Source of the DNA: Methylophilus sp. DW102
GTDB taxonomy: Bacteria > Pseudomonadota > Gammaproteobacteria > Burkholderiales > Methylophilaceae
Direction of reading: 5' to 3'
Length of the DNA: 64,000 nt
Assembly: GCF_037076555.1 (NCBI RefSeq)
Contig: NZ_AP029023.1
Span: forward strand, 248,001 to 312,000
Part shown: one piece after another, positions 1 through 64,000 of the stretch
Layout: each line of letters opens with the position of its first letter
Numbering within the stretch: the first letter of the stretch is position 1
The notes under the pieces: generated by a model
What the model was told of the DNA's origin: nothing
Seen by the model: only the letters and a program-made list of their open reading frames with translations
Database searches by the model: none
Position numbers and translations under genes: made by a program

Positions 1-105
1 CCGAAGTGAATTTTCACATATTTCCGGCTAACCCTAGATTGGATTCAAGCATCCAACCTGAAAATCAGTGACCCATTGCGGGGTCGGTTTGAAACGCCCT
101 GCGTA

Positions 106-285
106 TTAAACGCAGTCGCAACTCGATTCCAAAAAGCGATGAAGCTCGTTGATTGCTTTCAGGTGTTGCTGTTCTTCGGCAAACGCTTTAGCGTTGGGAG
201 CAGCATTGTTGAGGCTGGGGGCGTAAATTTCATCAATCAAAAAATGTTGTGATGAAACGGCTTGGTAGGATTCTACGATTTGCAT
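106..285 (-). CDS. Small hypothetical protein (59 aa)
   Basis: Not recognised. The start at 285 is preceded by a good ribosome binding site (AGGAAGAG, about 5 bases upstream), which is the main reason to call it and to prefer it over the longer frame beginning at 312. The protein begins MQIVESYQAV, has no signal peptide or membrane segment, and its second half is a charged helix-like stretch (about residues 30-50) ending in a Cys-x-Cys pair (SCDCV). It stands alone, divergent from thiS. A short GACCC/GGGTC hairpin lies just beyond its stop (about 80-100) but lacks a convincing U-run. Confidence 0.55.
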   Translation of the reverse strand: MQIVESYQAVSSQHFLIDEIYAPSLNNAAPNAKAFAEEQQHLKAINELHRFLESSCDCV

Positions 286-621
286 TTTTACTCTTCCTTT
301 TGGGATTCTCAATATTCATTACACAAAACAACGAATTGTGTTCGCCGTGCTTGTGGCGCCAAAATTAACAAAAAGTTCATTCTGCAGCAATGCGGAATTT
401 GCCGTAGTGACCAAACTTGTCAAATTCTTCAGGCATATTTGTATCGCTACAACATTAAAGCAAACATGGTGCCATGTTCACGCTTAAAATAACGCATACT
501 CCTCAAGGTTGGATGACACGTGTTGAAGATGGCTTGAAACCATGTGACGTAAAAACTGAAAGCCAAATCCGCTGATTTTTCGTAGAATATCGGCTTGTTT
601 AATAAAACCTTTAAAAGCAGC
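286..621. other. Intergenic region upstream of thiS
   Basis: This gap of 336 bases separates the divergent small ORF and thiS. I looked for a TPP riboswitch, expected before some thiamine genes, and found neither the CTGAGA element nor the rest of the THI box. Open frames here on both strands have no ribosome binding site and are taken as non-coding. Confidence 0.5.
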
Positions 622-825
622 ATGCAAATTTTCGTCAATGGTAAAGCCATGCAACTTGCCGCAGAGGCCATGAGTGTGCAAGCGTTGGTCGAGCAGATGC
701 AACTGACAGGTAAGCGCATTGCGATTGAGCGTAATGGCGATATTGTGCCGCGTAGCCAGTTTGCCCACGTGCAGTTGCACGCGGATGACAAGCTGGAAAT
801 CGTCGGTGCGGTCGGTGGCGGTTAA
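622..825 (+). CDS. thiS: Sulfur carrier protein ThiS
   Basis: ThiS is the ubiquitin-like sulfur carrier of thiazole synthesis. Its C-terminal glycine is adenylated and converted to a thiocarboxylate, then donates sulfur to ThiG. The 67-residue protein has the usual length and ends in VGGG, giving the required terminal Gly-Gly. The ATG at 622 (MQIFVNGKAM) fits the family start; the in-frame codon at 595 would add nine unsupported residues. thiG follows after 48 bases, as is usual, so the two are probably co-transcribed. Confidence 0.95.
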   Translation: MQIFVNGKAMQLAAEAMSVQALVEQMQLTGKRIAIERNGDIVPRSQFAHVQLHADDKLEIVGAVGGG

Positions 826-873
826 GCGCGATCTCATCAGCGTTATGCAGCTAAGAATGGAATAGAAAGTTTA

Positions 874-1659
874 ATGATGAATGATGCTTTAGTGATTGCC
901 GGTCAATCTTATCAATCCAGACTGTTGGTTGGCACCGGCAAATACCAGGACTTTACGCAGACACGCGCTGCGATAGACGCCAGTGGCGCTGAAATTATTA
1001 CCGTGGCCATCCGCCGGACCAATATCGGTCAACATGCAAGCGAACCTTCTCTGCTGGAGTATTTGCCGCCGAACGAATTTACTTATCTGCCGAATACCGC
1101 GGGTTGTTACAGTGCTGAAGAAGCCGTGCGCACCTTGCGTCTGGCGCGTGAGTTGCTGGATGATCACCGCCTGGTCAAGCTGGAGGTATTGGGTGATCCG
1201 AATACCTTGTATCCGAATGTGACCGAAACCATTGCTGCAGCCAAAACGCTGGTCAAAGAAGGCTTTGAGGTCATGGTGTATACCTCGGATGACCCGATCA
1301 TCGCCAAGCAACTGGAGGATATTGGCTGTGTGGCAGTGATGCCGTTGGCCTCGCTGATTGGTTCCGGCATGGGGATTTTAAATCCATGGAATCTGCAAAT
1401 TATCATCGAAAATGCCAAGATCCCGGTCTTGGTGGATGCTGGCGTAGGCTGTGCGTCTGATGCGGCGATTGCGATGGAGTTAGGCTGTGCCGGCGTGTTG
1501 ATGAATACTGCCATTGCGGCTGCGCGTGACCCGGTGTTGATGGCAGGCGCCATGAAAAAAGCCATTGAGGCTGGCCGGGAATCCTTTTTAGCCGGACGTA
1601 TGGCGAAAAAACTGTATTCTGCCAGCCCTAGTTCACCAACCACTGGCATGATAGGATAA
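874..1659 (+). CDS. thiG: Thiazole synthase ThiG
   Basis: ThiG condenses deoxyxylulose 5-phosphate, ThiS-thiocarboxylate and dehydroglycine into the thiazole phosphate of thiamine. The 261-residue protein is a complete TIM barrel of family length. Recognisable motifs are LLVGTGKY near the N-terminus, the segment [10 protein letters not shown] carrying the Schiff-base lysine, and the phosphate-binding [14 protein letters not shown] near the C-terminus. The start is one of two tandem ATGs at 874 and 877. Together with thiS, and with thiO at 20986 supplying the glycine-derived imine, the aerobic thiazole branch is represented in this window. Confidence 0.97.
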
Positions 1660-1661
1660 AT

Positions 1662-2045
1662 GTGACCGAACGCGCCCTCTATGCCTGTCAGGTGTCTGTC
1701 GAGACAGAGTACTTGCCTGATCAGTCTTCGCCAGAAACGGGGCAGTACATCTATGCCTATACGATTACGATCCGCAATACCGGGCAAACGCCTGCGCAGC
1801 TGATTAGTCGACATTGGGTGATTACCGATGCCATGCAACAGGTACGGGAAGTCAAAGGGCTGGGGGTGGTCGGCGAGCAGCCCTTGCTGGCGCCCGATGC
1901 AGAATACCGCTATACCAGTAGCGTCATGTTCAGTACACCCAGTGGGGAAATGTATGGCACTTATCAGATGGTGGCCGTCGATGGTCACTGGTTTGAAGTC
2001 GATATCCCGACGTTCTGGTTGCATCAGGCAGCCGGGCTGCATTAA
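1662..2045 (+). CDS. apaG: ApaG domain protein
   Basis: ApaG proteins are small single-domain proteins of the fibronectin-III-like fold. The name comes from linkage to apaH, and roles in Co2+/Mg2+ tolerance have been proposed without a defined reaction. The 127-residue protein matches the family: YAYTITIRNTG, a central RHWVITDA and GTYQMV near the end. It starts with GTG two bases after the thiG stop, because the nearby ATG at 1660 is followed at once by a stop. The tight spacing suggests co-transcription with thiSG. Confidence 0.92.
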   Translation: MTERALYACQVSVETEYLPDQSSPETGQYIYAYTITIRNTGQTPAQLISRHWVITDAMQQVREVKGLGVVGEQPLLAPDAEYRYTSSVMFSTPSGEMYGTYQMVAVDGHWFEVDIPTFWLHQAAGLH

Positions 2046-2131
2046 ACCGCACGCGCAAACATTTGCCTCGTCTGCTGTCTGCTGCATGAGGCCGCAGACC
2101 TATCAATGGTCTTTAAGTTGAAGTCACAAAC

Positions 2132-3370
2132 GTGTTAACCATCAAAAACAGTTCTGTCATCCGTCTATGTCTTGTCCTTTCCAGTCTGCTATGGCTGGCA
2201 GGATGTCAAACGGTGCCAACGCCGGACACCTCGGGCAGAACATCGCCAGCTCCGAGCAAGCCTGCGGTTGAAAGGCCCGGTACGAGTAGCAGTGTCCCGC
2301 CTGTTACGCCATCACAAGCCTTTGCCTTGCTCCAGCCTGCGCAGTGGGCAGACCTGCCAGGGTTGGAAAAAGAAGACTGGATCGCCAGCTGGAAGGCATG
2401 GCTACAAGGATGTCAGGGGCTCAAAAACAAAGCGGACTGGAAAGCGGTTTGTGCTGCCGCGCTCTTGGTGCAGGCTGAGGATGTGTCTGCCATTCAGGCC
2501 TACTGGCAACAATATTTTAATGTGTATGCCACGCGGCAGGCGGATGGCGCCTCGCAGGGCTTGATCACCGGCTATTATCAGCCTGTGTTGCAAGGGGCTA
2601 GGCAAGCAAGTCCGCGTTACCGCGTCCCGCTTTATCAAGTGCCGTCGGATTTGATTACCGTGAATTTGTCGGCATTGTTTCCCGAGCTCAAGTATAAACG
2701 CGTGCGTGGCCGCTTGCAGGGCCAAACGCTGATTCCCTATTACACACGGGCAGAAATTGAGCAGCCGCAATCGCCGTTGAATGGCAGTGAGTTAATCTGG
2801 GTCAGCGATCCGGTAGAAGCATTTTTTCTGCAGGTACAGGGGTCGGGCATCATTGCGCTTGAAAACGGCGAGCGTGTTCCCGTAGGTTACGCCGACCAGA
2901 ATGGGCACCCTTACCAGTCTATTGGCAAGATCCTGGTGGAGCGCGGAGAAATGACCGCCAGCGAGGCTTCCATGCAGGGAATCAAGGCTTGGGCACAGCA
3001 GCATCCCGAGCAGTTACGCGGTTTGCTGGATGCGAATCCCAGCTATGTGTTTTTCAAGTTGCTGCCACCGGGGTTGTCCGGCCCATTAGGCGCATTAGGG
3101 GTGCCGCTCACAGCTGAACGTAGTGTTGCGGTCGATCCGTTTTACATTCCCCTGGGCGCCCCTGTCTATCTGGCGACCACTTACCCCAATGATGTGGCAC
3201 CTTTGCAGCAATTGATGCACGCTCAGGATACGGGGGGGGCGATCAAGGGCGGCGTGCGTGCCGATGTGTACTGGGGAGAAGGCGATGCTGCTGGCAAGCT
3301 GGCGGGGGCCATGCGCCAACAAGGGAAATTATGGGTGTGGTTGCCCAAAACGTTCCCGTTGCCACATTGA
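2132..3370 (+). CDS. mltA: Membrane-bound lytic murein transglycosylase A (MltA), lipoprotein
   Basis: MltA cleaves the MurNAc-GlcNAc bond of peptidoglycan with formation of 1,6-anhydro-MurNAc and acts at the outer membrane. The 412-residue protein starts with GTG at 2132, has a hydrophobic signal and a lipobox LAGC with the lipidated Cys near residue 25, then a Pro/Ser-rich linker, the MltA barrel domain (GLITGYYQPVL, VQGSG) and the C-terminal 3D domain with its Asp-rich signature (MHAQDTGGAIKG, ADVYWG). It lies between apaG and ubiC on the same strand. Confidence 0.95.
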   Translation: MLTIKNSSVIRLCLVLSSLLWLAGCQTVPTPDTSGRTSPAPSKPAVERPGTSSSVPPVTPSQAFALLQPAQWADLPGLEKEDWIASWKAWLQGCQGLKNKADWKAVCAAALLVQAEDVSAIQAYWQQYFNVYATRQADGASQGLITGYYQPVLQGARQASPRYRVPLYQVPSDLITVNLSALFPELKYKRVRGRLQGQTLIPYYTRAEIEQPQSPLNGSELIWVSDPVEAFFLQVQGSGIIALENGERVPVGYADQNGHPYQSIGKILVERGEMTASEASMQGIKAWAQQHPEQLRGLLDANPSYVFFKLLPPGLSGPLGALGVPLTAERSVAVDPFYIPLGAPVYLATTYPNDVAPLQQLMHAQDTGGAIKGGVRADVYWGEGDAAGKLAGAMRQQGKLWVWLPKTFPLPH

Positions 3371-3930
3371 CCGAGATGCGGCAGCTGAAGCAATCTTCTG
3401 AGCGGGCCTGGCAACGCGCTGTTGTTGGTCAAACCCCCTTCAGGTCCTGGTTGCAGGAAAGGGGTTCATTAACTGCCCGCCTGAAAAAACATTATCCGGC
3501 GTTTTCGGTGGAGCTGTTGGCACAAGCCTGGCGCAAGCCGCATGTAGACGAACAGGCCATGTTGCGCCTGCATGCGATGTCCCATGCATGGGTGCGAGAA
3601 GTCATGTTGCGCGGAAACGGCCAGCCGCGCGTGTTTGCGCATAGTGTCATCGCGCGTCAGGATTTGCGCGGACCATGGTGCCGCTTGCGTGCAATCGGGC
3701 GGGTGCCGCTCGGGGCAGCGCTGTTTGCCAATCCTAAAGTCACACGTGGGCCGTTGCAGTTCCGCAAATTGTACGCACAGCATCCCTTGCATCAGGCGGT
3801 ATGCCGCTATCATCCGCAGTTGCAGCAACATCCCCTTTGGGCAAGACGCTCCTTGTTCCGTCTGCATCATCACCTTTTGCTGGTGACAGAAGTGTTTTTG
3901 CCTGCTTGTGTGGACCATCCCCATGATTAA
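3331..3930 (+). CDS. ubiC: Chorismate lyase UbiC
   Basis: UbiC removes pyruvate from chorismate to give 4-hydroxybenzoate, the first committed step of ubiquinone synthesis. The protein shows the family pattern, including VREVMLRGNG, VFAHSVI, a central LGAALFANP and a C-terminal RRSLFRLHHHLLLVTEVFLP. The start is uncertain. ATG 3331 has an AAGGGA ribosome site four bases upstream but overlaps mltA by 40 bases; ATG 3376 (MRQLKQSS) would avoid the overlap and give 184 residues. ubiA follows after 24 bases, giving a ubiCA pair. Confidence 0.9.
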   Translation: MGVVAQNVPVATLTEMRQLKQSSERAWQRAVVGQTPFRSWLQERGSLTARLKKHYPAFSVELLAQAWRKPHVDEQAMLRLHAMSHAWVREVMLRGNGQPRVFAHSVIARQDLRGPWCRLRAIGRVPLGAALFANPKVTRGPLQFRKLYAQHPLHQAVCRYHPQLQQHPLWARRSLFRLHHHLLLVTEVFLPACVDHPHD

Positions 3931-3954
3931 TTTTTTAATCGGAAAGCTTTTGTA

Positions 3955-4818
3955 ATGCAGTCAACCATCAACTGGCATGCGTATTATCGCTTAACCCGCC
4001 TGGATAAGCCGGTCGGGATTTGGTTGCTACTCTGGCCCACATTGTGGGGGCTGTTGATTGCAGGCGCAGGGCACCCTGATCTATGGGTGGTAACCGTGTT
4101 TGTGTTGGGTACGATACTGATGCGCTCAGCCGGCTGCGCATTGAATGACATTGCCGACCGGTACTGGGATGGCGCGGTGGCGCGCACCCAACGCCGGCCG
4201 TTGGCGACCGGGGAGATTTCTGTGAAAGAGGCTTATGCCGTGGCGGTAGCGCTATCTTTGATAGCGTTTGTGCTGGTGTGTACGCTGGGCATGCAAGTGG
4301 TGCTGTGGTCCGTCCCAGCTTTGTTTCTGGCGGTTAGCTACCCGTACACCAAACGCTTTTTTGCCATTCCACAGGCCTATTTGGGCATTGCGTTTGGCTT
4401 TGGTATCCTGATGGCATTTGTTGCCTTACAAGGGGCTGTGCCGGCAACTGCCTGGTGGTTGTTGCTGGCGAATGTCTCGTGGTCAGTGGCCTATGATACG
4501 GCTTATGCCATGGTGGACCGTGAGGATGACCTTAAGATCGGCATCCGTTCATCTGCGATTACCTTTGGTCACCGTGAGGTATTCGCGATTATGCTGTGCC
4601 TGATTGCCACGCTGGCCATGATGGCCTGGGTCGCCATTCAGCTCAGGCTGGGCTGGCCATTCTGGCTGGGTTGGGTGGCCGCTGCCTTACAGTTATTCAG
4701 GCAATATGGACTGATCCGTACGCGTCAGCGTGCGCAGTGTTTCAAGGCATTTTTGGAGAATATCTGGATAGGCGCGGCATTAACCGCAGGCATCGCTGGT
4801 GCCTATTGGTTAGGCTGA
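3955..4818 (+). CDS. ubiA: 4-hydroxybenzoate octaprenyltransferase UbiA
   Basis: UbiA is an inner-membrane prenyltransferase that attaches the polyprenyl tail to 4-hydroxybenzoate in ubiquinone synthesis. The 287-residue protein has about eight to nine hydrophobic segments and both Asp-rich motifs that bind Mg-diphosphate: NDIADRYWD with following RRPLATGEI, and the second [16 protein letters not shown]. It follows ubiC on the same strand. Its last nine bases overlap the 3' end of the convergent FimV-like gene. Confidence 0.97.
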
Positions 4819-6426
4819 TTTGCGTCCACCAGCGGGCTCAGCCAGCTCAAAGGTGAAGTCGGTCCAATACTGGAAGGGTGCTTGTTCTGCCGGAGCGAGG
4901 ATATAGATGTCTTCAGAGAGTTGCTGCAACTCGCGCAAGTTACCATTGATGGACGTCTCTTCGTCCGGGGCTTTTGGCGCAGGGGGCATTGCAGGCAGGT
5001 TTTGTGTCTGGCAGGCAATTTCTTTCAATAGCATGAGGTCTTCAAAGACGCTACGCTCAAAACCCATACGCGGCACAAGGCGGGTGTTGTAAACCAGGTC
5101 GTCAATCAGCGCAATCACCTGCGGCGTGCCCCAGGCCTGCTGCAAGGCTTTCATCACGCGCGGGAAAGATTCGATGCCTTGTTGTTTGAGGTCTGGCGCG
5201 TGCTCTACATTCAAGTTGAAGTGCTTGCGGCACTCGCTGGCCATCATGTCAAACTCCTGGTGCTTGCCTTCTTTGGATAATAAATCCAGTAAATACAGCC
5301 ACATCCAGGGGGAGCATTTCGGGTGTTTGGCCAGGTGTTGTTGCAAGTGCTCAATGGCCTGATTCACTCGACCATGTGTGAAGAGTCTGGAAGCATCTTG
5401 CATCACGGACTGCGTGCTTTTTTGTGAGCTGAGTTTTTGTGGAACCGCTTCGAGCCCGAGCACATCATCATTGGCGTGGATAGGAACCGACTTCAAGCGA
5501 CTTCCGGTTCGTTGGGTATAGGGCGGTTGCGTCGCACCAGAGACTGGTTGTGCAGGACTTGGTGAGCTGGTGAGTGGCGACAAAGTGGTTGTGAATCGCT
5601 GGCTGGTTTGCGGCTGGGTCGCCGGACCGGTGGATTCTTCCGTGGCTGAGGCTGGTTGGCGGCCTTTGGCGCGCTTGGGTACTGCCGCATGCCGCCTGAG
5701 CCAGTCGGCAAAGAAAAAGCCGCTGGCGATCAAGGCCAGGCCTAGCGTCATCACCAGTGTGCGCAGCAGGTGGTTTTCATTCTGCACATGGACCAATTGC
5801 GATTTCAGAGAGGCGAGTAAATTCGTTTGCGCCAGTGAACTGGCATAAAGGGCATCGGATTTGCTTTGCAAGGTGTTAAATGCCTGCTGCAATTCATTGA
5901 TTTGTTCCTGTAACTTGTCGTAGGCCTCCAGCGGGATGCCCTCCTGTACCGGTTGAGAGGGTGCCTGTGGGGTCGAGGTGGGCGCCTCTGCAGTAATTGG
6001 CTGGGTCGCTGTTTGCTGAGGCGCCTCTACTTCAAACGACACCTTCATGTCCGGGTGCAGGGTAAAGGTCTGCGCGGTGCGCTGGCATGTATCTGTTAGG
6101 GTGACTTTGACCGGGCTGCTCATTGCGCGGTCGGACCATAGCATGAGCATGCCTTGATCCGCGCTCAGTGTGGTGTATTCCAGATGCACAAAATCAGCCA
6201 CAGATTGCTGCAGTTGAAAACAGCTGATGTCCGTACTGGATGTGGCATGCGTGATCGGCACTTGTGCCAGCAGGGGTTGGCCAGGTTCAGACTCAAAGCG
6301 GAATGCGGATAAATCCGCGGCCTGCACGAGTGAGGTTGGCGCTAACAAAAGCAACAATGGCAACGCCATGCAGCGCAATGCTGTTGTGATCGTGGACTCT
6401 CGCGTCTGTGAATGGCCTGAGCGCAT
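4810..6426 (-). CDS. FimV-like protein: periplasmic domain, coiled coil, membrane segment, cytoplasmic tail
   Basis: This 538-residue protein has a signal peptide (about 1-37), a FimV/HAF-type N-terminal domain ([10 protein letters not shown] near residue 50, about 38-135), a Pro/Thr-rich linker, a coiled coil (about 168-222), one membrane span (about 223-243) and a cytoplasmic, helical TPR-like C-terminal half. FimV proteins tie peptidoglycan binding to type IV pilus assembly or polar organisation through a cytoplasmic TPR tail; the plan here agrees, but no LysM repeat is obvious and it is shorter than classical FimV. No pilus gene lies nearby. It converges on ubiA with a nine-base overlap. 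Confidence 0.65.
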
Positions 6427-6731
6427 GAAAATATTATTTTTTAATCTCTGCGGTTGAAATGATTCAGTGCATCAAGTCGAAACTTGAGCTAATATAGCAT
6501 CTGTTTGCAATTATTCCTGATAAAACAAAGATCTTTTGCTTAAAAAGCATACTTTACTTCAACTTATTTGCAAAATTGATGGTAAACAGCCCCAAATCTG
6601 CAGCCTGATAAAATCATCAAGGCTCGCGGCATTGGTCAGGGATTATTTTAGAATAATCCGTTGACAAGCTTTCTCAAGCTAGCATATAATCCGCCCTCTT
6701 AATTTATACGCTATAACTCGGTAGTTATAAA
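6427..6731. other. Divergent intergenic region before rplM
   Basis: This gap of 305 bases lies between the leftward FimV-like gene and rplM. Apart from the strong rplM promoter near its right end, it is AT-rich and holds no convincing gene or RNA that I can recognise. Confidence 0.5.
6661..6690 (+). promoter_or_regulatory. Sigma-70 promoter of rplM-rpsI
   Basis: A perfect TTGACA (6661-6666) and a perfect TATAAT (6685-6690) are separated by 18 bases, ending 41 bases before the rplM start. This near-consensus promoter fits a strongly expressed ribosomal protein operon. Confidence 0.85.
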
Positions 6732-7160
6732 ATGAAAACTTTTTCAGCAAAATCGCATGAAGTACAACGTGACTGGTTCGTGATTGACGCCACTGACTTG
6801 GTATTGGGTCGTCTGGCCAGCGCAATCGCTCATCGTCTGCGTGGTAAGCATAAAGCTATTTACACACCGCACGTGGATACAGGCGACTACATCATCGTAG
6901 TCAATGCGGACAAAATTAAAGTAACCGGCAATAAGGCTGGTGACAAGCTGTACCACCGTCACTCTGGTTATCCAGGCGGTATTACAACCACTTCATTCTC
7001 CAAAATGCAAGACCGTTTCCCAGGCCGTGCATTGGAAAAAGCAGTGAAAGGCATGTTGCCAAAAGGTCCTTTGGGCTATGCCATGATCAAAAAAATGAAA
7101 GTGTATGCGGGTGACAAGCACGAGCATACTGCGCAACAACCGCAACCATTAACCATCTAA
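6732..7160 (+). CDS. rplM: 50S ribosomal protein L13
   Basis: L13 is an early-assembling large-subunit protein that contacts 23S rRNA. The 142-residue product is full length and shows the family hallmarks [43 protein letters not shown] and the C-terminal [11 protein letters not shown]. rpsI follows after 22 bases, the standard bacterial pair, served by the promoter at 6661-6690. Confidence 0.99.
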
Positions 7161-7182
7161 TTCAAGACGATTAGGATAAAAC

Positions 7183-7575
7183 ATGATCGGTAAATACAAC
7201 TACGGCACAGGCCGCCGCAAAAGTTCAGTGGCACGTGTGTTCATCAAGTCCGGTAGCGGCAATATCGTTGTAAACGACAAGCCAGCTGACGTGTACTTCT
7301 CACGCGAGACTTCTCGCATGATTTTGCGTCAACCTCTGGAATTGACCAACAACACTGCGAGCTTTGACATTCTGGTCAATGTGCATGGTGGTGGTGAATC
7401 CGGTCAAGCTGGTGCAGTTCGTCACGGCATTACCCGTGCATTGATTGACTATGATGCTGCCCTGAAGAGCGCATTGTCCCACGCTGGTTTCGTAACACGT
7501 GATGCACGTGAAGTTGAACGTAAGAAAGTCGGTCTGCGTAAAGCACGTCGTCGGAAACAGTTCTCCAAACGTTAA
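7183..7575 (+). CDS. rpsI: 30S ribosomal protein S9
   Basis: S9 is a small-subunit head protein whose C-terminal tail reaches the P-site tRNA. The 130-residue product is complete, with [14 protein letters not shown] at the start, the [15 protein letters not shown] loop and the conserved basic tail RRRKQFSKR ending in Lys-Arg. It is preceded by an AGGA ribosome site and followed by an intrinsic terminator. Confidence 0.99.
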
Positions 7576-7606
7576 TTTTTCAACGTTTGTTACAAACCTG
7601 TTGTGC

Positions 7607-7632
7607 AAAAAGGTCGCATTGGCGGCCTTTTT
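7607..7632 (+). terminator. Intrinsic terminator of rplM-rpsI
   Basis: An 11-bp stem with one G-T wobble (7607-7617 with 7622-7632), a four-base loop and a T-run built into the right arm lies 31 bases after the rpsI stop. Confidence 0.85.
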
Positions 7633-7693
7633 CATTTATATTAATTAACTTTTTACGCAGTGTGCGTTTTAACTCCTCAACTGGGTAAGGCAG

Positions 7694-8740
7694 ATGGAAA
7701 AGATTAAGGTAGGCATCGTTGGCGGCACAGGATATACCGGTGTAGAGTTATTGCGCTTGCTGGCGCGTCATCCCAATGTGCAATTGCAGGTCATTACTTC
7801 ACGGGGTGAAGCAGGCCTGCCTGTGGCAGAGATGTTTCCCAGTTTGCGTGGCGTCGTTGAGCTTGCCTTTAGTGACCCAGCGACCGTTGATCTGACCCAA
7901 TGTGATGTGGTGTTCTTCGCCACGCCCCATGGTGTGGCCATGGCGCAAGCGCCTGCGCTGGTAGCTGCTGGCGTGAAGGTGATTGATCTGGCAGCAGATT
8001 TCCGGTTGCAGGATGCCGCTGTCTTTGAAAAATGGTACAAACTCCCCCATAGCTGTACCGATATTTTGCAAGATGCCGTCTACGGCTTGCCAGAGCTATA
8101 TGGCGAAGAGGTGCAGCAGGCGCAAGTGATTGGCAATCCAGGGTGTTACCCCACCACCGTGTTGCTGGGGTTGGCGCCCTTACTTGAGCAAGGCTGGATT
8201 GATTTCTCGGTGCCAATTATCGCGGATGCGAAGTCGGGTGTCTCCGGCGCCGGCAGAAAAGCCGAAGTGTCTACGCTGTTCTCTGAAGCGAGTGATAACC
8301 TCAGAGCCTATGGTGTGGCAGGGCACAGGCATCATCCCGAGATTCTGGCACAACTCAAAAAACTGTCTGGCAATGAAGCTGTCCAGCTCATCTTTGTGCC
8401 GCATTTGATCCCGATGATACGTGGCATGCTCAGTACGCTCCATGTCAAACTCAATAGGCAAGCGCCGCGGGCATCCATCCAGCAGGTGTATGAGCAACGC
8501 TACCAGGGGTCGACTTTTGTCGATGTGATGCCGGCCGGTGCGCTTCCCGAGACACGCTCGGTCCGTGGATCGAATGTTTTAAGGATGGCGGTGTACCCAC
8601 AGGCGGATGATTATGTCACAATCATTGTCGTGCAGGACAACCTGGTTAAAGGCGCCTCTGGTCAAGCGGTGCAGAACATGAACCTGATGTTCAATCTGGC
8701 CCCTGAGGCTGGTTTGCAAGTGTTGCCATTGTTGCCATAA
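7694..8740 (+). CDS. argC: N-acetyl-gamma-glutamyl-phosphate reductase ArgC
   Basis: ArgC reduces N-acetylglutamyl phosphate to the semialdehyde with NADPH, the third step of arginine synthesis. The 348-residue protein begins with the nucleotide-binding [18 protein letters not shown] and carries the catalytic Cys in GNPGCYPTT, followed by the typical [10 protein letters not shown] and GHRHHPEI segments. Its stop codon overlaps the next start by one base (TAATG), implying coupling to the small membrane protein downstream. Confidence 0.98.
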
Positions 8741-9102
8741 TGATCAGGCCTATCCGCAGAAGACTCAGGAATCACTTTGGCCTGACTGCCAAACAGGTGG
8801 CTGTGCGTTCACATCGCCCCTGGTACTTTCAAGGGATATTGGCGGTTTCCTATGTGGTGATTGGGTTTGCATTGGCCTACTGGGTGTTGCATGATGATGA
8901 TAGTGAAAATATTCGGCATCGCCTGCGCCAGGTCACGACGGAAAATATAGAGTTGCAGAAGAAACTGATCGCTTCCCAGCGTGAGTTACAGGTGGAATTG
9001 GCAACGAGCAACAACCTGGCCAAAACACTGACTGCGCAACAGGACGAAAATATCAAGCTCAAAGAGGAGCTGGTGTTTTACAAAAACATGACCAAGCATT
9101 GA
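8740..9102 (+). CDS. Small membrane protein with coiled coil, next to bactofilin
   Basis: The 120-residue protein has a basic N-terminus, one membrane span (about residues 30-48, ILAVSYVVIGFALAYWVL) and a long charged coiled coil (about 55-115). It resembles single-span coiled-coil proteins that sit beside bactofilin genes in betaproteobacteria (possibly the DUF6776 group; not verified). It overlaps argC by one base and precedes the bactofilin by 64 bases, so a role with the bactofilin at the envelope is a reasonable inference. Function unknown. Confidence 0.75.
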   Translation: MIRPIRRRLRNHFGLTAKQVAVRSHRPWYFQGILAVSYVVIGFALAYWVLHDDDSENIRHRLRQVTTENIELQKKLIASQRELQVELATSNNLAKTLTAQQDENIKLKEELVFYKNMTKH

Positions 9103-9166
9103 GTCTGTGTGAGCAGCACTGACGCAATCAGGATTGCCATTTAAGTATATCGGAACAGGAAGTCGC

Positions 9167-9574
9167 ATGTTTTTCAAGAAAAGTGTTCAAATTGACAGTC
9201 ACATTGATACCCTGATCGGGCATGAAACGCAGTTAAATGGCAATATGCAGTTTGCAGGTGGTTTAAGAGTAGATGGCTTGATTGTCGGTAATGTCATTGA
9301 AAAGCAAACCCATCCCAGTACACTGATTATCAGTGAAAACGGAGCCGTGACTGGCAGTGTCGAGGCCTCCAAAATTGTACTGAACGGCATGATACGCGGG
9401 CCGGTGCGGTCTTCCGTCTTTATCGAGTTGCAAAGCAAGGCGCGTATTATCGGCGACCTGTATTACAAATCGCTCGAAATGCACACCGGTGCCGTGATTG
9501 AAGGAAAACTGATTTATCTGGGTGAGCAGGCCGAAGCGAGCCCAACAGAAACATCAACGACAGAAGACAGTTAA
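9167..9574 (+). CDS. Bactofilin family polymer-forming protein
   Basis: Bactofilins are small cytoskeletal proteins that polymerise through a beta-helix core and help localise cell-wall or polar functions. The 135-residue product has the core DUF583 pattern of repeating short beta rungs (LNGNMQFAGGLRVDGLIVGNV, IISENGAVTGSVEASKIVLNG, SKARIIGDLYYKSLEMHTGAVIEGKL) followed by a short polar tail. The start MFFKKS at 9167 has an AGGA site (in aacaggaagtcgc) and matches the family better than the upstream ATG at 9134. Confidence 0.92.
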   Translation: MFFKKSVQIDSHIDTLIGHETQLNGNMQFAGGLRVDGLIVGNVIEKQTHPSTLIISENGAVTGSVEASKIVLNGMIRGPVRSSVFIELQSKARIIGDLYYKSLEMHTGAVIEGKLIYLGEQAEASPTETSTTEDS

Positions 9575-9637
9575 ACGCAGCCACTTGAAATCCGGCGGAT
9601 TACCGCCATATACTGAATACGAATTTTACAGGAGTCT

Positions 9638-9997
9638 ATGATGACCACAGAAGCCACCCTTGAAATGCCTAGTCCTTTGGTATTTACCGATAATGCTGCC
9701 AAAAAGGTCAAAGAGCTGATTGATGAGGAAGGTACGCCAGAGCTGAAACTGCGTGTGTTTGTGAGCGGTGGTGGTTGTTCCGGCTTTCAGTATGGCTTCA
9801 CCTTTGAAGAAGAAGTTAACGACGACGATACCCAGGTGGACAAGGACGGCGTGACCTTGTTGATTGACCCGATGAGCCTGCAATATCTCATGGGCGCAGA
9901 AATCGACTATACCGATAGCCTGCAAGGCTCGCAATTTGTCATTCGTAATCCGAATGCGACCACCACTTGTGGGTGCGGTAGCTCGTTCTCGGTTTAA
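9638..9997 (+). CDS. erpA: Iron-sulfur cluster insertion protein ErpA
   Basis: ErpA is an A-type carrier that delivers Fe-S clusters to target apoproteins. The 119-residue protein has the three conserved cysteines: one in [11 protein letters not shown] and two in the C-terminal CGCGSSF. A clear ribosome site (AGGAG) precedes tandem ATGs at 9638 and 9641. It converges on gltA, with a shared terminator between the two. Confidence 0.96.
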
Positions 9998-10013
9998 AAC
10001 TAGCGTAACTCAA

Positions 10014-10052
10014 AATAAAAAAACGCCAGATGATATCTGGCGTTTTTTTATT
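10014..10052. terminator. Bidirectional intrinsic terminator between erpA and gltA
   Basis: A perfect 9-bp stem (10022-10030 with 10036-10044) is flanked by an A-run on the left and a T-run on the right, so it can end both erpA and the leftward gltA. Confidence 0.9.
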
Positions 10053-10075
10053 TCTTCACTATTTGCATCGCGAAA

Positions 10076-11365
10076 CTAACGCTGATGCAAAGGAACGAAT
10101 TCCCGACGTTCAGACCCCACATACAACTGGCGAGGGCGGCCAATTTTCTGTTCGGGGTCGGCGTTCATTTCACACCATTGTGAAATCCAGCCTGCAGTGC
10201 GGGCCAGGGCAAAAATCGCCGTAAACATCGAATTGGGGATGCCCATGGCGCGCATGACGATGCCGCTGTAGAAGTCCACGTTTGGATAGAGTTTGCGGGA
10301 AACGAAGTATTCGTCCTCAAGCGCAATTTTTTCCAGTTCCATCGCCAGTTTGAACATCGGGTCATCGTGCAGGCCCAGTTCGTTGAGCACTTCATGGCAG
10401 GTTTTGCGCATGATAGAAGCGCGGGGGTCCATGTTGCGGTAAACGCGGTGGCCAAAGCCCATCAGGCGGAAGCTGTCGGTTTTGTCTTTGGCGCGTTTGA
10501 TAAATTCGCCGATGCGGCTGACGTCGCCGATTTCTTCCAGCATGTTAAGTGTGGCTTCGTTGGCGCCACCGTGTGAGGGGCCCCATAGCGAGGCGATGCC
10601 GGCTGCGATGCAGGCAAACGGGTTGGCGCCGCTGGAGCCGACCAGACGCACGGTAGAGGTAGAAGCATTTTGCTCGTGATCTGCGTGCAGAATCAGAATC
10701 CGCTCAAACGCACGGGCCAGAATCGGGTTGGGCACATAGTCTTCACAGGGCGTGGCGAACATCATGTGCATAAAGTTTTCGGCGTAGCCCAATTTGTTTT
10801 TGGGATACATGAATGGCTGGCCAATGTTGTACTTGTAGCTCCAGGCGGCAATGGTGGGGACTTTGGCCAGCAGGCGCATGGCGGCCACTTTCCGTGATTC
10901 CGGGTCGGCCACATTGTTGTTGTCTGGATAGAAGGCCGCCATGGCGCCTACGACCGCGATCATGACCGCCATCGGGTGCGCATCGCGGCGGAACCCACGG
11001 AATACATTGCTCATCTGGTCGTGCAGCATGGTGTGTTCGCTGATGGTGCTCACGAATTCCTCACGTTGATTGTTATCCGGCAGTTCGCCGTGCAGCAACA
11101 GGTGCGAGACCTCAAGGAAGTCACAGTTCTCGGCCAGTTGCTCAATCGGATAGCCACGGTAGTAAAGCAACCCTTTTTCACCATCAATAAAGGTAATGCC
11201 AGATGTACACGATGCGGTAGACATGAAGCCAGGATCAAACGTGAAATAACCATGTTTGCCCAAGCTGCGGATATCAATCACATCCGTGCCCAGTGAGCCT
11301 TTTAATACTGGTAGCTCAATTGCGCTACTATCGTTGTCAAATGTAATGGTCGCCTTGGTAGCCAT
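10076..11365 (-). CDS. gltA: Citrate synthase (type II)
   Basis: Citrate synthase condenses acetyl-CoA and oxaloacetate at the entry of the TCA cycle. The 429-residue protein is full length, with catalytic His in GPSHGGANE, the second catalytic His in [14 protein letters not shown], and the catalytic Asp region [16 protein letters not shown]. Its length and N-terminal extension mark the hexameric, NADH-sensitive Gram-negative type. In methylotrophs lacking a complete TCA cycle this enzyme mainly serves biosynthesis; that is context, not read from the sequence. Confidence 0.98.
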
Positions 11366-11420
11366 AACGTACTCAGTCTTTAATCAAGTTGGTTAAATTA
11401 TACGCAATCGTTTTGTTTTA

Positions 11421-11438
11421 TCACCGCTTGTGCGGTGA
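11421..11438. repeat. Perfect hairpin upstream of gltA
   Basis: A 7-bp perfect inverted repeat (TCACCGC, loop TTGT, GCGGTGA) lies 56 bases upstream of the gltA start, in the 183-base gap after anmK. A second inverted repeat further right (GCACCAG/CTGGTGC, about 11475-11502) followed on the minus strand by a T-rich stretch could be the anmK terminator. Confidence 0.5.
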
Positions 11439-11548
11439 CTGTCGCGGAAAAGTTAAAAAAACAATCAAAAGCCTGCACCAGATGTAATCAAGTCACTGGT
11501 GCGTTTGCACTGCTTTTGGGAATCATTGCTACGCGTCGTTGCCGGTGC

Positions 11549-12685
11549 TTAGTTGGGGTAAACGGCACCCAGAATGCGTGGCCCCGCCGCGCCGGTGACA
11601 GCGGCCAAATTGCCTGGCAAATGATCTACACAGCGTTGCGCCAGCCAGGCAAAGGCGACCGCTTCCACCCAGTCCACGCCAACGCCCAATTGATCCGTCA
11701 GCTGTATGGACTGGCCAGACAGCGCCTGCAGTCTATTCAGCAAGGCCAGATTATGGGCACCACCCCCACAGACGTAGACTTCCTGAGCCCCTGGGCAGAA
11801 TCGCGTCAGTGCATCGGTGATGCTCACTGCTGTTAACTCAAGCAAAGTACGCGCCACATTTTGTGCACTGTCGGGATACTGATGCAGCAGTTGCATTAAC
11901 CAGGTGTCGTTAAACAGGTCGCGTCCCGTACTTTTAGGTGCGGCCAGTGCAAAATAAGGATCTGCCAACATGGCATTGAGCAAGTCTGGATTAATTTTCC
12001 CGCCCGCTGCCCAGTGCCCGCCCGCATCATAGGGTTGGCCTGTGTGTTGCTGCGTCCAGGCATCCATGAGCAGGTTGCCGGGTCCCGAGTCAAAGCCTGT
12101 GACTTGTCCGTGTGCTGGCAGATCACTCAAGTTGGCAATGCCGCCGATATTAATGACGACGCGATGCCTATCTGCACTCGTAAACACCGCCTGGTGGAAG
12201 GCCGGCACTAACGGTGCACCTTGGCCGCCGGCGGCAATATCGCGACTTCTGAAGTCGCCAATGACCGTGATCCCTGTTAATTCTGCCAAGCGGGCATGGT
12301 TGCCCAATTGTATGGTGTATGCCATGCCCTCTGCCAGTGTCGGACAGTGCCGGATGGTCTGGCCATGGCAACCGATGGCTGTCACGGCCTCGGCACGGAT
12401 GTCGGCGAGCTTAAGCAGTTGCTTGACGGCTTGCGCGTAGAGTTCTGCGAGCTGGTTAGCAACCACTGCGGCCTCGTGTAACTCGTTATTGGCGGGCGTG
12501 TGCAAGGCCAGTAGGCGCTGTTTAAGCGCGTCAGGGTAGGGCAGAAAATAGGTGGCCGTTTGTGTCAGTTGCTCGCCCCGTTGCGAGGTGAGCACGGCAT
12601 CCACCCCGTCCAGGCTGGTACCGGACATCAGTCCAATAAACAAACGTGGCTGGGAGCGATCGGCAGAAACTTGCATGGGTGTCAT
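11549..12685 (-). CDS. anmK: Anhydro-N-acetylmuramic acid kinase AnmK
   Basis: AnmK hydrolyses and phosphorylates 1,6-anhydro-MurNAc to MurNAc-6-phosphate in peptidoglycan recycling, acting on products of lytic transglycosylases such as MltA at 2132. The protein has the ASKHA-fold signature GLMSGTSLDGVDAVL near the N-terminus, GCHGQTIRH, INIGGIANLS, the phosphate loop GFDSGPGN and VCGGGAHN. The start at 12685 (MTPMQVSAD, 378 residues) has a GGAG site; a frame open to 12721 is longer than the family needs. It is divergent from tyrS. Confidence 0.95.
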   Translation of the reverse strand: MTPMQVSADRSQPRLFIGLMSGTSLDGVDAVLTSQRGEQLTQTATYFLPYPDALKQRLLALHTPANNELHEAAVVANQLAELYAQAVKQLLKLADIRAEAVTAIGCHGQTIRHCPTLAEGMAYTIQLGNHARLAELTGITVIGDFRSRDIAAGGQGAPLVPAFHQAVFTSADRHRVVINIGGIANLSDLPAHGQVTGFDSGPGNLLMDAWTQQHTGQPYDAGGHWAAGGKINPDLLNAMLADPYFALAAPKSTGRDLFNDTWLMQLLHQYPDSAQNVARTLLELTAVSITDALTRFCPGAQEVYVCGGGAHNLALLNRLQALSGQSIQLTDQLGVGVDWVEAVAFAWLAQRCVDHLPGNLAAVTGAAGPRILGAVYPN

Positions 12686-12800
12686 TTTAACACTGCTCCA
12701 GCCGCGCTTACAGAAATGCATGGGATTACGTTAAAATAGCTGTTTTACTTATTTGAGACGGTGCCATCAGTGCGCATCGTTGTATTTGACGGATACCCGC

Positions 12801-14039
12801 ATGACCGATACCAAACAACCCTCATCTGAAGTGCCAGCATTGAGCCCAGAAATTGCCAAGGCGTTGGCCATTATCAAGCGTGGCGCAGATGAGTTACTGA
12901 TCGAGCAGGAGCTGGTCGAGAAACTGAAAACAGGCAAGCCGTTACGTGTGAAAGCAGGCTTTGACCCTACCGCGCCCGACTTGCACCTGGGTCATACCGT
13001 CCTCATTAATAAATTGCGCCAGTTGCAGGATCTGGGCCATCAGATTTTATTCCTGATCGGTGACTTTACCGGCATGATTGGTGACCCAACGGGCAAAAGC
13101 GCCACTCGTCCACCCTTAACCGTGGAGCAGGTCAAGGCCAACGCCGATACCTATGCCGCACAAGTCTTCAAAATACTGGATCCCACCAAAACCGAGATTG
13201 TTTTTAACTCCAACTGGTTAAGTGAACTCGGTGCGGCGGGGATGATCAAGCTGGCTGCCAGCCATACCGTGGCCCGCATGCTGGAGCGCGATGACTTCTC
13301 CAAACGCTTCAAGGGTAATCAACCGATTGCGATTCACGAGTTTCTGTACCCGTTACTGCAAGGATATGATTCGGTCGCCCTGCAAGCGGATCTTGAGCTC
13401 GGTGGTACCGACCAGAAGTTTAACCTGCTCATGGGGCGTGAGTTGCAAAAGCAGGCCGGCCAGTCGCAGCAATGTGTGCTGATGATGCCGTTGCTGGAAG
13501 GGTTGGATGGCGTCAATAAAATGTCTAAATCACTCGGTAACTACATTGGCATTAGCGAGGCGCCAGAGACTATTTTTGCCAAGATCATGTCGATTTCAGA
13601 TGAACTGATGTGGCGCTATATTGATTTGCTCTCTTTTGCGACGCTGGAAACCATTGCCGAATGGAAGGCGCAAGTCGCCAGTGGCGCAAACCCCCGCAAT
13701 ATCAAGGTCGGCTTTGCCCAAGAAATTGTGGCGCGTTTCCATGGTCAAGCCGCGGCTGAAAAAGCCTTGCAGGACTTCCAGACCCGTGCCAAAGGCGGCA
13801 TCCCGGATGACGTGCCCGAAGTTGAAGTGACCATTGAAGGCGAGAGCATCGGCATTAGCCAATTGTTAAAACAGGCGGGCTTGGTTGAAAGCACCAGTGA
13901 AGCCATGCGCGCAGTGCAGCAAGGAGGCGTCAAGCTCGACAGCGTCAAGGTGGATGATAAGAATCTGCCTTTGACTAAAGGTGTGACAGTGATCGCACAG
14001 GTGGGTAAACGTAAATTTGCCAAGATCACAATCAGGTGA
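12801..14039 (+). CDS. tyrS: Tyrosyl-tRNA synthetase
   Basis: TyrS charges tRNA-Tyr. The protein has the class I motifs as HLGH (in [14 protein letters not shown]) and KMSKS (NKMSKSLGN), then a C-terminal S4-type RNA-binding domain (about 345-412, [17 protein letters not shown]). The arrangement matches the second TyrS subfamily (TyrZ-like). The start at 12801 ([10 protein letters not shown], 412 residues) is preferred; the frame is open back to 12753. Confidence 0.97.
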
Positions 14040-14054
14040 TTTGAGCTGAGAAAC

Positions 14055-14082
14055 AAAAAAGGCCGCATCTGCGGCCTTTTTT
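14055..14082. terminator. Bidirectional terminator between tyrS and rpoN
   Basis: The stem GGCCGC (14061-14066) with GCGGCC (14071-14076) is flanked by six A and six T residues, so it serves both the rightward tyrS and the leftward rpoN. Confidence 0.9.
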
Positions 14083-14084
14083 GT

Positions 14085-15629
14085 TTAGAGCGTTTTGCGC
14101 AAGTTCGCGGGCGGAATATTCAGGGACTCGCGATATTTGGCTATGGTACGGCGGGCAACGACGATACCTTGTTGTGCCAGTGTGTCGGTGATCTGGTTGT
14201 CCGACAAAGGCTTTTTCGGGTTTTCTTCGGCCACCATTTGCTTGATCAAGGCGCGGATAGCGGTGGCAGAGCAGGAGCCGCCTGCATCTGTGGCCACCGA
14301 GCTGCCAAAGAAGTATTTGAGTTCATAGACGCCACGCGGTGTGAGCATATACTTATGCGTGGTGACGCGGGAAACTGTGCTTTCATGCAAGTCGAGTTCT
14401 TCGGCGATTTCACGCAGCACCAGTGGCCGCATGGCAATTTCACCATGTTCAAAGAAGTTGCGCTGGCGATCTACAATGGCTTGTGACACGCGCAAAATGG
14501 TCGAGAAGCGCTGCTGGATATTTTTAATCATCCACTTGGCTTCCTGCATCTGGCTTTGCAGGTATTGGCCTGAACTCTCGCGGTTGCGCTTGAGGATGTC
14601 CGCATACATCTGGTTGATGCGCAGTTTGGGGATCACGCCATCATTTAAAGAGGCGACCCAAATGCCCTTGATTTTTTTAACCACCACATCGTGCTGGATA
14701 AAGTGATCGTGACTAAAGCTGGAAAACTCGCTGCCGGGTCTGGGGTTTTGCTGGCGGATCAGGTGCTGCGCCGCCTTGAGTACCGCTTCATCGCAACCAA
14801 GCACCTTGCGCAGTTTGACAAAGTCTTTGTTGGCCAGCAGCGCCAGGTGGTCTTTGGCAATGGCAATGGCGGTTTGCAAGTGTGGCGTTTCTTGCGGCAA
14901 ACGCGTCAGTTGCAAGAGCAGGCACTCGCGTAAATCGCGCGCACCTACGCCTACAGGGTCCAGATTCTGGATCAGCTTGAGGGCGGTTTCCAGTTCCAGC
15001 AGCTCGACCTCAAGTTCGAGTGGCAAGTGCTCCACAATCTCCTGCAGATCTTGCTCCAGATAGCCATCATCAGTGATGCTATCCAGTAGCAGTTTGACCA
15101 GGCTCATGTCACGTTGCGATAAATGTGCCAGTTGTATCTGATCAATCAGATGCTCGCGCAAACTGATGCTGGTGGTTTCCTGTCTGGAAAAGTCACTGTC
15201 TTCGTCTTCCTGATGATTGCGTCCGGCTTCGTCCCAGTTGCTGGTGCTGCCAAACTCTTCATAATCATCTTCAAACTCTGGCGGCGTGAATTCCTCGTTT
15301 AAATTGGGCAGGTCGCTCTCGCTCCCGCCCAGCTCATCGTGCAAGTCTTCACGCAGACTTTCTGCCGGTGCGGTGATCTCTTGCTGCGTTGCCATGTCAA
15401 ACGAGCTGGCATCTGTCGGCTCAGCTTCTACAGTGGGGGGAGGCGGTGTGTTATCTTCAAACTCGCCTTCTTCACCGTCTGACATTTCCAGTAACGGGTT
15501 TTCCTGCAGGATGGTTTCCAGTTCCTGGTTCAGTTCCAGCGTGGAAAGTTGCAGCAAACGGATCGATTGCTGCAGCTGCGGCGTCAGCGCCAGATTTTGC
15601 GAAATACGTAATTGCAGGTTCTGTTTCAT
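14085..15629 (-). CDS. rpoN: RNA polymerase sigma-54 factor RpoN
   Basis: RpoN directs polymerase to -24/-12 promoters and needs enhancer-binding ATPases. The 514-residue protein has the Gln/Leu-rich activator region I (LRISQNLALTPQLQQSIRLLQLS), an acidic region II (about 50-165), the core-binding domain and the DNA-binding end with the RpoN box as ARRTIAKYRE close to the C-terminus. It follows lptB by six bases, the common lptA-lptB-rpoN arrangement of proteobacteria. Confidence 0.97.
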   Translation of the reverse strand: MKQNLQLRISQNLALTPQLQQSIRLLQLSTLELNQELETILQENPLLEMSDGEEGEFEDNTPPPPTVEAEPTDASSFDMATQQEITAPAESLREDLHDELGGSESDLPNLNEEFTPPEFEDDYEEFGSTSNWDEAGRNHQEDEDSDFSRQETTSISLREHLIDQIQLAHLSQRDMSLVKLLLDSITDDGYLEQDLQEIVEHLPLELEVELLELETALKLIQNLDPVGVGARDLRECLLLQLTRLPQETPHLQTAIAIAKDHLALLANKDFVKLRKVLGCDEAVLKAAQHLIRQQNPRPGSEFSSFSHDHFIQHDVVVKKIKGIWVASLNDGVIPKLRINQMYADILKRNRESSGQYLQSQMQEAKWMIKNIQQRFSTILRVSQAIVDRQRNFFEHGEIAMRPLVLREIAEELDLHESTVSRVTTHKYMLTPRGVYELKYFFGSSVATDAGGSCSATAIRALIKQMVAEENPKKPLSDNQITDTLAQQGIVVARRTIAKYRESLNIPPANLRKTL

Positions 15630-15635
15630 GACGGA

Positions 15636-16379
15636 TTACAGCCTAAAATTCTTGCCCAGATACACTTCACGCACACCTTCATTCTGAATGATTTCATCGG
15701 GCGTGCCTGCTGCAAACACAGCGCCTTCATTGACAATATAAGCGCGGTCACAGATATCCAGCGTTTCGCGCACATTGTGGTCGGTGATTAAAATACCAAT
15801 ATTCTGACTGCTCAGGTAGCGGATGATTTTCTGGATTTCGATCACCGCAATCGGATCAATCCCGGCGAACGGTTCATCCAGCAAAATAAATTTAGGGTCA
15901 GTGGCCAGGCAGCGCGCAATTTCAACGCGTCGACGTTCGCCGCCAGACAAGCTGACGGCCTGACTGTTGCGGATGTGCTGGATATGCAATTGATCCAGCA
16001 AGGACTCAAGCCTCGCCTCACGCTGCTCTTCCGTATAGGGACGGGTTTCAAGAATGGCGAGTATGTTGTCGGTTACGCTGAGCTTGCGGAAAATGGATGC
16101 TTCTTGGGGCAGATAAGCCAGGCCCATGCGCGCGCGCTCATGCATGGGCGCGCGGCTCACGTCGGCGCCATTCAGCGTAATGTTGCCTTCATCCAGCGCA
16201 ACCAACCCGACAATCATGTAAAAGCTGGTGGTTTTGCCTGCCCCGTTGGGACCCAGCAAGCCGATCACTTCGCCACTGCGTAACTCAAGCGTCGTGTTTT
16301 TGACCACGGTACGGCCCTGATAGGTTTTTTTCAGGCGGTTAACCTGCAAATGGTTCTGATCTGCTGCCATGGTTTCCAT
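15636..16379 (-). CDS. lptB: LPS export ABC transporter ATP-binding protein LptB
   Basis: LptB powers LptFG to extract lipopolysaccharide from the inner membrane. The 247-residue protein shows Walker A (GPNGAGKTT), the Q-loop region, the signature LSGGERRR and Walker B ([12 protein letters not shown]) followed by the switch His (ITDHNV). The start may be 16379 or, three codons later, 16370. It lies eight bases after lptA and just before rpoN. Confidence 0.97.
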
Positions 16380-16387
16380 CTTTATGC

Positions 16388-17038
16388 TTACTCTTTGCCT
16401 TGCTCACCAGTGTTTTCGGCAGGGGCAGGTTCGACCTTGAGTTGCAAGGAGCGATTCATCCGTAACCCCTGTTGAGAGGTTGGCTTGTTGTCAATGACAG
16501 GTGGTGTGGTTTTATTTTTAGGCTGTATGGTGGCCTTGACGCGGCTGCCAGCCGTCCCGTTCGGGTTGGCTTTGGTGCCGCCAATCACCTCGGCATACTC
16601 GGCGTTGGCGTCGTAGCTGATGTAGTCCCCGGTCACGATGTCTTCACCACGTTTAACCCAGGCATTGGTATACAGTTGCACTTTATCCATGCGGGCGTTG
16701 TATTCGATACGTTGACCACTGCCTTGCATCCACTCGTCTTTACCGGTACGTTTTTGCTTGAATGTGGTGGGGTTGCCGGTACAGGTGCTATGTTGAAAGC
16801 CGTCCTGATCCTCGCGTACGATCATTTTGTCCGCCTTGATTTGCAAAGTGCCCTGATTAAGAATCACGTTGCCCGTGTAGATACTGATTTTTTTAGCATC
16901 GTTCACGGTCACGGTATCCGCCTCAAGCTCTATCGGTTGATCTCGGTCGGATTCTTCGGCCAGCACACTCAGCGGCATGGACAATAGCGCCCATACGCTC
17001 ATGCAGATCGCTAAAAATAAGGGCTTGTGCGTGTTCAA
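16388..17038 (-). CDS. lptA: LPS transport periplasmic protein LptA
   Basis: LptA polymerises into the periplasmic beta-jellyroll bridge that carries LPS from LptC to LptD. The 216-residue protein has a signal peptide cut after VLA (about residue 27) and the OstA/LptA core with [22 protein letters not shown] (written here in two parts: IELEADTV and [19 protein letters not shown]). Translation appears to start at TTG 17038, seven bases after a GGAG site. It sits between lptC and lptB. Confidence 0.94.
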
Positions 17039-17060
17039 CTCATTTCTCCATAATCAACGG

Positions 17061-17684
17061 TCATTGGCGTTCTGTGTTTGACGCCTGGGCCGGGCTTGCC
17101 AAATTGCTGGCGACGGGTGGACGCTCATAATGCACATGTACCCGGTTAAACAATTGCATGGTATCAGCCCGGTTATCAAAACGCATGCCCGTGCCTGTAA
17201 TCACTGTCGCCGGTTTTTGGCGGATGACCACCGGCTGGTCTGTGTGTGCCACCTCGGTATCCGGCTCCAGCCAAAGCCGCTCGGTTTGCATTTGTGTTTC
17301 TGGCTTGGTGGCGGAGGCTTGGCGGATCACCTTGACCTGTTTGCTAAACTCGACCAGTTTACCATTGGCGGAAACACGTCCTTGCTGACCATAAATTTGC
17401 GTGTAAGGCTTGTTCAGGCCAAACTGGGTAAAGCGTGGCCGCTGCAATTCTGTATAGTCATTGGCAGGAAAGTGGCGCATTTTTGCGGCCGCCAGCACAT
17501 ATTTGGTATTACCGGACGCATCCGTGCGGGTACTCACAAAGTTGTACAACATGTAGTCCGGCGCTTGGCGATTAAGTATGTTCATTTTGAGTGCTTGCTC
17601 TTGCACATTCTGGTTAATCCAGAAGGTCAGCAGCGCCAGCAACAGCATTAACGCAATCGGCAACAAAATGGGGTGTTTAAGCAT
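17061..17684 (-). CDS. lptC: LPS export protein LptC
   Basis: LptC is a single-span inner-membrane protein that passes LPS from LptBFG to LptA. The 207-residue protein has the expected N-terminal span (about residues 5-23) and a jellyroll domain with the family-type DYMLYNFVSTRTDASGN and VVIRQKPATVITGTGMRFD segments, ending in a short polar tail. It lies directly after kdsD with a 25-base gap, where many proteobacteria have kdsC. Confidence 0.9.
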   Translation of the reverse strand: MLKHPILLPIALMLLLALLTFWINQNVQEQALKMNILNRQAPDYMLYNFVSTRTDASGNTKYVLAAAKMRHFPANDYTELQRPRFTQFGLNKPYTQIYGQQGRVSANGKLVEFSKQVKVIRQASATKPETQMQTERLWLEPDTEVAHTDQPVVIRQKPATVITGTGMRFDNRADTMQLFNRVHVHYERPPVASNLASPAQASNTERQ

Positions 17685-17709
17685 GCCTGAATTCTAATGC
17701 CTGTATAAG

Positions 17710-18711
17710 CTAAACGACTTTGGCTTTCAATAAGTCATGCATATTGAATGCCCCTACCAACTGCCCTTGGGCATCGACTGCCAAAAAGCCATTTATTTTG
17801 TGCTGCTCCATCATGTTAACTGCTTCAACCGCCATCTGATTCGTCTCCAGCAAATACGGCTGTTTGTTCATCACGGTATCAATGGATGCCTGTGGATTGT
17901 TCTTGCCCTGCATAAACAAGCGGCGCAAATCGCCATCGGTAAAAATGCCTATTGGGCGTTGCGCGTGGTCCACAATAGCCGTGAAGCCCATGCCCTTGAG
18001 TGAAATTTGCGTGATGGCTTCCTGAATGGAGGCGTGTTGATCAATTTGGGGCACGGCCTCGCCGGTGCGCATGACATCCCTGATGCGCACCAGTAGCCGT
18101 CTGCCCAAGCTGCCACCGGGATGCGAACGGGCGAAGTCTTCCGCAGTGAACTCACGCAAATCCAGCACGCAGAGTGCTAAAGCATCGCCAAGGGCCAAGG
18201 CCGCTGTCGTGCTGGCTGTGGGAGCCAAGCCGAGTGGGCAAGCCTCATGGCTCACGGCAGCACTCAAATGCACTTCCGACTCACGTGACAAGGTGGAGTC
18301 TTCGCTGCCCGTGATGCTCAACACCCGAGCACCGATGCGGCGGATCGCCGGTAAAATATTAATAATTTCATCACTCTCGCCAGAATTGGACAGCGCGATC
18401 ACCACATCTTCTGCCGTAATCATGCCCAAGTCGCCGTGGCTGGCCTCGGCCGGGTGCATGAAAAACGCCGGTGTGCCGGTACTGGCCAAGGTGGCCGCAA
18501 TTTTGCCGCCGATATGGCCAGATTTGCCCATGCCCGTGACCACCACCCGGCCCTTGCAGGCCAGAAGCATATGCACGGCGGCCTCAAAAGCCGAGCCAAT
18601 GCGGTCTGCCAGATGCCTGATCTCATCGGCTTCGTGCAACAACACCCCTCGTGCGCGCGACACGATATCGGGTGTTTTAACAAGATGGATGCCGGAATTT
18701 GCTGTCATCAT
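17710..18711 (-). CDS. kdsD: Arabinose-5-phosphate isomerase KdsD
   Basis: KdsD interconverts ribulose 5-phosphate and arabinose 5-phosphate, the first step of KDO synthesis for LPS. The protein has a SIS sugar isomerase domain (about 30-190, VVTGMGKSGHIGGKIAATLAS, written here as two parts: VVTGMGKSGHIGG and SNSGESDEI) followed by two CBS domains. The start at 18711 (MMTANSG, 333 residues) is preferred to the TTG at 18729. It begins a leftward run kdsD-lptC-lptA-lptB-rpoN. Confidence 0.96.
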   Translation of the reverse strand: MMTANSGIHLVKTPDIVSRARGVLLHEADEIRHLADRIGSAFEAAVHMLLACKGRVVVTGMGKSGHIGGKIAATLASTGTPAFFMHPAEASHGDLGMITAEDVVIALSNSGESDEIINILPAIRRIGARVLSITGSEDSTLSRESEVHLSAAVSHEACPLGLAPTASTTAALALGDALALCVLDLREFTAEDFARSHPGGSLGRRLLVRIRDVMRTGEAVPQIDQHASIQEAITQISLKGMGFTAIVDHAQRPIGIFTDGDLRRLFMQGKNNPQASIDTVMNKQPYLLETNQMAVEAVNMMEQHKINGFLAVDAQGQLVGAFNMHDLLKAKVV

Positions 18712-18935
18712 GGCGGGTAAGTATAACAAGCGAGTTGCCTGACAATAAAGTAAAACACCCTTTTTTTACGGTTTTTTTATTCTCAGGCACATTTTTTGCA
18801 TAAAACAAAGTTTTGTGGCACGATGCATCATCCTGAAACAATTGCGTTTCATAATAGACCTTGACCCTTCAGCGCTGGCTGATGGCGATCAAACCCCTGT
18901 TTGACCGGCTTGGTATAAATGCGTTAGAGCTTTGC

Positions 18936-20912
18936 ATGTTTGATTCCCTGATACATCTTTTATTACTGCTGACCAGCTCGGTCTTCGCCGTGGGCTTGTT
19001 CCGCATCCTCGGCTTGCCTGCCATGCTGGCCTATTTTGTCATCGGCATCGTGCTGGGCCCGCACGCCCTGGGCTTGCTGGAGGATGAAGAGTCCGGTCGC
19101 CAGGTGGCCGAGTTTGGTATCGTGTTTTTGATGTTTAGCATCGGTCTCGAGTTTAGTCTGCCTAAGCTGTATGCCATGCGAAAAACGCTGTTCGGGCTAG
19201 GGGGCGGACAGGTCGTGCTGACCTTGCTGGCCAGTCTGGTGCTGGGCAAAGTGGCCGGGCTCAGCCTGACTTCTGCTTTTATCATTGGTGCGGCCATCAC
19301 CATGTCCTCGACCGCGATTGTGTCCAAAATTCTGATGGAGCGTGTAGACCTTAACTCCAGACATGGTCGTCTCAGTATCGGCGTGCTGCTTTTCCAGGAT
19401 CTGGCCGTGATTCCGATTCTGGTGTTGATCCAGACGCTAGGCTCGCATAGCGACAATTGGCTGGATGTGTTGGGGCTGACGCTGTTCAAGTCGTCTGTAC
19501 TGCTGTTTTTACTGTTCAAGTTCGGGAAAAACATCCTTAACTTCTGGTTTGAGCTGGTGGCCAAACAGCGCTCACGCGAGTTGTTTGTGCTCAATGTGCT
19601 GATGGTGACCCTGCTGATGGCGGCAGCCACCAACTATGTCGGCTTGTCCTTTGCGCTGGGGGCCTTTGTGGCCGGGATGCTGATTTCTGAGACCAAATAC
19701 CGTTATCAGGTCGAATCAGATATTGCGCCTTTCCGCGATATCTTGCTGGGTCTGTTTTTTATCAGCGTCGGCATGCTGCTCGACGTTTCCGTATTGATCA
19801 ATCATATTGTATTGATTGTTTTCCTGTTAGCCCTGTTCCTGGTGTTCAAGATTGGCCTGATTGCCTTTTTAACCAAGTTGTATGGCTTTGAGATGGGCGT
19901 GGGTGTCCGTACCGGCATTATTCTTGGCCAGGCGGGGGAGTTCAGTTTTGTGGTGCTGGCCCTGGGCTTGCAAACGCATTTGATCGACGGCGACTCCCTA
20001 CAGCTGGTGCTGTCCGTGGCCGTGCTTTCCATGCTGGTGGCGCCATTCATTATTCAATATAACGGCAGGATTGCGCGCAAACTGGTCAAGAGTTATACGC
20101 GAAATAGCTACAAGGTGGTGGAGACTATTCAGGAGCACAGCCTCGATTTGCGCGACCATGTCATCATCTGCGGCTATGGCCGCAGTGGTCAGTATCTGGG
20201 CCGCTTTTTGCGCGAAGAAAATATCCCCTATGTGGCCCTGGATATGGATGCCAGCCGCGTTCAGGAAGCCGCCGCCGCCGGTGAAAATGTGATTTACGGC
20301 GATGCAGGCCGTCGCTCAGTGCTTGAGGCGGCCGGGCTGGCCAGGGCCAAAGCGGTGATTGTCAGCTATGCAGAAACGCGTGGCACCATGAAGGTTCTGC
20401 ATGTGATCCAGGAGAAATATCCAACCCTGCCCGTGATTGTGCGCACCCATGATGACAGTGAAATGGATTTGCTGCGAGATGCCGGGGCGGCAGAAGTGGT
20501 GCCGGAAATCTTGGAGGGTAGCCTCATGCTGGCCTCGCATGCACTGGTCACGCTGGGGATTCCGCTTAACCGCGTGGTCAAACGTATCCGTCTGTTCCGC
20601 GAAGAGCGTTACAAAATGTTCAAAGGTTACTTCCGCGGCGTGAGTGATGCGGATACGACCACCGCCGCTCTGCCACAACTGCATTCGGTAGAGATGTATA
20701 AAAACTTTTATGCGCATGGTTTGCGCCTGGACCATATCCCGTTTGAGGATTTTGCGGTCGAGGTCAAACAGCTCAGGCGTACCAATATGCCAGAACCGAT
20801 TGCACCCAGACCGGATATTATTCTCAACGAAGGCGATATTCTGGTCCTGCTCGGTAGCAATGCCGCCCTGATCGCCATGGAAGTCTATTTGATTTCTGGC
20901 CGTAAACCGTAA
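18936..20912 (+). CDS. CPA2 family K+/H+ antiporter, KefB/KefC-like
   Basis: The protein has about 12-13 membrane segments of the Na+/H+ exchanger fold, then a TrkA-N (RCK) NAD-binding domain (DHVIICGYGRSGQYLGRFL, about 420-540) and a TrkA-C domain at the end (ILNEGDILVLLGS). KefB/KefC-type proteins export K+ under RCK control; some relatives are simple cation/proton antiporters, so the substrate is not certain. The start at 18936 (MFDSLIHLL) fits the first membrane helix; the frame is open to TTG 18861. It is divergent from kdsD. Confidence 0.88.
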   Translation: MFDSLIHLLLLLTSSVFAVGLFRILGLPAMLAYFVIGIVLGPHALGLLEDEESGRQVAEFGIVFLMFSIGLEFSLPKLYAMRKTLFGLGGGQVVLTLLASLVLGKVAGLSLTSAFIIGAAITMSSTAIVSKILMERVDLNSRHGRLSIGVLLFQDLAVIPILVLIQTLGSHSDNWLDVLGLTLFKSSVLLFLLFKFGKNILNFWFELVAKQRSRELFVLNVLMVTLLMAAATNYVGLSFALGAFVAGMLISETKYRYQVESDIAPFRDILLGLFFISVGMLLDVSVLINHIVLIVFLLALFLVFKIGLIAFLTKLYGFEMGVGVRTGIILGQAGEFSFVVLALGLQTHLIDGDSLQLVLSVAVLSMLVAPFIIQYNGRIARKLVKSYTRNSYKVVETIQEHSLDLRDHVIICGYGRSGQYLGRFLREENIPYVALDMDASRVQEAAAAGENVIYGDAGRRSVLEAAGLARAKAVIVSYAETRGTMKVLHVIQEKYPTLPVIVRTHDDSEMDLLRDAGAAEVVPEILEGSLMLASHALVTLGIPLNRVVKRIRLFREERYKMFKGYFRGVSDADTTTAALPQLHSVEMYKNFYAHGLRLDHIPFEDFAVEVKQLRRTNMPEPIAPRPDIILNEGDILVLLGSNAALIAMEVYLISGRKP

Positions 20913-20922
20913 GACAATAGAG

Positions 20923-20965
20923 GCCTGAGGCCCTGACTGTTGCAGCTCGGGGCCTCAGGCTTTTT
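20923..20965 (+). terminator. Intrinsic terminator after the antiporter gene
   Basis: A perfect 11-bp stem (20923-20933 with 20950-20960) with a 16-base loop is followed directly by five T residues, just before thiO. Confidence 0.85.
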
Positions 20966-20985
20966 CATTTTAAATACCGGGTCTT

Positions 20986-21996
20986 ATGGCAAACACTTCA
21001 GTGGTCGTGGTCGGCGGTGGCATCGTAGGCTGCCTCACTGCCATGCAGTTAAAGAAACAAGGGCACACCGTCACGCTGGTTGAGCGCAATATCGTCGCTG
21101 CGCAAACGTCAGGGGAGTCTTCGTGGGCTGGGGCGGGCATCGCTTTTCCGCTGTTGCCATGGTTTTATCAGGAGATTGTCAACGAGCTGGCGCTGGCTGG
21201 TGCGCGCGCCTATCCAGCCGTCAGTGCAGAGCTCCTTGCCGAAACCGGTATAGACCCCGAATGCACGCGTAGCGGCATGCTGATCCAGCCGCCGTTTGAC
21301 CAGCAGGCAGCCCTGGACTGGTGCCAGCGCTATGGACTGCAAGCAGAGTTGCAAGGAGATAACCTGCTAATTCCAGAAGTGGTGCAAATCCGTAACCCGC
21401 GCCTGCTACAATCGCTCAAAGCGTGGTTGATCAAGCATGGCGTCACTCTGCGCGAACAAACACAACTCATGCCCTTGCAAGAAGGTGCTTCCAGCATCCA
21501 CACCTGGCAAACCACAACGGGCGACACCTTGTCGGCCGACCATTTTGTCGTCACCTCCGGCGCCTGGAGTTTTGAGCTACTCAAACAAACCGCGCTGAGT
21601 CTGGAGATCAAACCCATGCGCGGGCAAATGCTGTTGTATCAGATGTCCCCTGGCCTGCTACCGCATATTCTTTACCGTGAAGGGTTTTACATGCTGCAAC
21701 GCCGCGATGGGCACTTGCTAGCCGGCAGTAGTCTGGAAGATGTCGGTTTTGATACCGGGGTGACTGAAAGCATGCGTCAGGAAATGCTGCAAAAAGCCGA
21801 GGCGATTCTGCCAGCTTTACGTGGGCAGCCAGTGATCAAACACTGGAGCGGGTTGCGTCCCGGCACGCCGCACAATATCCCGACTATAGGCCGTCATCCA
21901 AACATTGAGAATCTGTATTTGAATACAGGGCATTTTCGCTATGGTGTAACGATGGCACCAGCATGTGCGCGACGGATTGCGGCGTTATTATCTTGA
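20986..21996 (+). CDS. thiO: Glycine oxidase ThiO-like FAD protein
   Basis: ThiO oxidises glycine to the imine used by ThiG in aerobic thiazole synthesis. The 336-residue protein is a DAO-family flavoenzyme: Rossmann FAD motif VVVVGGGIVGCLTAMQL at the N-terminus, SGESSWAGAGI, the substrate-domain KPMRGQML and a C-terminal GHFRYGVTMAPACAR. Presence of thiS-thiG in the same window supports the ThiO assignment over other D-amino-acid oxidases. It stands alone behind a terminator. Confidence 0.87.
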   Translation: MANTSVVVVGGGIVGCLTAMQLKKQGHTVTLVERNIVAAQTSGESSWAGAGIAFPLLPWFYQEIVNELALAGARAYPAVSAELLAETGIDPECTRSGMLIQPPFDQQAALDWCQRYGLQAELQGDNLLIPEVVQIRNPRLLQSLKAWLIKHGVTLREQTQLMPLQEGASSIHTWQTTTGDTLSADHFVVTSGAWSFELLKQTALSLEIKPMRGQMLLYQMSPGLLPHILYREGFYMLQRRDGHLLAGSSLEDVGFDTGVTESMRQEMLQKAEAILPALRGQPVIKHWSGLRPGTPHNIPTIGRHPNIENLYLNTGHFRYGVTMAPACARRIAALLS

Positions 21997-22077
21997 TGCG
22001 AGAAAATTAAAAAACCAATTAGCAAATTTTCCTACAGCAAGTGGTGGACTCGGTTTTGTAATTTAGTCTGGGATATT

Positions 22078-22773
22078 TCATGTTATCTCAAACAACATCG
22101 GCATGTGATCGCTTTGTGCTAGCCATTTGTCTGCACTTCCTACCTCTACAGTGACTATCTTCCACGCGTTACCAAAGAAGCCATAGTCAATATGGTACGA
22201 CTTTGAGTGGTTGCGATGCAGGTAAAGCGTAGGTCTTGTCTCATCTCCTTGAGCTTCTGCAAAATATGAGTGATAGGCGCTTTCCAGACCGAGTTCAGAC
22301 AACTCTCTTACAACGTCTGTATGGTTCCACCACCTATCCCATTCATCCCAGCGCTTGTTGCTATTGAGGTCGCCCACAAGCATCGCGAAAGGGTTATTTA
22401 AAAAAAACTTATGTTGCTGTAAGAACTTCCAGAGCTGGCCTATATATGCAAAATTTGGAGAGTTTGCCTGCTTAGTCCAAGTAGCAAGTAGAGGTATGTG
22501 ACCATCCACCATGCAAGGTAGAAAAAGCTCTAATGGTTTAAGGTTAAGTTTGATCTGTTCAAGTGAGATGCCATGTTTTGCGAATACTCCCAAACCTTTA
22601 TTTTTGGTCTTACCATGCCATAGAAAGTTGGCGGCAAAAGCTTGGTAATGTTTACCCTTGGATTGATGGGGATCTTCACACTCTTGAATAACCAGAATGT
22701 CTGCATCGTATTCTGAAACTAGCTGGAACTTCTTACGAAATGCACCGTTACAATTCCAAGTTAAGACTCTCAT
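22078..22773 (-). CDS. Endonuclease/exonuclease/phosphatase family protein
   Basis: The 231-residue protein carries the EEP-fold landmarks: TWNCNGAF at the start, the Mg-binding Glu in VIQECEDP, GDLNSN in the middle, a HIDYGFF segment and the C-terminal catalytic SDHMPM. Members cleave DNA, RNA or phosphoesters, and the substrate cannot be read here. It is more AT-rich than thiO beside it and lies just outside the left boundary of the moaC island, so it may be a remnant of earlier acquisition at this site. Confidence 0.82.
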   Translation of the reverse strand: MRVLTWNCNGAFRKKFQLVSEYDADILVIQECEDPHQSKGKHYQAFAANFLWHGKTKNKGLGVFAKHGISLEQIKLNLKPLELFLPCMVDGHIPLLATWTKQANSPNFAYIGQLWKFLQQHKFFLNNPFAMLVGDLNSNKRWDEWDRWWNHTDVVRELSELGLESAYHSYFAEAQGDETRPTLYLHRNHSKSYHIDYGFFGNAWKIVTVEVGSADKWLAQSDHMPMLFEIT

Positions 22774-22812
22774 TGGGTGTATTTTCTAATCTCAGGGTTT
22801 ATTTGCTTAGTT

Positions 22813-22904
22813 TGCCACCCAATCCCCACTCTTCCCACCATGTTTTTCCAGTACGCGAACACTTTGTATTGTCATGCCGCGATCAATCGCCTTACACATA
22901 TCAT
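22813..22904 (-). repeat. Left attachment repeat (detached moaC 3' end)
   Basis: This copy is identical to 30594-30685 over 81 bases, then has one mismatch at 22894 and ten more matching bases. It encodes the end of MoaC ([20 protein letters not shown] and on to GDWVA) in a frame that ends in Asn at 22807, with no start or body of moaC, so it is a gene fragment left by site-specific recombination. Confidence 0.93.
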
Positions 22905-22971
22905 TGAGGTCACTTTTGGGCGCGTTAAGTAGTTGATTTATATAAAACGGTAAGATCATAAAAACACATCT

Positions 22972-23011
22972 TGTCCAAAAAGGGTTAAACAAATTGGACA
23001 GAAATTGGACA
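22972..23011. promoter_or_regulatory. Candidate integrase arm-type sites, left end
   Basis: TTGGACA occurs at 22994-23000 and 23005-23011 (11-bp period) and inverted at 22972-22978. The same pair with the same 11-bp period occurs at the right end of the island. Placement just inside both attachment repeats fits integrase arm sites. Confidence 0.55.
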
Positions 23012-23101
23012 CTATCACAAAATCGATAATGTCATAGATGGGAAGGCGTCAACCTGAAACGGGGAAGGGGAATGCTGCGCAGGGTTGAGGGGTATGGACA
23101 A

Positions 23102-23127
23102 TAAAAAAGCCCCGCAATTACGGGGCT
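23102..23127 (-). terminator. Intrinsic terminator of the 92-aa gene
   Basis: A 7-bp perfect stem (23108-23114 with 23121-23127) is followed on the minus strand by a T-run (23107-23102), 22 bases after the stop at 23149. Confidence 0.85.
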
Positions 23128-23148
23128 AGTGGTGTAGTTCGATGAGGG

Positions 23149-23427
23149 TTAAACTGTTTCTGTAATAGTATCTAGCCAGCTAAGTAGCTCGCTCTCACGT
23201 GCAGAAAGCCCCCAAGATAGACCTTGGATAAATTCGCTGGCGTTTACTACTAAATCGTCAATTGAAGCGGCTAGAGGGTCAGCAGACCACAAACGGTTTA
23301 CCCACCCCAATATCGATTCCTCGGTTTCTGTTTCGCACTTTTTAAACACTTCGCCCATGCCGGACGCATCAACTGATTGCGCCATAACAATCAAGTCATC
23401 TACTCGTGTAATATCCAATTCAGCCAT
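23149..23427 (-). CDS. Hypothetical protein (92 aa), island cargo
   Basis: Not recognised. The acidic 92-residue protein (MAELDITRVDDLIV...) has no signal or membrane segment and looks mainly helical. An excellent ribosome site (AAGGAG) and an intrinsic terminator show it is a real transcription unit. It is the leftmost gene of the moaC island. No function can be proposed. Confidence 0.65.
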   Translation of the reverse strand: MAELDITRVDDLIVMAQSVDASGMGEVFKKCETETEESILGWVNRLWSADPLAASIDDLVVNASEFIQGLSWGLSARESELLSWLDTITETV

Positions 23428-23794
23428 GATTAAAACTCCTTTGTAGTTTCGATTTTGGTCAGGCGGTTTGGGTGTTGCTGCACCCTTGCCGCCGCTTTTG
23501 TTGAGGTTGTATCAACACTGAAATTATATAACATTTTGATGGTGTTATTTAAAAAATATGTTTTAAATCAATAACTTGTGTTCATGTCGACAAGTTTTCC
23601 CGGTGGTAGGTTGACGCTTTCCAATAGGTAAGCGGGCTTTTAATTAGCTGGGTATACCCCTGGGGAGGGGATGGGACCACGAGGGTGACATGGGTGCCGG
23701 GGCCTAATGTAGGCCGTTTATCGCGCCCCTATTTTTTGAAGCCTTTTATACTTGTAAACTAAAATACAATTTTTTAACTTCTGGAGAGGGTTAA
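23428..23794. other. Non-coding stretch in the island
   Basis: This gap of 367 bases separates two divergent island genes. On the minus strand a TATAAT-like box (about 23521-23526) may serve the 92-aa gene; on the plus strand TTGAAG and TAAAAT with an 18-base gap (about 23736-23765) may serve the PEP-CTERM gene. A small perfect hairpin GGCCTA/TAGGCC sits at 23701-23715. The middle part (23590-23720) is more GC-rich than its flanks; nothing recognisable. Confidence 0.4.
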
Positions 23795-24373
23795 ATGCAT
23801 TTTTCGAGGGTTGTGCTATTTGTTTTTTTCACGTTGATTAGTTCTATATCAACGGCTCAATCTTTTTCGCTGGATTTCAACTCCTATGCACATGATGGGT
23901 CTAGGCTCTTAAGTGTAGGACCTTCGTTAGAAATAGGTGATTATCAAATAACTTCTTGTTTTGGATCATGCGGGGCAGATAATATTGCTACATGGTCTAA
24001 ATCAGACCCAAACCAAGCTGACTTTGGTAATGCGGCACTATTGCTGAATTACTCGAAAACTATAGAGCTTTTTCGAACAGATGGTGGAGCATTTGATTTG
24101 GTATCGTTAGACCTTGCTCCTGATGTAAGAGGAAATGTATTAGAGGCAAAAGTTGTATTTAACTTTTTCAATGCCCCCTCAGAAACTACTTACCTTAACT
24201 ACGATATTAGTAACTCCTCCAAACAAAGCTTCCTTGAGAAATTCATAATTAATAAAGCGGGTCTACGATCTTTCAGCATAAACGGTAATCTTCAAATAGA
24301 TAACATCGTTTTAGTTTCAACTAGTGTAGTTCCAGAACCTAGCATGTTGTCTTTAATGCTTTGCGGCTCTTAG
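23795..24373 (+). pseudogene. PEP-CTERM exported protein, sorting signal cut by a TAG codon
   Basis: The 192-residue product has a signal peptide (about 1-21), a beta-rich body with a CFGSCG pair, and a PEP-CTERM start (VPEP) near the C-terminus followed by MLSLMLCGS and a TAG stop at 24371. Reading past the stop in the same frame gives AIGLRRKLSS, that is the rest of the hydrophobic segment and the Arg-rich end expected of a PEP-CTERM signal. The gene therefore seems to have lost its anchor through a nonsense change, for example TGG to TAG. Without it, exosortase recognition should fail. A GGAG site precedes the ATG. Confidence 0.75.
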
Positions 24374-24438
24374 GCGATTGGGTTACGAAGAAAATTAAGC
24401 TCATTTATTAAAAACTCAAAAACAACTTGGAGCAAATA

Positions 24439-24711
24439 ATGAAACGAATCAATCTAATCTTTCCATTAATCGCACTGGTCTTAACATCTTGCGCAGACGG
24501 CCCCAAAGTAAAACCTGTTACTCTGCCATCTGGTTCAAGTGGATATTTTGTAACTTGTGATCTATCTGGTCATGATTGGACTGAGTGCTACGATGCTGCG
24601 CATAAGGTATGTAAAGGCCCGTATGAGATTTCAGATAAGTCAGAATCAAGTACCCCAACCCCCTACGGGCCATTAGTTCGCAGAAGTATGTTCGTTAAGT
24701 GCAACCAATAA
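24439..24711 (+). CDS. Small putative lipoprotein (90 aa)
   Basis: The protein starts MKRINLIF at 24439 after a GGAG site, has a short hydrophobic signal and a lipobox LTSC with Cys at about residue 18. The rest is a small polar domain with four further Cys (CDLSGHDWTECYDAAHKVC and a C-terminal KCNQ). Function unknown. It follows the PEP-CTERM gene on the same strand and may share its transcript. Both are likely cargo of the moaC island. Confidence 0.65.
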   Translation: MKRINLIFPLIALVLTSCADGPKVKPVTLPSGSSGYFVTCDLSGHDWTECYDAAHKVCKGPYEISDKSESSTPTPYGPLVRRSMFVKCNQ

Positions 24712-24717
24712 GGGCTG

Positions 24718-24987
24718 TCACTTACGACCTCTGAATTTCTCTTTAAATAGAGTTTCTGCGACTTGGGTCCTATGGGCGTTCCAGCCCGCCATAAAGCCCT
24801 TGGCTTCCGCTTCTGTTTTGAAAGACCCGGCGGACGAGACCCAAGCATATCCACCGTCGATTGATTCCATTTCGACGTGCCAACAGTCATAAGTAAGTGC
24901 TTCATCATTCGGATGTACTACTGCTCCGCTGTCAGGTTCGCATGGTGGGGTATAAAAAACTCTTTTAGCTGTTGCGGTAGGTTTCAT
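24718..24987 (-). CDS. Hypothetical protein (89 aa), island cargo
   Basis: Not recognised. The protein has a compact middle (CWHVEMESIDGGYAWVSSAG) and a segment FKTEAEAKGFMAGWNAHR that resembles short phage or plasmid proteins acting in the cytoplasm. A strong AGGAG site precedes the start. It ends the leftward run primase - 98-aa protein - peptidase-like protein - this gene and so is probably co-transcribed with them. Confidence 0.6.
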   Translation of the reverse strand: MKPTATAKRVFYTPPCEPDSGAVVHPNDEALTYDCWHVEMESIDGGYAWVSSAGSFKTEAEAKGFMAGWNAHRTQVAETLFKEKFRGRK

Positions 24988-25000
24988 AAGAATAATTCTC

Positions 25001-25870
25001 CTATAGTGTTACGTCGACGAATTTGATATCTGATTTACTAAGTTCTGCTATGCCGTCAGGTGACAGCCTCGCTTGTTTATATGCGGTAACGACCTTTTCA
25101 ATTGATAGTGGCCGCTCAGGCCACACGTTAAAACTAAGCATTAGCCACGCAACGTCATCGCGGAATGCCGGAACGTCTGATAGTTCTGCCGTGTTACCGT
25201 GGTTTAGTGTTTTCTCTTGCTCTTTTACGAATGCCTGAATCTGCTGCATGTGTTCATAACTGATAAACCCGTCTTCCATGCGTCTATGCTTCAGCATATA
25301 AAGCGCCACGGTTCTTATCGTCGACCACCATCTTATGTCCTTGAATGCGTCAGATACTATTTGTGCTGCTTCCTCTAAAAGAAGTAGAACACCGGCATCG
25401 TCAAGGACTTTTCCCTTAAATCTCTCTGCGACTGGATGCAGAAAGCCGTTTGGCGTAGGTTGCTCGGAACAGGGTAAATATTTTGCAATCGTATAAGCTG
25501 TTTTCATGTCGTTATCGCAATCAGGGCTAACCTCAAACCCATTAACGCAAAACTCAAAATAATCAGTTCCAACATTCCCTAGCATTGACAGCCACTTTCC
25601 GTGCGCACCGTTTTCCGCCTCGATTGCGCCATAGCAATCACTAACTCCTGCTTGATATGGTCGGGTTGATACGCGACCGCCTACTAGTTTTCGCCCTTGC
25701 AGCACCTCGAAAAAAACATGTATTGCTTCATGAATCGCCGTCATAACTTGATAGGCTGCTTCCGTTTGCGTTATCCCGATTGCCCGATGGTGTGCCAGGC
25801 TGCAAGACAATTGCGAGCGCATTAGCTGATTCCAATCTACCGACGTTTCGATTGTTTGATGTTGTTGCAT
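25001..25870 (-). CDS. Standalone FtsH/M41-like zinc peptidase domain protein
   Basis: The 289-residue protein has an HEXXH zinc motif (AIHEAIH, His47-His51) followed by a Gly-rich strand (GGRVSTRPYQAG), the layout of the FtsH peptidase domain. The third zinc ligand of M41 enzymes, an Asp within NDxxxA, is matched by DNDMKTAYTIAK (Asp121). A later stretch, LLEEAAQIV, also resembles the helical end of M41 domains. The AAA ATPase and membrane segments of FtsH are absent. Catalytic activity is inferred from motifs only. It lies one base downstream of the 98-aa gene and after the primase, so it belongs to the island operon. Confidence 0.7.
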   Translation of the reverse strand: MQQHQTIETSVDWNQLMRSQLSCSLAHHRAIGITQTEAAYQVMTAIHEAIHVFFEVLQGRKLVGGRVSTRPYQAGVSDCYGAIEAENGAHGKWLSMLGNVGTDYFEFCVNGFEVSPDCDNDMKTAYTIAKYLPCSEQPTPNGFLHPVAERFKGKVLDDAGVLLLLEEAAQIVSDAFKDIRWWSTIRTVALYMLKHRRMEDGFISYEHMQQIQAFVKEQEKTLNHGNTAELSDVPAFRDDVAWLMLSFNVWPERPLSIEKVVTAYKQARLSPDGIAELSKSDIKFVDVTL

Positions 25871-26167
25871 TCATCTGCCCCTTTGCCAGTAACTAGTGGT
25901 ACCTGTTCTATGTTCGACCCAGCCTGCATAATGCAAAGCTGCTGCCATTAACTCCCTAGAGACACCAAACACAGCTGCAATCCGTCCAAGTTGTTGGGGT
26001 TCCCATCTTTCGGGCAAGGGTTGTAACCGATGCCACATAACAAACCTGTCAGCCAGTAGAATGACTTTTTCGGACACCGCCGGGGCATCGTTTGATGGTG
26101 TTATGGTTTTACGTGCGTCTGATTCGGACTTTTCTAAGTGTTTTTTGAAACGGTGTATTAGTGTCAT
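25871..26167 (-). CDS. Hypothetical protein (98 aa), possible DNA-binding helical protein
   Basis: The start at 26167 (MTLIHRFKKHLEK) has an AGGA site; the frame is open to 26290 but that extension crosses the repeat-rich gap. The C-terminal half (PQQLGRIAAVFGVSRELMAAA) resembles a helix-turn-helix, so a role in replication or control of the island is possible, not shown. The stop abuts the start of the peptidase-like gene (25870), implying coupling. Confidence 0.55.
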   Translation of the reverse strand: MTLIHRFKKHLEKSESDARKTITPSNDAPAVSEKVILLADRFVMWHRLQPLPERWEPQQLGRIAAVFGVSRELMAAALHYAGWVEHRTGTTSYWQRGR

Positions 26168-26472
26168 GGTTTTACGTCCTAGTAGTACGTGGGTTGGTGG
26201 CCATTTAGCCCCCCCAGTGACCACCTCGGTGGTCATCGAAACTCTAATCCTGGCGCGGGTTGCAGCGATTTTTTGGTTAGTGGCCACCACCTATCGACTA
26301 AACCAGCAGTTACCTCTGCGGGGCTGGTACTATTTTTAATACCGACGTTGTGGGTTTTTTCTCTCTGGTCTCTAGAGGTATATGGCCACTGAAAAAACAA
26401 TCGACCGAGTCTTATATTCTGCGGGTCTTCGATGACCACCACACGGGGCCACTCCCTGGTCCCTTTTGGTCA
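26168..26472. repeat. Repeat-rich gap with TGRCCAC motifs, candidate origin
   Basis: This 305-base gap downstream of the primase gene holds eight copies or near copies of TGRCCAC or its complement GTGGYCA: 26197, 26218, 26229, 26280, 26383, 26433, 26447 (GGGCCAC) and 26467, the last running one base into the primase stop region. Two of them form a perfect hairpin (26219-26225 with 26228-26234). Such iteron-like clusters often mark origins next to replication genes. No gene fits here. Confidence 0.45.
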
Positions 26473-28836
26473 CTAATCGTACCCCCAGTCTATTTCACCA
26501 CCACAAAACCGTTCAAACTCGGCTTTGCATTCTGAGAGACCAGAGAAACGGTGTCCCCTTTGCTTAGAGTAGGCATTCCCTCGTCTCTCAGGAGACATAG
26601 AGGGGGTTAATTGCTTTAATGCCGAAATAAAATCGCGTTGGGTTATTGCAAAAAGTTTGGCACCACTTTTTTTCGCGCTCTCTAGGAAATCAGGATAAAG
26701 AATGTCTGTTGCTATCCATTCTTGCCAATCATTAGAAGTACATAGTTGGCGCCCATCGGTCAAACGGTCTAACCACCATTTAGGCACAGCATCGAGAGAC
26801 GCGAGCTTTTGACGCATCAGTTCAGAGGATTTTGGCCGCTGCCTAACTTCAAAGGAGGATAGGTCATGGTGTTGCAAATCGAAAGCTAAAGCTTCAAGCC
26901 CGCCTCCTTTTATTTCCGTATCCAGTGCCTTCCAGTATGCGAAATCGCCTTTCCGGGCCTCTGAAAGTCTAAGAACAAATTTACGGCGGTCATCTTCTTC
27001 AACGTGTGCAGCATGGGTGTTATTTGAGGCTGCAATAATTCGGTGGTAACTAGTGATTTGTCGCCCAGGTTGAAATTTCGCATTAATTTGAAGGCGCGAT
27101 TCGGTTTCCACTGCTTTGAGAATGTTTGCAGCTTTACGGTCCCCCGAGAAAAACGCCTCATCGGCAAAAACCACAAGTGAACTTTCCAAAGCCTCGTTAA
27201 AGGTTCCAGTTAAAGCCGCATCGGACTGCAAGTGTAAGAAGTGATGTGCATACAACCCGCCAACGATCTTTGCGGCAAATGTTCCTTTACCGGTCCCTTG
27301 CCCACCTAAGAGCAAAATCGATACGCCGGGCTTCTCAGCTGGCTTCTGGATTAGGTGCGCCATCCATCCCCAAAGGTAATTAAAGTACTCCGTCGAACCA
27401 GCGCAAACGATGTCTTTTAGGAAGGACGAAATCAATGGGTAATTACCCTGTTTTGGTGTAACCGACAAACCTCGAAAAATATTTAAATAGCCAGGCGTAG
27501 TGCCAGAGGGGTTCAACTCCACGCCGTAAAACATCTTGGTTTGGGGTGCTTTCCACCATGACCGAAACTCTTTAGCTGAATCTGCTTGCGGATTTGATGC
27601 GGCAATAGCACGCTGAATTAAAAAGCCGCCATCATCACGGGAATAAATGTTTAAGGGTTTAAGAGTGCTCACCTCTTTGGCCTGCTCAAGGTCAACAATT
27701 CCAACCTTTGACCCAAGTCTAATTAGCCCAAAGCATGAGAGGCCTTTTAGTTTCTCAGTCGCAGTGTCAGGACGCGCCCAGCCATTATCTTTTGCACGTT
27801 TAAATAGTGATCCAATCCCTAAAAACGACTCACCGTTTTTATACTTTGCGCTGGTGCCCAAAAGGTAACTAGCCCACTCGCTGTCGTTATTCTCTCTATT
27901 AGCTCCGGCAGGTCTGCTTGCAACATCGTCTAAAATCTCCCTTGCCACGGTTTCGGGCCAATCATTGACGATAACCAATGAGGCTAGAGAATTACCTAAC
28001 TGGTAGAAACTTTCACGGTCTGGTATACCATCAGGCCATGCAGCTCGTGCCGCAGATAACACCATTTCGCGGTTCTCTTTTGTGTATGGGAGATTGTGAG
28101 TTGTTTGTTTTCCCAACACTTCACCAGATGGGAACATTGCCGCGATATGTCGCGGAATTTCCCCCAATTGAGTTTCGTCGCTACTCGTAGAATTAGCCGC
28201 ATCTGGCTGCACACCCAAGCCGCTAATGATTTGGTCGATTGAGTATCTTGGTAACTCAGGATTAGATTCAACCACTCGCACAAGAAATGGCGCACCTTTT
28301 TGATGATAAAAACCGGGTAGTCTCAACACCCGCGGTAAATCCTTTACACGGGGGTCAGTCTCATATTGTGTGGCAATCGCGGTTTGAATTTCAGTAAATC
28401 TGCCAAGCGGAAATGCGCCATCTACAAGCCAATAAACATGGTAGTTACCTGGGCTACTCTCAACAATAATATGCGGTTTAAGAACAAGAAGCGGCTCCAA
28501 TGGTGCGCCATCAGTATCTGCAAACACGGCGCGAATGCGAGTAATGTCATGGCCTTGCTGACCTCCTTCGTTGATTACAACAAAAACACCTGCACCGGCA
28601 TGGTTTAGTTCGATTAACCGTTTAAACGAGTCGAGTGAGTTTGATATTTTGTGGTTGCCTGCTAGATGTCCTCGACGAGGTTTTTTGTCGTCAATTGTTC
28701 TTGTATGAAACTCTTTAGCGTGCGGCGCCAAAGTGGATAAAAATTTGAGGGCTTCACCCGTGTTTACTGGCAGGTGTTCAAAATGTTGTGGAGGTGCTAC
28801 TGCGGGCGCAGTAGCATGAATTGTGGTATAATCCAT
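26473..28836 (-). CDS. Primase-helicase of the island (RepB-like primase, D5/P4-type ATPase)
   Basis: The 787-residue protein joins an archaeo-eukaryotic-type primase to a superfamily 3-like helicase. The primase part shows the metal-binding FADTDG (Asp107, Asp109), SSPGNYHVYW with the catalytic His133, and LPRVLRLPGFYHQKG. The ATPase part has Walker A GGQGTGKGT (511-519) and Walker B LVVFADEAFF (about 554-563), of the DUF5906 type. Proteins of this plan start and unwind replication of satellite phages and integrative plasmids. The start has an AAAGGA site that directly adjoins a hairpin. It is the main gene of the leftward island operon. Confidence 0.88.
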   Translation of the reverse strand: MDYTTIHATAPAVAPPQHFEHLPVNTGEALKFLSTLAPHAKEFHTRTIDDKKPRRGHLAGNHKISNSLDSFKRLIELNHAGAGVFVVINEGGQQGHDITRIRAVFADTDGAPLEPLLVLKPHIIVESSPGNYHVYWLVDGAFPLGRFTEIQTAIATQYETDPRVKDLPRVLRLPGFYHQKGAPFLVRVVESNPELPRYSIDQIISGLGVQPDAANSTSSDETQLGEIPRHIAAMFPSGEVLGKQTTHNLPYTKENREMVLSAARAAWPDGIPDRESFYQLGNSLASLVIVNDWPETVAREILDDVASRPAGANRENNDSEWASYLLGTSAKYKNGESFLGIGSLFKRAKDNGWARPDTATEKLKGLSCFGLIRLGSKVGIVDLEQAKEVSTLKPLNIYSRDDGGFLIQRAIAASNPQADSAKEFRSWWKAPQTKMFYGVELNPSGTTPGYLNIFRGLSVTPKQGNYPLISSFLKDIVCAGSTEYFNYLWGWMAHLIQKPAEKPGVSILLLGGQGTGKGTFAAKIVGGLYAHHFLHLQSDAALTGTFNEALESSLVVFADEAFFSGDRKAANILKAVETESRLQINAKFQPGRQITSYHRIIAASNNTHAAHVEEDDRRKFVLRLSEARKGDFAYWKALDTEIKGGGLEALAFDLQHHDLSSFEVRQRPKSSELMRQKLASLDAVPKWWLDRLTDGRQLCTSNDWQEWIATDILYPDFLESAKKSGAKLFAITQRDFISALKQLTPSMSPERRGNAYSKQRGHRFSGLSECKAEFERFCGGEIDWGYD

Positions 28837-28852
28837 TCTGAAATATTCCTTT

Positions 28853-28871
28853 AGGTCGGCCCAGCCGACCT
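28853..28871. promoter_or_regulatory. Perfect hairpin abutting the primase ribosome binding site
   Basis: An 8-bp perfect inverted repeat (28853-28860 with 28864-28871, loop of three) ends one base before the AAAGGA site of the primase gene. Read on the plus strand it is followed by a T-run and would act as a terminator; on the mRNA strand it can control access to the start. Its GGTCGGC arm is complementary to the leader RNA at 29299-29306. Confidence 0.6.
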
Positions 28872-28879
28872 TTTTATTT

Positions 28880-28993
28880 TTAGAACTGCTCTGCTTCTAA
28901 TTCTTCTTGGTCGAAACGCAACGATTCGGCTTCAACCTCTGCTATTACTTCCCGTAATAGATCAAGCAAAGCTTGAAAGTCAGCTTCATGCAT
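28880..28993 (-). CDS. Very small ORF (37 aa) between the AlpA-like gene and the primase
   Basis: This ORF encodes an acidic, all-helical peptide (MHEADFQALLDLLREV, then EEL and EQF at the end). Its ATG lies two bases after the stop of the AlpA-like gene, so translation could be coupled by reinitiation; its own ribosome site is weak. It sits in the place where P4-like elements carry small regulators. Real coding status is uncertain. Confidence 0.45.
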   Translation of the reverse strand: MHEADFQALLDLLREVIAEVEAESLRFDQEELEAEQF

Positions 28994-28995
28994 GA

Positions 28996-29214
28996 CTAAC
29001 CTGTGTTTTTTGAATCTGGAAAATATTGAGCGATAATGTCCGACTTACGGTAAAGCACTCGGATGCCCACTCGAAAAGATTGGGGCGTCTTTCCTGCGGC
29101 TTCTTCATTGTGAAGCCATCGAACTGTATGGTTTAGTGCTGCTGCGACTTGTTGGCGTGTCACGAACGCTTGTGGGTGGGCATCCCAGAATTGATTTGAT
29201 AAATCAGCCATCAT
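28996..29214 (-). CDS. AlpA-like helix-turn-helix regulator
   Basis: The 72-residue protein has a MerR/AlpA-like winged helix: VTRQQVAAALNHTVRWLHNEE then FRVGIRVLYRKSDI. AlpA-type proteins act as excisionases or activators of integrase in P4-like satellites and cryptic prophages. A GAGGA site precedes tandem ATGs at 29214 and 29211. It is the first gene after the promoter and noncoding leader at 29250-29409 and begins the operon that continues to the primase. Confidence 0.75.
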   Translation of the reverse strand: MMADLSNQFWDAHPQAFVTRQQVAAALNHTVRWLHNEEAAGKTPQSFRVGIRVLYRKSDIIAQYFPDSKNTG

Positions 29215-29248
29215 CGTAAAATCCTCACGAATCCGGTCGATAGAAATG

Positions 29249-29375
29249 AAAAAACCGACCGGGCCAACAGAAAATGCATTTCTGCATCACCATTCGCTGG
29301 GTCGGCTAGGGTCAGGATTTAACCCACCAGTCATAATTCCGTGGGCGCTTACCTGATTCACTTTAGCAAGCTATA
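29249..29375 (-). ncRNA. Candidate C4/CI-like antisense RNA in the operon leader
   Basis: A promoter at 29380-29409 should start an RNA near 29373. It folds into a two-part hairpin (29352-29356 with 29312-29316; inner 29341-29345 with 29323-29327) and then a terminator-like stem (29300-29305 with 29255-29260, inner stem 29268-29273 with 29279-29284) followed by six T residues (29254-29249). A promoter-driven, terminated RNA of about 125 bases in front of an operon is the plan of the P1/P7 C4 and P4 CI immunity RNAs. Its GCCGACC can pair with GGTCGGC in the primase hairpin and CCGGTCG with CGACCGG close to the AlpA ribosome site. Family membership is inference. Confidence 0.6.
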
Positions 29376-29379
29376 TGTG

Positions 29380-29409
29380 ATTATAACCACGGAAACTGCC
29401 AGAAGTCAA
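29380..29409 (-). promoter_or_regulatory. Sigma-70 promoter of the island operon and leader RNA
   Basis: On the minus strand TTGACT (29409-29404) and TATAAT (29385-29380) are separated by 18 bases. It is the only good promoter between the integrase and the AlpA-like gene. Confidence 0.75.
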
Positions 29410-29468
29410 GGTAAATATTGCGTAACTAATTGATTTTAAAGTGTATACTTGTAAAATCCCTAGGTGTG

Positions 29469-30452
29469 TTATCCAATCTTTCTAGCTAAATCCTCGGCTT
29501 TTGGATGGTAATATCTAGCCAACATCTGCACGTTTTTATGCCCGGTTACTGCGGCCAACTCAATGAGATTTGGTAGTTTTTCTGACAGTCTAGTCGTTGC
29601 GGTGTGCCTAAGATCATGAAAGTGTAGGTTTACTAGCCCAGCCCGTTTAATCGCCCGTTGAAAGCAGTACTCCATTGCAGGCCACTTAATCGGAAACACT
29701 AAGCCCCCAATACTGCGCGGTAATACGGCTAATTCGTTTACTGCTCGTTCTGATAAAGGTACTGTTCGTGACGTACCATTCTTCGTGTCGGGCAAAAATG
29801 CTGTCCGCTTGATTAAATCCACATTACGCCATTCAAGACCTAATAGTTCTCCCCGACGCATAGCAGTCTCAAGCGCGACAATAACCAATGGGCGCATGTA
29901 TATATTTCTGTTTCTTACAGGGCGCATAGCCTCTAATAGTCTTGCTTCTTCTTCCATTTCTAAAACACGGTTTCGCCCAGGGGGCATAGTTGGCTTCCTG
30001 ATAGCCATCACTGGGTTAACAATGGCATACCGCCACTCTTTTATACAGTAGTTAAAAACAGACGAGAGCGCCGCTAAGTCCCGTATAACCGTGTTTGCCT
30101 TGCAGGTCTTTAGTCGTTCGTCACGATATTCGGCCATAACTTTTGGGGTGACATTCGCAAGCATCATCTGCCCCATGCGTAAACGCTGCACGGCTTTTAG
30201 TTTTGCAATTTCGGTTAAGTAGCCCTTGTGGGTCGGGCTAACCTCTTTCATATAGAGGTCAAGAATTTCTGAGAAACTGATTTGTTCGGCGGGTGAGCGA
30301 CTTACGTAAACACCTCTATCCATTTCGGATTCGATACTACGCGCCCACTGTTCCGCGCCTGTTCGTGTTTCAAATGATTTAACTTCGGGAGGAAATCCCT
30401 TACGAGTAATTCGAGCTTGCCAACGCTCGCCACGCTTTCTAATAGATGCCAT
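29469..30452 (-). CDS. Tyrosine-type site-specific integrase
   Basis: This phage-type integrase has an N-terminal arm-binding region (MASIRKRGERWQARITRKGF), a core-binding SAM-like domain and the catalytic domain with Arg in MRRGELLGL, HDLRHTA, the second His in TGHKN and the nucleophile Tyr in ARYYHP. The 327-residue form starting at 30452 is preferred over the start at 30464. It lies next to the attachment repeat in moaC, and should catalyse the insertion of this island. Confidence 0.95.
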   Translation of the reverse strand: MASIRKRGERWQARITRKGFPPEVKSFETRTGAEQWARSIESEMDRGVYVSRSPAEQISFSEILDLYMKEVSPTHKGYLTEIAKLKAVQRLRMGQMMLANVTPKVMAEYRDERLKTCKANTVIRDLAALSSVFNYCIKEWRYAIVNPVMAIRKPTMPPGRNRVLEMEEEARLLEAMRPVRNRNIYMRPLVIVALETAMRRGELLGLEWRNVDLIKRTAFLPDTKNGTSRTVPLSERAVNELAVLPRSIGGLVFPIKWPAMEYCFQRAIKRAGLVNLHFHDLRHTATTRLSEKLPNLIELAAVTGHKNVQMLARYYHPKAEDLARKIG

Positions 30453-30464
30453 TTTTCGCCTCAC

Positions 30465-30482
30465 TTGGACAAAAATTGGACA
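30465..30482. promoter_or_regulatory. Candidate integrase arm-type sites, right end
   Basis: TTGGACA occurs at 30465-30471 and 30476-30482 with the same 11-bp period as the pair at 22994-23011. They lie between the integrase start and the attachment repeat, where arm sites or integrase autoregulation would act. Confidence 0.55.
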
Positions 30483-30587
30483 AAACGTGTTTTTAGGCTT
30501 GTTCTATACTGCTCAACTAATCGCGGGACTAATCAAAACAGGGCGGATTCTTGAATAACCAAAAGGGCGCTAAACCCTTATAAAGGC

Positions 30588-31076
30588 TTACTCTGCCACC
30601 CAATCCCCACTCTTCCCACCATGTTTTTCCAGTACGCGAACACTTTGTATTGTCATGCCGCGATCAATCGCCTTGCACATATCATAAATTGTCAGCAGGC
30701 CAACCTGTACAGCAGTCAAGGCTTCCATTTCCACCCCGGTTTGCCCGGTGGTCTCACATTGCACTCGGCAAGTAATACTGTGTTGCGTTTCATTCGCCAT
30801 AAAACTGACATCTACGCGGCTTAGGCTAAGCGGGTGGCAGAGGGGGATCAGGTCGCTGGTTTTTTTGCTGGCCTGGATGGCGGCAATGCGGGCAATGCCG
30901 AGGACGTCGCCTTTTTTGGCGGTGCCTTGCAGGATGGTTTGCAGCGTGGCTGCCTGCATTTGAATCTGGCCTTCAGCGATGGCGATGCGTTTGGTGTGTG
31001 CTTTGTCACCGATATCGACCATATGGGCATGGCCTTGGGCGTTAAAGTGGGTGAGTCCGTTGTTGGCAGTTGACAT
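30588..31076 (-). CDS. moaC: Cyclic pyranopterin monophosphate synthase MoaC
   Basis: MoaC converts the cyclic intermediate made by MoaA to cPMP in molybdenum cofactor synthesis. The 162-residue protein is complete: [28 protein letters not shown] with the catalytic His, [20 protein letters not shown] and [14 protein letters not shown]. Start 31076 (MSTANNG) matches the family; the longer frame to 31205 does not. Its last 90 bases are the right attachment repeat, so the final residues come from the island (ending VAE) whereas the detached copy ends VAN. Confidence 0.95.
30594..30685 (-). repeat. Right attachment repeat (3' end of moaC)
   Basis: This is the copy of the 92-bp direct repeat that forms the 3' end of intact moaC; its partner is 22813-22904. 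The crossover lies within the 81 bases of perfect identity. Confidence 0.93.
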
Positions 31077-31182
31077 AAGTGGTCTTGAGCTCAGTTTGAG
31101 TGAAATCAGTGCGAGTGAAAAAGGATGAACTCGGGCAGTGAAGTCGTTATCATAACAAGTTTGGGTCTTTAGCACAGGGCAC

Positions 31183-32763
31183 ATGCGTTTTAAACCACTC
31201 CACATGGTATTTCAATCTGGCAATCTGCGTATACATTGTGCGCGGCTGTTGCGCGGGTTGTGTTTGTGCGCACTGTTCATCGTGCCCGAGGCGTCCTTGT
31301 TGGCGAATAACGCGACTGGTATTTTTTCTGGCAAGCCTTATGAGCCTGGCGATCTGGATGTCACCCTGCCTGCCGATTCATCTAACCAGCTGCCTGAGTT
31401 GGGTGACGCTTCGCAAACCGTATTGTCATTACGTGATGAAGAAAAAATTGCGCACCAGATTTTAAAGCAAGTCGCTACCGATGAAGATGTGTTCGATGAT
31501 GCCGAGGTGACGGATTACCTGCAGGCATTGGGGACGCGGCTGGGGGCGAGTAGCCCGGACCGCGCTCAAAAGTTTTATTTTTTTGTGGTACAGGACAAGT
31601 CGATTAACGCTTTTGCCATGCCGGGCGGCGTCATTGGCGTCCATACCGGTTTATTCATTGCGGCCAACAGTGAGTCTGAGTTGGCCAGTGTGCTGGGGCA
31701 CGAAATCGGCCATGTCACGCAGCATCACCTGGCGCGTATGCTGGCCTCTCAAAAGTACGATATGTTCAAGAATATCGCTGCAACGGCCCTGGCCTTGCTG
31801 GTGGCACGCTCTAACCCGCAAGTGGGCATGGGCGCGATGACTGCGGCCTCTGCTGCCGGGATACAAAAGCAGCTGGATTACACGCGTGAGCACGAGCGCG
31901 AAGCAGATCGGGTCGGCTTGACCATTTTGCAGGATGCAGGCTTTGATGTGCGCGCCATGCCGGCCTTTTTTACCACCATGCAGCGGGCGACGCGCTTTTC
32001 GGATGGCAATATGCCCAGCTATTTGCGTACCCACCCGCTGACCAGCGAGCGGATTGCCGATATAGGCAACCGTGTACAAAACCTGCCTTATAAGCAGGTG
32101 AATGAAAGTCTGCCCTTTTTTATGATGCGGGCAAAAATCCGGGCTTTTCAAGGCGCGCCCCAGCAAATGGTAGAAGAGTTTCAGAACAATATTAACGAGG
32201 GCCGCTACCAGAATGAGCTGGCTGAACACTATGGCCTGGCTTACGCTTGGCTGCGTGTCAATCAGCCGCAAAAAGCACAGGCCGAGGTCGACTGGCTGGT
32301 TAAGCATGGCCTTTCCAGCCCTTATCTGGTGACTTTGCAAGGCTTGACCCTGGCCAAGTCGGGGCAGGTGGCACAGGCGCAAAACCGTTTTGTTCAGGGC
32401 TTGCAGCAATATCCGCAACATCGTGCGCTGGCGCAAGGCGAGGCTGAGTTATTGATCCGCAGCAATCATTGGGCGCCGGCAGTCAGCTTTATCCAGAAAC
32501 AGCTGGAGGCCTTCCCTGAGGACCCAAAACTGTATGACTGGCTGGCTGCCGCATATCAGGGCCAGGACAAACAGATGTTGCGGCATCAGGCGCTAGGGGA
32601 GTCTTATGTGCGCAAATATGACTTGCCGCGGGCGATTGAGCAGTTTGAAATTGCCAGCAAGGCCAAGGATGGCGATTTTTACCTGCAATCCAAAGTCGAG
32701 GCCAGATTGAAAGCGCTCAGGGTGCAGCTCAAGCTGGAACAAGGGGATGACAAAAATGGATAG
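31183..32763 (+). CDS. M48 family periplasmic metalloprotease with TPR, BepA-like
   Basis: BepA/YfgC-type proteins are periplasmic zinc proteases and chaperones that promote assembly of beta-barrel outer-membrane proteins such as LptD. The 526-residue protein has a signal peptide (cut near residue 41), the M48 domain with HEIGH in [13 protein letters not shown] and the downstream Glu in EREADRVG, and a TPR-like C-terminal half (about 330-510). It is divergent from moaC and 9 bases before the SoxYZ gene, so the two may share a transcript. Confidence 0.9.
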
Positions 32764-32772
32764 GAGGGCAGG

Positions 32773-33579
32773 ATGGACAGACGTCGCTGGTTAAAAAACA
32801 GTGTGCTGCTGGCAGCGCTACCATTATGGGTCATCGCCCGCAAAGTGCAAGCGGCCACCTGGTTTGCTTCTGCCTTTGAGGCCAAGCAAACGGCACAAGT
32901 GTTGGCGGCGCTCAAAGCCGCCGCGGTGCCTGTCGCCAGTGATCTCAGTATTGACGCACCGCAAAAAGCTGAAAACGGTGCCGTGGTGCAAATTGAGCTG
33001 AGTAGCACGCAGGCGGCGGGCAAACTGCGTAGCTTGCGTTTGCTGGCAGATGCCAATCCTACCCCTTTGATTGCAAGTTTTGAGTTAGGCAAGCAGGTAT
33101 TGCCGAGGCTGGTGACACGCGTCAAGCTCGCGCAATCGGGGGAGGTGATCGCGTTGGCAGAACAGGGGAATGGCCAGTTTACGCAGCAGCGGCGTCAGGT
33201 CATCGTGCTCGAAGATGGTTGCGCCAGCAGCGAACGTGAAGAGCCGTTTGCCAGCAGCATGAAAATGCGGGCGCGCATGCTGGAGAGCAGCCCGTTGGGG
33301 AACCATGTCACTGAACTTAAAATCATTATTGTGCATCCCATGCGTACGGGTCGTAGCAAAAATGAAGATGGCCAGTTAATGCCCGCGCACTTTATGCAAC
33401 TGATGCAAGTGGTGATGAATGGGCAGGTGATTGTAGATGCCCAGACGGGCACCGCGATTTCACGCAATCCCTATTTCACCTTTTATATACAGGATGCCAA
33501 GGTCGGCGATGTGATTACGGTAAACTGGCAGGATAACCGTGGCTTTGAAGGGCATGGACAAGTCACGGTGACTATATAG
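32773..33579 (+). CDS. Fused SoxYZ-like sulfur carrier, Tat-exported
   Basis: The 268-residue protein joins SoxY (about 28-155) and SoxZ (about 163-268). SoxY carries sulfur intermediates covalently on a Cys in a C-terminal GGCGG; here that end is internal as LEDGC (Cys150) and flows into SoxZ (MKMRARMLESSPLGNHVTELKI in part, then MRTGRSKNEDG). The start has a Tat-like signal (DRRRWLKNS, cleaved after VQA). Such fusions are known as quinoprotein-dehydrogenase-associated SoxYZ carriers in methylotrophs. No other sox gene is nearby, so a role outside classical thiosulfate oxidation is likely. Confidence 0.85.
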   Translation: MDRRRWLKNSVLLAALPLWVIARKVQAATWFASAFEAKQTAQVLAALKAAAVPVASDLSIDAPQKAENGAVVQIELSSTQAAGKLRSLRLLADANPTPLIASFELGKQVLPRLVTRVKLAQSGEVIALAEQGNGQFTQQRRQVIVLEDGCASSEREEPFASSMKMRARMLESSPLGNHVTELKIIIVHPMRTGRSKNEDGQLMPAHFMQLMQVVMNGQVIVDAQTGTAISRNPYFTFYIQDAKVGDVITVNWQDNRGFEGHGQVTVTI

Positions 33580-33620
33580 TTTGATAAAAATAATTTATTG
33601 ATAAAATTAAAATAATCAAT

Positions 33621-33649
33621 TTTACATATTGAATGTGTGTGTCTACAAT
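33621..33649 (+). promoter_or_regulatory. Promoter of ahpC
   Basis: TTTACA (33621-33626) and TACAAT (33644-33649) are separated by 17 bases, 83 bases before the ahpC start. The 5' region is AT-rich; an OxyR site is possible but not recognisable by eye. Confidence 0.65.
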
Positions 33650-33732
33650 GCACTCATTCGCTGTTGAAATGCAGCAATTTTTAATGAAGTCTGTTTAATT
33701 AACCCACGTTCTAAATCATAAAGGAGAACTAC

Positions 33733-34296
33733 ATGTCATTGATTAACACACAAGTACAACCATTCAAGGCGCAAGCTTTTCACAACGGTAAATTTATCGA
33801 AGTGACTGACGAGTCTTTGAAAGGCAAATGGTCTGTGTTGATTTTCATGCCAGCAGCGTTCACTTTCAACTGCCCAACCGAAGTTGAAGATGCGGCTGAC
33901 AATTATGCGGAATTCCAGAAGGCTGGTGCTGAAGTGTACATCGTGACCACCGATACCCACTTCTCCCACAAGGTTTGGCACGAGACTTCACCTGCAGTAG
34001 GCAAGGCGAAATTCCCATTGGTTGGCGACCCAACGCACCAATTAACCCGTGCATTTGACGTGCATATTGATGAAGAAGGTTTGGCATTGCGCGGTACCTT
34101 CGTGATCAACCCAGACGGCGTGATCAAGACTGTTGAAGTACACAGCAACGAAATTGCCCGTGATGTAAAAGAAACCTTGCGCAAATTGAAGGCTGCGCAA
34201 TACACCGCTGCTAACCCAGGCCAGGTGTGCCCAGCCAAGTGGAACGAAGGTGCAAAAACCTTGACGCCATCTTTGGACTTGGTAGGCAAGATCTAA
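33733..34296 (+). CDS. ahpC: Alkyl hydroperoxide reductase AhpC (2-Cys peroxiredoxin)
   Basis: AhpC reduces H2O2 and organic hydroperoxides and is recycled by AhpF. The 187-residue protein has the peroxidatic Cys in FTFNCPTEVED (most relatives have FVCPTE) and the resolving Cys in NPGQVCPAKW. A strong AAGGAG site precedes the ATG. ahpF follows after 185 bases of structured sequence. Confidence 0.97.
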   Translation: MSLINTQVQPFKAQAFHNGKFIEVTDESLKGKWSVLIFMPAAFTFNCPTEVEDAADNYAEFQKAGAEVYIVTTDTHFSHKVWHETSPAVGKAKFPLVGDPTHQLTRAFDVHIDEEGLALRGTFVINPDGVIKTVEVHSNEIARDVKETLRKLKAAQYTAANPGQVCPAKWNEGAKTLTPSLDLVGKI

Positions 34297-34321
34297 TCTC
34301 GTTGAGATTGGTATGAGCAAA

Positions 34322-34392
34322 GCCCTGCGCCAGCAGGGCGCTCAGGAAAAGTCACTGAGTGGATGTGTTGTCACTGTGGTTTTTCCTGAGCG
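34322..34392. repeat. Two inverted repeats between ahpC and ahpF
   Basis: A 7-bp hairpin (34322-34328 with 34333-34339, loop four) is followed by a 12-bp perfect inverted repeat (34339-34350 with 34381-34392) around a 30-base loop that itself holds two copies of GTCACTG. Neither has a T-run, so these are more likely mRNA-processing or stability elements than a terminator. Confidence 0.6.
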
Positions 34393-34481
34393 AGTTTCCC
34401 CCCCAACCATTTTTGAGTGCCATGCGTGATGGCCACGGCGTGTTGTTGCCTGAAGAAATGCACCAGCCGTGATTTTGGAGA

Positions 34482-36053
34482 ATGAATATGTTAGATGACA
34501 CCTTAAAAACCCAACTGCAGACTTACCTTGGCATGTTGCGCCAACCTATCCGTTTGATTGCTTCGCTGGATAGCAGCGAGCGTGCCGCAGAAATGCGTGA
34601 ACTGTTGCAAGAAATTGCCGCTTTGTCAGACAAGGTCAGCCTGGACGAGACTGGCGATGATGCACGCAAACCTTCATTTGTGATTGCCAAAGAAGGAGAA
34701 ACCCATGGTGTGCGCTTTGCGGCGATTCCCCTGGGGCATGAATTCACTTCACTGGTACTGGCCTTGTTGTGGACCGGTGGCCATCCACCAAAGGTGGAGC
34801 AGGAAGTGCTAGACCAGATCAAGGCGCTCGACAGCGACTTGAATTTTGAAGTCTATATGAGCTTGTCTTGCCATAACTGCCCGGATGTCGTGCAGGCGAC
34901 CACACTGATGACTGTGTTCAACCCACGCATCCAGACCACCGTGATTGACGGCGCGCTGTTTCAGGACGAAGTCAACGAGCGCAACATCATGGCGGTACCC
35001 GCCACTTTTCTCAATGGCGAGATGTTTGCCTCAGGCCGTATGCTGGTCGAAGAAATTCTGGCCAAGGTGGATACGGGCGTTGTTGCCAGAGAGGCCGAAA
35101 AGCTCAACGCTAAAGAAGCGTTTGATGTGCTGGTGGTTGGCGGTGGCCCGGCGGGTGCTTCAGCAGCAATTTATGCAGCCCGTAAAGGCATACGCACCGG
35201 CATCGTCGCTGAGCGTTTCGGTGGCCAGGTTAACGATACCCTGGCGATTGAAAACTTTATTTCAGTCAAAGAGACCGAGGGCCCTAAACTGGTCGCGGCG
35301 CTTGAAGAACACGTGAAAACCTACGACGTGGATATCATGCCATTGCAACGTGCCGTAGGATTGGCCGAGCCTAGCAAAACCGACAGCAAACATGCTGGCT
35401 TGATTGAAGTGAAGCTAGAAAGCGGGGCGATTTTGCGCAGCAAGTCTGTGATTCTGGCCACCGGTGCACGCTGGAGAAATCTGAATGTGCCTGGCGAAGA
35501 AGCCTATAAAAACAAAGGCGTGGCCTACTGCCCACACTGCGATGGCCCGTTGTTTAAAGGCAAGCATGTCGCAGTGATTGGTGGTGGTAACTCTGGTGTG
35601 GAAGCCGCAATTGACCTTGCTGGTGTGGTTGGTCATGTCACCTTGCTGCAGTTTGATACTGAGCTGAAGGCAGATGCGGTATTGCAACGCAAACTGCGCT
35701 CACTTGAAAACGTGACGATTTTAACCAGCGCGCAGACCACCGAAATCACGGGGGATGGGACACGCGTCAATGGCTTGACATACACCGACCGCGTCTCTGG
35801 CGAGAGCAAGCATATCGCACTGGAAGGCGTGTTTATCCAGATTGGCCTGGTCCCTAACAGTGACTGGCTGAAAGGCACCCTGGATCTGAGCAAATATGGT
35901 GAAATTGAAATTAACCACCACAATGCCACTTCGTTGCCAGGCGTGTTTGCGGCAGGGGATGTCACAACGATTCCCTACAAGCAAATCATCATTGCCATGG
36001 GTGAGGGCTCGAATGCGGCACTGGGGGCGTTTGATTACCTGATTCGTCAGTAA
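34482..36053 (+). CDS. ahpF: Alkyl hydroperoxide reductase subunit F
   Basis: AhpF passes electrons from NADH through FAD and two Cys pairs to AhpC. The 523-residue protein has an N-terminal thioredoxin-fold domain with CHNCPDVV, a flavoprotein core ([19 protein letters not shown] near 215) and the redox CPHCDGP pair of the thioredoxin-reductase-like half. The C-terminal FAD loop ([16 protein letters not shown]) is intact. Confidence 0.97.
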
Positions 36054-36066
36054 TTGTGTTGGCAAT

Positions 36067-36094
36067 AAAAAAACCTGCCTCGGCAGGTTTTTTT
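36067..36094. terminator. Intrinsic terminator after ahpF
   Basis: The stem CCTGCC/GGCAGG (36074-36079 with 36082-36087) is flanked by seven A and seven T residues, so it may serve both ahpF and the leftward flavoprotein gene. Confidence 0.88.
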
Positions 36095-36118
36095 ATGTGG
36101 TCTATTTTGAAAAACTGA

Positions 36119-37750
36119 TCAGGAAGTCAGCGACAGCGAAACGGCTTCTGCCACCTTAATCCCATCTACCGCGGCTGACAGAATGCCGCCTGCGTAGCCT
36201 GCGCCTTCACCACAGGGAAACAAGCCTTTGGTGTTGATGCTTTGCAAGGTATCGTCGTTGCGTTTGATGCGGATCGGGCTGGAGGTGCGGGTTTCCACGC
36301 CAGTGAGGACGCCATCGGCCAGGTCAAACCCGGTAACTTGTTTGGCAAAAGCCGGGATCGCTTCACGCATGGCGCTAATCGCGAATTCAGGCAATGCCGT
36401 ATCCAGGTTGGTCAAGTGCACACCGGGCGTGTAAGACGGCGTCACTTCACCAAATTGGGTCGAAGGGCGGTTAGCTAAAAAGTCGCCTATCAGTTGGCCG
36501 GGGGCTGAGTAATTACTGCCGCCGAGCACGTAGGCCTGGCTTTCAAGCTGGCGCTGGAATTCGACCCCGGCCAGCGGATGGCCGGGATAATCCACTTCCG
36601 GCGTGATGCCAACCACAATGCCGGCATTGGCGTTACGCTCGTTGCGGCTATATTGGCTCATGCCATTGGTCACCACGCGGTTGGGTTCTGAGGTGGCGGC
36701 AACTACCGTGCCGCCCGGGCACATACAAAAGCTATACACGCTACGGCCATTTTGCGCGTGATGCACCAGCCGGTAATCAGCTGCACCCAGTTTTTTAAGG
36801 ATATCGTCGCTATAGCTTTTGCCATAGCGTGCGCGATCTATCAGGCTTTGTGGATGTTCAATGCGGAAGCCAATCGAGAACGGCTTGGCTTCAACATAAA
36901 TGCCTCTCTCATAGACCATCTCAAACGTGTCCCGTGCGCTGTGGCCGACGGCGAGCACCAGGTGGTTAGTTTGAATGAACTCACCACTATGCAAGGTTAC
37001 GCCTTGTACCTGTTCATTTTCAATCGCAATATCGGTCACCCGACTTTCAAAGCGGATCTCGCCGCCCAGGCTAATAATGGTATTGCGCATTTCTTCAACC
37101 ATGCCGACCAGCCTGAACGTTCCGATGTGCGGATGGCTGACATAAAGAATTTCTTCTGGCGCCCCGGCCTTGACGAATTCCTGCAAGACCTTGCGGCCGT
37201 AATGTTTGGGATCCTTGATCTGGCTGTAGAGCTTGCCATCTGAAAAGGTGCCGGCTCCGCCTTCACCAAACTGTACGTTGGATTCAGGGTTTAATGTGCG
37301 TTTGCGCCAGAGTCCCCAGGTGTCTTGGGTCCGTTTGCGCACTTCTTTGCCGCGTTCGAGCACAATCGGATTGAAGCCGGCTTGCGCGAGAATCAGCGCG
37401 GCAAAAATCCCGGCTGGACCAAATCCCACCACAACAGGCCGGTGTGTCTTGGTCTGATTAGATTGTGCGACAAAGTGGTAGCTGGTATCCGGTGCCGGTT
37501 TGATGTGCGGGTCTTTTTTAAACCGTGCCAGTATTTTGGCTTCGTTTTTGACCTCGACATCTAGGTTGTACACATACAATATGGCATGTGACTTGCGTGC
37601 ATCCACGCCGCGCTTAAAGATCTCAAAGCGGATCAGTTCGCTTTCGGGGATTTCAAGGCGTCTGAGCAGCGCGGCCTTGATTTGGTCATCCTGGTGTTTG
37701 AGCGTATCTGCAAGCTCAATCGGTAGTTTGATTTCTGTGATTCTGAGCAT
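36119..37750 (-). CDS. FAD-dependent dehydrogenase, COG2509 type
   Basis: The protein has a short N-terminal domain (about 1-90), a Rossmann FAD motif (VVVGFGPAGIFAALILAQAG near residue 105) and a long FAD/substrate region with VQFGEGGAGTFSDGKLY, then GVNP-like C-terminal parts including LFPCGEGAGYAGGILSAAVDG. It matches the family of uncharacterised FAD-dependent dehydrogenases (COG2509); physiological substrate unknown. The start MLRITEIK at 37750 is preferred over 37774. It converges on ahpF. Confidence 0.85.
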   Translation of the reverse strand: MLRITEIKLPIELADTLKHQDDQIKAALLRRLEIPESELIRFEIFKRGVDARKSHAILYVYNLDVEVKNEAKILARFKKDPHIKPAPDTSYHFVAQSNQTKTHRPVVVGFGPAGIFAALILAQAGFNPIVLERGKEVRKRTQDTWGLWRKRTLNPESNVQFGEGGAGTFSDGKLYSQIKDPKHYGRKVLQEFVKAGAPEEILYVSHPHIGTFRLVGMVEEMRNTIISLGGEIRFESRVTDIAIENEQVQGVTLHSGEFIQTNHLVLAVGHSARDTFEMVYERGIYVEAKPFSIGFRIEHPQSLIDRARYGKSYSDDILKKLGAADYRLVHHAQNGRSVYSFCMCPGGTVVAATSEPNRVVTNGMSQYSRNERNANAGIVVGITPEVDYPGHPLAGVEFQRQLESQAYVLGGSNYSAPGQLIGDFLANRPSTQFGEVTPSYTPGVHLTNLDTALPEFAISAMREAIPAFAKQVTGFDLADGVLTGVETRTSSPIRIKRNDDTLQSINTKGLFPCGEGAGYAGGILSAAVDGIKVAEAVSLSLTS

Positions 37751-37868
37751 AATGGGATAGTGGTTATCTATCAAAAGGCTATTTTATTCTATTCGGTAAG
37801 GCTTTATCATCAATTAGTTGGAAATTTTCCCTAAAAAATATGTGAGATTGTGACGATATAAAGTCTGT

Positions 37869-39029
37869 ATGTTTAATTACAAGCGACGAATACTTATCCC
37901 ACTAATCATTGCGGCTGCATTATTGTGCATCTCAATGGCGGGGTTGTTTGTTGCCATGTATCAGCTCGTTGATTACTCAGAGCAAAAAGATCTGGTAGAC
38001 AGGCAGCGCTACCAGGTGGTGACCTTGGGTAAGGCGATCACCAATGCCGAAAGTGGGCAGCGCGGTTATTTGCTCACTGGGCACACCTTGTTTTTGGATG
38101 CGCTGGAACAAGGACGTGATGAAGCCTCTAAAGTCATCGCACAGCTAGAAAATAGTTTGGCAATAGACTGTGCTGCGCGTCCCTTGTTAAACAAAATCAA
38201 ACAGTTGGTGCAACAAAAATTTAATGTCATGGATAAAAGCGTGCAGGTACAGATGCATGCGGGTGAATATGCGCCACATCTTTCATTAAGCAGAGATCGC
38301 GGGCGTGAATTGATGAAGTTGATTGATGGGCATATGGCGCAGATTGACGAGCAACTGGTATTACAGCGTCAAGGCTTTGAGCAAGCGATCCGCAATCGTA
38401 TCCTGGCTTCAGTCACGGTGGCGATTCTATTGAGTATTGTCATTATCAGCGTCTTGGTCTTTTCTTACCGCAGTACCACCCTTTTGCTGGAACAGGTCAT
38501 GGAAAATCAGGCCGTAGCTAAACAGCTTAGCCATCAGGCGGATCACGATTTGCTCACCAGCCTGCCAAACCGCCGCAGTGTGAATGTGTATCTGGAAAGC
38601 ACTTACGAAATGGCCAGGATAGGCTCCAAGCAGTTTGCTGTCTTTTTTATGGATCTGGACGGGTTTAAACGGGTGAACGATGCCTATGGGCATGATGTGG
38701 GCGATGCCTTGCTGATTGAAGTGGCAAATATGTTTAAAAGAGTGCTGAGACAGTCTGACTTTCTGGCCCGTCAGGGCGGAGACGAGTTTGTATTGGTGGT
38801 GAGCAACTACTTACATCGGCTGGAGTTGACGCAGCTGGCGCAGCGCCTGATCCACTTGTTTGCACAACCTGTCATTGTGCGCGGGATTCCATTGGAAATC
38901 GGGGTGAGTATCGGCATTGCCGAATACCCACATCATGGCAAAAACGTGAAACAGTTGTTGCATGTGGCAGATAAAGCCATGTACGACTCCAAGAAAAATG
39001 GCAAGAATCGTTTCAGTTTTGGCGAGTAG
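37869..39029 (+). CDS. CHASE3-domain diguanylate cyclase
   Basis: The 386-residue protein has an N-terminal span (about 8-30), a periplasmic CHASE3 domain (DRQRYQVVTLGKAITNAESG), a second span (about 176-200) and a GGDEF domain. The active site is intact as RQGGDEFVLV, with the upstream DHDLLTSLPNRR and FFMDLDGFKRVND. An RxxD inhibitory site (RQSD) lies exactly five residues before GGDEF, so product inhibition by c-di-GMP is expected. It is a single gene between two leftward genes. Confidence 0.9.
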   Translation: MFNYKRRILIPLIIAAALLCISMAGLFVAMYQLVDYSEQKDLVDRQRYQVVTLGKAITNAESGQRGYLLTGHTLFLDALEQGRDEASKVIAQLENSLAIDCAARPLLNKIKQLVQQKFNVMDKSVQVQMHAGEYAPHLSLSRDRGRELMKLIDGHMAQIDEQLVLQRQGFEQAIRNRILASVTVAILLSIVIISVLVFSYRSTTLLLEQVMENQAVAKQLSHQADHDLLTSLPNRRSVNVYLESTYEMARIGSKQFAVFFMDLDGFKRVNDAYGHDVGDALLIEVANMFKRVLRQSDFLARQGGDEFVLVVSNYLHRLELTQLAQRLIHLFAQPVIVRGIPLEIGVSIGIAEYPHHGKNVKQLLHVADKAMYDSKKNGKNRFSFGE

Positions 39030-39068
39030 GCCGATGGCTGAATGAGGGAGCGCTCGTCGTGCGTTTGA

Positions 39069-39674
39069 TTACAGCCCCGTCTGCAACTGACGCATTTTTT
39101 TGAGCATGGCAACGGTGACGGGCTTTTTGGTGGTCAACGACCATTTATCCAGCGCGTCCAGCACGGCCATCAGTGTCGGCAAATCCCGGCGCAAATAGCG
39201 CAAGCAGTAAGCAATCACCTCTTCGGGTAATTTCATGCCACGCTCATGCGCATGAGCACGCAAGGCCTCCGCTTTTTCACTGTCACTCAGCGAATGTAGT
39301 TGATAAACCAAGCCCCAGGCCAGCCTGGTCGCGAGGTCATCACGCAAGCCCATCTGGGTGGGCGCATGGCTGCCAGCGGTCACCAGCATGCCGCCTTCCG
39401 CCTTGATCTGGTTAAAGGTATCAAACAAAATGATTTGTGACTCTTCATCCAGCAGGTGCACATCATCGGCAATATGCGCTCCCAGGGCTTGTGCGGCCAG
39501 CAATAAATGGCTTTTACCACTGCCAGACTCTCCCCAGAGGTAAAGAAATCGGCTGGGGGCTTGTGCGGCCAGCACGGCATGTAAGCTGGCCAGCGCCTCT
39601 TGGTTTTGGCCCACAATAAAGTTGTCAAAACCGGGCGCGGCCGGCGGCTGGATATTCAGTAGCAGTTGTTTCAC
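39069..39674 (-). CDS. hda: DnaA regulatory inactivator Hda-like protein
   Basis: Hda binds the beta clamp and promotes ATP hydrolysis on DnaA, preventing re-initiation. The protein has a clamp-binding N-terminal peptide (KQLLLNI), a Walker A-type loop LWGESGSGKSHLLLAA, a DnaA-like sensor region and LRRDLPTLMAVLDALDKWSL at the end. GTG 39674 matches the family start MKQLLL; GTG 39698 overlaps the stop of the upstream permease gene, so translation of the two is likely coupled. Confidence 0.87.
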   Translation of the reverse strand: MKQLLLNIQPPAAPGFDNFIVGQNQEALASLHAVLAAQAPSRFLYLWGESGSGKSHLLLAAQALGAHIADDVHLLDEESQIILFDTFNQIKAEGGMLVTAGSHAPTQMGLRDDLATRLAWGLVYQLHSLSDSEKAEALRAHAHERGMKLPEEVIAYCLRYLRRDLPTLMAVLDALDKWSLTTKKPVTVAMLKKMRQLQTGL

Positions 39675-39694
39675 GGCAGTCTTATCGCGAGGGA

Positions 39695-40825
39695 TCACTC
39701 ATCCAGGGTTTGGATCAGATTCGGCTCGCTATTCAAATAGGTTTCGCTACGCAAATAACTTTGTTTGGTATGGCGCAAGCCTACGGCAATTGCGGCACTC
39801 ACCGGCAACGCCAGCAATACGCCGGCAAACCCAAATAATTGCCCACCAGCCATTAATGCGAGAATCACGATGACCGGGTGCAATCCGATGCGGTCGCCCA
39901 CCAAAATAGGCGTAAGCAGAAAGCTTTCTACAAACTGGCCGACGCCAAATACTAGCAGGACCGGGACAACTTCTGGTAGCGAGGCAAACTGTAACAAGGC
40001 GAGCAAGACTGCCATCACAAAGGCCAATGCAAAACCCAGGTAGGGGACAAAGCTTAACAAGCCGGCAATCATGCCGATGGAGAGCGCCATATCCAGCCCC
40101 ACCAGCCACAGGCCGACGCTGTAAAACACGCATAGCGACAGCATGACGGAAAGCTGGCCACGCAAGAACTCTGCGACCACGCTGTCTACGTCTTTACAGA
40201 TATGCTTTACCCGCGCGATCCAGTTGCGCGGGATCAGGTTGCCGGTTTCAGCCACCATGTGATCCCAGTCGCGCAGAAAATAAAACAACACCACGGGCAA
40301 CAGGCAAATGTTGGCAAACATGCCAATCAGGTTAAGGCCTTTTTGCCCGGCGCTGAGCAAGAAACTCCCCAGCATACTGCCTGCGGTTTGCCAGTGCTCG
40401 CTGATCAGTTTTTGGACAACGTTGCTGTCAATATCAAGGTGGATGCCAAATTTGTCGCGTAACCAGGGCTCTACCTGCTGATGGAAGTGATCGACCACGA
40501 CCGGTAAGCGTTGCGCGATTAACTGCGACTGCTGTTGCAAGAGCGGAATCAAGATCAGCAACAGACCAATCAACGCCAAAATGACGCCAGTCATCACCAG
40601 CAAAGTGGCGACGGTACGGCCAAACTGCCAGCGACCCAGGCCCGCTTCGCTCAGTTTGTCCACCATGGGGTCCAGCATATAGGCAATCACGGCAGCGGCC
40701 AGAAAAGGCGTGAGGATGGGCTCGAGCAGGTAAAAAAGGTAAATGAAAATGCCGATCACAATCCACCAGCGATGATCACTGACAAACTGGGTAGCAATGG
40801 ACTTGTGATGGTCTTGGTCTGACAT
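39695..40825 (-). CDS. AI-2E family transporter (PerM-type permease)
   Basis: The 376-residue protein has the eight-span organisation of the UPF0118/PerM family, with the conserved QFVESFLLTPILVGDRIGLHP and the PGxxxxxA-like segments (FVPYLGFALAFVMAVLLALLQ). Some members export autoinducer-2 or ions, but most are uncharacterised. It lies between purM (divergent) and hda and overlaps the longer hda start by four bases; a perM-hda order is common in betaproteobacteria. Confidence 0.85.
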   Translation of the reverse strand: MSDQDHHKSIATQFVSDHRWWIVIGIFIYLFYLLEPILTPFLAAAVIAYMLDPMVDKLSEAGLGRWQFGRTVATLLVMTGVILALIGLLLILIPLLQQQSQLIAQRLPVVVDHFHQQVEPWLRDKFGIHLDIDSNVVQKLISEHWQTAGSMLGSFLLSAGQKGLNLIGMFANICLLPVVLFYFLRDWDHMVAETGNLIPRNWIARVKHICKDVDSVVAEFLRGQLSVMLSLCVFYSVGLWLVGLDMALSIGMIAGLLSFVPYLGFALAFVMAVLLALLQFASLPEVVPVLLVFGVGQFVESFLLTPILVGDRIGLHPVIVILALMAGGQLFGFAGVLLALPVSAAIAVGLRHTKQSYLRSETYLNSEPNLIQTLDE

Positions 40826-40998
40826 GGGTAGGGCGCATGCGCGAATCCGGCGTAGGTCGAACTGGCAAGATGCGTTAAAATAATGATTATTTTAAAATTA
40901 TACTGAATTTCGACGCGGTCTTACGCTTTGTTGCAAACATCTGCACATTGCCGGTAGTGCGTCACACAATTAATCGCATTGAAAGAAACGAGAGTATC

Positions 40999-42045
40999 TT
41001 GACGACTTCTTCTGATAAAACTTCCATTACCTACCGCGATGCCGGTGTAGACATTGAGGCGGGCGATGCCCTGGTCGAACAAATCAAGCCCTTTGCTAAG
41101 CGCACGCTACGTCCTGAAGTCATGGGCGGGATTGGTGGCTTTGGGTCATTGTTTGCCATGCCAAAAAAATTCAAGGAGCCTGTGCTGGTTTCGGGCACCG
41201 ACGGCGTGGGGACCAAGCTTAAATTGGCATTTCAGTTGAACAAGCATGACACTGTGGGTATAGACCTGGTGGCCATGAGCGTGAACGATATTCTGGTGCA
41301 AGGCGCCGAGCCACTGTTTTTCCTCGATTACTTTGCCTGTGGCAAACTCGAAGTCGGCACTGCGGCTGCGGTGATCAAAGGCATTGCGCAAGGCTGTGAA
41401 GAGTCCGGTTGTGCGCTGGTGGGCGGTGAAACCGCTGAAATGCCTGGCATGTATCCTGCCGGTGAATATGATTTGGCTGGCTTTGCTGTTGGCTGTGTCG
41501 ATAAAGCCAATATTATTGATGGATCTACCATTAGAGCCGGAGATGTGGTGCTGGGCCTGGCTTCCAGTGGCGCGCACTCCAATGGCTACTCCTTGATCCG
41601 CAAACTGATCGAAACATCCGGGATTGATATGGAGTCAGATTTCCATGGCCGCAAGTTCAAAGATGTAGTGATGGCACCGACCAAGCTGTATGTGAAGTCT
41701 ATTCTCAAATTGCTGGAAACTTTGCCAGTCAAAGGCATGGCGCATATTACGGGTGGCGGTATCACCGAAAATATCCCGCGCGTGTTGCCTGAAGGCCTGA
41801 CTGCAGAAATCCAGAAAGCCAGCTGGACGTTGCCACCCTTGTTCCAATGGTTGCAGGCACAAGGCAATATCGAACCGATTGAAATGTATCGCACGTTTAA
41901 CTGCGGTATTGGCATGGCCGTGATTGTGGCGGCAGAGCACGCAGACCAGGCGCAAGCCGTGCTGGCCTCCGCAGGGGAGACGGTTTACCGGATTGGTCAG
42001 ATTCGCGCACAGCAAGCGGGCGAAGCCCCAACCGTGGTGGTGTAA
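40999..42045 (+). CDS. purM: Phosphoribosylformylglycinamidine cyclo-ligase PurM
   Basis: PurM converts FGAM to AIR with ATP in purine synthesis. The protein has the family motifs [28 protein letters not shown] (in parts: [13 protein letters not shown]), [30 protein letters not shown] and [13 protein letters not shown]. Start is TTG 40999 after a GAGAG site, giving 348 residues; an upstream TTG at 40948 is less likely. The stop overlaps the next start by one base (TAATG). Confidence 0.96.
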
Positions 42046-42746
42046 TGGCTGGCATGCAGCGTTTTTGCCGCCATCTAGCGTTCTGTCTGGCGATTGCAGG
42101 CTTGTTGGCCGCACCGTGCCTGTCTGCTGCGCCCAAGCAACTGACCGTCACCTATGATTTGTTGCAGCAAGGCGTCAGTATTGGCACCATCAAAGATCAG
42201 CTCAATGTCTCCGCAGGGCGTTACGAGATCAACTCCCTGGCGGAAGGTAAAGGCATTTACAAGCTGATGGGTGAGCGCACACTCTCCAGTCAAGGCCAGG
42301 TTATCTCGAATGCTTTACGTCCGGCACATTTTGAGTCACGCCAGTCCAAACATCCGAATAAAGTCTTGATCAGTGAGTTTGACTGGGCGAAAAAAATCCT
42401 CAATATGCAAATCAAAGACGAGCAGGAAACCGTGCCGTTGACCAAAAACGTACAGGATTTGCTAAGTGTGATGTATTGCTGGATGTGGCAGCCCCCTAAA
42501 GGTAAACAAATCAGCCTGGACGTGGCAACTGGTAAAAAACTCTCGCCCCACGCCTTTGTGATCACCGAAGAAAAAACACCGCTTGTCACCGAGGCAGGGA
42601 CGTTTAATGTGATCAAACTGGCGGATACCGAGGGTGAGAAAACGTTATACCTGGCCAAAGAAAAAGGCTATCTGCCAGTCAAGCTGATTGTGCAAGATGA
42701 TGGCAAACAGATGGAGCAGGTGATCACCAGCATCACCGGCCAGTGA
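42045..42746 (+). CDS. Secreted DUF3108 protein
   Basis: The 233-residue protein has a signal peptide (cleavage near AAPCLSAA, residue 29) and a single DUF3108 beta-rich domain of unknown function (VTYDLLQQGVSIGTI; ESRQSKHPNKV; DTEGEKTLYLAKEKGYLPVKL). In related bacteria purN and a DUF3108 gene follow purM; here the DUF3108 gene is directly coupled to purM. The next gene is a paralogue. Confidence 0.8.
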   Translation: MAGMQRFCRHLAFCLAIAGLLAAPCLSAAPKQLTVTYDLLQQGVSIGTIKDQLNVSAGRYEINSLAEGKGIYKLMGERTLSSQGQVISNALRPAHFESRQSKHPNKVLISEFDWAKKILNMQIKDEQETVPLTKNVQDLLSVMYCWMWQPPKGKQISLDVATGKKLSPHAFVITEEKTPLVTEAGTFNVIKLADTEGEKTLYLAKEKGYLPVKLIVQDDGKQMEQVITSITGQ

Positions 42747-42771
42747 TGCCGTCAATGCTGGGAACTTAAAC

Positions 42772-43866
42772 ATGCCAGCGTCAGGGTTACGAGAAAAGAT
42801 CACGCAGCATTTTTCGTGGCCGTTGTTTCTCGCTTTCTGTGTTTCTTTGTTGTTGCATGTGCTGGTGTTGAGTGAGGTCAATTGGCGGAGCTGGTTACCG
42901 GCAGAAGCGGAACAGCCAGCACGATTGCAAGCACGCCTTGTGTTGCCAACCAAGTCCGCGCCAGTCGCTTCCAAGGTTGAGGCGCCGGCCTCTCGCCCTG
43001 CGCCTGCGGCGAAAAAGCGTTCTTCCGCGCAGCCACTTTCAGAACCGGCGACTGATCAGGTTGATCGTGTCGCGCCGGATGCTTCAAGCGAGTCATCGTC
43101 AGCAGATGTGAGTCAGCCAGCTCAGGATGCGCCTGCTGTGCCTGAGGCTGAGGCGGTGGCAGAACAAATTGCCGAGTGGCATGCCAGTGATCATCCAGAG
43201 GCAACGGACGATGAGCGGCCTGCCCCGCCATATCGGCATGTGCTGACCGAGTATGCGGTGTATGTGAATGGCGAGTCGCGCCCGGCCGGCAGTGCCAGCA
43301 TTGAATATGTGCGCGAGACTGCAGGAAGTTATTCCTTGCGCTGGCTGGTTGAGGGCAAGGGCCTGTTAAAATTGTTGTATCCCTCCCTTGAACAGCAAAG
43401 TCGCGGTGAGGTAGGGCCCGCTGGGCTCAGGCCTAGCTATTACCGTTATGCGTTTGGTAGCCGTGAAAGTAAAACCTATGAGGCGACCTTTAACTGGGCG
43501 ATCGGTGAAGTGACCCTCAAAACCAGCAAGGGTGAGCAAAAGCGCGAGTTGCCCGCCAATACGCAAGACATTCTGAGTTTTATGTATCAGTTTATGTTTG
43601 TACCGCCGCTGCAAGAAATGCGCGTGACATTAACCAATGGCCGCCGGCTTGGCGAATATGAGTATGTGTTTGAAGGTGAGGAGACGTTAGAGATTGCCGA
43701 GCGGTCTGTGTCTACCCTGCATATTGCGCACACCCGTGGTGACACAGATGAAAAAGTGGAATTATGGCTGGCCAGCGGCTATCGCTATGTGCCGGTTAAA
43801 ATCAAAAAGCTCGAGAAAAACGGCATGGTGATTGAGCAAGTGGCCACGCGCTTGAGCGCCGAATAA
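42772..43866 (+). CDS. Second DUF3108 protein with TonB-like N-terminal span and Ala/Pro-rich linker
   Basis: The 364-residue protein has one N-terminal span (about 13-33, WPLFLAFCVSLLLHVLVL), a long Ala/Pro/Ser-rich linker (about 45-140) that could cross the periplasm, and a C-terminal DUF3108 domain (about 150-360). The domain matches that of the preceding protein (VEGKGLLKLLYPSLEQQSRGE, LPVKIKK-like end), so the pair arose by duplication. Function unknown. Confidence 0.78.
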   Translation: MPASGLREKITQHFSWPLFLAFCVSLLLHVLVLSEVNWRSWLPAEAEQPARLQARLVLPTKSAPVASKVEAPASRPAPAAKKRSSAQPLSEPATDQVDRVAPDASSESSSADVSQPAQDAPAVPEAEAVAEQIAEWHASDHPEATDDERPAPPYRHVLTEYAVYVNGESRPAGSASIEYVRETAGSYSLRWLVEGKGLLKLLYPSLEQQSRGEVGPAGLRPSYYRYAFGSRESKTYEATFNWAIGEVTLKTSKGEQKRELPANTQDILSFMYQFMFVPPLQEMRVTLTNGRRLGEYEYVFEGEETLEIAERSVSTLHIAHTRGDTDEKVELWLASGYRYVPVKIKKLEKNGMVIEQVATRLSAE

Positions 43867-43905
43867 CGCAAATATTGCAACTATCGTAAGTATTGAAAGA
43901 ACCTG

Positions 43906-45180
43906 ATGAACCAATCCCTGATGCGCCAGACGGCGATGCTGTTAAACGACCTGCTGAAATTTGAAAGTCCGGCCGATGCCAAGCTCGGCGAATTTTTCCG
44001 TCAGCATCGCGAGCTGGGCACCAAAGACCGCGCTTGGGTGGCTGAAACCGCCTACGGCGTCTTGCGTCGCTATCGTTATTTGCGTGAAGTGAGTGTCAGC
44101 GAGCCAGATGAGCAAGAAGACACACGCAAGCTCATTATCGCCTGGCTACTTAAAGTCGAAGGCAAAAGTATCCGTGATTTGGATGAGATGCTCGACGAGC
44201 GTCAAAAAGAATGGGCCGTCACCATCAAAGCCAAAAACAGTGAAGGCTTTGCGCCAGCAGTGCTGGCCGATGTGCGCGACTGGTTCTGGCAAAAGCTGGT
44301 TGAACAATATGGCGAGACAGAAGCCATGACCATCTGCCGCAGCATGTTTGAGCAAGCCAGTCTGGATTTGCGCGTCAACACCATCAAGGCCAGCCGCGAA
44401 GAAGTACTGGCCCGCATGCTGGCGGAAAACACAGTTAAAGATAATGTGATCACGCCCACGCCATACTCCCCCGTCGGCATCCGCATGGGTTCGCGCCTCA
44501 ATATCGGCAAACACATCCTGTTTACCGAAGGCAAAATCGAGGTGCAAGATGAAGGTAGCCAGTTGCTCAGCTATCTGGTTGCCCCCAAACGCGGCCAGAT
44601 GGTGGCAGATTTGTGCGCAGGGGCAGGCGGAAAAACCCTAGCTCTTGGCGCACTCATGAAAAACACCGGTCGCCTCTATGCCTTTGATGTCTCGGAAAAA
44701 CGCTTGAATAATCTGGGCCAGCGCCTCAAGCGCAGCGGCTTATCCAACCTGCAAGCGCAACTGATTAACAATGAAAACGACCTCAAGCTCAAACGCCTCA
44801 ACGGCAAGTTTGACCGCGTGCTGGTCGACGCCCCTTGTAGCGGTCTCGGCACCCTGCGCCGCAATCCGGATTTAAAATGGCGCCAAGCTGAAGAAGATGT
44901 GGCTGAACTCAATGTGAAGCAAACCAATATCCTCGCCCGCGCCGCCAAGCTATGCAAAGCCGGTGGCCGCGTGGTGTATGCGACCTGTAGCTTGTTACGT
45001 GAAGAAAATGAGGCCATCGCCGAAGCCTTTCTTGCTGCACACCCTGACTTCAAACTCATACCTGCCAATGAAGTTTTAGCCCAGCAAAATATTGCGATGG
45101 ATACAGGTGATTATCTGAAATTATTGCCTCATCTGCATGGTACTGATGGTTTTTTTGCGGCGGTGTTTGAAAAAGTTTAG
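43906..45180 (+). CDS. RsmB/NOP family RNA cytosine-C5 methyltransferase
   Basis: The protein has an NusB-like N-terminal region (LLNDLLKFESPADAKLGEF) and a SAM-dependent Rossmann domain with VADLCAGAGGKTLALG, the catalytic Cys in DAPCSGLGTLRRNPD and the second Cys in YATCSLLREENE. It modifies rRNA or tRNA cytosines; the exact target (16S C967 for RsmB or another site) is not decidable here. It is the last core gene before the polysaccharide locus. Confidence 0.9.
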   Translation: MNQSLMRQTAMLLNDLLKFESPADAKLGEFFRQHRELGTKDRAWVAETAYGVLRRYRYLREVSVSEPDEQEDTRKLIIAWLLKVEGKSIRDLDEMLDERQKEWAVTIKAKNSEGFAPAVLADVRDWFWQKLVEQYGETEAMTICRSMFEQASLDLRVNTIKASREEVLARMLAENTVKDNVITPTPYSPVGIRMGSRLNIGKHILFTEGKIEVQDEGSQLLSYLVAPKRGQMVADLCAGAGGKTLALGALMKNTGRLYAFDVSEKRLNNLGQRLKRSGLSNLQAQLINNENDLKLKRLNGKFDRVLVDAPCSGLGTLRRNPDLKWRQAEEDVAELNVKQTNILARAAKLCKAGGRVVYATCSLLREENEAIAEAFLAAHPDFKLIPANEVLAQQNIAMDTGDYLKLLPHLHGTDGFFAAVFEKV

Positions 45181-45232
45181 CCTTTTTTCATTTTAACTAC
45201 TTATTACTTCACCACATTACTCATGCGTCGCA

Positions 45233-45262
45233 TTGTCAACAATTGCTGACACAAGCTATAAT
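45233..45262 (+). promoter_or_regulatory. Sigma-70 promoter of the polysaccharide locus
   Basis: TTGTCA (45233-45238) and a perfect TATAAT (45257-45262) are separated by 18 bases. Transcription would begin about 270 bases before the ABC permease gene. Confidence 0.7.
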
Positions 45263-45395
45263 TGTAAATTAATTTTTAGCAATGAAAGCAATAGCATCCC
45301 TCCGGCTTTTATTCATAAAGCGGTATATCTGGATGTAGTATGTGATTATGTTTAGGGGTGGCAGCGGGTTGATTGAGCAACTCTCTAACATTGCT

Positions 45396-45435
45396 ATTGA
45401 AAGCTGCTCTGCTGGTGCAGCTTTCAATGTTTTTA
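45396..45435 (+). terminator. Terminator-like hairpin in the leader (possible attenuator)
   Basis: A perfect 12-bp stem (45396-45407 with 45417-45428, loop nine) is followed by GTTTTTA. It lies between the promoter and the first gene, so it may act as an attenuator. Confidence 0.6.
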
Positions 45436-45537
45436 GGGCTTCCAAAACTCGGCAGGGGTTACAAGTTTTTGTTGAGTTAATTAGTCATTATAGTGAGCAT
45501 TTGGTAGCAGCTAAATGCCTGGTAGGGGTAATCTAGC

Positions 45538-46323
45538 TTGTTATTTTCTTTTTGGCGTCAACGCAGCTTATTTATTGAGCTTACCAAGCGTGAGTTTTCA
45601 GGCAAATATCGCGGCTCTTTCGGTGGCATTTTTTGGTCTTTCGCGCAGCCACTATTCATGTTGGCCGTATACACTGTTGCTTTTGGAGTAATTCTTCAAG
45701 CACGATGGGGCGGAGTTGGAAGCACTTCAGAGTATGCACTATTGCTTTTTGCTGGTTTGATTGTGTTCAATATTTTCTCTGAAGTGCTTTCTAAAGCTGC
45801 AACTCTTGTTACGACAAATCCCAATTTCGTTAAAAAAGTGGTTTTCCCATTAGAGTTATTACCAGTTGTTGTTGTGGCGACAGCACTATTGCATGCATTT
45901 ATCGCCTTAGGTGTTTGGGCTGTAGGCTATGCGCTACTTATAGGATTTCCGCATTGGACGCTGATTTTTTTTCCATTAGTCTTGGTAAGTTTTGTGCCTG
46001 TAGTTTTGGGGTTAGGCTGGCTACTTTCCAGTATTGGGGTCTTGGTAAAAGATATCAGTCAGCTTACAGGTTTGTTGAATCATACATTATTATTTTTAAC
46101 TCCTATTTTTTATAGTATCGAATCTGCGCCTTCGATGATTCAAAAGGCTTTGATGCTTAATCCGTTAAGTTTTATTGTTGAGCAGCTTCGATTGGTGCTG
46201 TTTTATGGAGGTATCCCTAATTTCACTGGGTTGATTTTATATTTTGTGATTGCCTCTTTGTTTGCTGTTCTTACCTTTTTATTGTTCAGATGGGTACGTC
46301 CAAGTTTTGCGGATATTTTATAA
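45538..46323 (+). CDS. wzm: Polysaccharide ABC exporter permease (Wzm-like)
   Basis: The 261-residue ABC-2 permease has six membrane segments and the family N-terminus (ELTKREFSGKYRGSFGGIFWS) plus LTPIFYSIESAP before the last spans. It would form the inner-membrane channel for export of a finished polysaccharide. Translation probably starts at TTG 45538 with an AGGGG-like site, because the first internal ATG would remove the conserved amphipathic N-terminus. The ATPase gene follows after three bases. Confidence 0.9.
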   Translation: MLFSFWRQRSLFIELTKREFSGKYRGSFGGIFWSFAQPLFMLAVYTVAFGVILQARWGGVGSTSEYALLLFAGLIVFNIFSEVLSKAATLVTTNPNFVKKVVFPLELLPVVVVATALLHAFIALGVWAVGYALLIGFPHWTLIFFPLVLVSFVPVVLGLGWLLSSIGVLVKDISQLTGLLNHTLLFLTPIFYSIESAPSMIQKALMLNPLSFIVEQLRLVLFYGGIPNFTGLILYFVIASLFAVLTFLLFRWVRPSFADIL

Positions 46324-46326
46324 CTT

Positions 46327-47610
46327 ATGAGTGATATCGCAATTTCAGTAAGTAACCTAAGTAAGTGTTACAAGGTATTTGATAGTCAGCGTGATCGCTT
46401 CCTTCACATGTTTTGGCCAAGCTACAAGAGAGGAATGCAAGAGCTGTGGGCGCTGAAGGATGTTAACTTTGACATAAAGCGTGGAGAAGCTGTTGCAATC
46501 ATTGGCCGAAATGGTGGCGGTAAAAGTACGCTGCTTGAGATATTAACTGGTACATTGACTCCCACAACTGGCAACCTCAAAGTGAATGGCCGTGTGTCCG
46601 CCCTTTTGGAGCTTGGGAGCGGATTTAATCCAGAGTACTCTGGGCGCGACAATGTCATTTTAAACGGGTTGCTGTTAGGACTGAGTAAAGCGGAAATATT
46701 AAGTAGATTCAATGAGATTGAGGCGTTTGCTGAAATTGGAACAGCAATAGATCGTCCTGTGAAAACATACTCCAGCGGAATGATGATGCGGTTGGCTTTT
46801 GCTGTACAGGTTTTGTGTGAGCCGGAGATTCTAATTATAGATGAAGCTTTAAGTGTCGGAGATTTTTTCTTTCAGCAGAAATGCTTGAGCTACATTCGTA
46901 CTTTGTGTGCAAAGGGAGTGACTCTTTTATTTGTATCTCATGATATGGGTACAGTAAGAGATGTATGTAGTCGTGCAATTTATTTACGCAATGGCTCGGT
47001 TGAGAAAGACGGCGATTCAGCAAGGGTCGTCAGCTACTACTTTGTGCGAAATGATCAGCAGGATACGCCTAATTCTGTTGAGCGTGTTGAGTCTTCCTTA
47101 CCAGGCAAGCTTAATCCACCGGTTGCGGGCTTGATAATGCCTCTTTGGCAAACTGATAAAGATTTAGATTCGGTTTCGTCGCCATCATTGTTTCAAGTTG
47201 CGCTTCATGATGAAAACGACTTGAATGTTAGCTCTATCAGAATAGGTTGCAGCGTTACATTGAAAGTGATTTTTAAAAGCTTTGGTAGTGACACGGAAAC
47301 TATCTCGGTCGGTATAGTTAACAAGTATGGTCAGTTAGTGACTTGTTTTAACTCTAATAAGCTTATTTCGGCTGGAGTGACAACGATTGGTTTGAAACAA
47401 TTTAATTTCACTTTGCCCATGCTTTTAGAGTCCGGGAAATATTCAATTGTAGTCACTCTTGGATATAAAACTGGACCAAATAGTGGTGGTACGTTCGATC
47501 AAACGCCAAATTTAGGTCCGATATCAGTATTTTGGAATTATCAAGAAGATGAAGCTCCTTTTGTCGGAATGTTTGGGCTGCCTGTTGAAGTCGGGTCGGT
47601 AGAGTTATGA
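46327..47610 (+). CDS. wzt: Polysaccharide ABC exporter ATPase with Wzt C-terminal domain
   Basis: The N-terminal half is the ATPase: Walker A GRNGGGKST, signature YSSGMMMRLAFAVQ, Walker B EILIIDEALSVGD and the switch FVSHDMG. The C-terminal half (about 260-427) is a beta-sandwich of the Wzt_C type, which in O9-type systems recognises the terminal modification of the O antigen. This implies export of a polymer capped by, for example, methyl or carbamoyl groups. It overlaps the next gene by four bases (ATGA). Confidence 0.93.
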   Translation: MSDIAISVSNLSKCYKVFDSQRDRFLHMFWPSYKRGMQELWALKDVNFDIKRGEAVAIIGRNGGGKSTLLEILTGTLTPTTGNLKVNGRVSALLELGSGFNPEYSGRDNVILNGLLLGLSKAEILSRFNEIEAFAEIGTAIDRPVKTYSSGMMMRLAFAVQVLCEPEILIIDEALSVGDFFFQQKCLSYIRTLCAKGVTLLFVSHDMGTVRDVCSRAIYLRNGSVEKDGDSARVVSYYFVRNDQQDTPNSVERVESSLPGKLNPPVAGLIMPLWQTDKDLDSVSSPSLFQVALHDENDLNVSSIRIGCSVTLKVIFKSFGSDTETISVGIVNKYGQLVTCFNSNKLISAGVTTIGLKQFNFTLPMLLESGKYSIVVTLGYKTGPNSGGTFDQTPNLGPISVFWNYQEDEAPFVGMFGLPVEVGSVEL

Positions 47611-48446
47611 TTTTTGTGATCAGAAGAATTGTTGCCCGTTTCTTCCCGCCGGAAGCATCATTGGGGTTTTGGGGAAGATTATTTTTGAGTTTCTTCTCAA
47701 TTCTTAATTTAAAAGTAAAATATGGCCCTGTTTTGCTTTATATATCGCCACTCTCATTGCTAGATCGATTTGTTTTGCTTGGTCGAAATATTAATCCGTT
47801 TTTTTTGAGTGCTGTTGCCCAGTACGCAAGAAATGGCGTGGTGATGGATATTGGAGCAAATCACGGTGTGTTATCTCTATTAGCCATTAAAAATGGTGCA
47901 AAATTTTGCCTTAGTGTCGAGCCCTCCATAAGGGAGTCTGCAAAGCTTCTAAAGAACGTCAATGCTAACAAAGAGCAGAATATTGCGTTGCTAAATATAG
48001 CATTAGGCTCTGCTTCTATTCGTTTTGAGAGTTTTTATTTGAGTAACTCTTTGAATCCTGGAAAAAATAGTATTTTTGTCGGTAATACAGTGGAGCCGTT
48101 AAAGCAAGAGGTACTAGCTACGAGATTTGATGATTTGTTTAAATGTAGAGAGTTCTTATCAAATTTAAAGGTAGTAAAAATTGATTGTGAGGGGGCTGAA
48201 CTCGATATTTTAAAAGGTATGGAGTCCTCTATTGAGTTTATGAGTCATGTAGTATTTGTTGTTGAGCTTTCAAATTTAGGTAAGGCTGGAGATGATCTAG
48301 CAATCTATAGATGGTTTGAGCAACGGGGCTTTAAAGGTTTTTATAAAGCTCCGCATTCTGCTGGAGATAAAGAGGAGGTTTTTTACAACCCACTTTTCAA
48401 TGAAGATCCTAAATTCTCAAGTGAGTTACTAATAAAAATATTATGA
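47607..48446 (+). CDS. FkbM family methyltransferase
   Basis: The 279-residue protein has the FkbM SAM-binding core: VMDIGANHGVLSLLA, CLSVEPS and LKVVKIDCEGAELDILKG. FkbM enzymes O-methylate sugars and polyketides. It is translationally coupled to the Wzt gene upstream and to the next gene (four-base overlaps), so it may add the terminal methyl group read by the Wzt C-terminal domain. Confidence 0.85.
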   Translation: MIFVIRRIVARFFPPEASLGFWGRLFLSFFSILNLKVKYGPVLLYISPLSLLDRFVLLGRNINPFFLSAVAQYARNGVVMDIGANHGVLSLLAIKNGAKFCLSVEPSIRESAKLLKNVNANKEQNIALLNIALGSASIRFESFYLSNSLNPGKNSIFVGNTVEPLKQEVLATRFDDLFKCREFLSNLKVVKIDCEGAELDILKGMESSIEFMSHVVFVVELSNLGKAGDDLAIYRWFEQRGFKGFYKAPHSAGDKEEVFYNPLFNEDPKFSSELLIKIL

Positions 48447-49642
48447 ATCAAGAGGATAGGCTGGATGTTTTAATTGTCTCAAATGGTCAAGATATTAAAT
48501 TATTAAGACATTTTTTATTAAGCTATAAACTTTTTTTTAAAATCAGAGGCAATATTCATGTCGTCATTTGGAGAAAAGACGCGCAAGCTCTATCTGAAGT
48601 GCTGTGCCCAGAAAATTTGGTAATCCATTACAAGGATGATATTCCTGAATTGGTCGAAGATGATTTTCGTAACCAAATGTACATTAAGCTTATTGGTGAC
48701 AGTTTTGTAGATACTCCTTGGTTTTGGGTTGTTGATGCAGATTTTCTCATTACATCAATCATAACGTACCGTGATTTTTTTGAATCTGATAAGCCAAAGT
48801 GGTTTTACAGGCCATGGGTTGAGATTCCAGAAAAGAACTGGCGATTGCCATCAGAAGGCTTTATTAAGTTTGATATTCCTTATCTTTTTATGGATGAGCC
48901 GTTATACATACTGAATAAAAAAATTCTTAGTATGTTTCGCTCGAAGGTCTCTTTAACAAAAATCCTTACTTCCCGTGAATCTCCCAGCGAATTTATCGTT
49001 TATGGGGCTTTCGCATATAAATTTTTTCATGACTATTATGCGTGGAAAAATTCTTCAATAGAAAACGTAAACTCATTGATATATAAGGTAAATCAGCAAC
49101 CGCCATCATATATGGTTCTGAGTCCCGATTGTCGTCTGACTGACTCCTCATTATCGAAGGTATGTGTCTTCTGGTCGCATTGGGAGTTAGCAGAAGACAA
49201 GATGCGTGAGTTCCTGCTCGATGCGCAAGTTCGAGAGTTTGGACGGATTTTGCTTCAGCCTGAGACTAAAGCTCTTATGCAGAATCTTGGGTTAGAAGAT
49301 GTTTTGAAAAATGGATCAAGTGCTTGGGGGGGCTGTTACTCTGATGGTTGGGTGAAGCGTGAATGGTACTTTTCGATTTTTTCTGATAAAACATGTTTAT
49401 TGGAAATAAATCTAGATGTTTTTCCTTCTTTAGAGTCATCCTACTTAAGGTTGATTGTTGATCAATGCGATGAGTATATGGCACTTGTACCTGGCATAAA
49501 TAAGCTTTTAATACCTCTCAGCTCCGGTAAAGTAACCACTGTTCAGGCTGCATTTCATGGTGGAATAATAGAGCCTCAAGGTAAAAGAAACTTATATGCG
49601 ATAGCTAAGAGTTGCAAATTAATAAATAGAGAATTGAACTGA
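48443..49642 (+). CDS. Putative glycosyltransferase-like protein (DUF6492-type)
   Basis: The 399-residue protein has an N-terminal segment LDVLIVSNGQDIKLLRHFLLSY and a DxD-like VVDADFLI in the first third, typical of GT-A-fold proteins; the family resembles DUF6492. The C-terminal region (about 260-399) is not recognised. It lies between the FkbM methyltransferase and the carbamoyltransferase fusion, with overlapping start and stop codons at both ends. Confidence 0.6.
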   Translation: MNQEDRLDVLIVSNGQDIKLLRHFLLSYKLFFKIRGNIHVVIWRKDAQALSEVLCPENLVIHYKDDIPELVEDDFRNQMYIKLIGDSFVDTPWFWVVDADFLITSIITYRDFFESDKPKWFYRPWVEIPEKNWRLPSEGFIKFDIPYLFMDEPLYILNKKILSMFRSKVSLTKILTSRESPSEFIVYGAFAYKFFHDYYAWKNSSIENVNSLIYKVNQQPPSYMVLSPDCRLTDSSLSKVCVFWSHWELAEDKMREFLLDAQVREFGRILLQPETKALMQNLGLEDVLKNGSSAWGGCYSDGWVKREWYFSIFSDKTCLLEINLDVFPSLESSYLRLIVDQCDEYMALVPGINKLLIPLSSGKVTTVQAAFHGGIIEPQGKRNLYAIAKSCKLINRELN

Positions 49643-52503
49643 TGAAAAGTGTAATGCCTGAAAGTATTCCTACTAATAGCATATTAGGAATTAATTATAG
49701 TGGTATGCACGATACGGCAATTGCGGTTACTGCCCCAGATGGATCGCCCATTTTTGCATGTTCTTTAGAGCGCTTGAGCCGTGTCAAGCAAGATGGTCGC
49801 CCTCCATTTGCACTGCTAGAAAAAATGCCCTGGGATCGCATAGCCAAAATTGCTATCTCAACGGATCAGTATTTTTCGTTCCCCGCTAATTATGAAAGTA
49901 AGTTGCTTGCCACGCCTCTGCCGCAAGTGCGTGAGGCTGGGTTGGTTCATGAAGAACCTTTTTATGATTTTATTAAATCACTTCCTGCTGAAAAGGTATT
50001 TGTATGTCATCAAATGGCGCACGCTGCATCAGCATTTTGGGCAAGTGGATTTGAGTCAGCGCTTTGCTTAACTTACGACGGGGGTATGTGTAATAGCCCT
50101 TGGTTTGGAGGGTTATACCTTTGTGATCGTGAAAAGGGAATACAGGCTTTAGATCAGTTCAGCGCGCTACATTACGCCAAAATAACTTCCCTTTATACCT
50201 TTGTTACTGGATTGTTGGGGTTTACCCCTAATAAACATGAGGGGAAAATCACGGGCTTGGCGGCATATGGTAAAGCTTCAGATGCTTGTCGTTATTTTCT
50301 GAAGAATTTATTTGATGCAGATTTCTTATCAATAGAATCGACTGTTGAGTGGAGTTCTGTTTATTCTGTTGATCAAGTCCCCGCACTTAACGTTCGAGAC
50401 GGAAAAATGGACGTTTACAGGCAGGCCGCGGAAGCTTTTAGCAAAGAAGAGCTTGCTGCCACTGTTCAAGAGATGGCTGAACAACATATATTGGAAATAT
50501 TAGATCGTGCCAAAAAAATTGGATGGACGAGTGAAAATATATGTTTGGCAGGCGGATTATTTGCTAACGTAAAAATTAATCAGAGAGTCGTTGAGTCGGG
50601 ATTCAGTAAACTTTTCGTTGCTCCTCCTATGACGGATGATGGAACGGCTTTGGGAGCTGCCTGGCATGCGCTTGTGGGGCAGTCTCAGTTTGAACCACAA
50701 AAAATAAAATCTATGTACCTCGGGCCGTCTTATGATCCTCGCGAAATAGAGACTTTGTTGACAAATGAGTGTATAGAGTTTGAGCGATTGCCAAATGCTG
50801 CAGAGACGCTTTCAGACCTTCTTTCAGAGGGTCAAGTGGTCGCGATATTTCAGGGGGGAATGGAATTTGGGCCTCGCTCATTAGGTAATCGATCGATTAT
50901 TGCACAAGCGACCAAAAGCGATATTAATCAGAGTCTGAATGATCGTCTGAATAGGACTGAGTTCATGCCTTTTGCACCGATAACCCGTATTGAGGATGCA
51001 CAAGACTGTTATCTTGATATCGATAAAGTTTTACATACTGCAGAGTTTATGACAGTTACTGTTAACTGTACTTCAACAATGATCAACGCATGTCCTGCAG
51101 TTGTGCATGTTGATGGCACTGCCCGCCCACAATTGGTCCGCCCTGAATCCAATCCACTTATACACGCCATACTCACGAGTTATCTGAAAAAGACTAACCG
51201 TCCAAGTTTGGTGAATACTTCTTTTAACATACATGAAGAGCCTATCGTTTGCTCACCAAAAGATGCGTTACATGGCTTCTTTGAATCTGGACTAGACTAC
51301 CTGTATCTTGAGGGTGGATATCTGGTCGCTTTTAAAAATAATACTCATGTGGCCCTTAAATATCTTCAGGAAAAAATTAAGAGCCCCAGTCAAAAGTCGT
51401 TACATCAAGCTGCTACTATTACCTTACAGGATAAAAAGCTGGCTGAGTTCGAGGCTCAATTGGTTGAGAAAGAGCGTGTTATTCAAGAGCAGAATGCTCA
51501 ACTGATCAACTATCGTCAAGAATTAGGCCAACATGCAGGTGCGTTGCGGGCATATCATTTGGCATATGGTGGGTTAAGTCCATTTGCCCCTATCGCAAGA
51601 TTGGTTCGAGCATTTTATAATGTGATCCGACCTCGATTGGGGCAACTTTCTCAATACTCTCCGCGACCAATGAGTCGCCTAGCAAGCCCATGCATATCTA
51701 AGCTATCTGCTTATCCATGCATATCAATTGTCACCCCTTCTTATCAGCAAGGCGAATATATTGAGCGCACGATAAAAAGTGTTATTGATCAGGCGTATCC
51801 TAATCTTCAATATTTTGTTCAAGATGGAGGATCTAGTGACACCACAACTTTGGTGTTGCGGCGATATGAAAATAGCTTGTCTGGTTGGGTGTCTGAAAAA
51901 GACTCTGGGCAGTCTCAAGCGATTAATCGCGGATTTAATCAACTCAATGGTGAGATTATGGCATGGCTGAACTCAGACGATTTACTTTTACCAGGTGCTT
52001 TGCATATTGTTTCTGATTATTTTAATCGGCATCCCGAGGTTGATGTAGTTTATGGTAATCGGTTGCTGATTGATGTAAATGATATGGAAATTGGACGCTG
52101 GATTCTTCCCGGACATGATAGTGCCATTCTTTCATGGGTCGATTACGTGCCGCAAGAAACTCTATTCTGGCGTCGTCGCATCTGGGAAAAAGCTGGTGGG
52201 AAAATTGATGAGTCATTCCGCTTTGCTATGGATTGGGATTTGCTCGTACGCTTTAGGGATGCAGGTGCCAAGTTTGGACATATTCCGCAGTTTCTTGGAG
52301 CATTTCGAATTCATGAGCATCAAAAAACATCAGCTGCGATAAATCAAATTGGATATCAAGAGATGGGGCGAATTCGAGAGCGAACTTTGGGGTATTTACC
52401 TGAGTGCAAACAAATTCGTAAGGCAGTGTTGCCTTACTTACTTAAGCATATTTTCGTCGACATGATTTACAGGCTTAAAACTAGGTTTGGTATCAAGGCG
52501 TAA
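49642..52503 (+). CDS. NodU/CmcH carbamoyltransferase fused to GT2 glycosyltransferase
   Basis: This 953-residue protein joins two enzymes. Residues 1-560 are a NodU/CmcH-type O-carbamoyltransferase: GINYSGMHDTAIAV at the N-terminus, HQMAHAASAFWASGF (about 122), AGGLFANVKINQRV, and the C-terminal domain with GGMEFGPRSLGNRSIIA near 404. A charged coiled coil (about 575-640) joins it to a GT2 domain (about 692-930): CISIVTPSYQQGEYIE, QDGGSSDTT, MAWLNSDD as DxD-like motif and MDWDLLVRF. Carbamoylation plus sugar transfer in one chain fits modification of an O-antigen residue such as fucose; that substrate is inferred from gmd and fcl in the locus. Confidence 0.87.
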   Translation: MKSVMPESIPTNSILGINYSGMHDTAIAVTAPDGSPIFACSLERLSRVKQDGRPPFALLEKMPWDRIAKIAISTDQYFSFPANYESKLLATPLPQVREAGLVHEEPFYDFIKSLPAEKVFVCHQMAHAASAFWASGFESALCLTYDGGMCNSPWFGGLYLCDREKGIQALDQFSALHYAKITSLYTFVTGLLGFTPNKHEGKITGLAAYGKASDACRYFLKNLFDADFLSIESTVEWSSVYSVDQVPALNVRDGKMDVYRQAAEAFSKEELAATVQEMAEQHILEILDRAKKIGWTSENICLAGGLFANVKINQRVVESGFSKLFVAPPMTDDGTALGAAWHALVGQSQFEPQKIKSMYLGPSYDPREIETLLTNECIEFERLPNAAETLSDLLSEGQVVAIFQGGMEFGPRSLGNRSIIAQATKSDINQSLNDRLNRTEFMPFAPITRIEDAQDCYLDIDKVLHTAEFMTVTVNCTSTMINACPAVVHVDGTARPQLVRPESNPLIHAILTSYLKKTNRPSLVNTSFNIHEEPIVCSPKDALHGFFESGLDYLYLEGGYLVAFKNNTHVALKYLQEKIKSPSQKSLHQAATITLQDKKLAEFEAQLVEKERVIQEQNAQLINYRQELGQHAGALRAYHLAYGGLSPFAPIARLVRAFYNVIRPRLGQLSQYSPRPMSRLASPCISKLSAYPCISIVTPSYQQGEYIERTIKSVIDQAYPNLQYFVQDGGSSDTTTLVLRRYENSLSGWVSEKDSGQSQAINRGFNQLNGEIMAWLNSDDLLLPGALHIVSDYFNRHPEVDVVYGNRLLIDVNDMEIGRWILPGHDSAILSWVDYVPQETLFWRRRIWEKAGGKIDESFRFAMDWDLLVRFRDAGAKFGHIPQFLGAFRIHEHQKTSAAINQIGYQEMGRIRERTLGYLPECKQIRKAVLPYLLKHIFVDMIYRLKTRFGIKA

Positions 52504-52546
52504 AAAAGTTATTTTTCATTGAGAGCGAATGTTGAGGGAGTTTCAA

Positions 52547-53539
52547 ATGATTGACGGTAAAAAACTATTATCTATTGTCATACCGTGCTACAACGAAGAA
52601 GAGGTTATAAAAGAAACAGTTGGTCGTTTGGAAAGATTGATTGGTGAACTCGCAAGCTCTAGTATCAGTGTAGAACTAATTTTTGTGGATGATGGTAGTA
52701 AAGATAAAACTCGTAACATTCTGAAAGAGTATGCCATTAATAATAAACACATCAAATTAATTGCTTTTGCTCGTAATTTTGGACACCAGATTGCTGTTAC
52801 TGCTGGGATAGATGCTGCAAATGGCGACGCTGTAGTTCTTATTGATGCGGATTTACAGGATCCCCCAGAACTTATACATCAAATGCTTGATAAGTGGGCT
52901 GAAGGATATGATGTTGTTTATGGCACGCGTAGTGAAAGGGCTGGCGAGTCAGCATTTAAATTAGTGACTGCTAGAGCATTCTATAGATTACTCAATCGTT
53001 TATCTGATGTGCCTATTCCGTTAGACACTGGCGACTTTAGATTGATGAGTCGAAACGTTGTCAATACATTAAGAGCAATGCCTGAGCAAGAGCGATTTAT
53101 CAGAGGGATGGTAAGCTGGGTTGGTTTTAACCAAATAAGCTTGCCTTATAAACGCGCAGAGAGATTTGCTGGGGTTAGCAAGTATCCTTTAAGAAAAATG
53201 ATTAAATTTGCAACCGACGGCATTATGTCATTTTCAACGAAACCGTTGAAAATGTCTGTAGCGCTGGGTGTTATGTGTTCCCTAATCTCTCTATTTGCAA
53301 TTCTATACGTTTTGTTTCTCCGGCTATTTACAAATATCTGGGTTGAGGGATGGGCAGCGATCATGATTTCTGTTTTATTTATTGGCGGTGTTCAATTGAT
53401 TTGTACTGGCATTTTGGGTGAGTATGTAGGGCGAATATATAACCAAATAAAAAGCAGACCGTTGTACGTTGTTCAGGAATACATAGGATTTGAAAAAAAT
53501 CCTCCAGCTTTAACAAGAAGCCCTACAGGATTGAAATGA
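52547..53539 (+). CDS. GtrB/DPM1-like polyprenyl-phosphate glycosyltransferase
   Basis: The 330-residue GT2 protein has VIPCYNEEEVIKET, FVDDGSKDKT, LIDADLQDPPELI, DTGDFRLMSR and two C-terminal spans (about 240-300). GtrB-type enzymes charge undecaprenyl phosphate with a sugar at the cytoplasmic face. The start at 52547 has a GGGAG site; the frame is open to 52529. It overlaps the GtrA-like gene downstream by four bases. Confidence 0.88.
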   Translation: MIDGKKLLSIVIPCYNEEEVIKETVGRLERLIGELASSSISVELIFVDDGSKDKTRNILKEYAINNKHIKLIAFARNFGHQIAVTAGIDAANGDAVVLIDADLQDPPELIHQMLDKWAEGYDVVYGTRSERAGESAFKLVTARAFYRLLNRLSDVPIPLDTGDFRLMSRNVVNTLRAMPEQERFIRGMVSWVGFNQISLPYKRAERFAGVSKYPLRKMIKFATDGIMSFSTKPLKMSVALGVMCSLISLFAILYVLFLRLFTNIWVEGWAAIMISVLFIGGVQLICTGILGEYVGRIYNQIKSRPLYVVQEYIGFEKNPPALTRSPTGLK

Positions 53540-53937
53540 GGGATATCTTTAGGAATATGGCTAAATTGAGGGAGTTTATTCTTTATTGCTTTTGTGGTGT
53601 TGTTGGTGTTACTACTGATTATATTGTATTTTTATATTTATTAAAGTTGGACTTGTGGTATCAATCAGCAAATTTTTTGGGGTATTTGTCCGGTACATTT
53701 GTCAGTTTTTTTCTTAATAGAAAATTTACTTTTGCTATTAAAGATAAAGTTTATTTGCGTCTAATAAAGTTTTTAATGGTAGGTGCTGCAGGATATTTCA
53801 GTTCGGTAATTATGTTATGGCTACTAGTTGATATGGCATTGCTAAAAGCAGAAATTGCAAAGCTGATTTTATTGCCTGTAATAGTAATTATTCAGTATTC
53901 AATCAATAGAAAAATTACCTTTAAAGCAAGCAAGTAG
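53536..53937 (+). CDS. GtrA family membrane protein (putative flippase)
   Basis: The 133-residue protein has four membrane segments and the GtrA pattern (FCGVVGVTTDYIVF, FVSFFLNRKFTF, YSINRKITF). GtrA-type proteins translocate polyprenyl-linked sugars to the periplasmic side. Start overlaps the GtrB stop by four bases. A membrane protein gene downstream (55581) could complete the set. Confidence 0.87.
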   Translation: MRDIFRNMAKLREFILYCFCGVVGVTTDYIVFLYLLKLDLWYQSANFLGYLSGTFVSFFLNRKFTFAIKDKVYLRLIKFLMVGAAGYFSSVIMLWLLVDMALLKAEIAKLILLPVIVIIQYSINRKITFKASK

Positions 53938-54144
53938 AAACTTGTTTAATCTAGCTTTTGGAGGTTTTGGTCTGTAAGTTTGTCATAGTACTCTATGTGT
54001 TAGATTTTGTAATAGAATAAGAATGGTTAATAGTATATTTCATTGCTTAAATGATAGTTTCGCGAATCAGTACGCCTGTCAGAAAATCGTTGTTTAAAAT
54101 TTTTTTATAGTAAAAAGCAATTGTAAGCTAAAAGCAAATGGGGA

Positions 54145-54173
54145 ATAAATGCTCCAAGAAATAGAGCATTTAT
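54145..54173. repeat. Perfect inverted repeat before the FAD gene
   Basis: A 10-bp perfect inverted repeat (54145-54154 with 54164-54173, loop nine) ends 36 bases before the start at 54210, within a 272-base gap after the GtrA gene that otherwise shows nothing recognisable. No T-run follows. Confidence 0.5.
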
Positions 54174-54209
54174 CAAAACTAAAGATTAAATAAAAGAATA
54201 TGGAAATGC

Positions 54210-55538
54210 ATGCCTAATACTAACAGTAAAGAAGTAATCATCATTGGGGCAGGTTTTTCTGGACTTGCAGCGGCGTATGAATTAACAAAAAGGGGCATTG
54301 CCGTAACTGTGTTAGAGGCTTCAAATGACATTGGTGGTTTGGCTTCTGCATTTGAAGTGGGCGGCGAACGTCTTGACAAGTTCTATCATCATTGGTTTAC
54401 AAACGATTTGGAAGTTATGAGCTTAATCAGTGAGCTTGGCCTTGCTGATAACGTCAAAATTAACCCAACTAATACAGGTGTCTATTACGCAAACAATTTT
54501 TTTAAGTTATCAACTCCAAGGGATCTGCTTAATTTTACTCCGTTAGCATTTCTTGACAGAATTCGTTTAGGCTTACTTGCCTTGAAGGCAAGACGTATCA
54601 AGAATTGGAAAGTTTTAGAAAGTAAAACTGCTGAAGAGTGGTTGAGAGAGTTGGGTGGGGAGCAAGTTTATAAGGTGATTTGGCAGCCTCTCTTAAAGGG
54701 AAAGTTTGGACCATACGCTGAAAAGGTATCTGCTGTTTGGTTCTGGAATAAGCTTAAGCTGAGGGGGGGTAGCAGGGGCAAAGGGGGTGAGGAGCGTTTA
54801 GCGTACTTGAAAGGTAGCTTTGCTTTATTGGCCGAAACACTAGCAAAGCGAATTGTTGAATACGGAGGAAGAATCGAGCTTAACTCGCCAGTTAATCGCT
54901 TTCAGCCTCATGATGGGAGATGGGAGGTTGTCACCAATTCAACTTCTTTTCACTGTGACAGAGTAATTGCAACCCCTGCATTGCCTTTGATTGCTGATAT
55001 GATTTCTTCATGGGCAACCCCTGCTTACGTGGCATCTTTAAATCGAATTGAATACATCGGCAATGTCTGTTTGGTTTTAGAGTTAACACAGCCATTGTCT
55101 AAAACATATTGGTTAAATGTAAATGATCCGGACTTTCCTTTTGTTGGCGTTATTGAGCATACCAACTTTGAAAAGCCTGAAACTTACGACGGACGCCATA
55201 TTGTATATCTATCCAAATATTTGCCGCATACTGATCCTTTATACTCCATGAATGCCGATCAATTTATGGAGTATGCACTTCCTTACCTGAAACGAATGTT
55301 TCCGGCTTTTAACACTGATTGGATACTTAAGCATTATTTATGGCGAGCTAGATGGTCTCAGCCTGTAGTTGAAAAAAACTACAGTCAGTTAATTCCATCA
55401 GAAGATGCCTATGAGGAGGGCATGCATATTTGCTCTATGGCACAAATCTATCCCGAAGATAGAGGTACTAACTATGCCATTAGAGAAGGACGAAAAGTTG
55501 GCATGCGCATTGCAAACTTATTACAAGAGCTTATATAA
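54210..55538 (+). CDS. FAD-dependent oxidoreductase, amine oxidase/UGM-like
   Basis: The 442-residue protein begins with a Rossmann FAD motif (VIIIGAGFSGLAAAYELTKRG) and the glycine-rich VLEASNDIGGLASAFEVGG, then a DKFYHHWF segment resembling UDP-galactopyranose mutase and squalene-desaturase-like flavoproteins found in polysaccharide clusters. The FAD C-terminal motif is weak. It lies between the GtrA-like and the large membrane protein genes. Possible role: sugar oxidation or mutase step of nucleotide sugars; not certain. Confidence 0.8.
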   Translation: MPNTNSKEVIIIGAGFSGLAAAYELTKRGIAVTVLEASNDIGGLASAFEVGGERLDKFYHHWFTNDLEVMSLISELGLADNVKINPTNTGVYYANNFFKLSTPRDLLNFTPLAFLDRIRLGLLALKARRIKNWKVLESKTAEEWLRELGGEQVYKVIWQPLLKGKFGPYAEKVSAVWFWNKLKLRGGSRGKGGEERLAYLKGSFALLAETLAKRIVEYGGRIELNSPVNRFQPHDGRWEVVTNSTSFHCDRVIATPALPLIADMISSWATPAYVASLNRIEYIGNVCLVLELTQPLSKTYWLNVNDPDFPFVGVIEHTNFEKPETYDGRHIVYLSKYLPHTDPLYSMNADQFMEYALPYLKRMFPAFNTDWILKHYLWRARWSQPVVEKNYSQLIPSEDAYEEGMHICSMAQIYPEDRGTNYAIREGRKVGMRIANLLQELI

Positions 55539-55580
55539 GCAAGGCTTTATTAAATAATAATGTTAACGTAAGGTTTGATT

Positions 55581-57233
55581 TTGAAACGGTTCAACCCTGC
55601 TTCACCACTGTTTTTATCAATTGCAGCTATTGCTATATATGTATCTCTTTTGGGATTTTATGCAGTTTATCTAAACCACCTTTACTACTCTAAATACAGC
55701 CCTTTTTACGATTCAATGTCGTATTTGAATCAACTTGCAATCGTAATGCATACATCCAATAGCCAAGGGTTTTTAGCCGGTATTGGACAGGCAGCGATAG
55801 GGGGTACTGTTTTCTTTCCATGGTTTGAGGCTGCGCTACTTGGTGTTTTTTGCTCTCCGGCACGTGCGGATGCAATATTTATTCAATTGCCACTTGTTTT
55901 TGCCCAGTCTTTTTCTGCATTTCTTTATTTCAGACTAATTACAAATTATTCAGCCAAGCTATCACTGATTTTTTCATTTGTTCTGGTAAGTTATACAGCC
56001 ATTTTTTTCTATAATGGAGGCCTTTCCGACTTCAGAATGGATTTGTCACAAGCCTTATCGATTGGCTCAGCGTTAGCTTTTTTTGTTATTGCCAGACATA
56101 CTCAAAAGTTGAGATTCTGGATTTTGTTCAGCGTGATGCTAAGCGTTTCATTTCTTGTAAGAGCTACTACTCCTGTTTACGCATTACTTATATTTGGACC
56201 GATATTTTTGCTAGATTTATTTGGGGGGCAAAAAAGCTATTTGAAATTACTAAAACCGTACCTGTTAGCATTAGCAATTGTGATTGGGTTAACTATATGG
56301 TTTTTTATCTTAAATTTTGATTACCTTCATTATTATTATTTTATTTGGAATGATGATGCAAATGCATCATTACCCATTTCAGAAAGTGTTAAACATTTGC
56401 GCTTCTTATTTAAAAATAATATTGGAATACCCTTTGTAATTCTGGGAATGGGAGTTTTCTTATTTCAACTATTTTTGAATTTCAATTTTAAGCACTCTAC
56501 CGTTAACTGGGTAATGCTATATGGCGGCGTGGTTCCTGTTGCATTTCTCATATTATTTGGAACTGCAATTAACCCTTATGTTTCTATGGCATCCGTACCA
56601 GGGCTGCTAATGTTTTTTTTGGGGCCATTTGAAAATAGTCGATCTAAAAAGCCGCTAGATAAAGTAATAATATTTTTTAGTATTCTAGCTATAGCTGTAA
56701 ACATACTGAATGGATATAAAAAACACTTAGATATTAATTCAGAGTGGATTGCATCCGGGGATGGTATAAGCAAAATTACTACTGCTATTCAAAGTGACAT
56801 GCAAAGATCTTCAAGAAAACATGCAACATTTGAAATGACCTTTATAGGCGGATTAGATTCCGTAGCTATTTTAAATTCACTCATCTATGATCAGGGTTTT
56901 ACAGTTTCAATAAATAATATTGTTGCCAAAAACAACTTATCTTTACAGGCGCTACAACCATCTGGACTTGCAAATCACAGAGAATGGCTTGATTTACCAG
57001 GTGATAAGCCCGAGGATAAGCTAACTTATTTAGTAAATGAAGCAAATCAAAATGCTAATTATTTAATTCTGCCAGAAGATGGGACTAAGCTAATACAACA
57101 TCACGCGATTACACCATATGAATTTCAGTTTCGAGACATGTTGATTAACACAGGTAACTTTGAGAGAGTTTCTGAACCAATCAAGATATCAAACGCTGAG
57201 ACTATATCTATATATAAAAACAAATTGAAATGA
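55581..57233 (+). CDS. Large membrane protein, candidate GT-C periplasmic glycosyltransferase
   Basis: The 550-residue protein has about ten membrane segments over the first 360 residues and a soluble C-terminal part (about 385-550). The first large loop after the first span carries an acidic pair context (KYSPFYDSMSYLNQ), as in GT-C enzymes, and the C-terminal domain has no recognisable motif. Start is TTG 55581 (with AAGG seven bases upstream) or TTG 55575. Its place after GtrB and GtrA suggests the third component of a Gtr-like decorating system, though sequence identity to known GtrC was not seen. Confidence 0.6.
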   Translation: MKRFNPASPLFLSIAAIAIYVSLLGFYAVYLNHLYYSKYSPFYDSMSYLNQLAIVMHTSNSQGFLAGIGQAAIGGTVFFPWFEAALLGVFCSPARADAIFIQLPLVFAQSFSAFLYFRLITNYSAKLSLIFSFVLVSYTAIFFYNGGLSDFRMDLSQALSIGSALAFFVIARHTQKLRFWILFSVMLSVSFLVRATTPVYALLIFGPIFLLDLFGGQKSYLKLLKPYLLALAIVIGLTIWFFILNFDYLHYYYFIWNDDANASLPISESVKHLRFLFKNNIGIPFVILGMGVFLFQLFLNFNFKHSTVNWVMLYGGVVPVAFLILFGTAINPYVSMASVPGLLMFFLGPFENSRSKKPLDKVIIFFSILAIAVNILNGYKKHLDINSEWIASGDGISKITTAIQSDMQRSSRKHATFEMTFIGGLDSVAILNSLIYDQGFTVSINNIVAKNNLSLQALQPSGLANHREWLDLPGDKPEDKLTYLVNEANQNANYLILPEDGTKLIQHHAITPYEFQFRDMLINTGNFERVSEPIKISNAETISIYKNKLK

Positions 57234-57274
57234 TGCAATATCTAATATTTAAATAAAGAAATTGAAAGTTGAAA

Positions 57275-58352
<1,078 letters not shown>

Positions 58353-58360
<8 letters not shown>

Positions 58361-59300
58361 TGCTATGGATAAGAATGCGAAGATTTTCGTAGCAGGTCAC
58401 CGCGGGATGGTGGGCTCTGCCATCGTTCGACGCCTTCAATCAGCAGGCTATACAAATGTGATTACGCGCTCACATGCGGAACTGGACTTAACATACCAGC
58501 CTAAGGTTGTAGAGTTCTTTCAACAGGAGCGACCAGACTATGTATTTTTAGCCGCGGCAAAGGTTGGTGGTATACATGCCAACAATACCTACCGTGCAGA
58601 GTTCATCTATCAGAACTTAATGATGGAAGCAAATATTGTGCATGCTGCTTGGCAGTCTGGTGTGCAAAGATTGCTTTTCCTCGGATCTAGTTGTATCTAT
58701 CCACGTGACTGTCCGCAGCCCATTAAAGAAGAGTACTTGCTGACCGGCCCTTTGGAGCAGACGAACGAGCCTTATGCAATCGCAAAAATTGCAGGGATCA
58801 AGTTATGTGAAAGTTATAATCGCCAGTACAACACACAATATGTCTCGGTGATGCCCACAAATTTGTATGGCCCGAATGACAACTACGACCTCAACAATAG
58901 CCATGTATTACCTGCATTGATCCGTAAAGCGCATGAAGCTAAATTACGCAATGATGCCAGTTATGTGGTTTGGGGGTCTGGTAAGCCCATGCGCGAGTTT
59001 TTGTATGTGGATGATATGGCAGATGCATGCGTGTTCTTAATGGAGCGCGATGATATCAAGGAGGGGTTGTTTAATGTTGGTACAGGGCAGGATGTGACGA
59101 TTCGTGAGTTAGCCGAGACAGTAATGGATGTCGTCGGGTTTCAAGGGGAAATTGTGTTTGATGCCAGTAAACCCGATGGTACGCCACGTAAGTTATTGAA
59201 TGTTAATAAACTCGCTGAACTTGGATGGCGTGCACAAACTTCATTGCGTGCAGGGATTGCAATGTCATATGCCAATTTTCTGACCAAATCTTTCGAATAG
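58353..59300 (+). CDS. fcl: GDP-L-fucose synthase Fcl
   Basis: Fcl epimerises and reduces the Gmd product to GDP-L-fucose. The protein has [17 protein letters not shown], the catalytic [17 protein letters not shown], the [11 protein letters not shown]yr-x3-Lys and [14 protein letters not shown]. Start 58353 (MSNAMDKN, 315 residues) overlaps gmd by eight bases; the frame is open to 58308. With Gmd it shows that the surface polysaccharide probably contains fucose. Confidence 0.96.
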
Positions 59301-59304
59301 TTCT

Positions 59305-60066
59305 ATGTCCTCAGCGCGTTCAGAAGTTAATCCTCTGGTGACAGTCGTTGTACCGTCTTTTAATCAAGGGCGCTTTCTGAATGATGCATTGACTTCAATT
59401 TTTGAGCAGAATGTCCCTGTTGAAGTGTTTGTGATGGATGGGGGATCGTCAGACAACTCCATCGATGTTATCCATAAGTGGTCAGACCGTCTAGCTGGTT
59501 GGCGTAGCGCCAAAGATGATGGTCAAGCAGCTGCTATTAATGAAGGCATCAGCTTGGGTAAGGCTCCATTTGTCTGTTGGTTAAACAGTGATGATTGGTT
59601 TTTATCGAATGCGTTATCGACTTTGATCTGTGCTTTGCAGGCAAATCCTGATGCTCCTGCAGTGTATGGACGGGCGTGGAACGTGATAGAGCACACAGGT
59701 AAGCGTAAGCCTGTATGGGTAGAGCCATTTGATGAAGATCGACTGGCTTTACGCTGTATTATTTCGCAACCTGCAACACTTATCCGCCGTTCAGCATGGG
59801 ATGCGGTTGGTGGGGTAGATAATAAGTTACACATGGTCATGGATTATGATTTATGGTGGCGCCTTTTTAAACATGTGGGGGCACTGGCATTTGTAGATCA
59901 CTACGTAGCAGTGAATCGAGAGCATGAGGCTACCAAGACCAAAACGTTGCGACGTCGCCATTATCAGGAGGCGATATCAGTTGTGCGCAAATATCATGGA
60001 AGTGTGCCATTAAAGTGGTGGTTGGCTCAGCCTTATGCTGTATGGTTTAAATCAATCGCGAGATAA
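59305..60066 (+). CDS. GT2 family glycosyltransferase
   Basis: The 253-residue GT2 protein has VTVVVPSFNQGRFLNDAL, MDGGSSDNS, a DxD-like CWLNSDDWFL and MDYDLWWRLFKHVG. It closely resembles in layout the GT2 domain of the fusion protein (PSxxQG, DGGSSD, WLNSDD, MDxDLxxRxxxxG), so the two likely have related acceptors or donors, perhaps deoxyhexose transfer. It follows fcl by four bases. Confidence 0.88.
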   Translation: MSSARSEVNPLVTVVVPSFNQGRFLNDALTSIFEQNVPVEVFVMDGGSSDNSIDVIHKWSDRLAGWRSAKDDGQAAAINEGISLGKAPFVCWLNSDDWFLSNALSTLICALQANPDAPAVYGRAWNVIEHTGKRKPVWVEPFDEDRLALRCIISQPATLIRRSAWDAVGGVDNKLHMVMDYDLWWRLFKHVGALAFVDHYVAVNREHEATKTKTLRRRHYQEAISVVRKYHGSVPLKWWLAQPYAVWFKSIAR

Positions 60067-60084
60067 CTGTTACAGGTTAAGGGT

Positions 60085-61194
60085 ATGAGAGTACTGCATT
60101 TTTATAAAACATCTTTCCCAGATACCATGGGAGGGGTTGAGCAAGTGATCAATCAGATCGCAAGAGGTGCAAATAGGTGGGGTGTGCAGACTGATGTGTT
60201 GTCTCTGACGCCAAAGCGAGTGCCTCGTGTGATTGAGATGGATGGTTATTGGGCGCATCGTGCAAAGTTAGACTTGCAAATTGCATCGACAGGATTTTCA
60301 GTGTCAGCGTTTTTGCGTTTTGCGCAACTAGCCAAAAAGGCTGACGTGATTCATTACCATTTTCCTTGGCCGTTCATGGATGTTGTTCACTTTGCGACCA
60401 TGGTGAAAAAGCCGACAGTATTAACCTATCATTCGGATATTATTCGCCAGAAGCATCTCCTCAAGTTTTATCGGCCTTTGAAGAGGAAGTTTCTTGGCGC
60501 GGTCAACAGTATTGTCGCAACATCCCCTAATTATTTGGCGACCAGTGATGTACTCACAAAGTACAAGAATAAAGTCAGTGTTATTCCGATTGGATTAGAT
60601 AAGGCAACTTATCCAGTGCCATCAGCCGAAAGGCTGAACTACTGGCAGGGCAGGGTTGGCCAAAAATTCTTTTTGTTTGTAGGTGTTATCCGTTATTACA
60701 AAGGCCTGCACATTTTGTTAGAGGCCGCAAAAGGGCTAGATTATCCGATTGTCATTGTCGGTGCAGGCCCCATTGAGGGCGAGCTAAAGCAGCAGGCGAT
60801 CAAACTGGGGCTGCGCAATATACACTTTTTGGGGCAATTGCCGGACGAAGATAAAGTTGCACTGCTAACTTTGTGTTATGGCGTTCTTTTTCCTTCTCAC
60901 TTAAGGTCGGAAGCGTTTGGCATTTCATTGCTGGAGGGGGCCATGTATGGCAAACCGATGATCTCTAGTGAGATCGGCACCGGCACCACTTTTATTAATA
61001 TTGCAAATGAAACGGGTTTGGTTGTGCCCCCAAGTGATCCTGCGGCTTTACGTCAAGCGATGCAGTATTTATGGGAGCATCCTGATCAGGCGGCTGAAAT
61101 GGGAAGGCGGGCTGAAGAAAGATATTGGGAGCATTTTACAGCGGACCAAATGGTTAAATCTTACGTTGATTTATATCGAAGTTTGGTAAAGTAG
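60085..61194 (+). CDS. GT4 family glycosyltransferase
   Basis: The 369-residue GT-B protein has GGVEQVINQIARG near the start, a linker and the GT4 donor site RSEAFGISLLEGAMYGKPM with the EX7E motif. It is the last gene of the polysaccharide block. GC content rises again toward this end. Substrate not assignable; its partner genes suggest O-antigen or related surface glycan synthesis. Confidence 0.9.
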   Translation: MRVLHFYKTSFPDTMGGVEQVINQIARGANRWGVQTDVLSLTPKRVPRVIEMDGYWAHRAKLDLQIASTGFSVSAFLRFAQLAKKADVIHYHFPWPFMDVVHFATMVKKPTVLTYHSDIIRQKHLLKFYRPLKRKFLGAVNSIVATSPNYLATSDVLTKYKNKVSVIPIGLDKATYPVPSAERLNYWQGRVGQKFFLFVGVIRYYKGLHILLEAAKGLDYPIVIVGAGPIEGELKQQAIKLGLRNIHFLGQLPDEDKVALLTLCYGVLFPSHLRSEAFGISLLEGAMYGKPMISSEIGTGTTFINIANETGLVVPPSDPAALRQAMQYLWEHPDQAAEMGRRAEERYWEHFTADQMVKSYVDLYRSLVK

Positions 61195-61346
61195 AGATCA
61201 AAACATCGGCGCTTACTGAAGTGTAACGTTATGGCGGTAGATTGAGTTAGGCTCCTCGCTGTCACTGCGGCCATCCATCTTTGCAATATACGAGACAAGT
61301 TCATTTTTAGGTATTCACTGTAACGAGTTTGCTTAATGCCATTGAT

Positions 61347-61375
61347 GAGGCAGCTTTGGCTGCCTCTTTGTTTAT
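61347..61375 (+). terminator. Terminator before the symporter gene
   Basis: The perfect 8-bp stem (61347-61354 with 61359-61366, loop TTTG) is followed by TTTGTTTATT. It may end the polysaccharide operon. Confidence 0.75.
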
Positions 61376-61408
61376 TGCAACCTCAGCCGACAATTTTAGG
61401 GTACGCAC

Positions 61409-62635
61409 ATGAGTAAGCTTGGACTGAACGGACAAATTCTACTGGCTGTTGTAGTGGCTGTAACGCTGGGGTTATTTGCGCAGGGAAAAGCGCCAGAGGG
61501 TGTGTTATATGCGGCGAACTTAGTGGGTACTTTGTTCATTGATTTGTTGAAAATGGTGATGATCCCATTGGTGTTTTGCGCGATTGTGACTGGCATCGCC
61601 AATCTGCGCCAGCATCGTCAGATTGATGTGGTGTGGAAAACAACCTTGCTGTTTTTTGCTACCACGACCATCATCGCGGTGGTAATTGGGTTGACTGCAA
61701 GTCATCTTTTTAAACCGGGGGCAGGGCTGCATCTGGAAATGTTTTCGCATGCCATGCAGCAGTTTGAATCCAGGCAGATGAGCCTGCCCGAGTTTTTCAC
61801 ACAGTTTTTGCACGGCATATTCATGAATCCCTTCAAGGCGCTGGCCGAGGGTAATATTCTGGCGATTGTTGCTTATGCCATGTGTTTGGGCATTGCGCTG
61901 GTGATGGCGTCCGAGCGCTATCCGCAATGGCTGGCGTTGTTTGAAGAGGGCATGGGTCTAAGCATGCAGATGATTGGTTGGATCATGCGGCTGGCACCAT
62001 GGGGGATTGCTGCACTGTTATTCAAGCTGGTCGCAACGCAGGATGTGAGCCTGTTTGCCTCTTTGACCAAGTTTATGCTGGTGGTGACCGGGACGACCTT
62101 GTTTCATGGCGTGATTGTTTTACCGGTCTTGTTGTTTCTGTTTACAGGCAAACATCCCGTGTGGTTTTTGCGGCAAGCCAGGGAGGCATTGGTGACGGCC
62201 TTTGCCACCAGTTCTAGCAATGCGACCATGCCGGTGACGATGCGTTGTGCGACGCAAAACATGCATGTGAAGCCTGAGATTGCCGGGTTTGTGGTGCCGC
62301 TAGGGGCAACCATGAATATGGATGGCACGGCCCTGTATGAGGCGGCAGCGGCCTTGTTTGTGGCACAACTGGCCGGGATTGATTTGTCGCTGGGGCAGCA
62401 GTTGGTGGTGTGTTTAACCACCATGATCGCGGCCATGGGGGCCCCGGGGATTCCCAGTGCGGGCATGGTGACCATGGTGATGGTGTTACAAAGCGTGGGA
62501 TTGCCGGCTGAAGCCATTGCCATTTTGTTGCCTATAGACCGCTTGCTCGATACCGTCCGTACTGCCGTCAATGTCGAGGGCGATATGATAGGCAGTTTGG
62601 TGGTACAACATCGCATTGAACAATTAGCGAAATAG
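61409..62635 (+). CDS. Dicarboxylate/amino acid:cation symporter (DAACS family)
   Basis: The 408-residue protein has about eight helices and two re-entrant loops of the GltP/DctA fold: the Ser-rich ATSSSNATMPVTM, ATMNMDGTALYEA, GIPSAGMVTM and RLLDTVRTAVNVEGD. These residues bind acidic amino acids or C4-dicarboxylates with H+ or Na+. Substrate is not decidable. It stands behind the terminator and is followed after four bases by the GNAT gene. Confidence 0.92.
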   Translation: MSKLGLNGQILLAVVVAVTLGLFAQGKAPEGVLYAANLVGTLFIDLLKMVMIPLVFCAIVTGIANLRQHRQIDVVWKTTLLFFATTTIIAVVIGLTASHLFKPGAGLHLEMFSHAMQQFESRQMSLPEFFTQFLHGIFMNPFKALAEGNILAIVAYAMCLGIALVMASERYPQWLALFEEGMGLSMQMIGWIMRLAPWGIAALLFKLVATQDVSLFASLTKFMLVVTGTTLFHGVIVLPVLLFLFTGKHPVWFLRQAREALVTAFATSSSNATMPVTMRCATQNMHVKPEIAGFVVPLGATMNMDGTALYEAAAALFVAQLAGIDLSLGQQLVVCLTTMIAAMGAPGIPSAGMVTMVMVLQSVGLPAEAIAILLPIDRLLDTVRTAVNVEGDMIGSLVVQHRIEQLAK

Positions 62636-62639
62636 GGGC

Positions 62640-63176
62640 ATGCCTGAGTTAGTGATTAAGCCTGCGCAAGCGCAGGAGGCCGATATCATCGCGGCACTGG
62701 TGAATCGTGCGTATCGCGGCGAGAGCAGCCGGGCAGGATGGACCACGGAGGCTGATTTGCTCGATGGCAAGCGTACCACACCAAAGGAGGTGCTGAGTTT
62801 GCTCGCTCGGGATGATATTCAGATACTCACCGGTTGGGTGGCGTCACAATTGAGGGTGACGCTGTGTGCTGAATGGCATGCTGCACAGCAGACCGTGCAT
62901 CTGGGCATGATTGCCGTAGAGCCGACTGCGCAGAACCGCGGGTATGGCAAAACAGTGATTCTGGCGGCTGAGCAATGGGCGGTGGAGCATTGGCAGGTGC
63001 GGGCCAGCCAAATGGCGGTTGTCAGTCTGCGGCAGGCGTTAATCGCGTTTTATCAGCGGCTGGGTTATCAGCCGACCGGGGAGGTCAGGCCTTTTCCCTA
63101 CCAGCCAGAGATGTGGCAGGCCAAGGTTGAAAACATGCAGCTGATCACCTTGCAAAAGCCGCTTGGGTTGAGTTGA
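62640..63176 (+). CDS. GNAT family N-acetyltransferase
   Basis: The 178-residue protein has the GNAT fold with the acetyl-CoA loop VEPTAQNRGYGKTVILAAEQWA and a C-terminal LRQALIAFYQRLGYQPTGEV. Substrate unknown. It follows the symporter by four bases and is probably co-transcribed. Confidence 0.87.
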   Translation: MPELVIKPAQAQEADIIAALVNRAYRGESSRAGWTTEADLLDGKRTTPKEVLSLLARDDIQILTGWVASQLRVTLCAEWHAAQQTVHLGMIAVEPTAQNRGYGKTVILAAEQWAVEHWQVRASQMAVVSLRQALIAFYQRLGYQPTGEVRPFPYQPEMWQAKVENMQLITLQKPLGLS

Positions 63177-63305
63177 GGCTATCGCGACAATCATCCAACA
63201 TCAGGCAACGATCATCCGTGTATTACAAGACGCTTGACCATTTTTGCCAATCCACGTAAATTGCCCAACCTTATGAACAAGCAATTTTTCTCAACTATTG
63301 TGTTG

Positions 63306-63441
63306 GCAATGCACCGAAAGGCATTGTGGCTGGTCGCCACAGCGTGCCGCGGTTGCTGCTTGTCGTAAATCTCATGCAACCGCGGGCTCTCCGCGGTTGA
63401 TCTGTTGTTCCTCACTCCCGGCGAGCCCTTTTATTTAGGGC
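63306..63441 (+). ncRNA. Structured leader of the EamA transporter gene (candidate riboswitch or attenuator)
   Basis: The 269-base gap before the EamA gene holds dense hairpins. Segment 63376-63385 can pair either with 63347-63356 (10 bp perfect) or with 63391-63399 (9 bp perfect), two mutually exclusive stems. A third hairpin (63425-63428 with 63438-63441) covers the AGGG site of the start at 63446. Upstream are CAATGC/GCATTG and TGTGGC/GCCACA stems that share bases. This looks like a cis-regulatory RNA of no family I recognise. Confidence 0.55.
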
Positions 63442-63445
63442 ACAT

Positions 63446-64000
63446 ATGAAAGACGCGACACACCCCTATTACGGTGCCATGTTGGTACTGTTATCCTCCG
63501 TGGCCTTTTCGTCAAAAGCGATTATGGTCAAGCTGGCCTATGCCTATCATGTAGATGCAGCGACCTTGATCTCCTTGCGGATGGCGTTTGCTATTCCTTT
63601 CTTCGCTGCACTTGGCTGGTGGGCTATGCGCCAAGGCACGCCTGTGCGTATGGCGCGCCACGACTGGTGGAAGCTGGCATTGTTAGCGATGGCTGGCGGG
63701 TATGGGTCGATGTGGCTTAATTTTGAAGGCTTGCGTTATGTCTCTGCCGGGCTGGAACGAGTCATTTTATTCCTATACCCAACCTTGGTCGTTGTGATGA
63801 GTGCGATTTTTCTTAAACACCAGATTACCCGGCGTGAGTGGTTTGCCATGGTGACCAGCTATGCAGGTGTCGTGCTGGTGGTCTGGCATGATGTGGCGCT
63901 GGCGGGATTCGATTCTACAGACACCTTGTATGGCGCTGGGCTGGTGTTACTTAGTGCGATTGTCTATGCCGGTTATTTACTGGTGAGCGGGCAACTGATT
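63446..64000 (+). CDS. EamA/DMT superfamily transporter (partial, cut by window end)
   Basis: From ATG 63446 an open frame runs past the end of the window (185 codons visible). It shows the EamA repeat: a hydrophobic first helix, the segment SLRMAFAIP (in the second helix) and further spans such as LALLAMAGGYGSMWLNFEGLRYVSAG and VILFLYPTLVVVMSAIFL. These transporters export metabolites such as amino acids or nucleosides. The ribosome site AGGG lies in a hairpin of the leader, so expression may depend on the RNA. C-terminal half not seen. Confidence 0.88.
   Translation, partial: MKDATHPYYGAMLVLLSSVAFSSKAIMVKLAYAYHVDAATLISLRMAFAIPFFAALGWWAMRQGTPVRMARHDWWKLALLAMAGGYGSMWLNFEGLRYVSAGLERVILFLYPTLVVVMSAIFLKHQITRREWFAMVTSYAGVVLVVWHDVALAGFDSTDTLYGAGLVLLSAIVYAGYLLVSGQLI

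Follow-up and report, generated by a model that had tools for sequence, protein, structure and literature searches.

A candidate off-switch leader RNA in an exchangeable cassette behind the integrase of a Methylophilus island

Whether a small integrated island of Methylophilus sp. DW102 is controlled by a short RNA of its own is the question raised by the locus studied here. P1/P7 and P4 are known to use RNA-based immunity, and the first-pass annotation of the 64-kb stretch of DNA under analysis (the window) proposed an unreported immunity RNA of the C4/CI type on the minus strand, between an integrase gene and an AlpA-like gene, which would block the operon downstream. We address below what this RNA would be, with what it may pair, and by which means it could act.

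The island and its predicted RNA

The 100-bp 3′ end of moaC is repeated to the left of the integrase region, with 97 of 100 bases identical (Table 1). The name moaC is our presumptive reading of a 205-aa ORF. Six of 20 moaC loci were compared with the window; in L253, L254, L256, L257 and L259 the moaC end lies at most about 0.9 kb from sequence matching window position 21986 and lower, and the island is absent, and in L252 the contig ends before the flank matching 21986. Based on the repeat ends and the island-free loci, the island measures about 7.8 kb. It carries the integrase, a small helix-turn-helix (HTH) protein and a primase/helicase, all on the minus strand. The HTH protein matched two PHROGs entries, phrog_66 (“excisionase and transcriptional regulator”, E 0.0048) and phrog_2528 (E 1.1e-4), which link it weakly to the excisionase/regulator family; no Pfam family scored over the cut-off (HTH_17, E 0.17, fell below it). 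Its relatives comprise two clusters among 5.8 billion proteins, P0001 with 14 contigs behind it and P0002, an 80% identical HTH protein from a 7.9-kb contig.

Table 1. Features of the island and its RNA locus, in window positions
Feature	Position	Strand	Basis or remark
Left copy of 100-bp moaC 3′-end repeat, island end	22805..22904	plus	repeat comparison
Primase/helicase (RepB_primase + DUF5906)	26473..28836	minus	domain search
Primase-leader hairpin GGUCGGC/GCCGACC	28853..28871	minus	stem kept, loop changed in sister island
Small ORF, 37 codons	28880..28993	minus	between HTH gene and primase
AlpA-like/excisionase-like HTH protein, 72 aa	28996..29214	minus	PHROGs
Exchangeable cassette: promoter, RNA and HTH gene	28998..29468	minus	replaced in sister island
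RBS hairpin UCGUGA-GGAUU-UUACGA, SD partly in loop	29214..29230	minus	antisense partner AGGAUUU, 29225-29219
Terminator-like hairpin (AGCCGACC/GGUCGGUU, long upper stem) and T6	29249..29307	minus	fold and wider terminator scan
Predicted RNA, ~125 nt	29250..29374	minus	promoter, terminator-like end and fold; start and end inferred
Hairpin 1, two-step (UCAGG/CCUGA + GCCCAC/GUGGGU, 13-nt loop)	29312..29356	minus	MFE and centroid
AAAUCCU, complement to SD of AlpA-like gene	29314..29320	minus	CCU paired inside hairpin 1
Promoter TTGACT-18-TATAAT	29380..29409	minus	11/12 consensus matches
Tyrosine integrase	29469..30464	minus	domain search
Right copy = moaC 3′ end, island end	30586..30685	plus	repeat comparison

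The promoter that the first-pass annotation had pointed out is borne out, and it is one of three sites in the whole window (both strands) that reach at least 11 of 12 consensus matches with a spacer of 16-18. The two-step hairpin and the terminator-like stem with six T residues, likewise described before, both appear in the fold of 29240-29374, whose minimum free energy of -46.2 kcal/mol compares with a shuffle mean of -34.3 (z -3.39; 1 of 200 shuffles equally stable). The second hairpin covers 29307-29253 and is followed by TTTTTT at 29254-29249. A terminator scan allowing loops of 3-8 did not list this T6 hairpin, and a wider scan for a 6-base GC-rich arm directly before T6 yielded 10 entries across the 64 kb, this hairpin among them, each overlapping or mirrored site counting as an entry of its own. 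From the promoter and the terminator-like end we predict the same length as was first claimed, about 125 bases between the integrase and AlpA-like genes, and it is from these signals in the DNA that we infer both the existence of the short RNA and its ends.

Two short ORFs occur in the leader, at 29334-29287 (15 codons) and 29287-29225 (20 codons), overlapping as TGATG. The second ends within the Shine-Dalgarno (SD) region of the HTH gene, which would allow translational coupling; both are short and come from a single sequence, and a function as leader peptide is a possibility. A separate observation concerns TTTAAAATCAATTAGTTACGC, located just behind the integrase (29420-29440). Slightly altered copies of it occur in other genomes of the family (L102-L106), and those in L102 and L103 have an integrase-like start on one side and, as judged by eye, an apparent tRNA-Ser gene on the other. 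The sequence is perhaps an integrase site.

Cassette exchange and candidate target sites

A DNA search of 187 genomes of the family gave a match in eight, including the host, and a long match besides the host in G017 only. This genome, of the same genus, harbors a sister island that is also integrated at moaC. The two islands share 80% DNA identity up to the integrase stop (29469) and 82% from 28997 onward, but the 471 bp between (28998-29468) have no similarity except for a weak 20-base match (16/20) just behind the integrase, and the two HTH proteins gave no alignment. Given that the sister island has a different RNA region and a different control gene in this place, the RNA probably belongs to an on/off switch that can be exchanged. 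Unlike the HTH gene, the 37-codon ORF is retained in the sister island. A third element, in G518, has an integrase 51% identical to that of the window; its HTH protein is related to that of G017 (38% identity, E 8e-20), and the leaders of these two are alike (1 of 500 shuffles). The window leader has no clear likeness to either (53/500 for G017 and 366/500 for G518). Since this second leader type accompanies its own HTH gene, leader and HTH gene appear to travel together. Exchange of this kind would be the behaviour of an immunity region, and a protein-operator pair would also fit.

In the integrase-HTH gaps of G017 (L101) and G518 (L110) the words TTGGCTCGG, CGAAGACC, TACTACT and ACAAGACC are shared in the same order. 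The pattern TTGGCTCGG..CGAAGACC was found in 79 stretches of viral contigs and matched three times in 260 genomes, a list outside which G017 and G518 lie; one of the two further words was present in six of these 82 places and both in none, which indicates no wider family.

Homologs of the window RNA itself were absent from 33 other loci, and an RNA model run against 399 genomes returned, besides itself, two weak matches (22.0 and 21.4 bits) that we take as chance. Viral contigs, searched by protein and by pattern, contained no homolog of the RNA or the HTH gene (31 stretches, without R1 match), nor did phage and plasmid DNA. Among 101 genomes the HTH protein occurs in the host only, and genome contigs yielded one distant relative. 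This relative, from Legionella waltersii (L003, 4780-5000; 36%), is located behind a promoter-like site and a hairpin-rich leader of its own, as judged by eye. A 20-base DNA match to G533 (L107) was also discarded as chance.

Two target sites had been suggested for the RNA, the leader of the AlpA-like gene through 7 bases and the primase hairpin through 8. The 7-base complement is present and faces the SD, which sits in a hairpin with six pairs at probability 0.87-0.97 and a seventh at 0.42 (mean unpaired probability of GAGGA, 0.518). Taken alone, the complement is weak. Of 500 dinucleotide shuffles, 38 reach a 7-base run against the 24-nt SD stretch, 18 reach the duplex energy, and 88 have a run of this length against the 41-nt leader, a frequency that leaves a second leader 7-mer (AGAAAUG/CAUUUCU) within chance. 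Moreover, the SD complement came out of a post hoc search of seven targets. Of 55 larger genes in the window, those at most 200 bases from an end being skipped, eight have a comparable SD hairpin and none an upstream antisense 7-mer. We regard the AAAUCCU/SD complementarity as suggestive of targeting. The other leaders give such an anti-SD rule no support, because the 7-mer that the G017 leader has against the stretch from SD to start codon is reached in 24 of 300 shuffles by length and 226 of 300 by energy, and the G518 and L003 leaders contain no notable antisense (254/300 and 244/300). Burial of the SD in cis by the RNA part was rejected, SD accessibility being 0.518 with and without it.

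The 8-base complement to the primase hairpin also exists, at 29307-29300, but is doubtful as a target. A run of 8 bases against the primase leader is reached in 36 of 500 dinucleotide shuffles. Counting G-U pairs, the window RNA and the hairpin share a 17-base run (1/500) and a duplex of -35.1 kcal/mol (6/500). The run is longer with the own hairpin (17, 0/300) than with that of the sister island (11, 18/300), whereas the duplex energy is better with the sister hairpin, at -42.9 kcal/mol (0/300; 65-nt target) against -35.1 for the own one (56-nt target). The stem is kept in the sister island despite the replaced RNA region, and the sister duplex is the stronger. The complementarity would come down to shared GGUCGG/GCCGACC words, and a role as second target is a doubtful possibility.

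Known RNA families and the int-alpA slot

Searches of the window against Rfam at the gathering score, and around the RNA locus with E values up to 10, returned zero matches. The same library found C4 in P4 (74.9 bits) and P1 (68.8 bits), isrK in P4, where it is located upstream of the C4/CI RNA, and c4-a1b1 in P1. The C4 covariance model (RF01695), with which the first-pass annotation had proposed to check its claim, did not match the window RNA, and neither did the isrK (RF01394) and c4-a1b1 (RF03163) models. Given the negative models and the positive P1 and P4 controls, membership in the C4/CI family is unsupported.

The claim of novelty was overstated too, as Rfam already contains a family at the same position. 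The int-alpA RNA (RF02996), present above the cut-off in 66 of 300 genomes from the order, lies like the window RNA between the integrase and an alpA-type gene, on the same strand, and a relative of the window primase occurs in an element with int-alpA RNA behind its integrase (L005/L033). The int-alpA model gave no match to the host genome at E values up to 10 (150 of 298 first-look candidates scored), and our own int-alpA model (R2, 45 loci), run with filters off, found nothing above 1.5 bits overlapping the window RNA, compared with 60.4 bits at the positive locus L033.

We read 50 of the 85 int-alpA matches listed (L045-L094), all over the cut-off; two of these loci, L075 and L076, belong to the host's family. 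In most of these loci the loop of the second hairpin (B), such as CCUUC, CCCUUG or CCCUA, is complementary both to a site immediately behind the RNA and to the SD of the next gene. One locus was unparsed, and the word was absent in six loci for the site behind the RNA and in four for the SD. A variable loop base is complementary to the site behind the RNA in 38 of 43 loci (shuffle mean 15.9, largest 26; 0/5000), with several kinds of pairs (A-U, U-A, G-C, C-G), and to the SD in 26 of 45 (shuffle mean 17.4, largest 25; 0/5000), where C-G pairs in CCUUC loops account for 22 of the 26 and none of the 11 loops with G in this place (CCUUG) matches the SD. On average, the true partners score above every one of 200 swaps, both behind the RNA (5.58 vs ≤5.08) and at the SD (5.38 vs ≤5.24), but since shuffles and swaps ignore relatedness, the strength of this covariation is overstated to an unknown degree. 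In 45 of 50 loci an SD word is found within a hairpin loop closed by at least four pairs, against 25.7 expected. From this analysis a C4-like anti-SD design is possible for int-alpA, the covariation being strong behind the RNA and weaker with the SD; another reading is a plain loop-tail pseudoknot with the SD match as a by-product. An anti-SD role was not found in the literature, where, in the portions of text available, the name occurs among predicted RNAs without follow-up.

Like int-alpA, the predicted window RNA folds into two hairpins and carries a stretch that complements the SD of the gene behind it, and in both cases this SD is held at least partly in a hairpin loop. They differ in that an outer stem closes the ~70-nt int-alpA RNA, whose anti-SD occupies the hairpin-B loop and is matched by a site immediately behind the RNA, whereas the outer stem in the window fold uses bases behind T6. 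Of three 7-mer partners in the 41-nt leader of the window, none repeats the SD word.

C4 of P1/P7 and CI of P4 (RF01695) are likewise short structured RNAs, co-oriented with and upstream of the operon they control, and the C4 target site b2 in P1 lies near the start of the target gene (just before icd in the P1 annotation), as does the candidate site in the window. In contrast, the window RNA has the terminator-like hairpin inside it, and an outer stem and two paired sites (a, b) as in C4 are at most a possibility for it. The C4-like action first read in this locus keeps some support, from the int-alpA slot, the swap together with the HTH gene and the antisense 7-mer facing an SD partly in a hairpin loop; the family assignment fails. 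isrK, c4-a1b1 and P4 seqA (RF01394, RF03163) are promoter-proximal leader RNAs, as is the RNA predicted here. P4 CI is reported to pair with seqA and seqC of its own leader, which results in premature termination, SeqA is described as a structural homolog of IsrK, and IsrK, a short RNA ending at an intrinsic terminator with read-through into a regulatory operon, acts on its own read-through mRNA (PMC4825925). The plan of the window locus is similar, but no second complementary RNA of the CI/STnc1160 kind was identified downstream in the window. The locus may combine the transcript plan of IsrK with a target site like that of C4 or int-alpA. Transcription attenuators also place a terminator between promoter and gene and permit alternative pairings, as the window does, but for the window RNA we identified neither a known ligand nor a leader-peptide signature nor a binding protein.

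Proposed mode of action and rival explanations

We propose, with a probability of about 0.4, that the locus encodes an off-switch leader RNA within an exchangeable, immunity-like cassette, C4-like in action and not in family. A strong promoter behind the integrase would produce a leader RNA that mostly ends at the intrinsic terminator as the ~125-nt short RNA, and a minor read-through fraction would also cover the AlpA-like HTH gene and the primase operon. Leader RNA and HTH gene would form one exchangeable regulatory cassette resembling an immunity region. The short RNA would keep the HTH gene off through termination itself and also in trans, with AAAUCCU pairing to AGGAUUU, the SD of the read-through mRNA, as C4 does for icd/ant; the pairing in trans and the direction of its effect are what we infer.

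The main rival, which we consider a genuine though rather doubtful alternative, is a cis attenuator, in which the hairpins would only set the passage of polymerase into the HTH gene and the released RNA would have no job in trans. Its means could be alternative pairing (CUGACC or CCGGUCG with GGUCGG/CGACCGG), translation of a micro-ORF, or a factor. A terminator-like hairpin does sit between promoter and gene, GGUCGG/CCGACC words permit alternative pairings, two short ORFs cross the leader with one ending at the SD, and a trans step becomes unnecessary. Such an attenuator nevertheless leaves the 7-mer complement of the SD and the SD hairpin unexplained; by our own estimate chance alone would supply ORFs of 15-24 codons, and one sequence cannot show a conserved alternative structure. 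Many immunity regions are protein-operator pairs, and this counts for a protein switch, where the swap would be driven by the HTH protein with its operator and promoter, and the leader hairpin would be no more than a terminator for integrase transcripts and an ordinary 5′ leader. That the HTH protein is excisionase/AlpA-like and that the promoter lies within the replaced part agree with this explanation, which we judge unlikely given the unusually stable fold (1/200), the terminator behind the promoter of the HTH gene, which would cut that gene's own expression, and the conserved RNA family that fills the slot in many related elements.

The reverse sign of regulation, a read-through mRNA that is translationally inactive until the short RNA turns it on in trans, seems very improbable to us. 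The plan of Gifsy-1 IsrK is alike in promoter, short terminated RNA, read-through mRNA and upstream ORF (PMC4825925), and isrK stands upstream of the C4/CI RNA in P4. Nonetheless, the RF01394 model is unmatched, the pairing found covers the SD and would repress, and folding gave no long form in which the RNA part sequesters the SD (165 of 200 shuffles as low or lower).

Beyond the off-switch leader RNA itself, it can be speculated, at odds that we think low, that the integrase-HTH gap of small integrative elements serves as a slot for interchangeable immunity RNAs, and that at least int-alpA and the window RNA share the anti-SD trick. If so, unrelated RNAs would fill this gap, int-alpA in many elements and the window RNA or the G017/G518 leader in others, and in int-alpA and the window RNA at least, an anti-SD segment would pair with the hairpin-held SD of the regulator gene that the element carries. 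On this view the window RNA would be the first of a new family, and int-alpA would count as an antisense family of the C4-like kind. The covariation between loop and sites in int-alpA gives this widespread family a directly testable role. If small environmental betaproteobacterial elements use interchangeable RNA-HTH cassettes, the compatibility groups of these islands could become readable from sequence.
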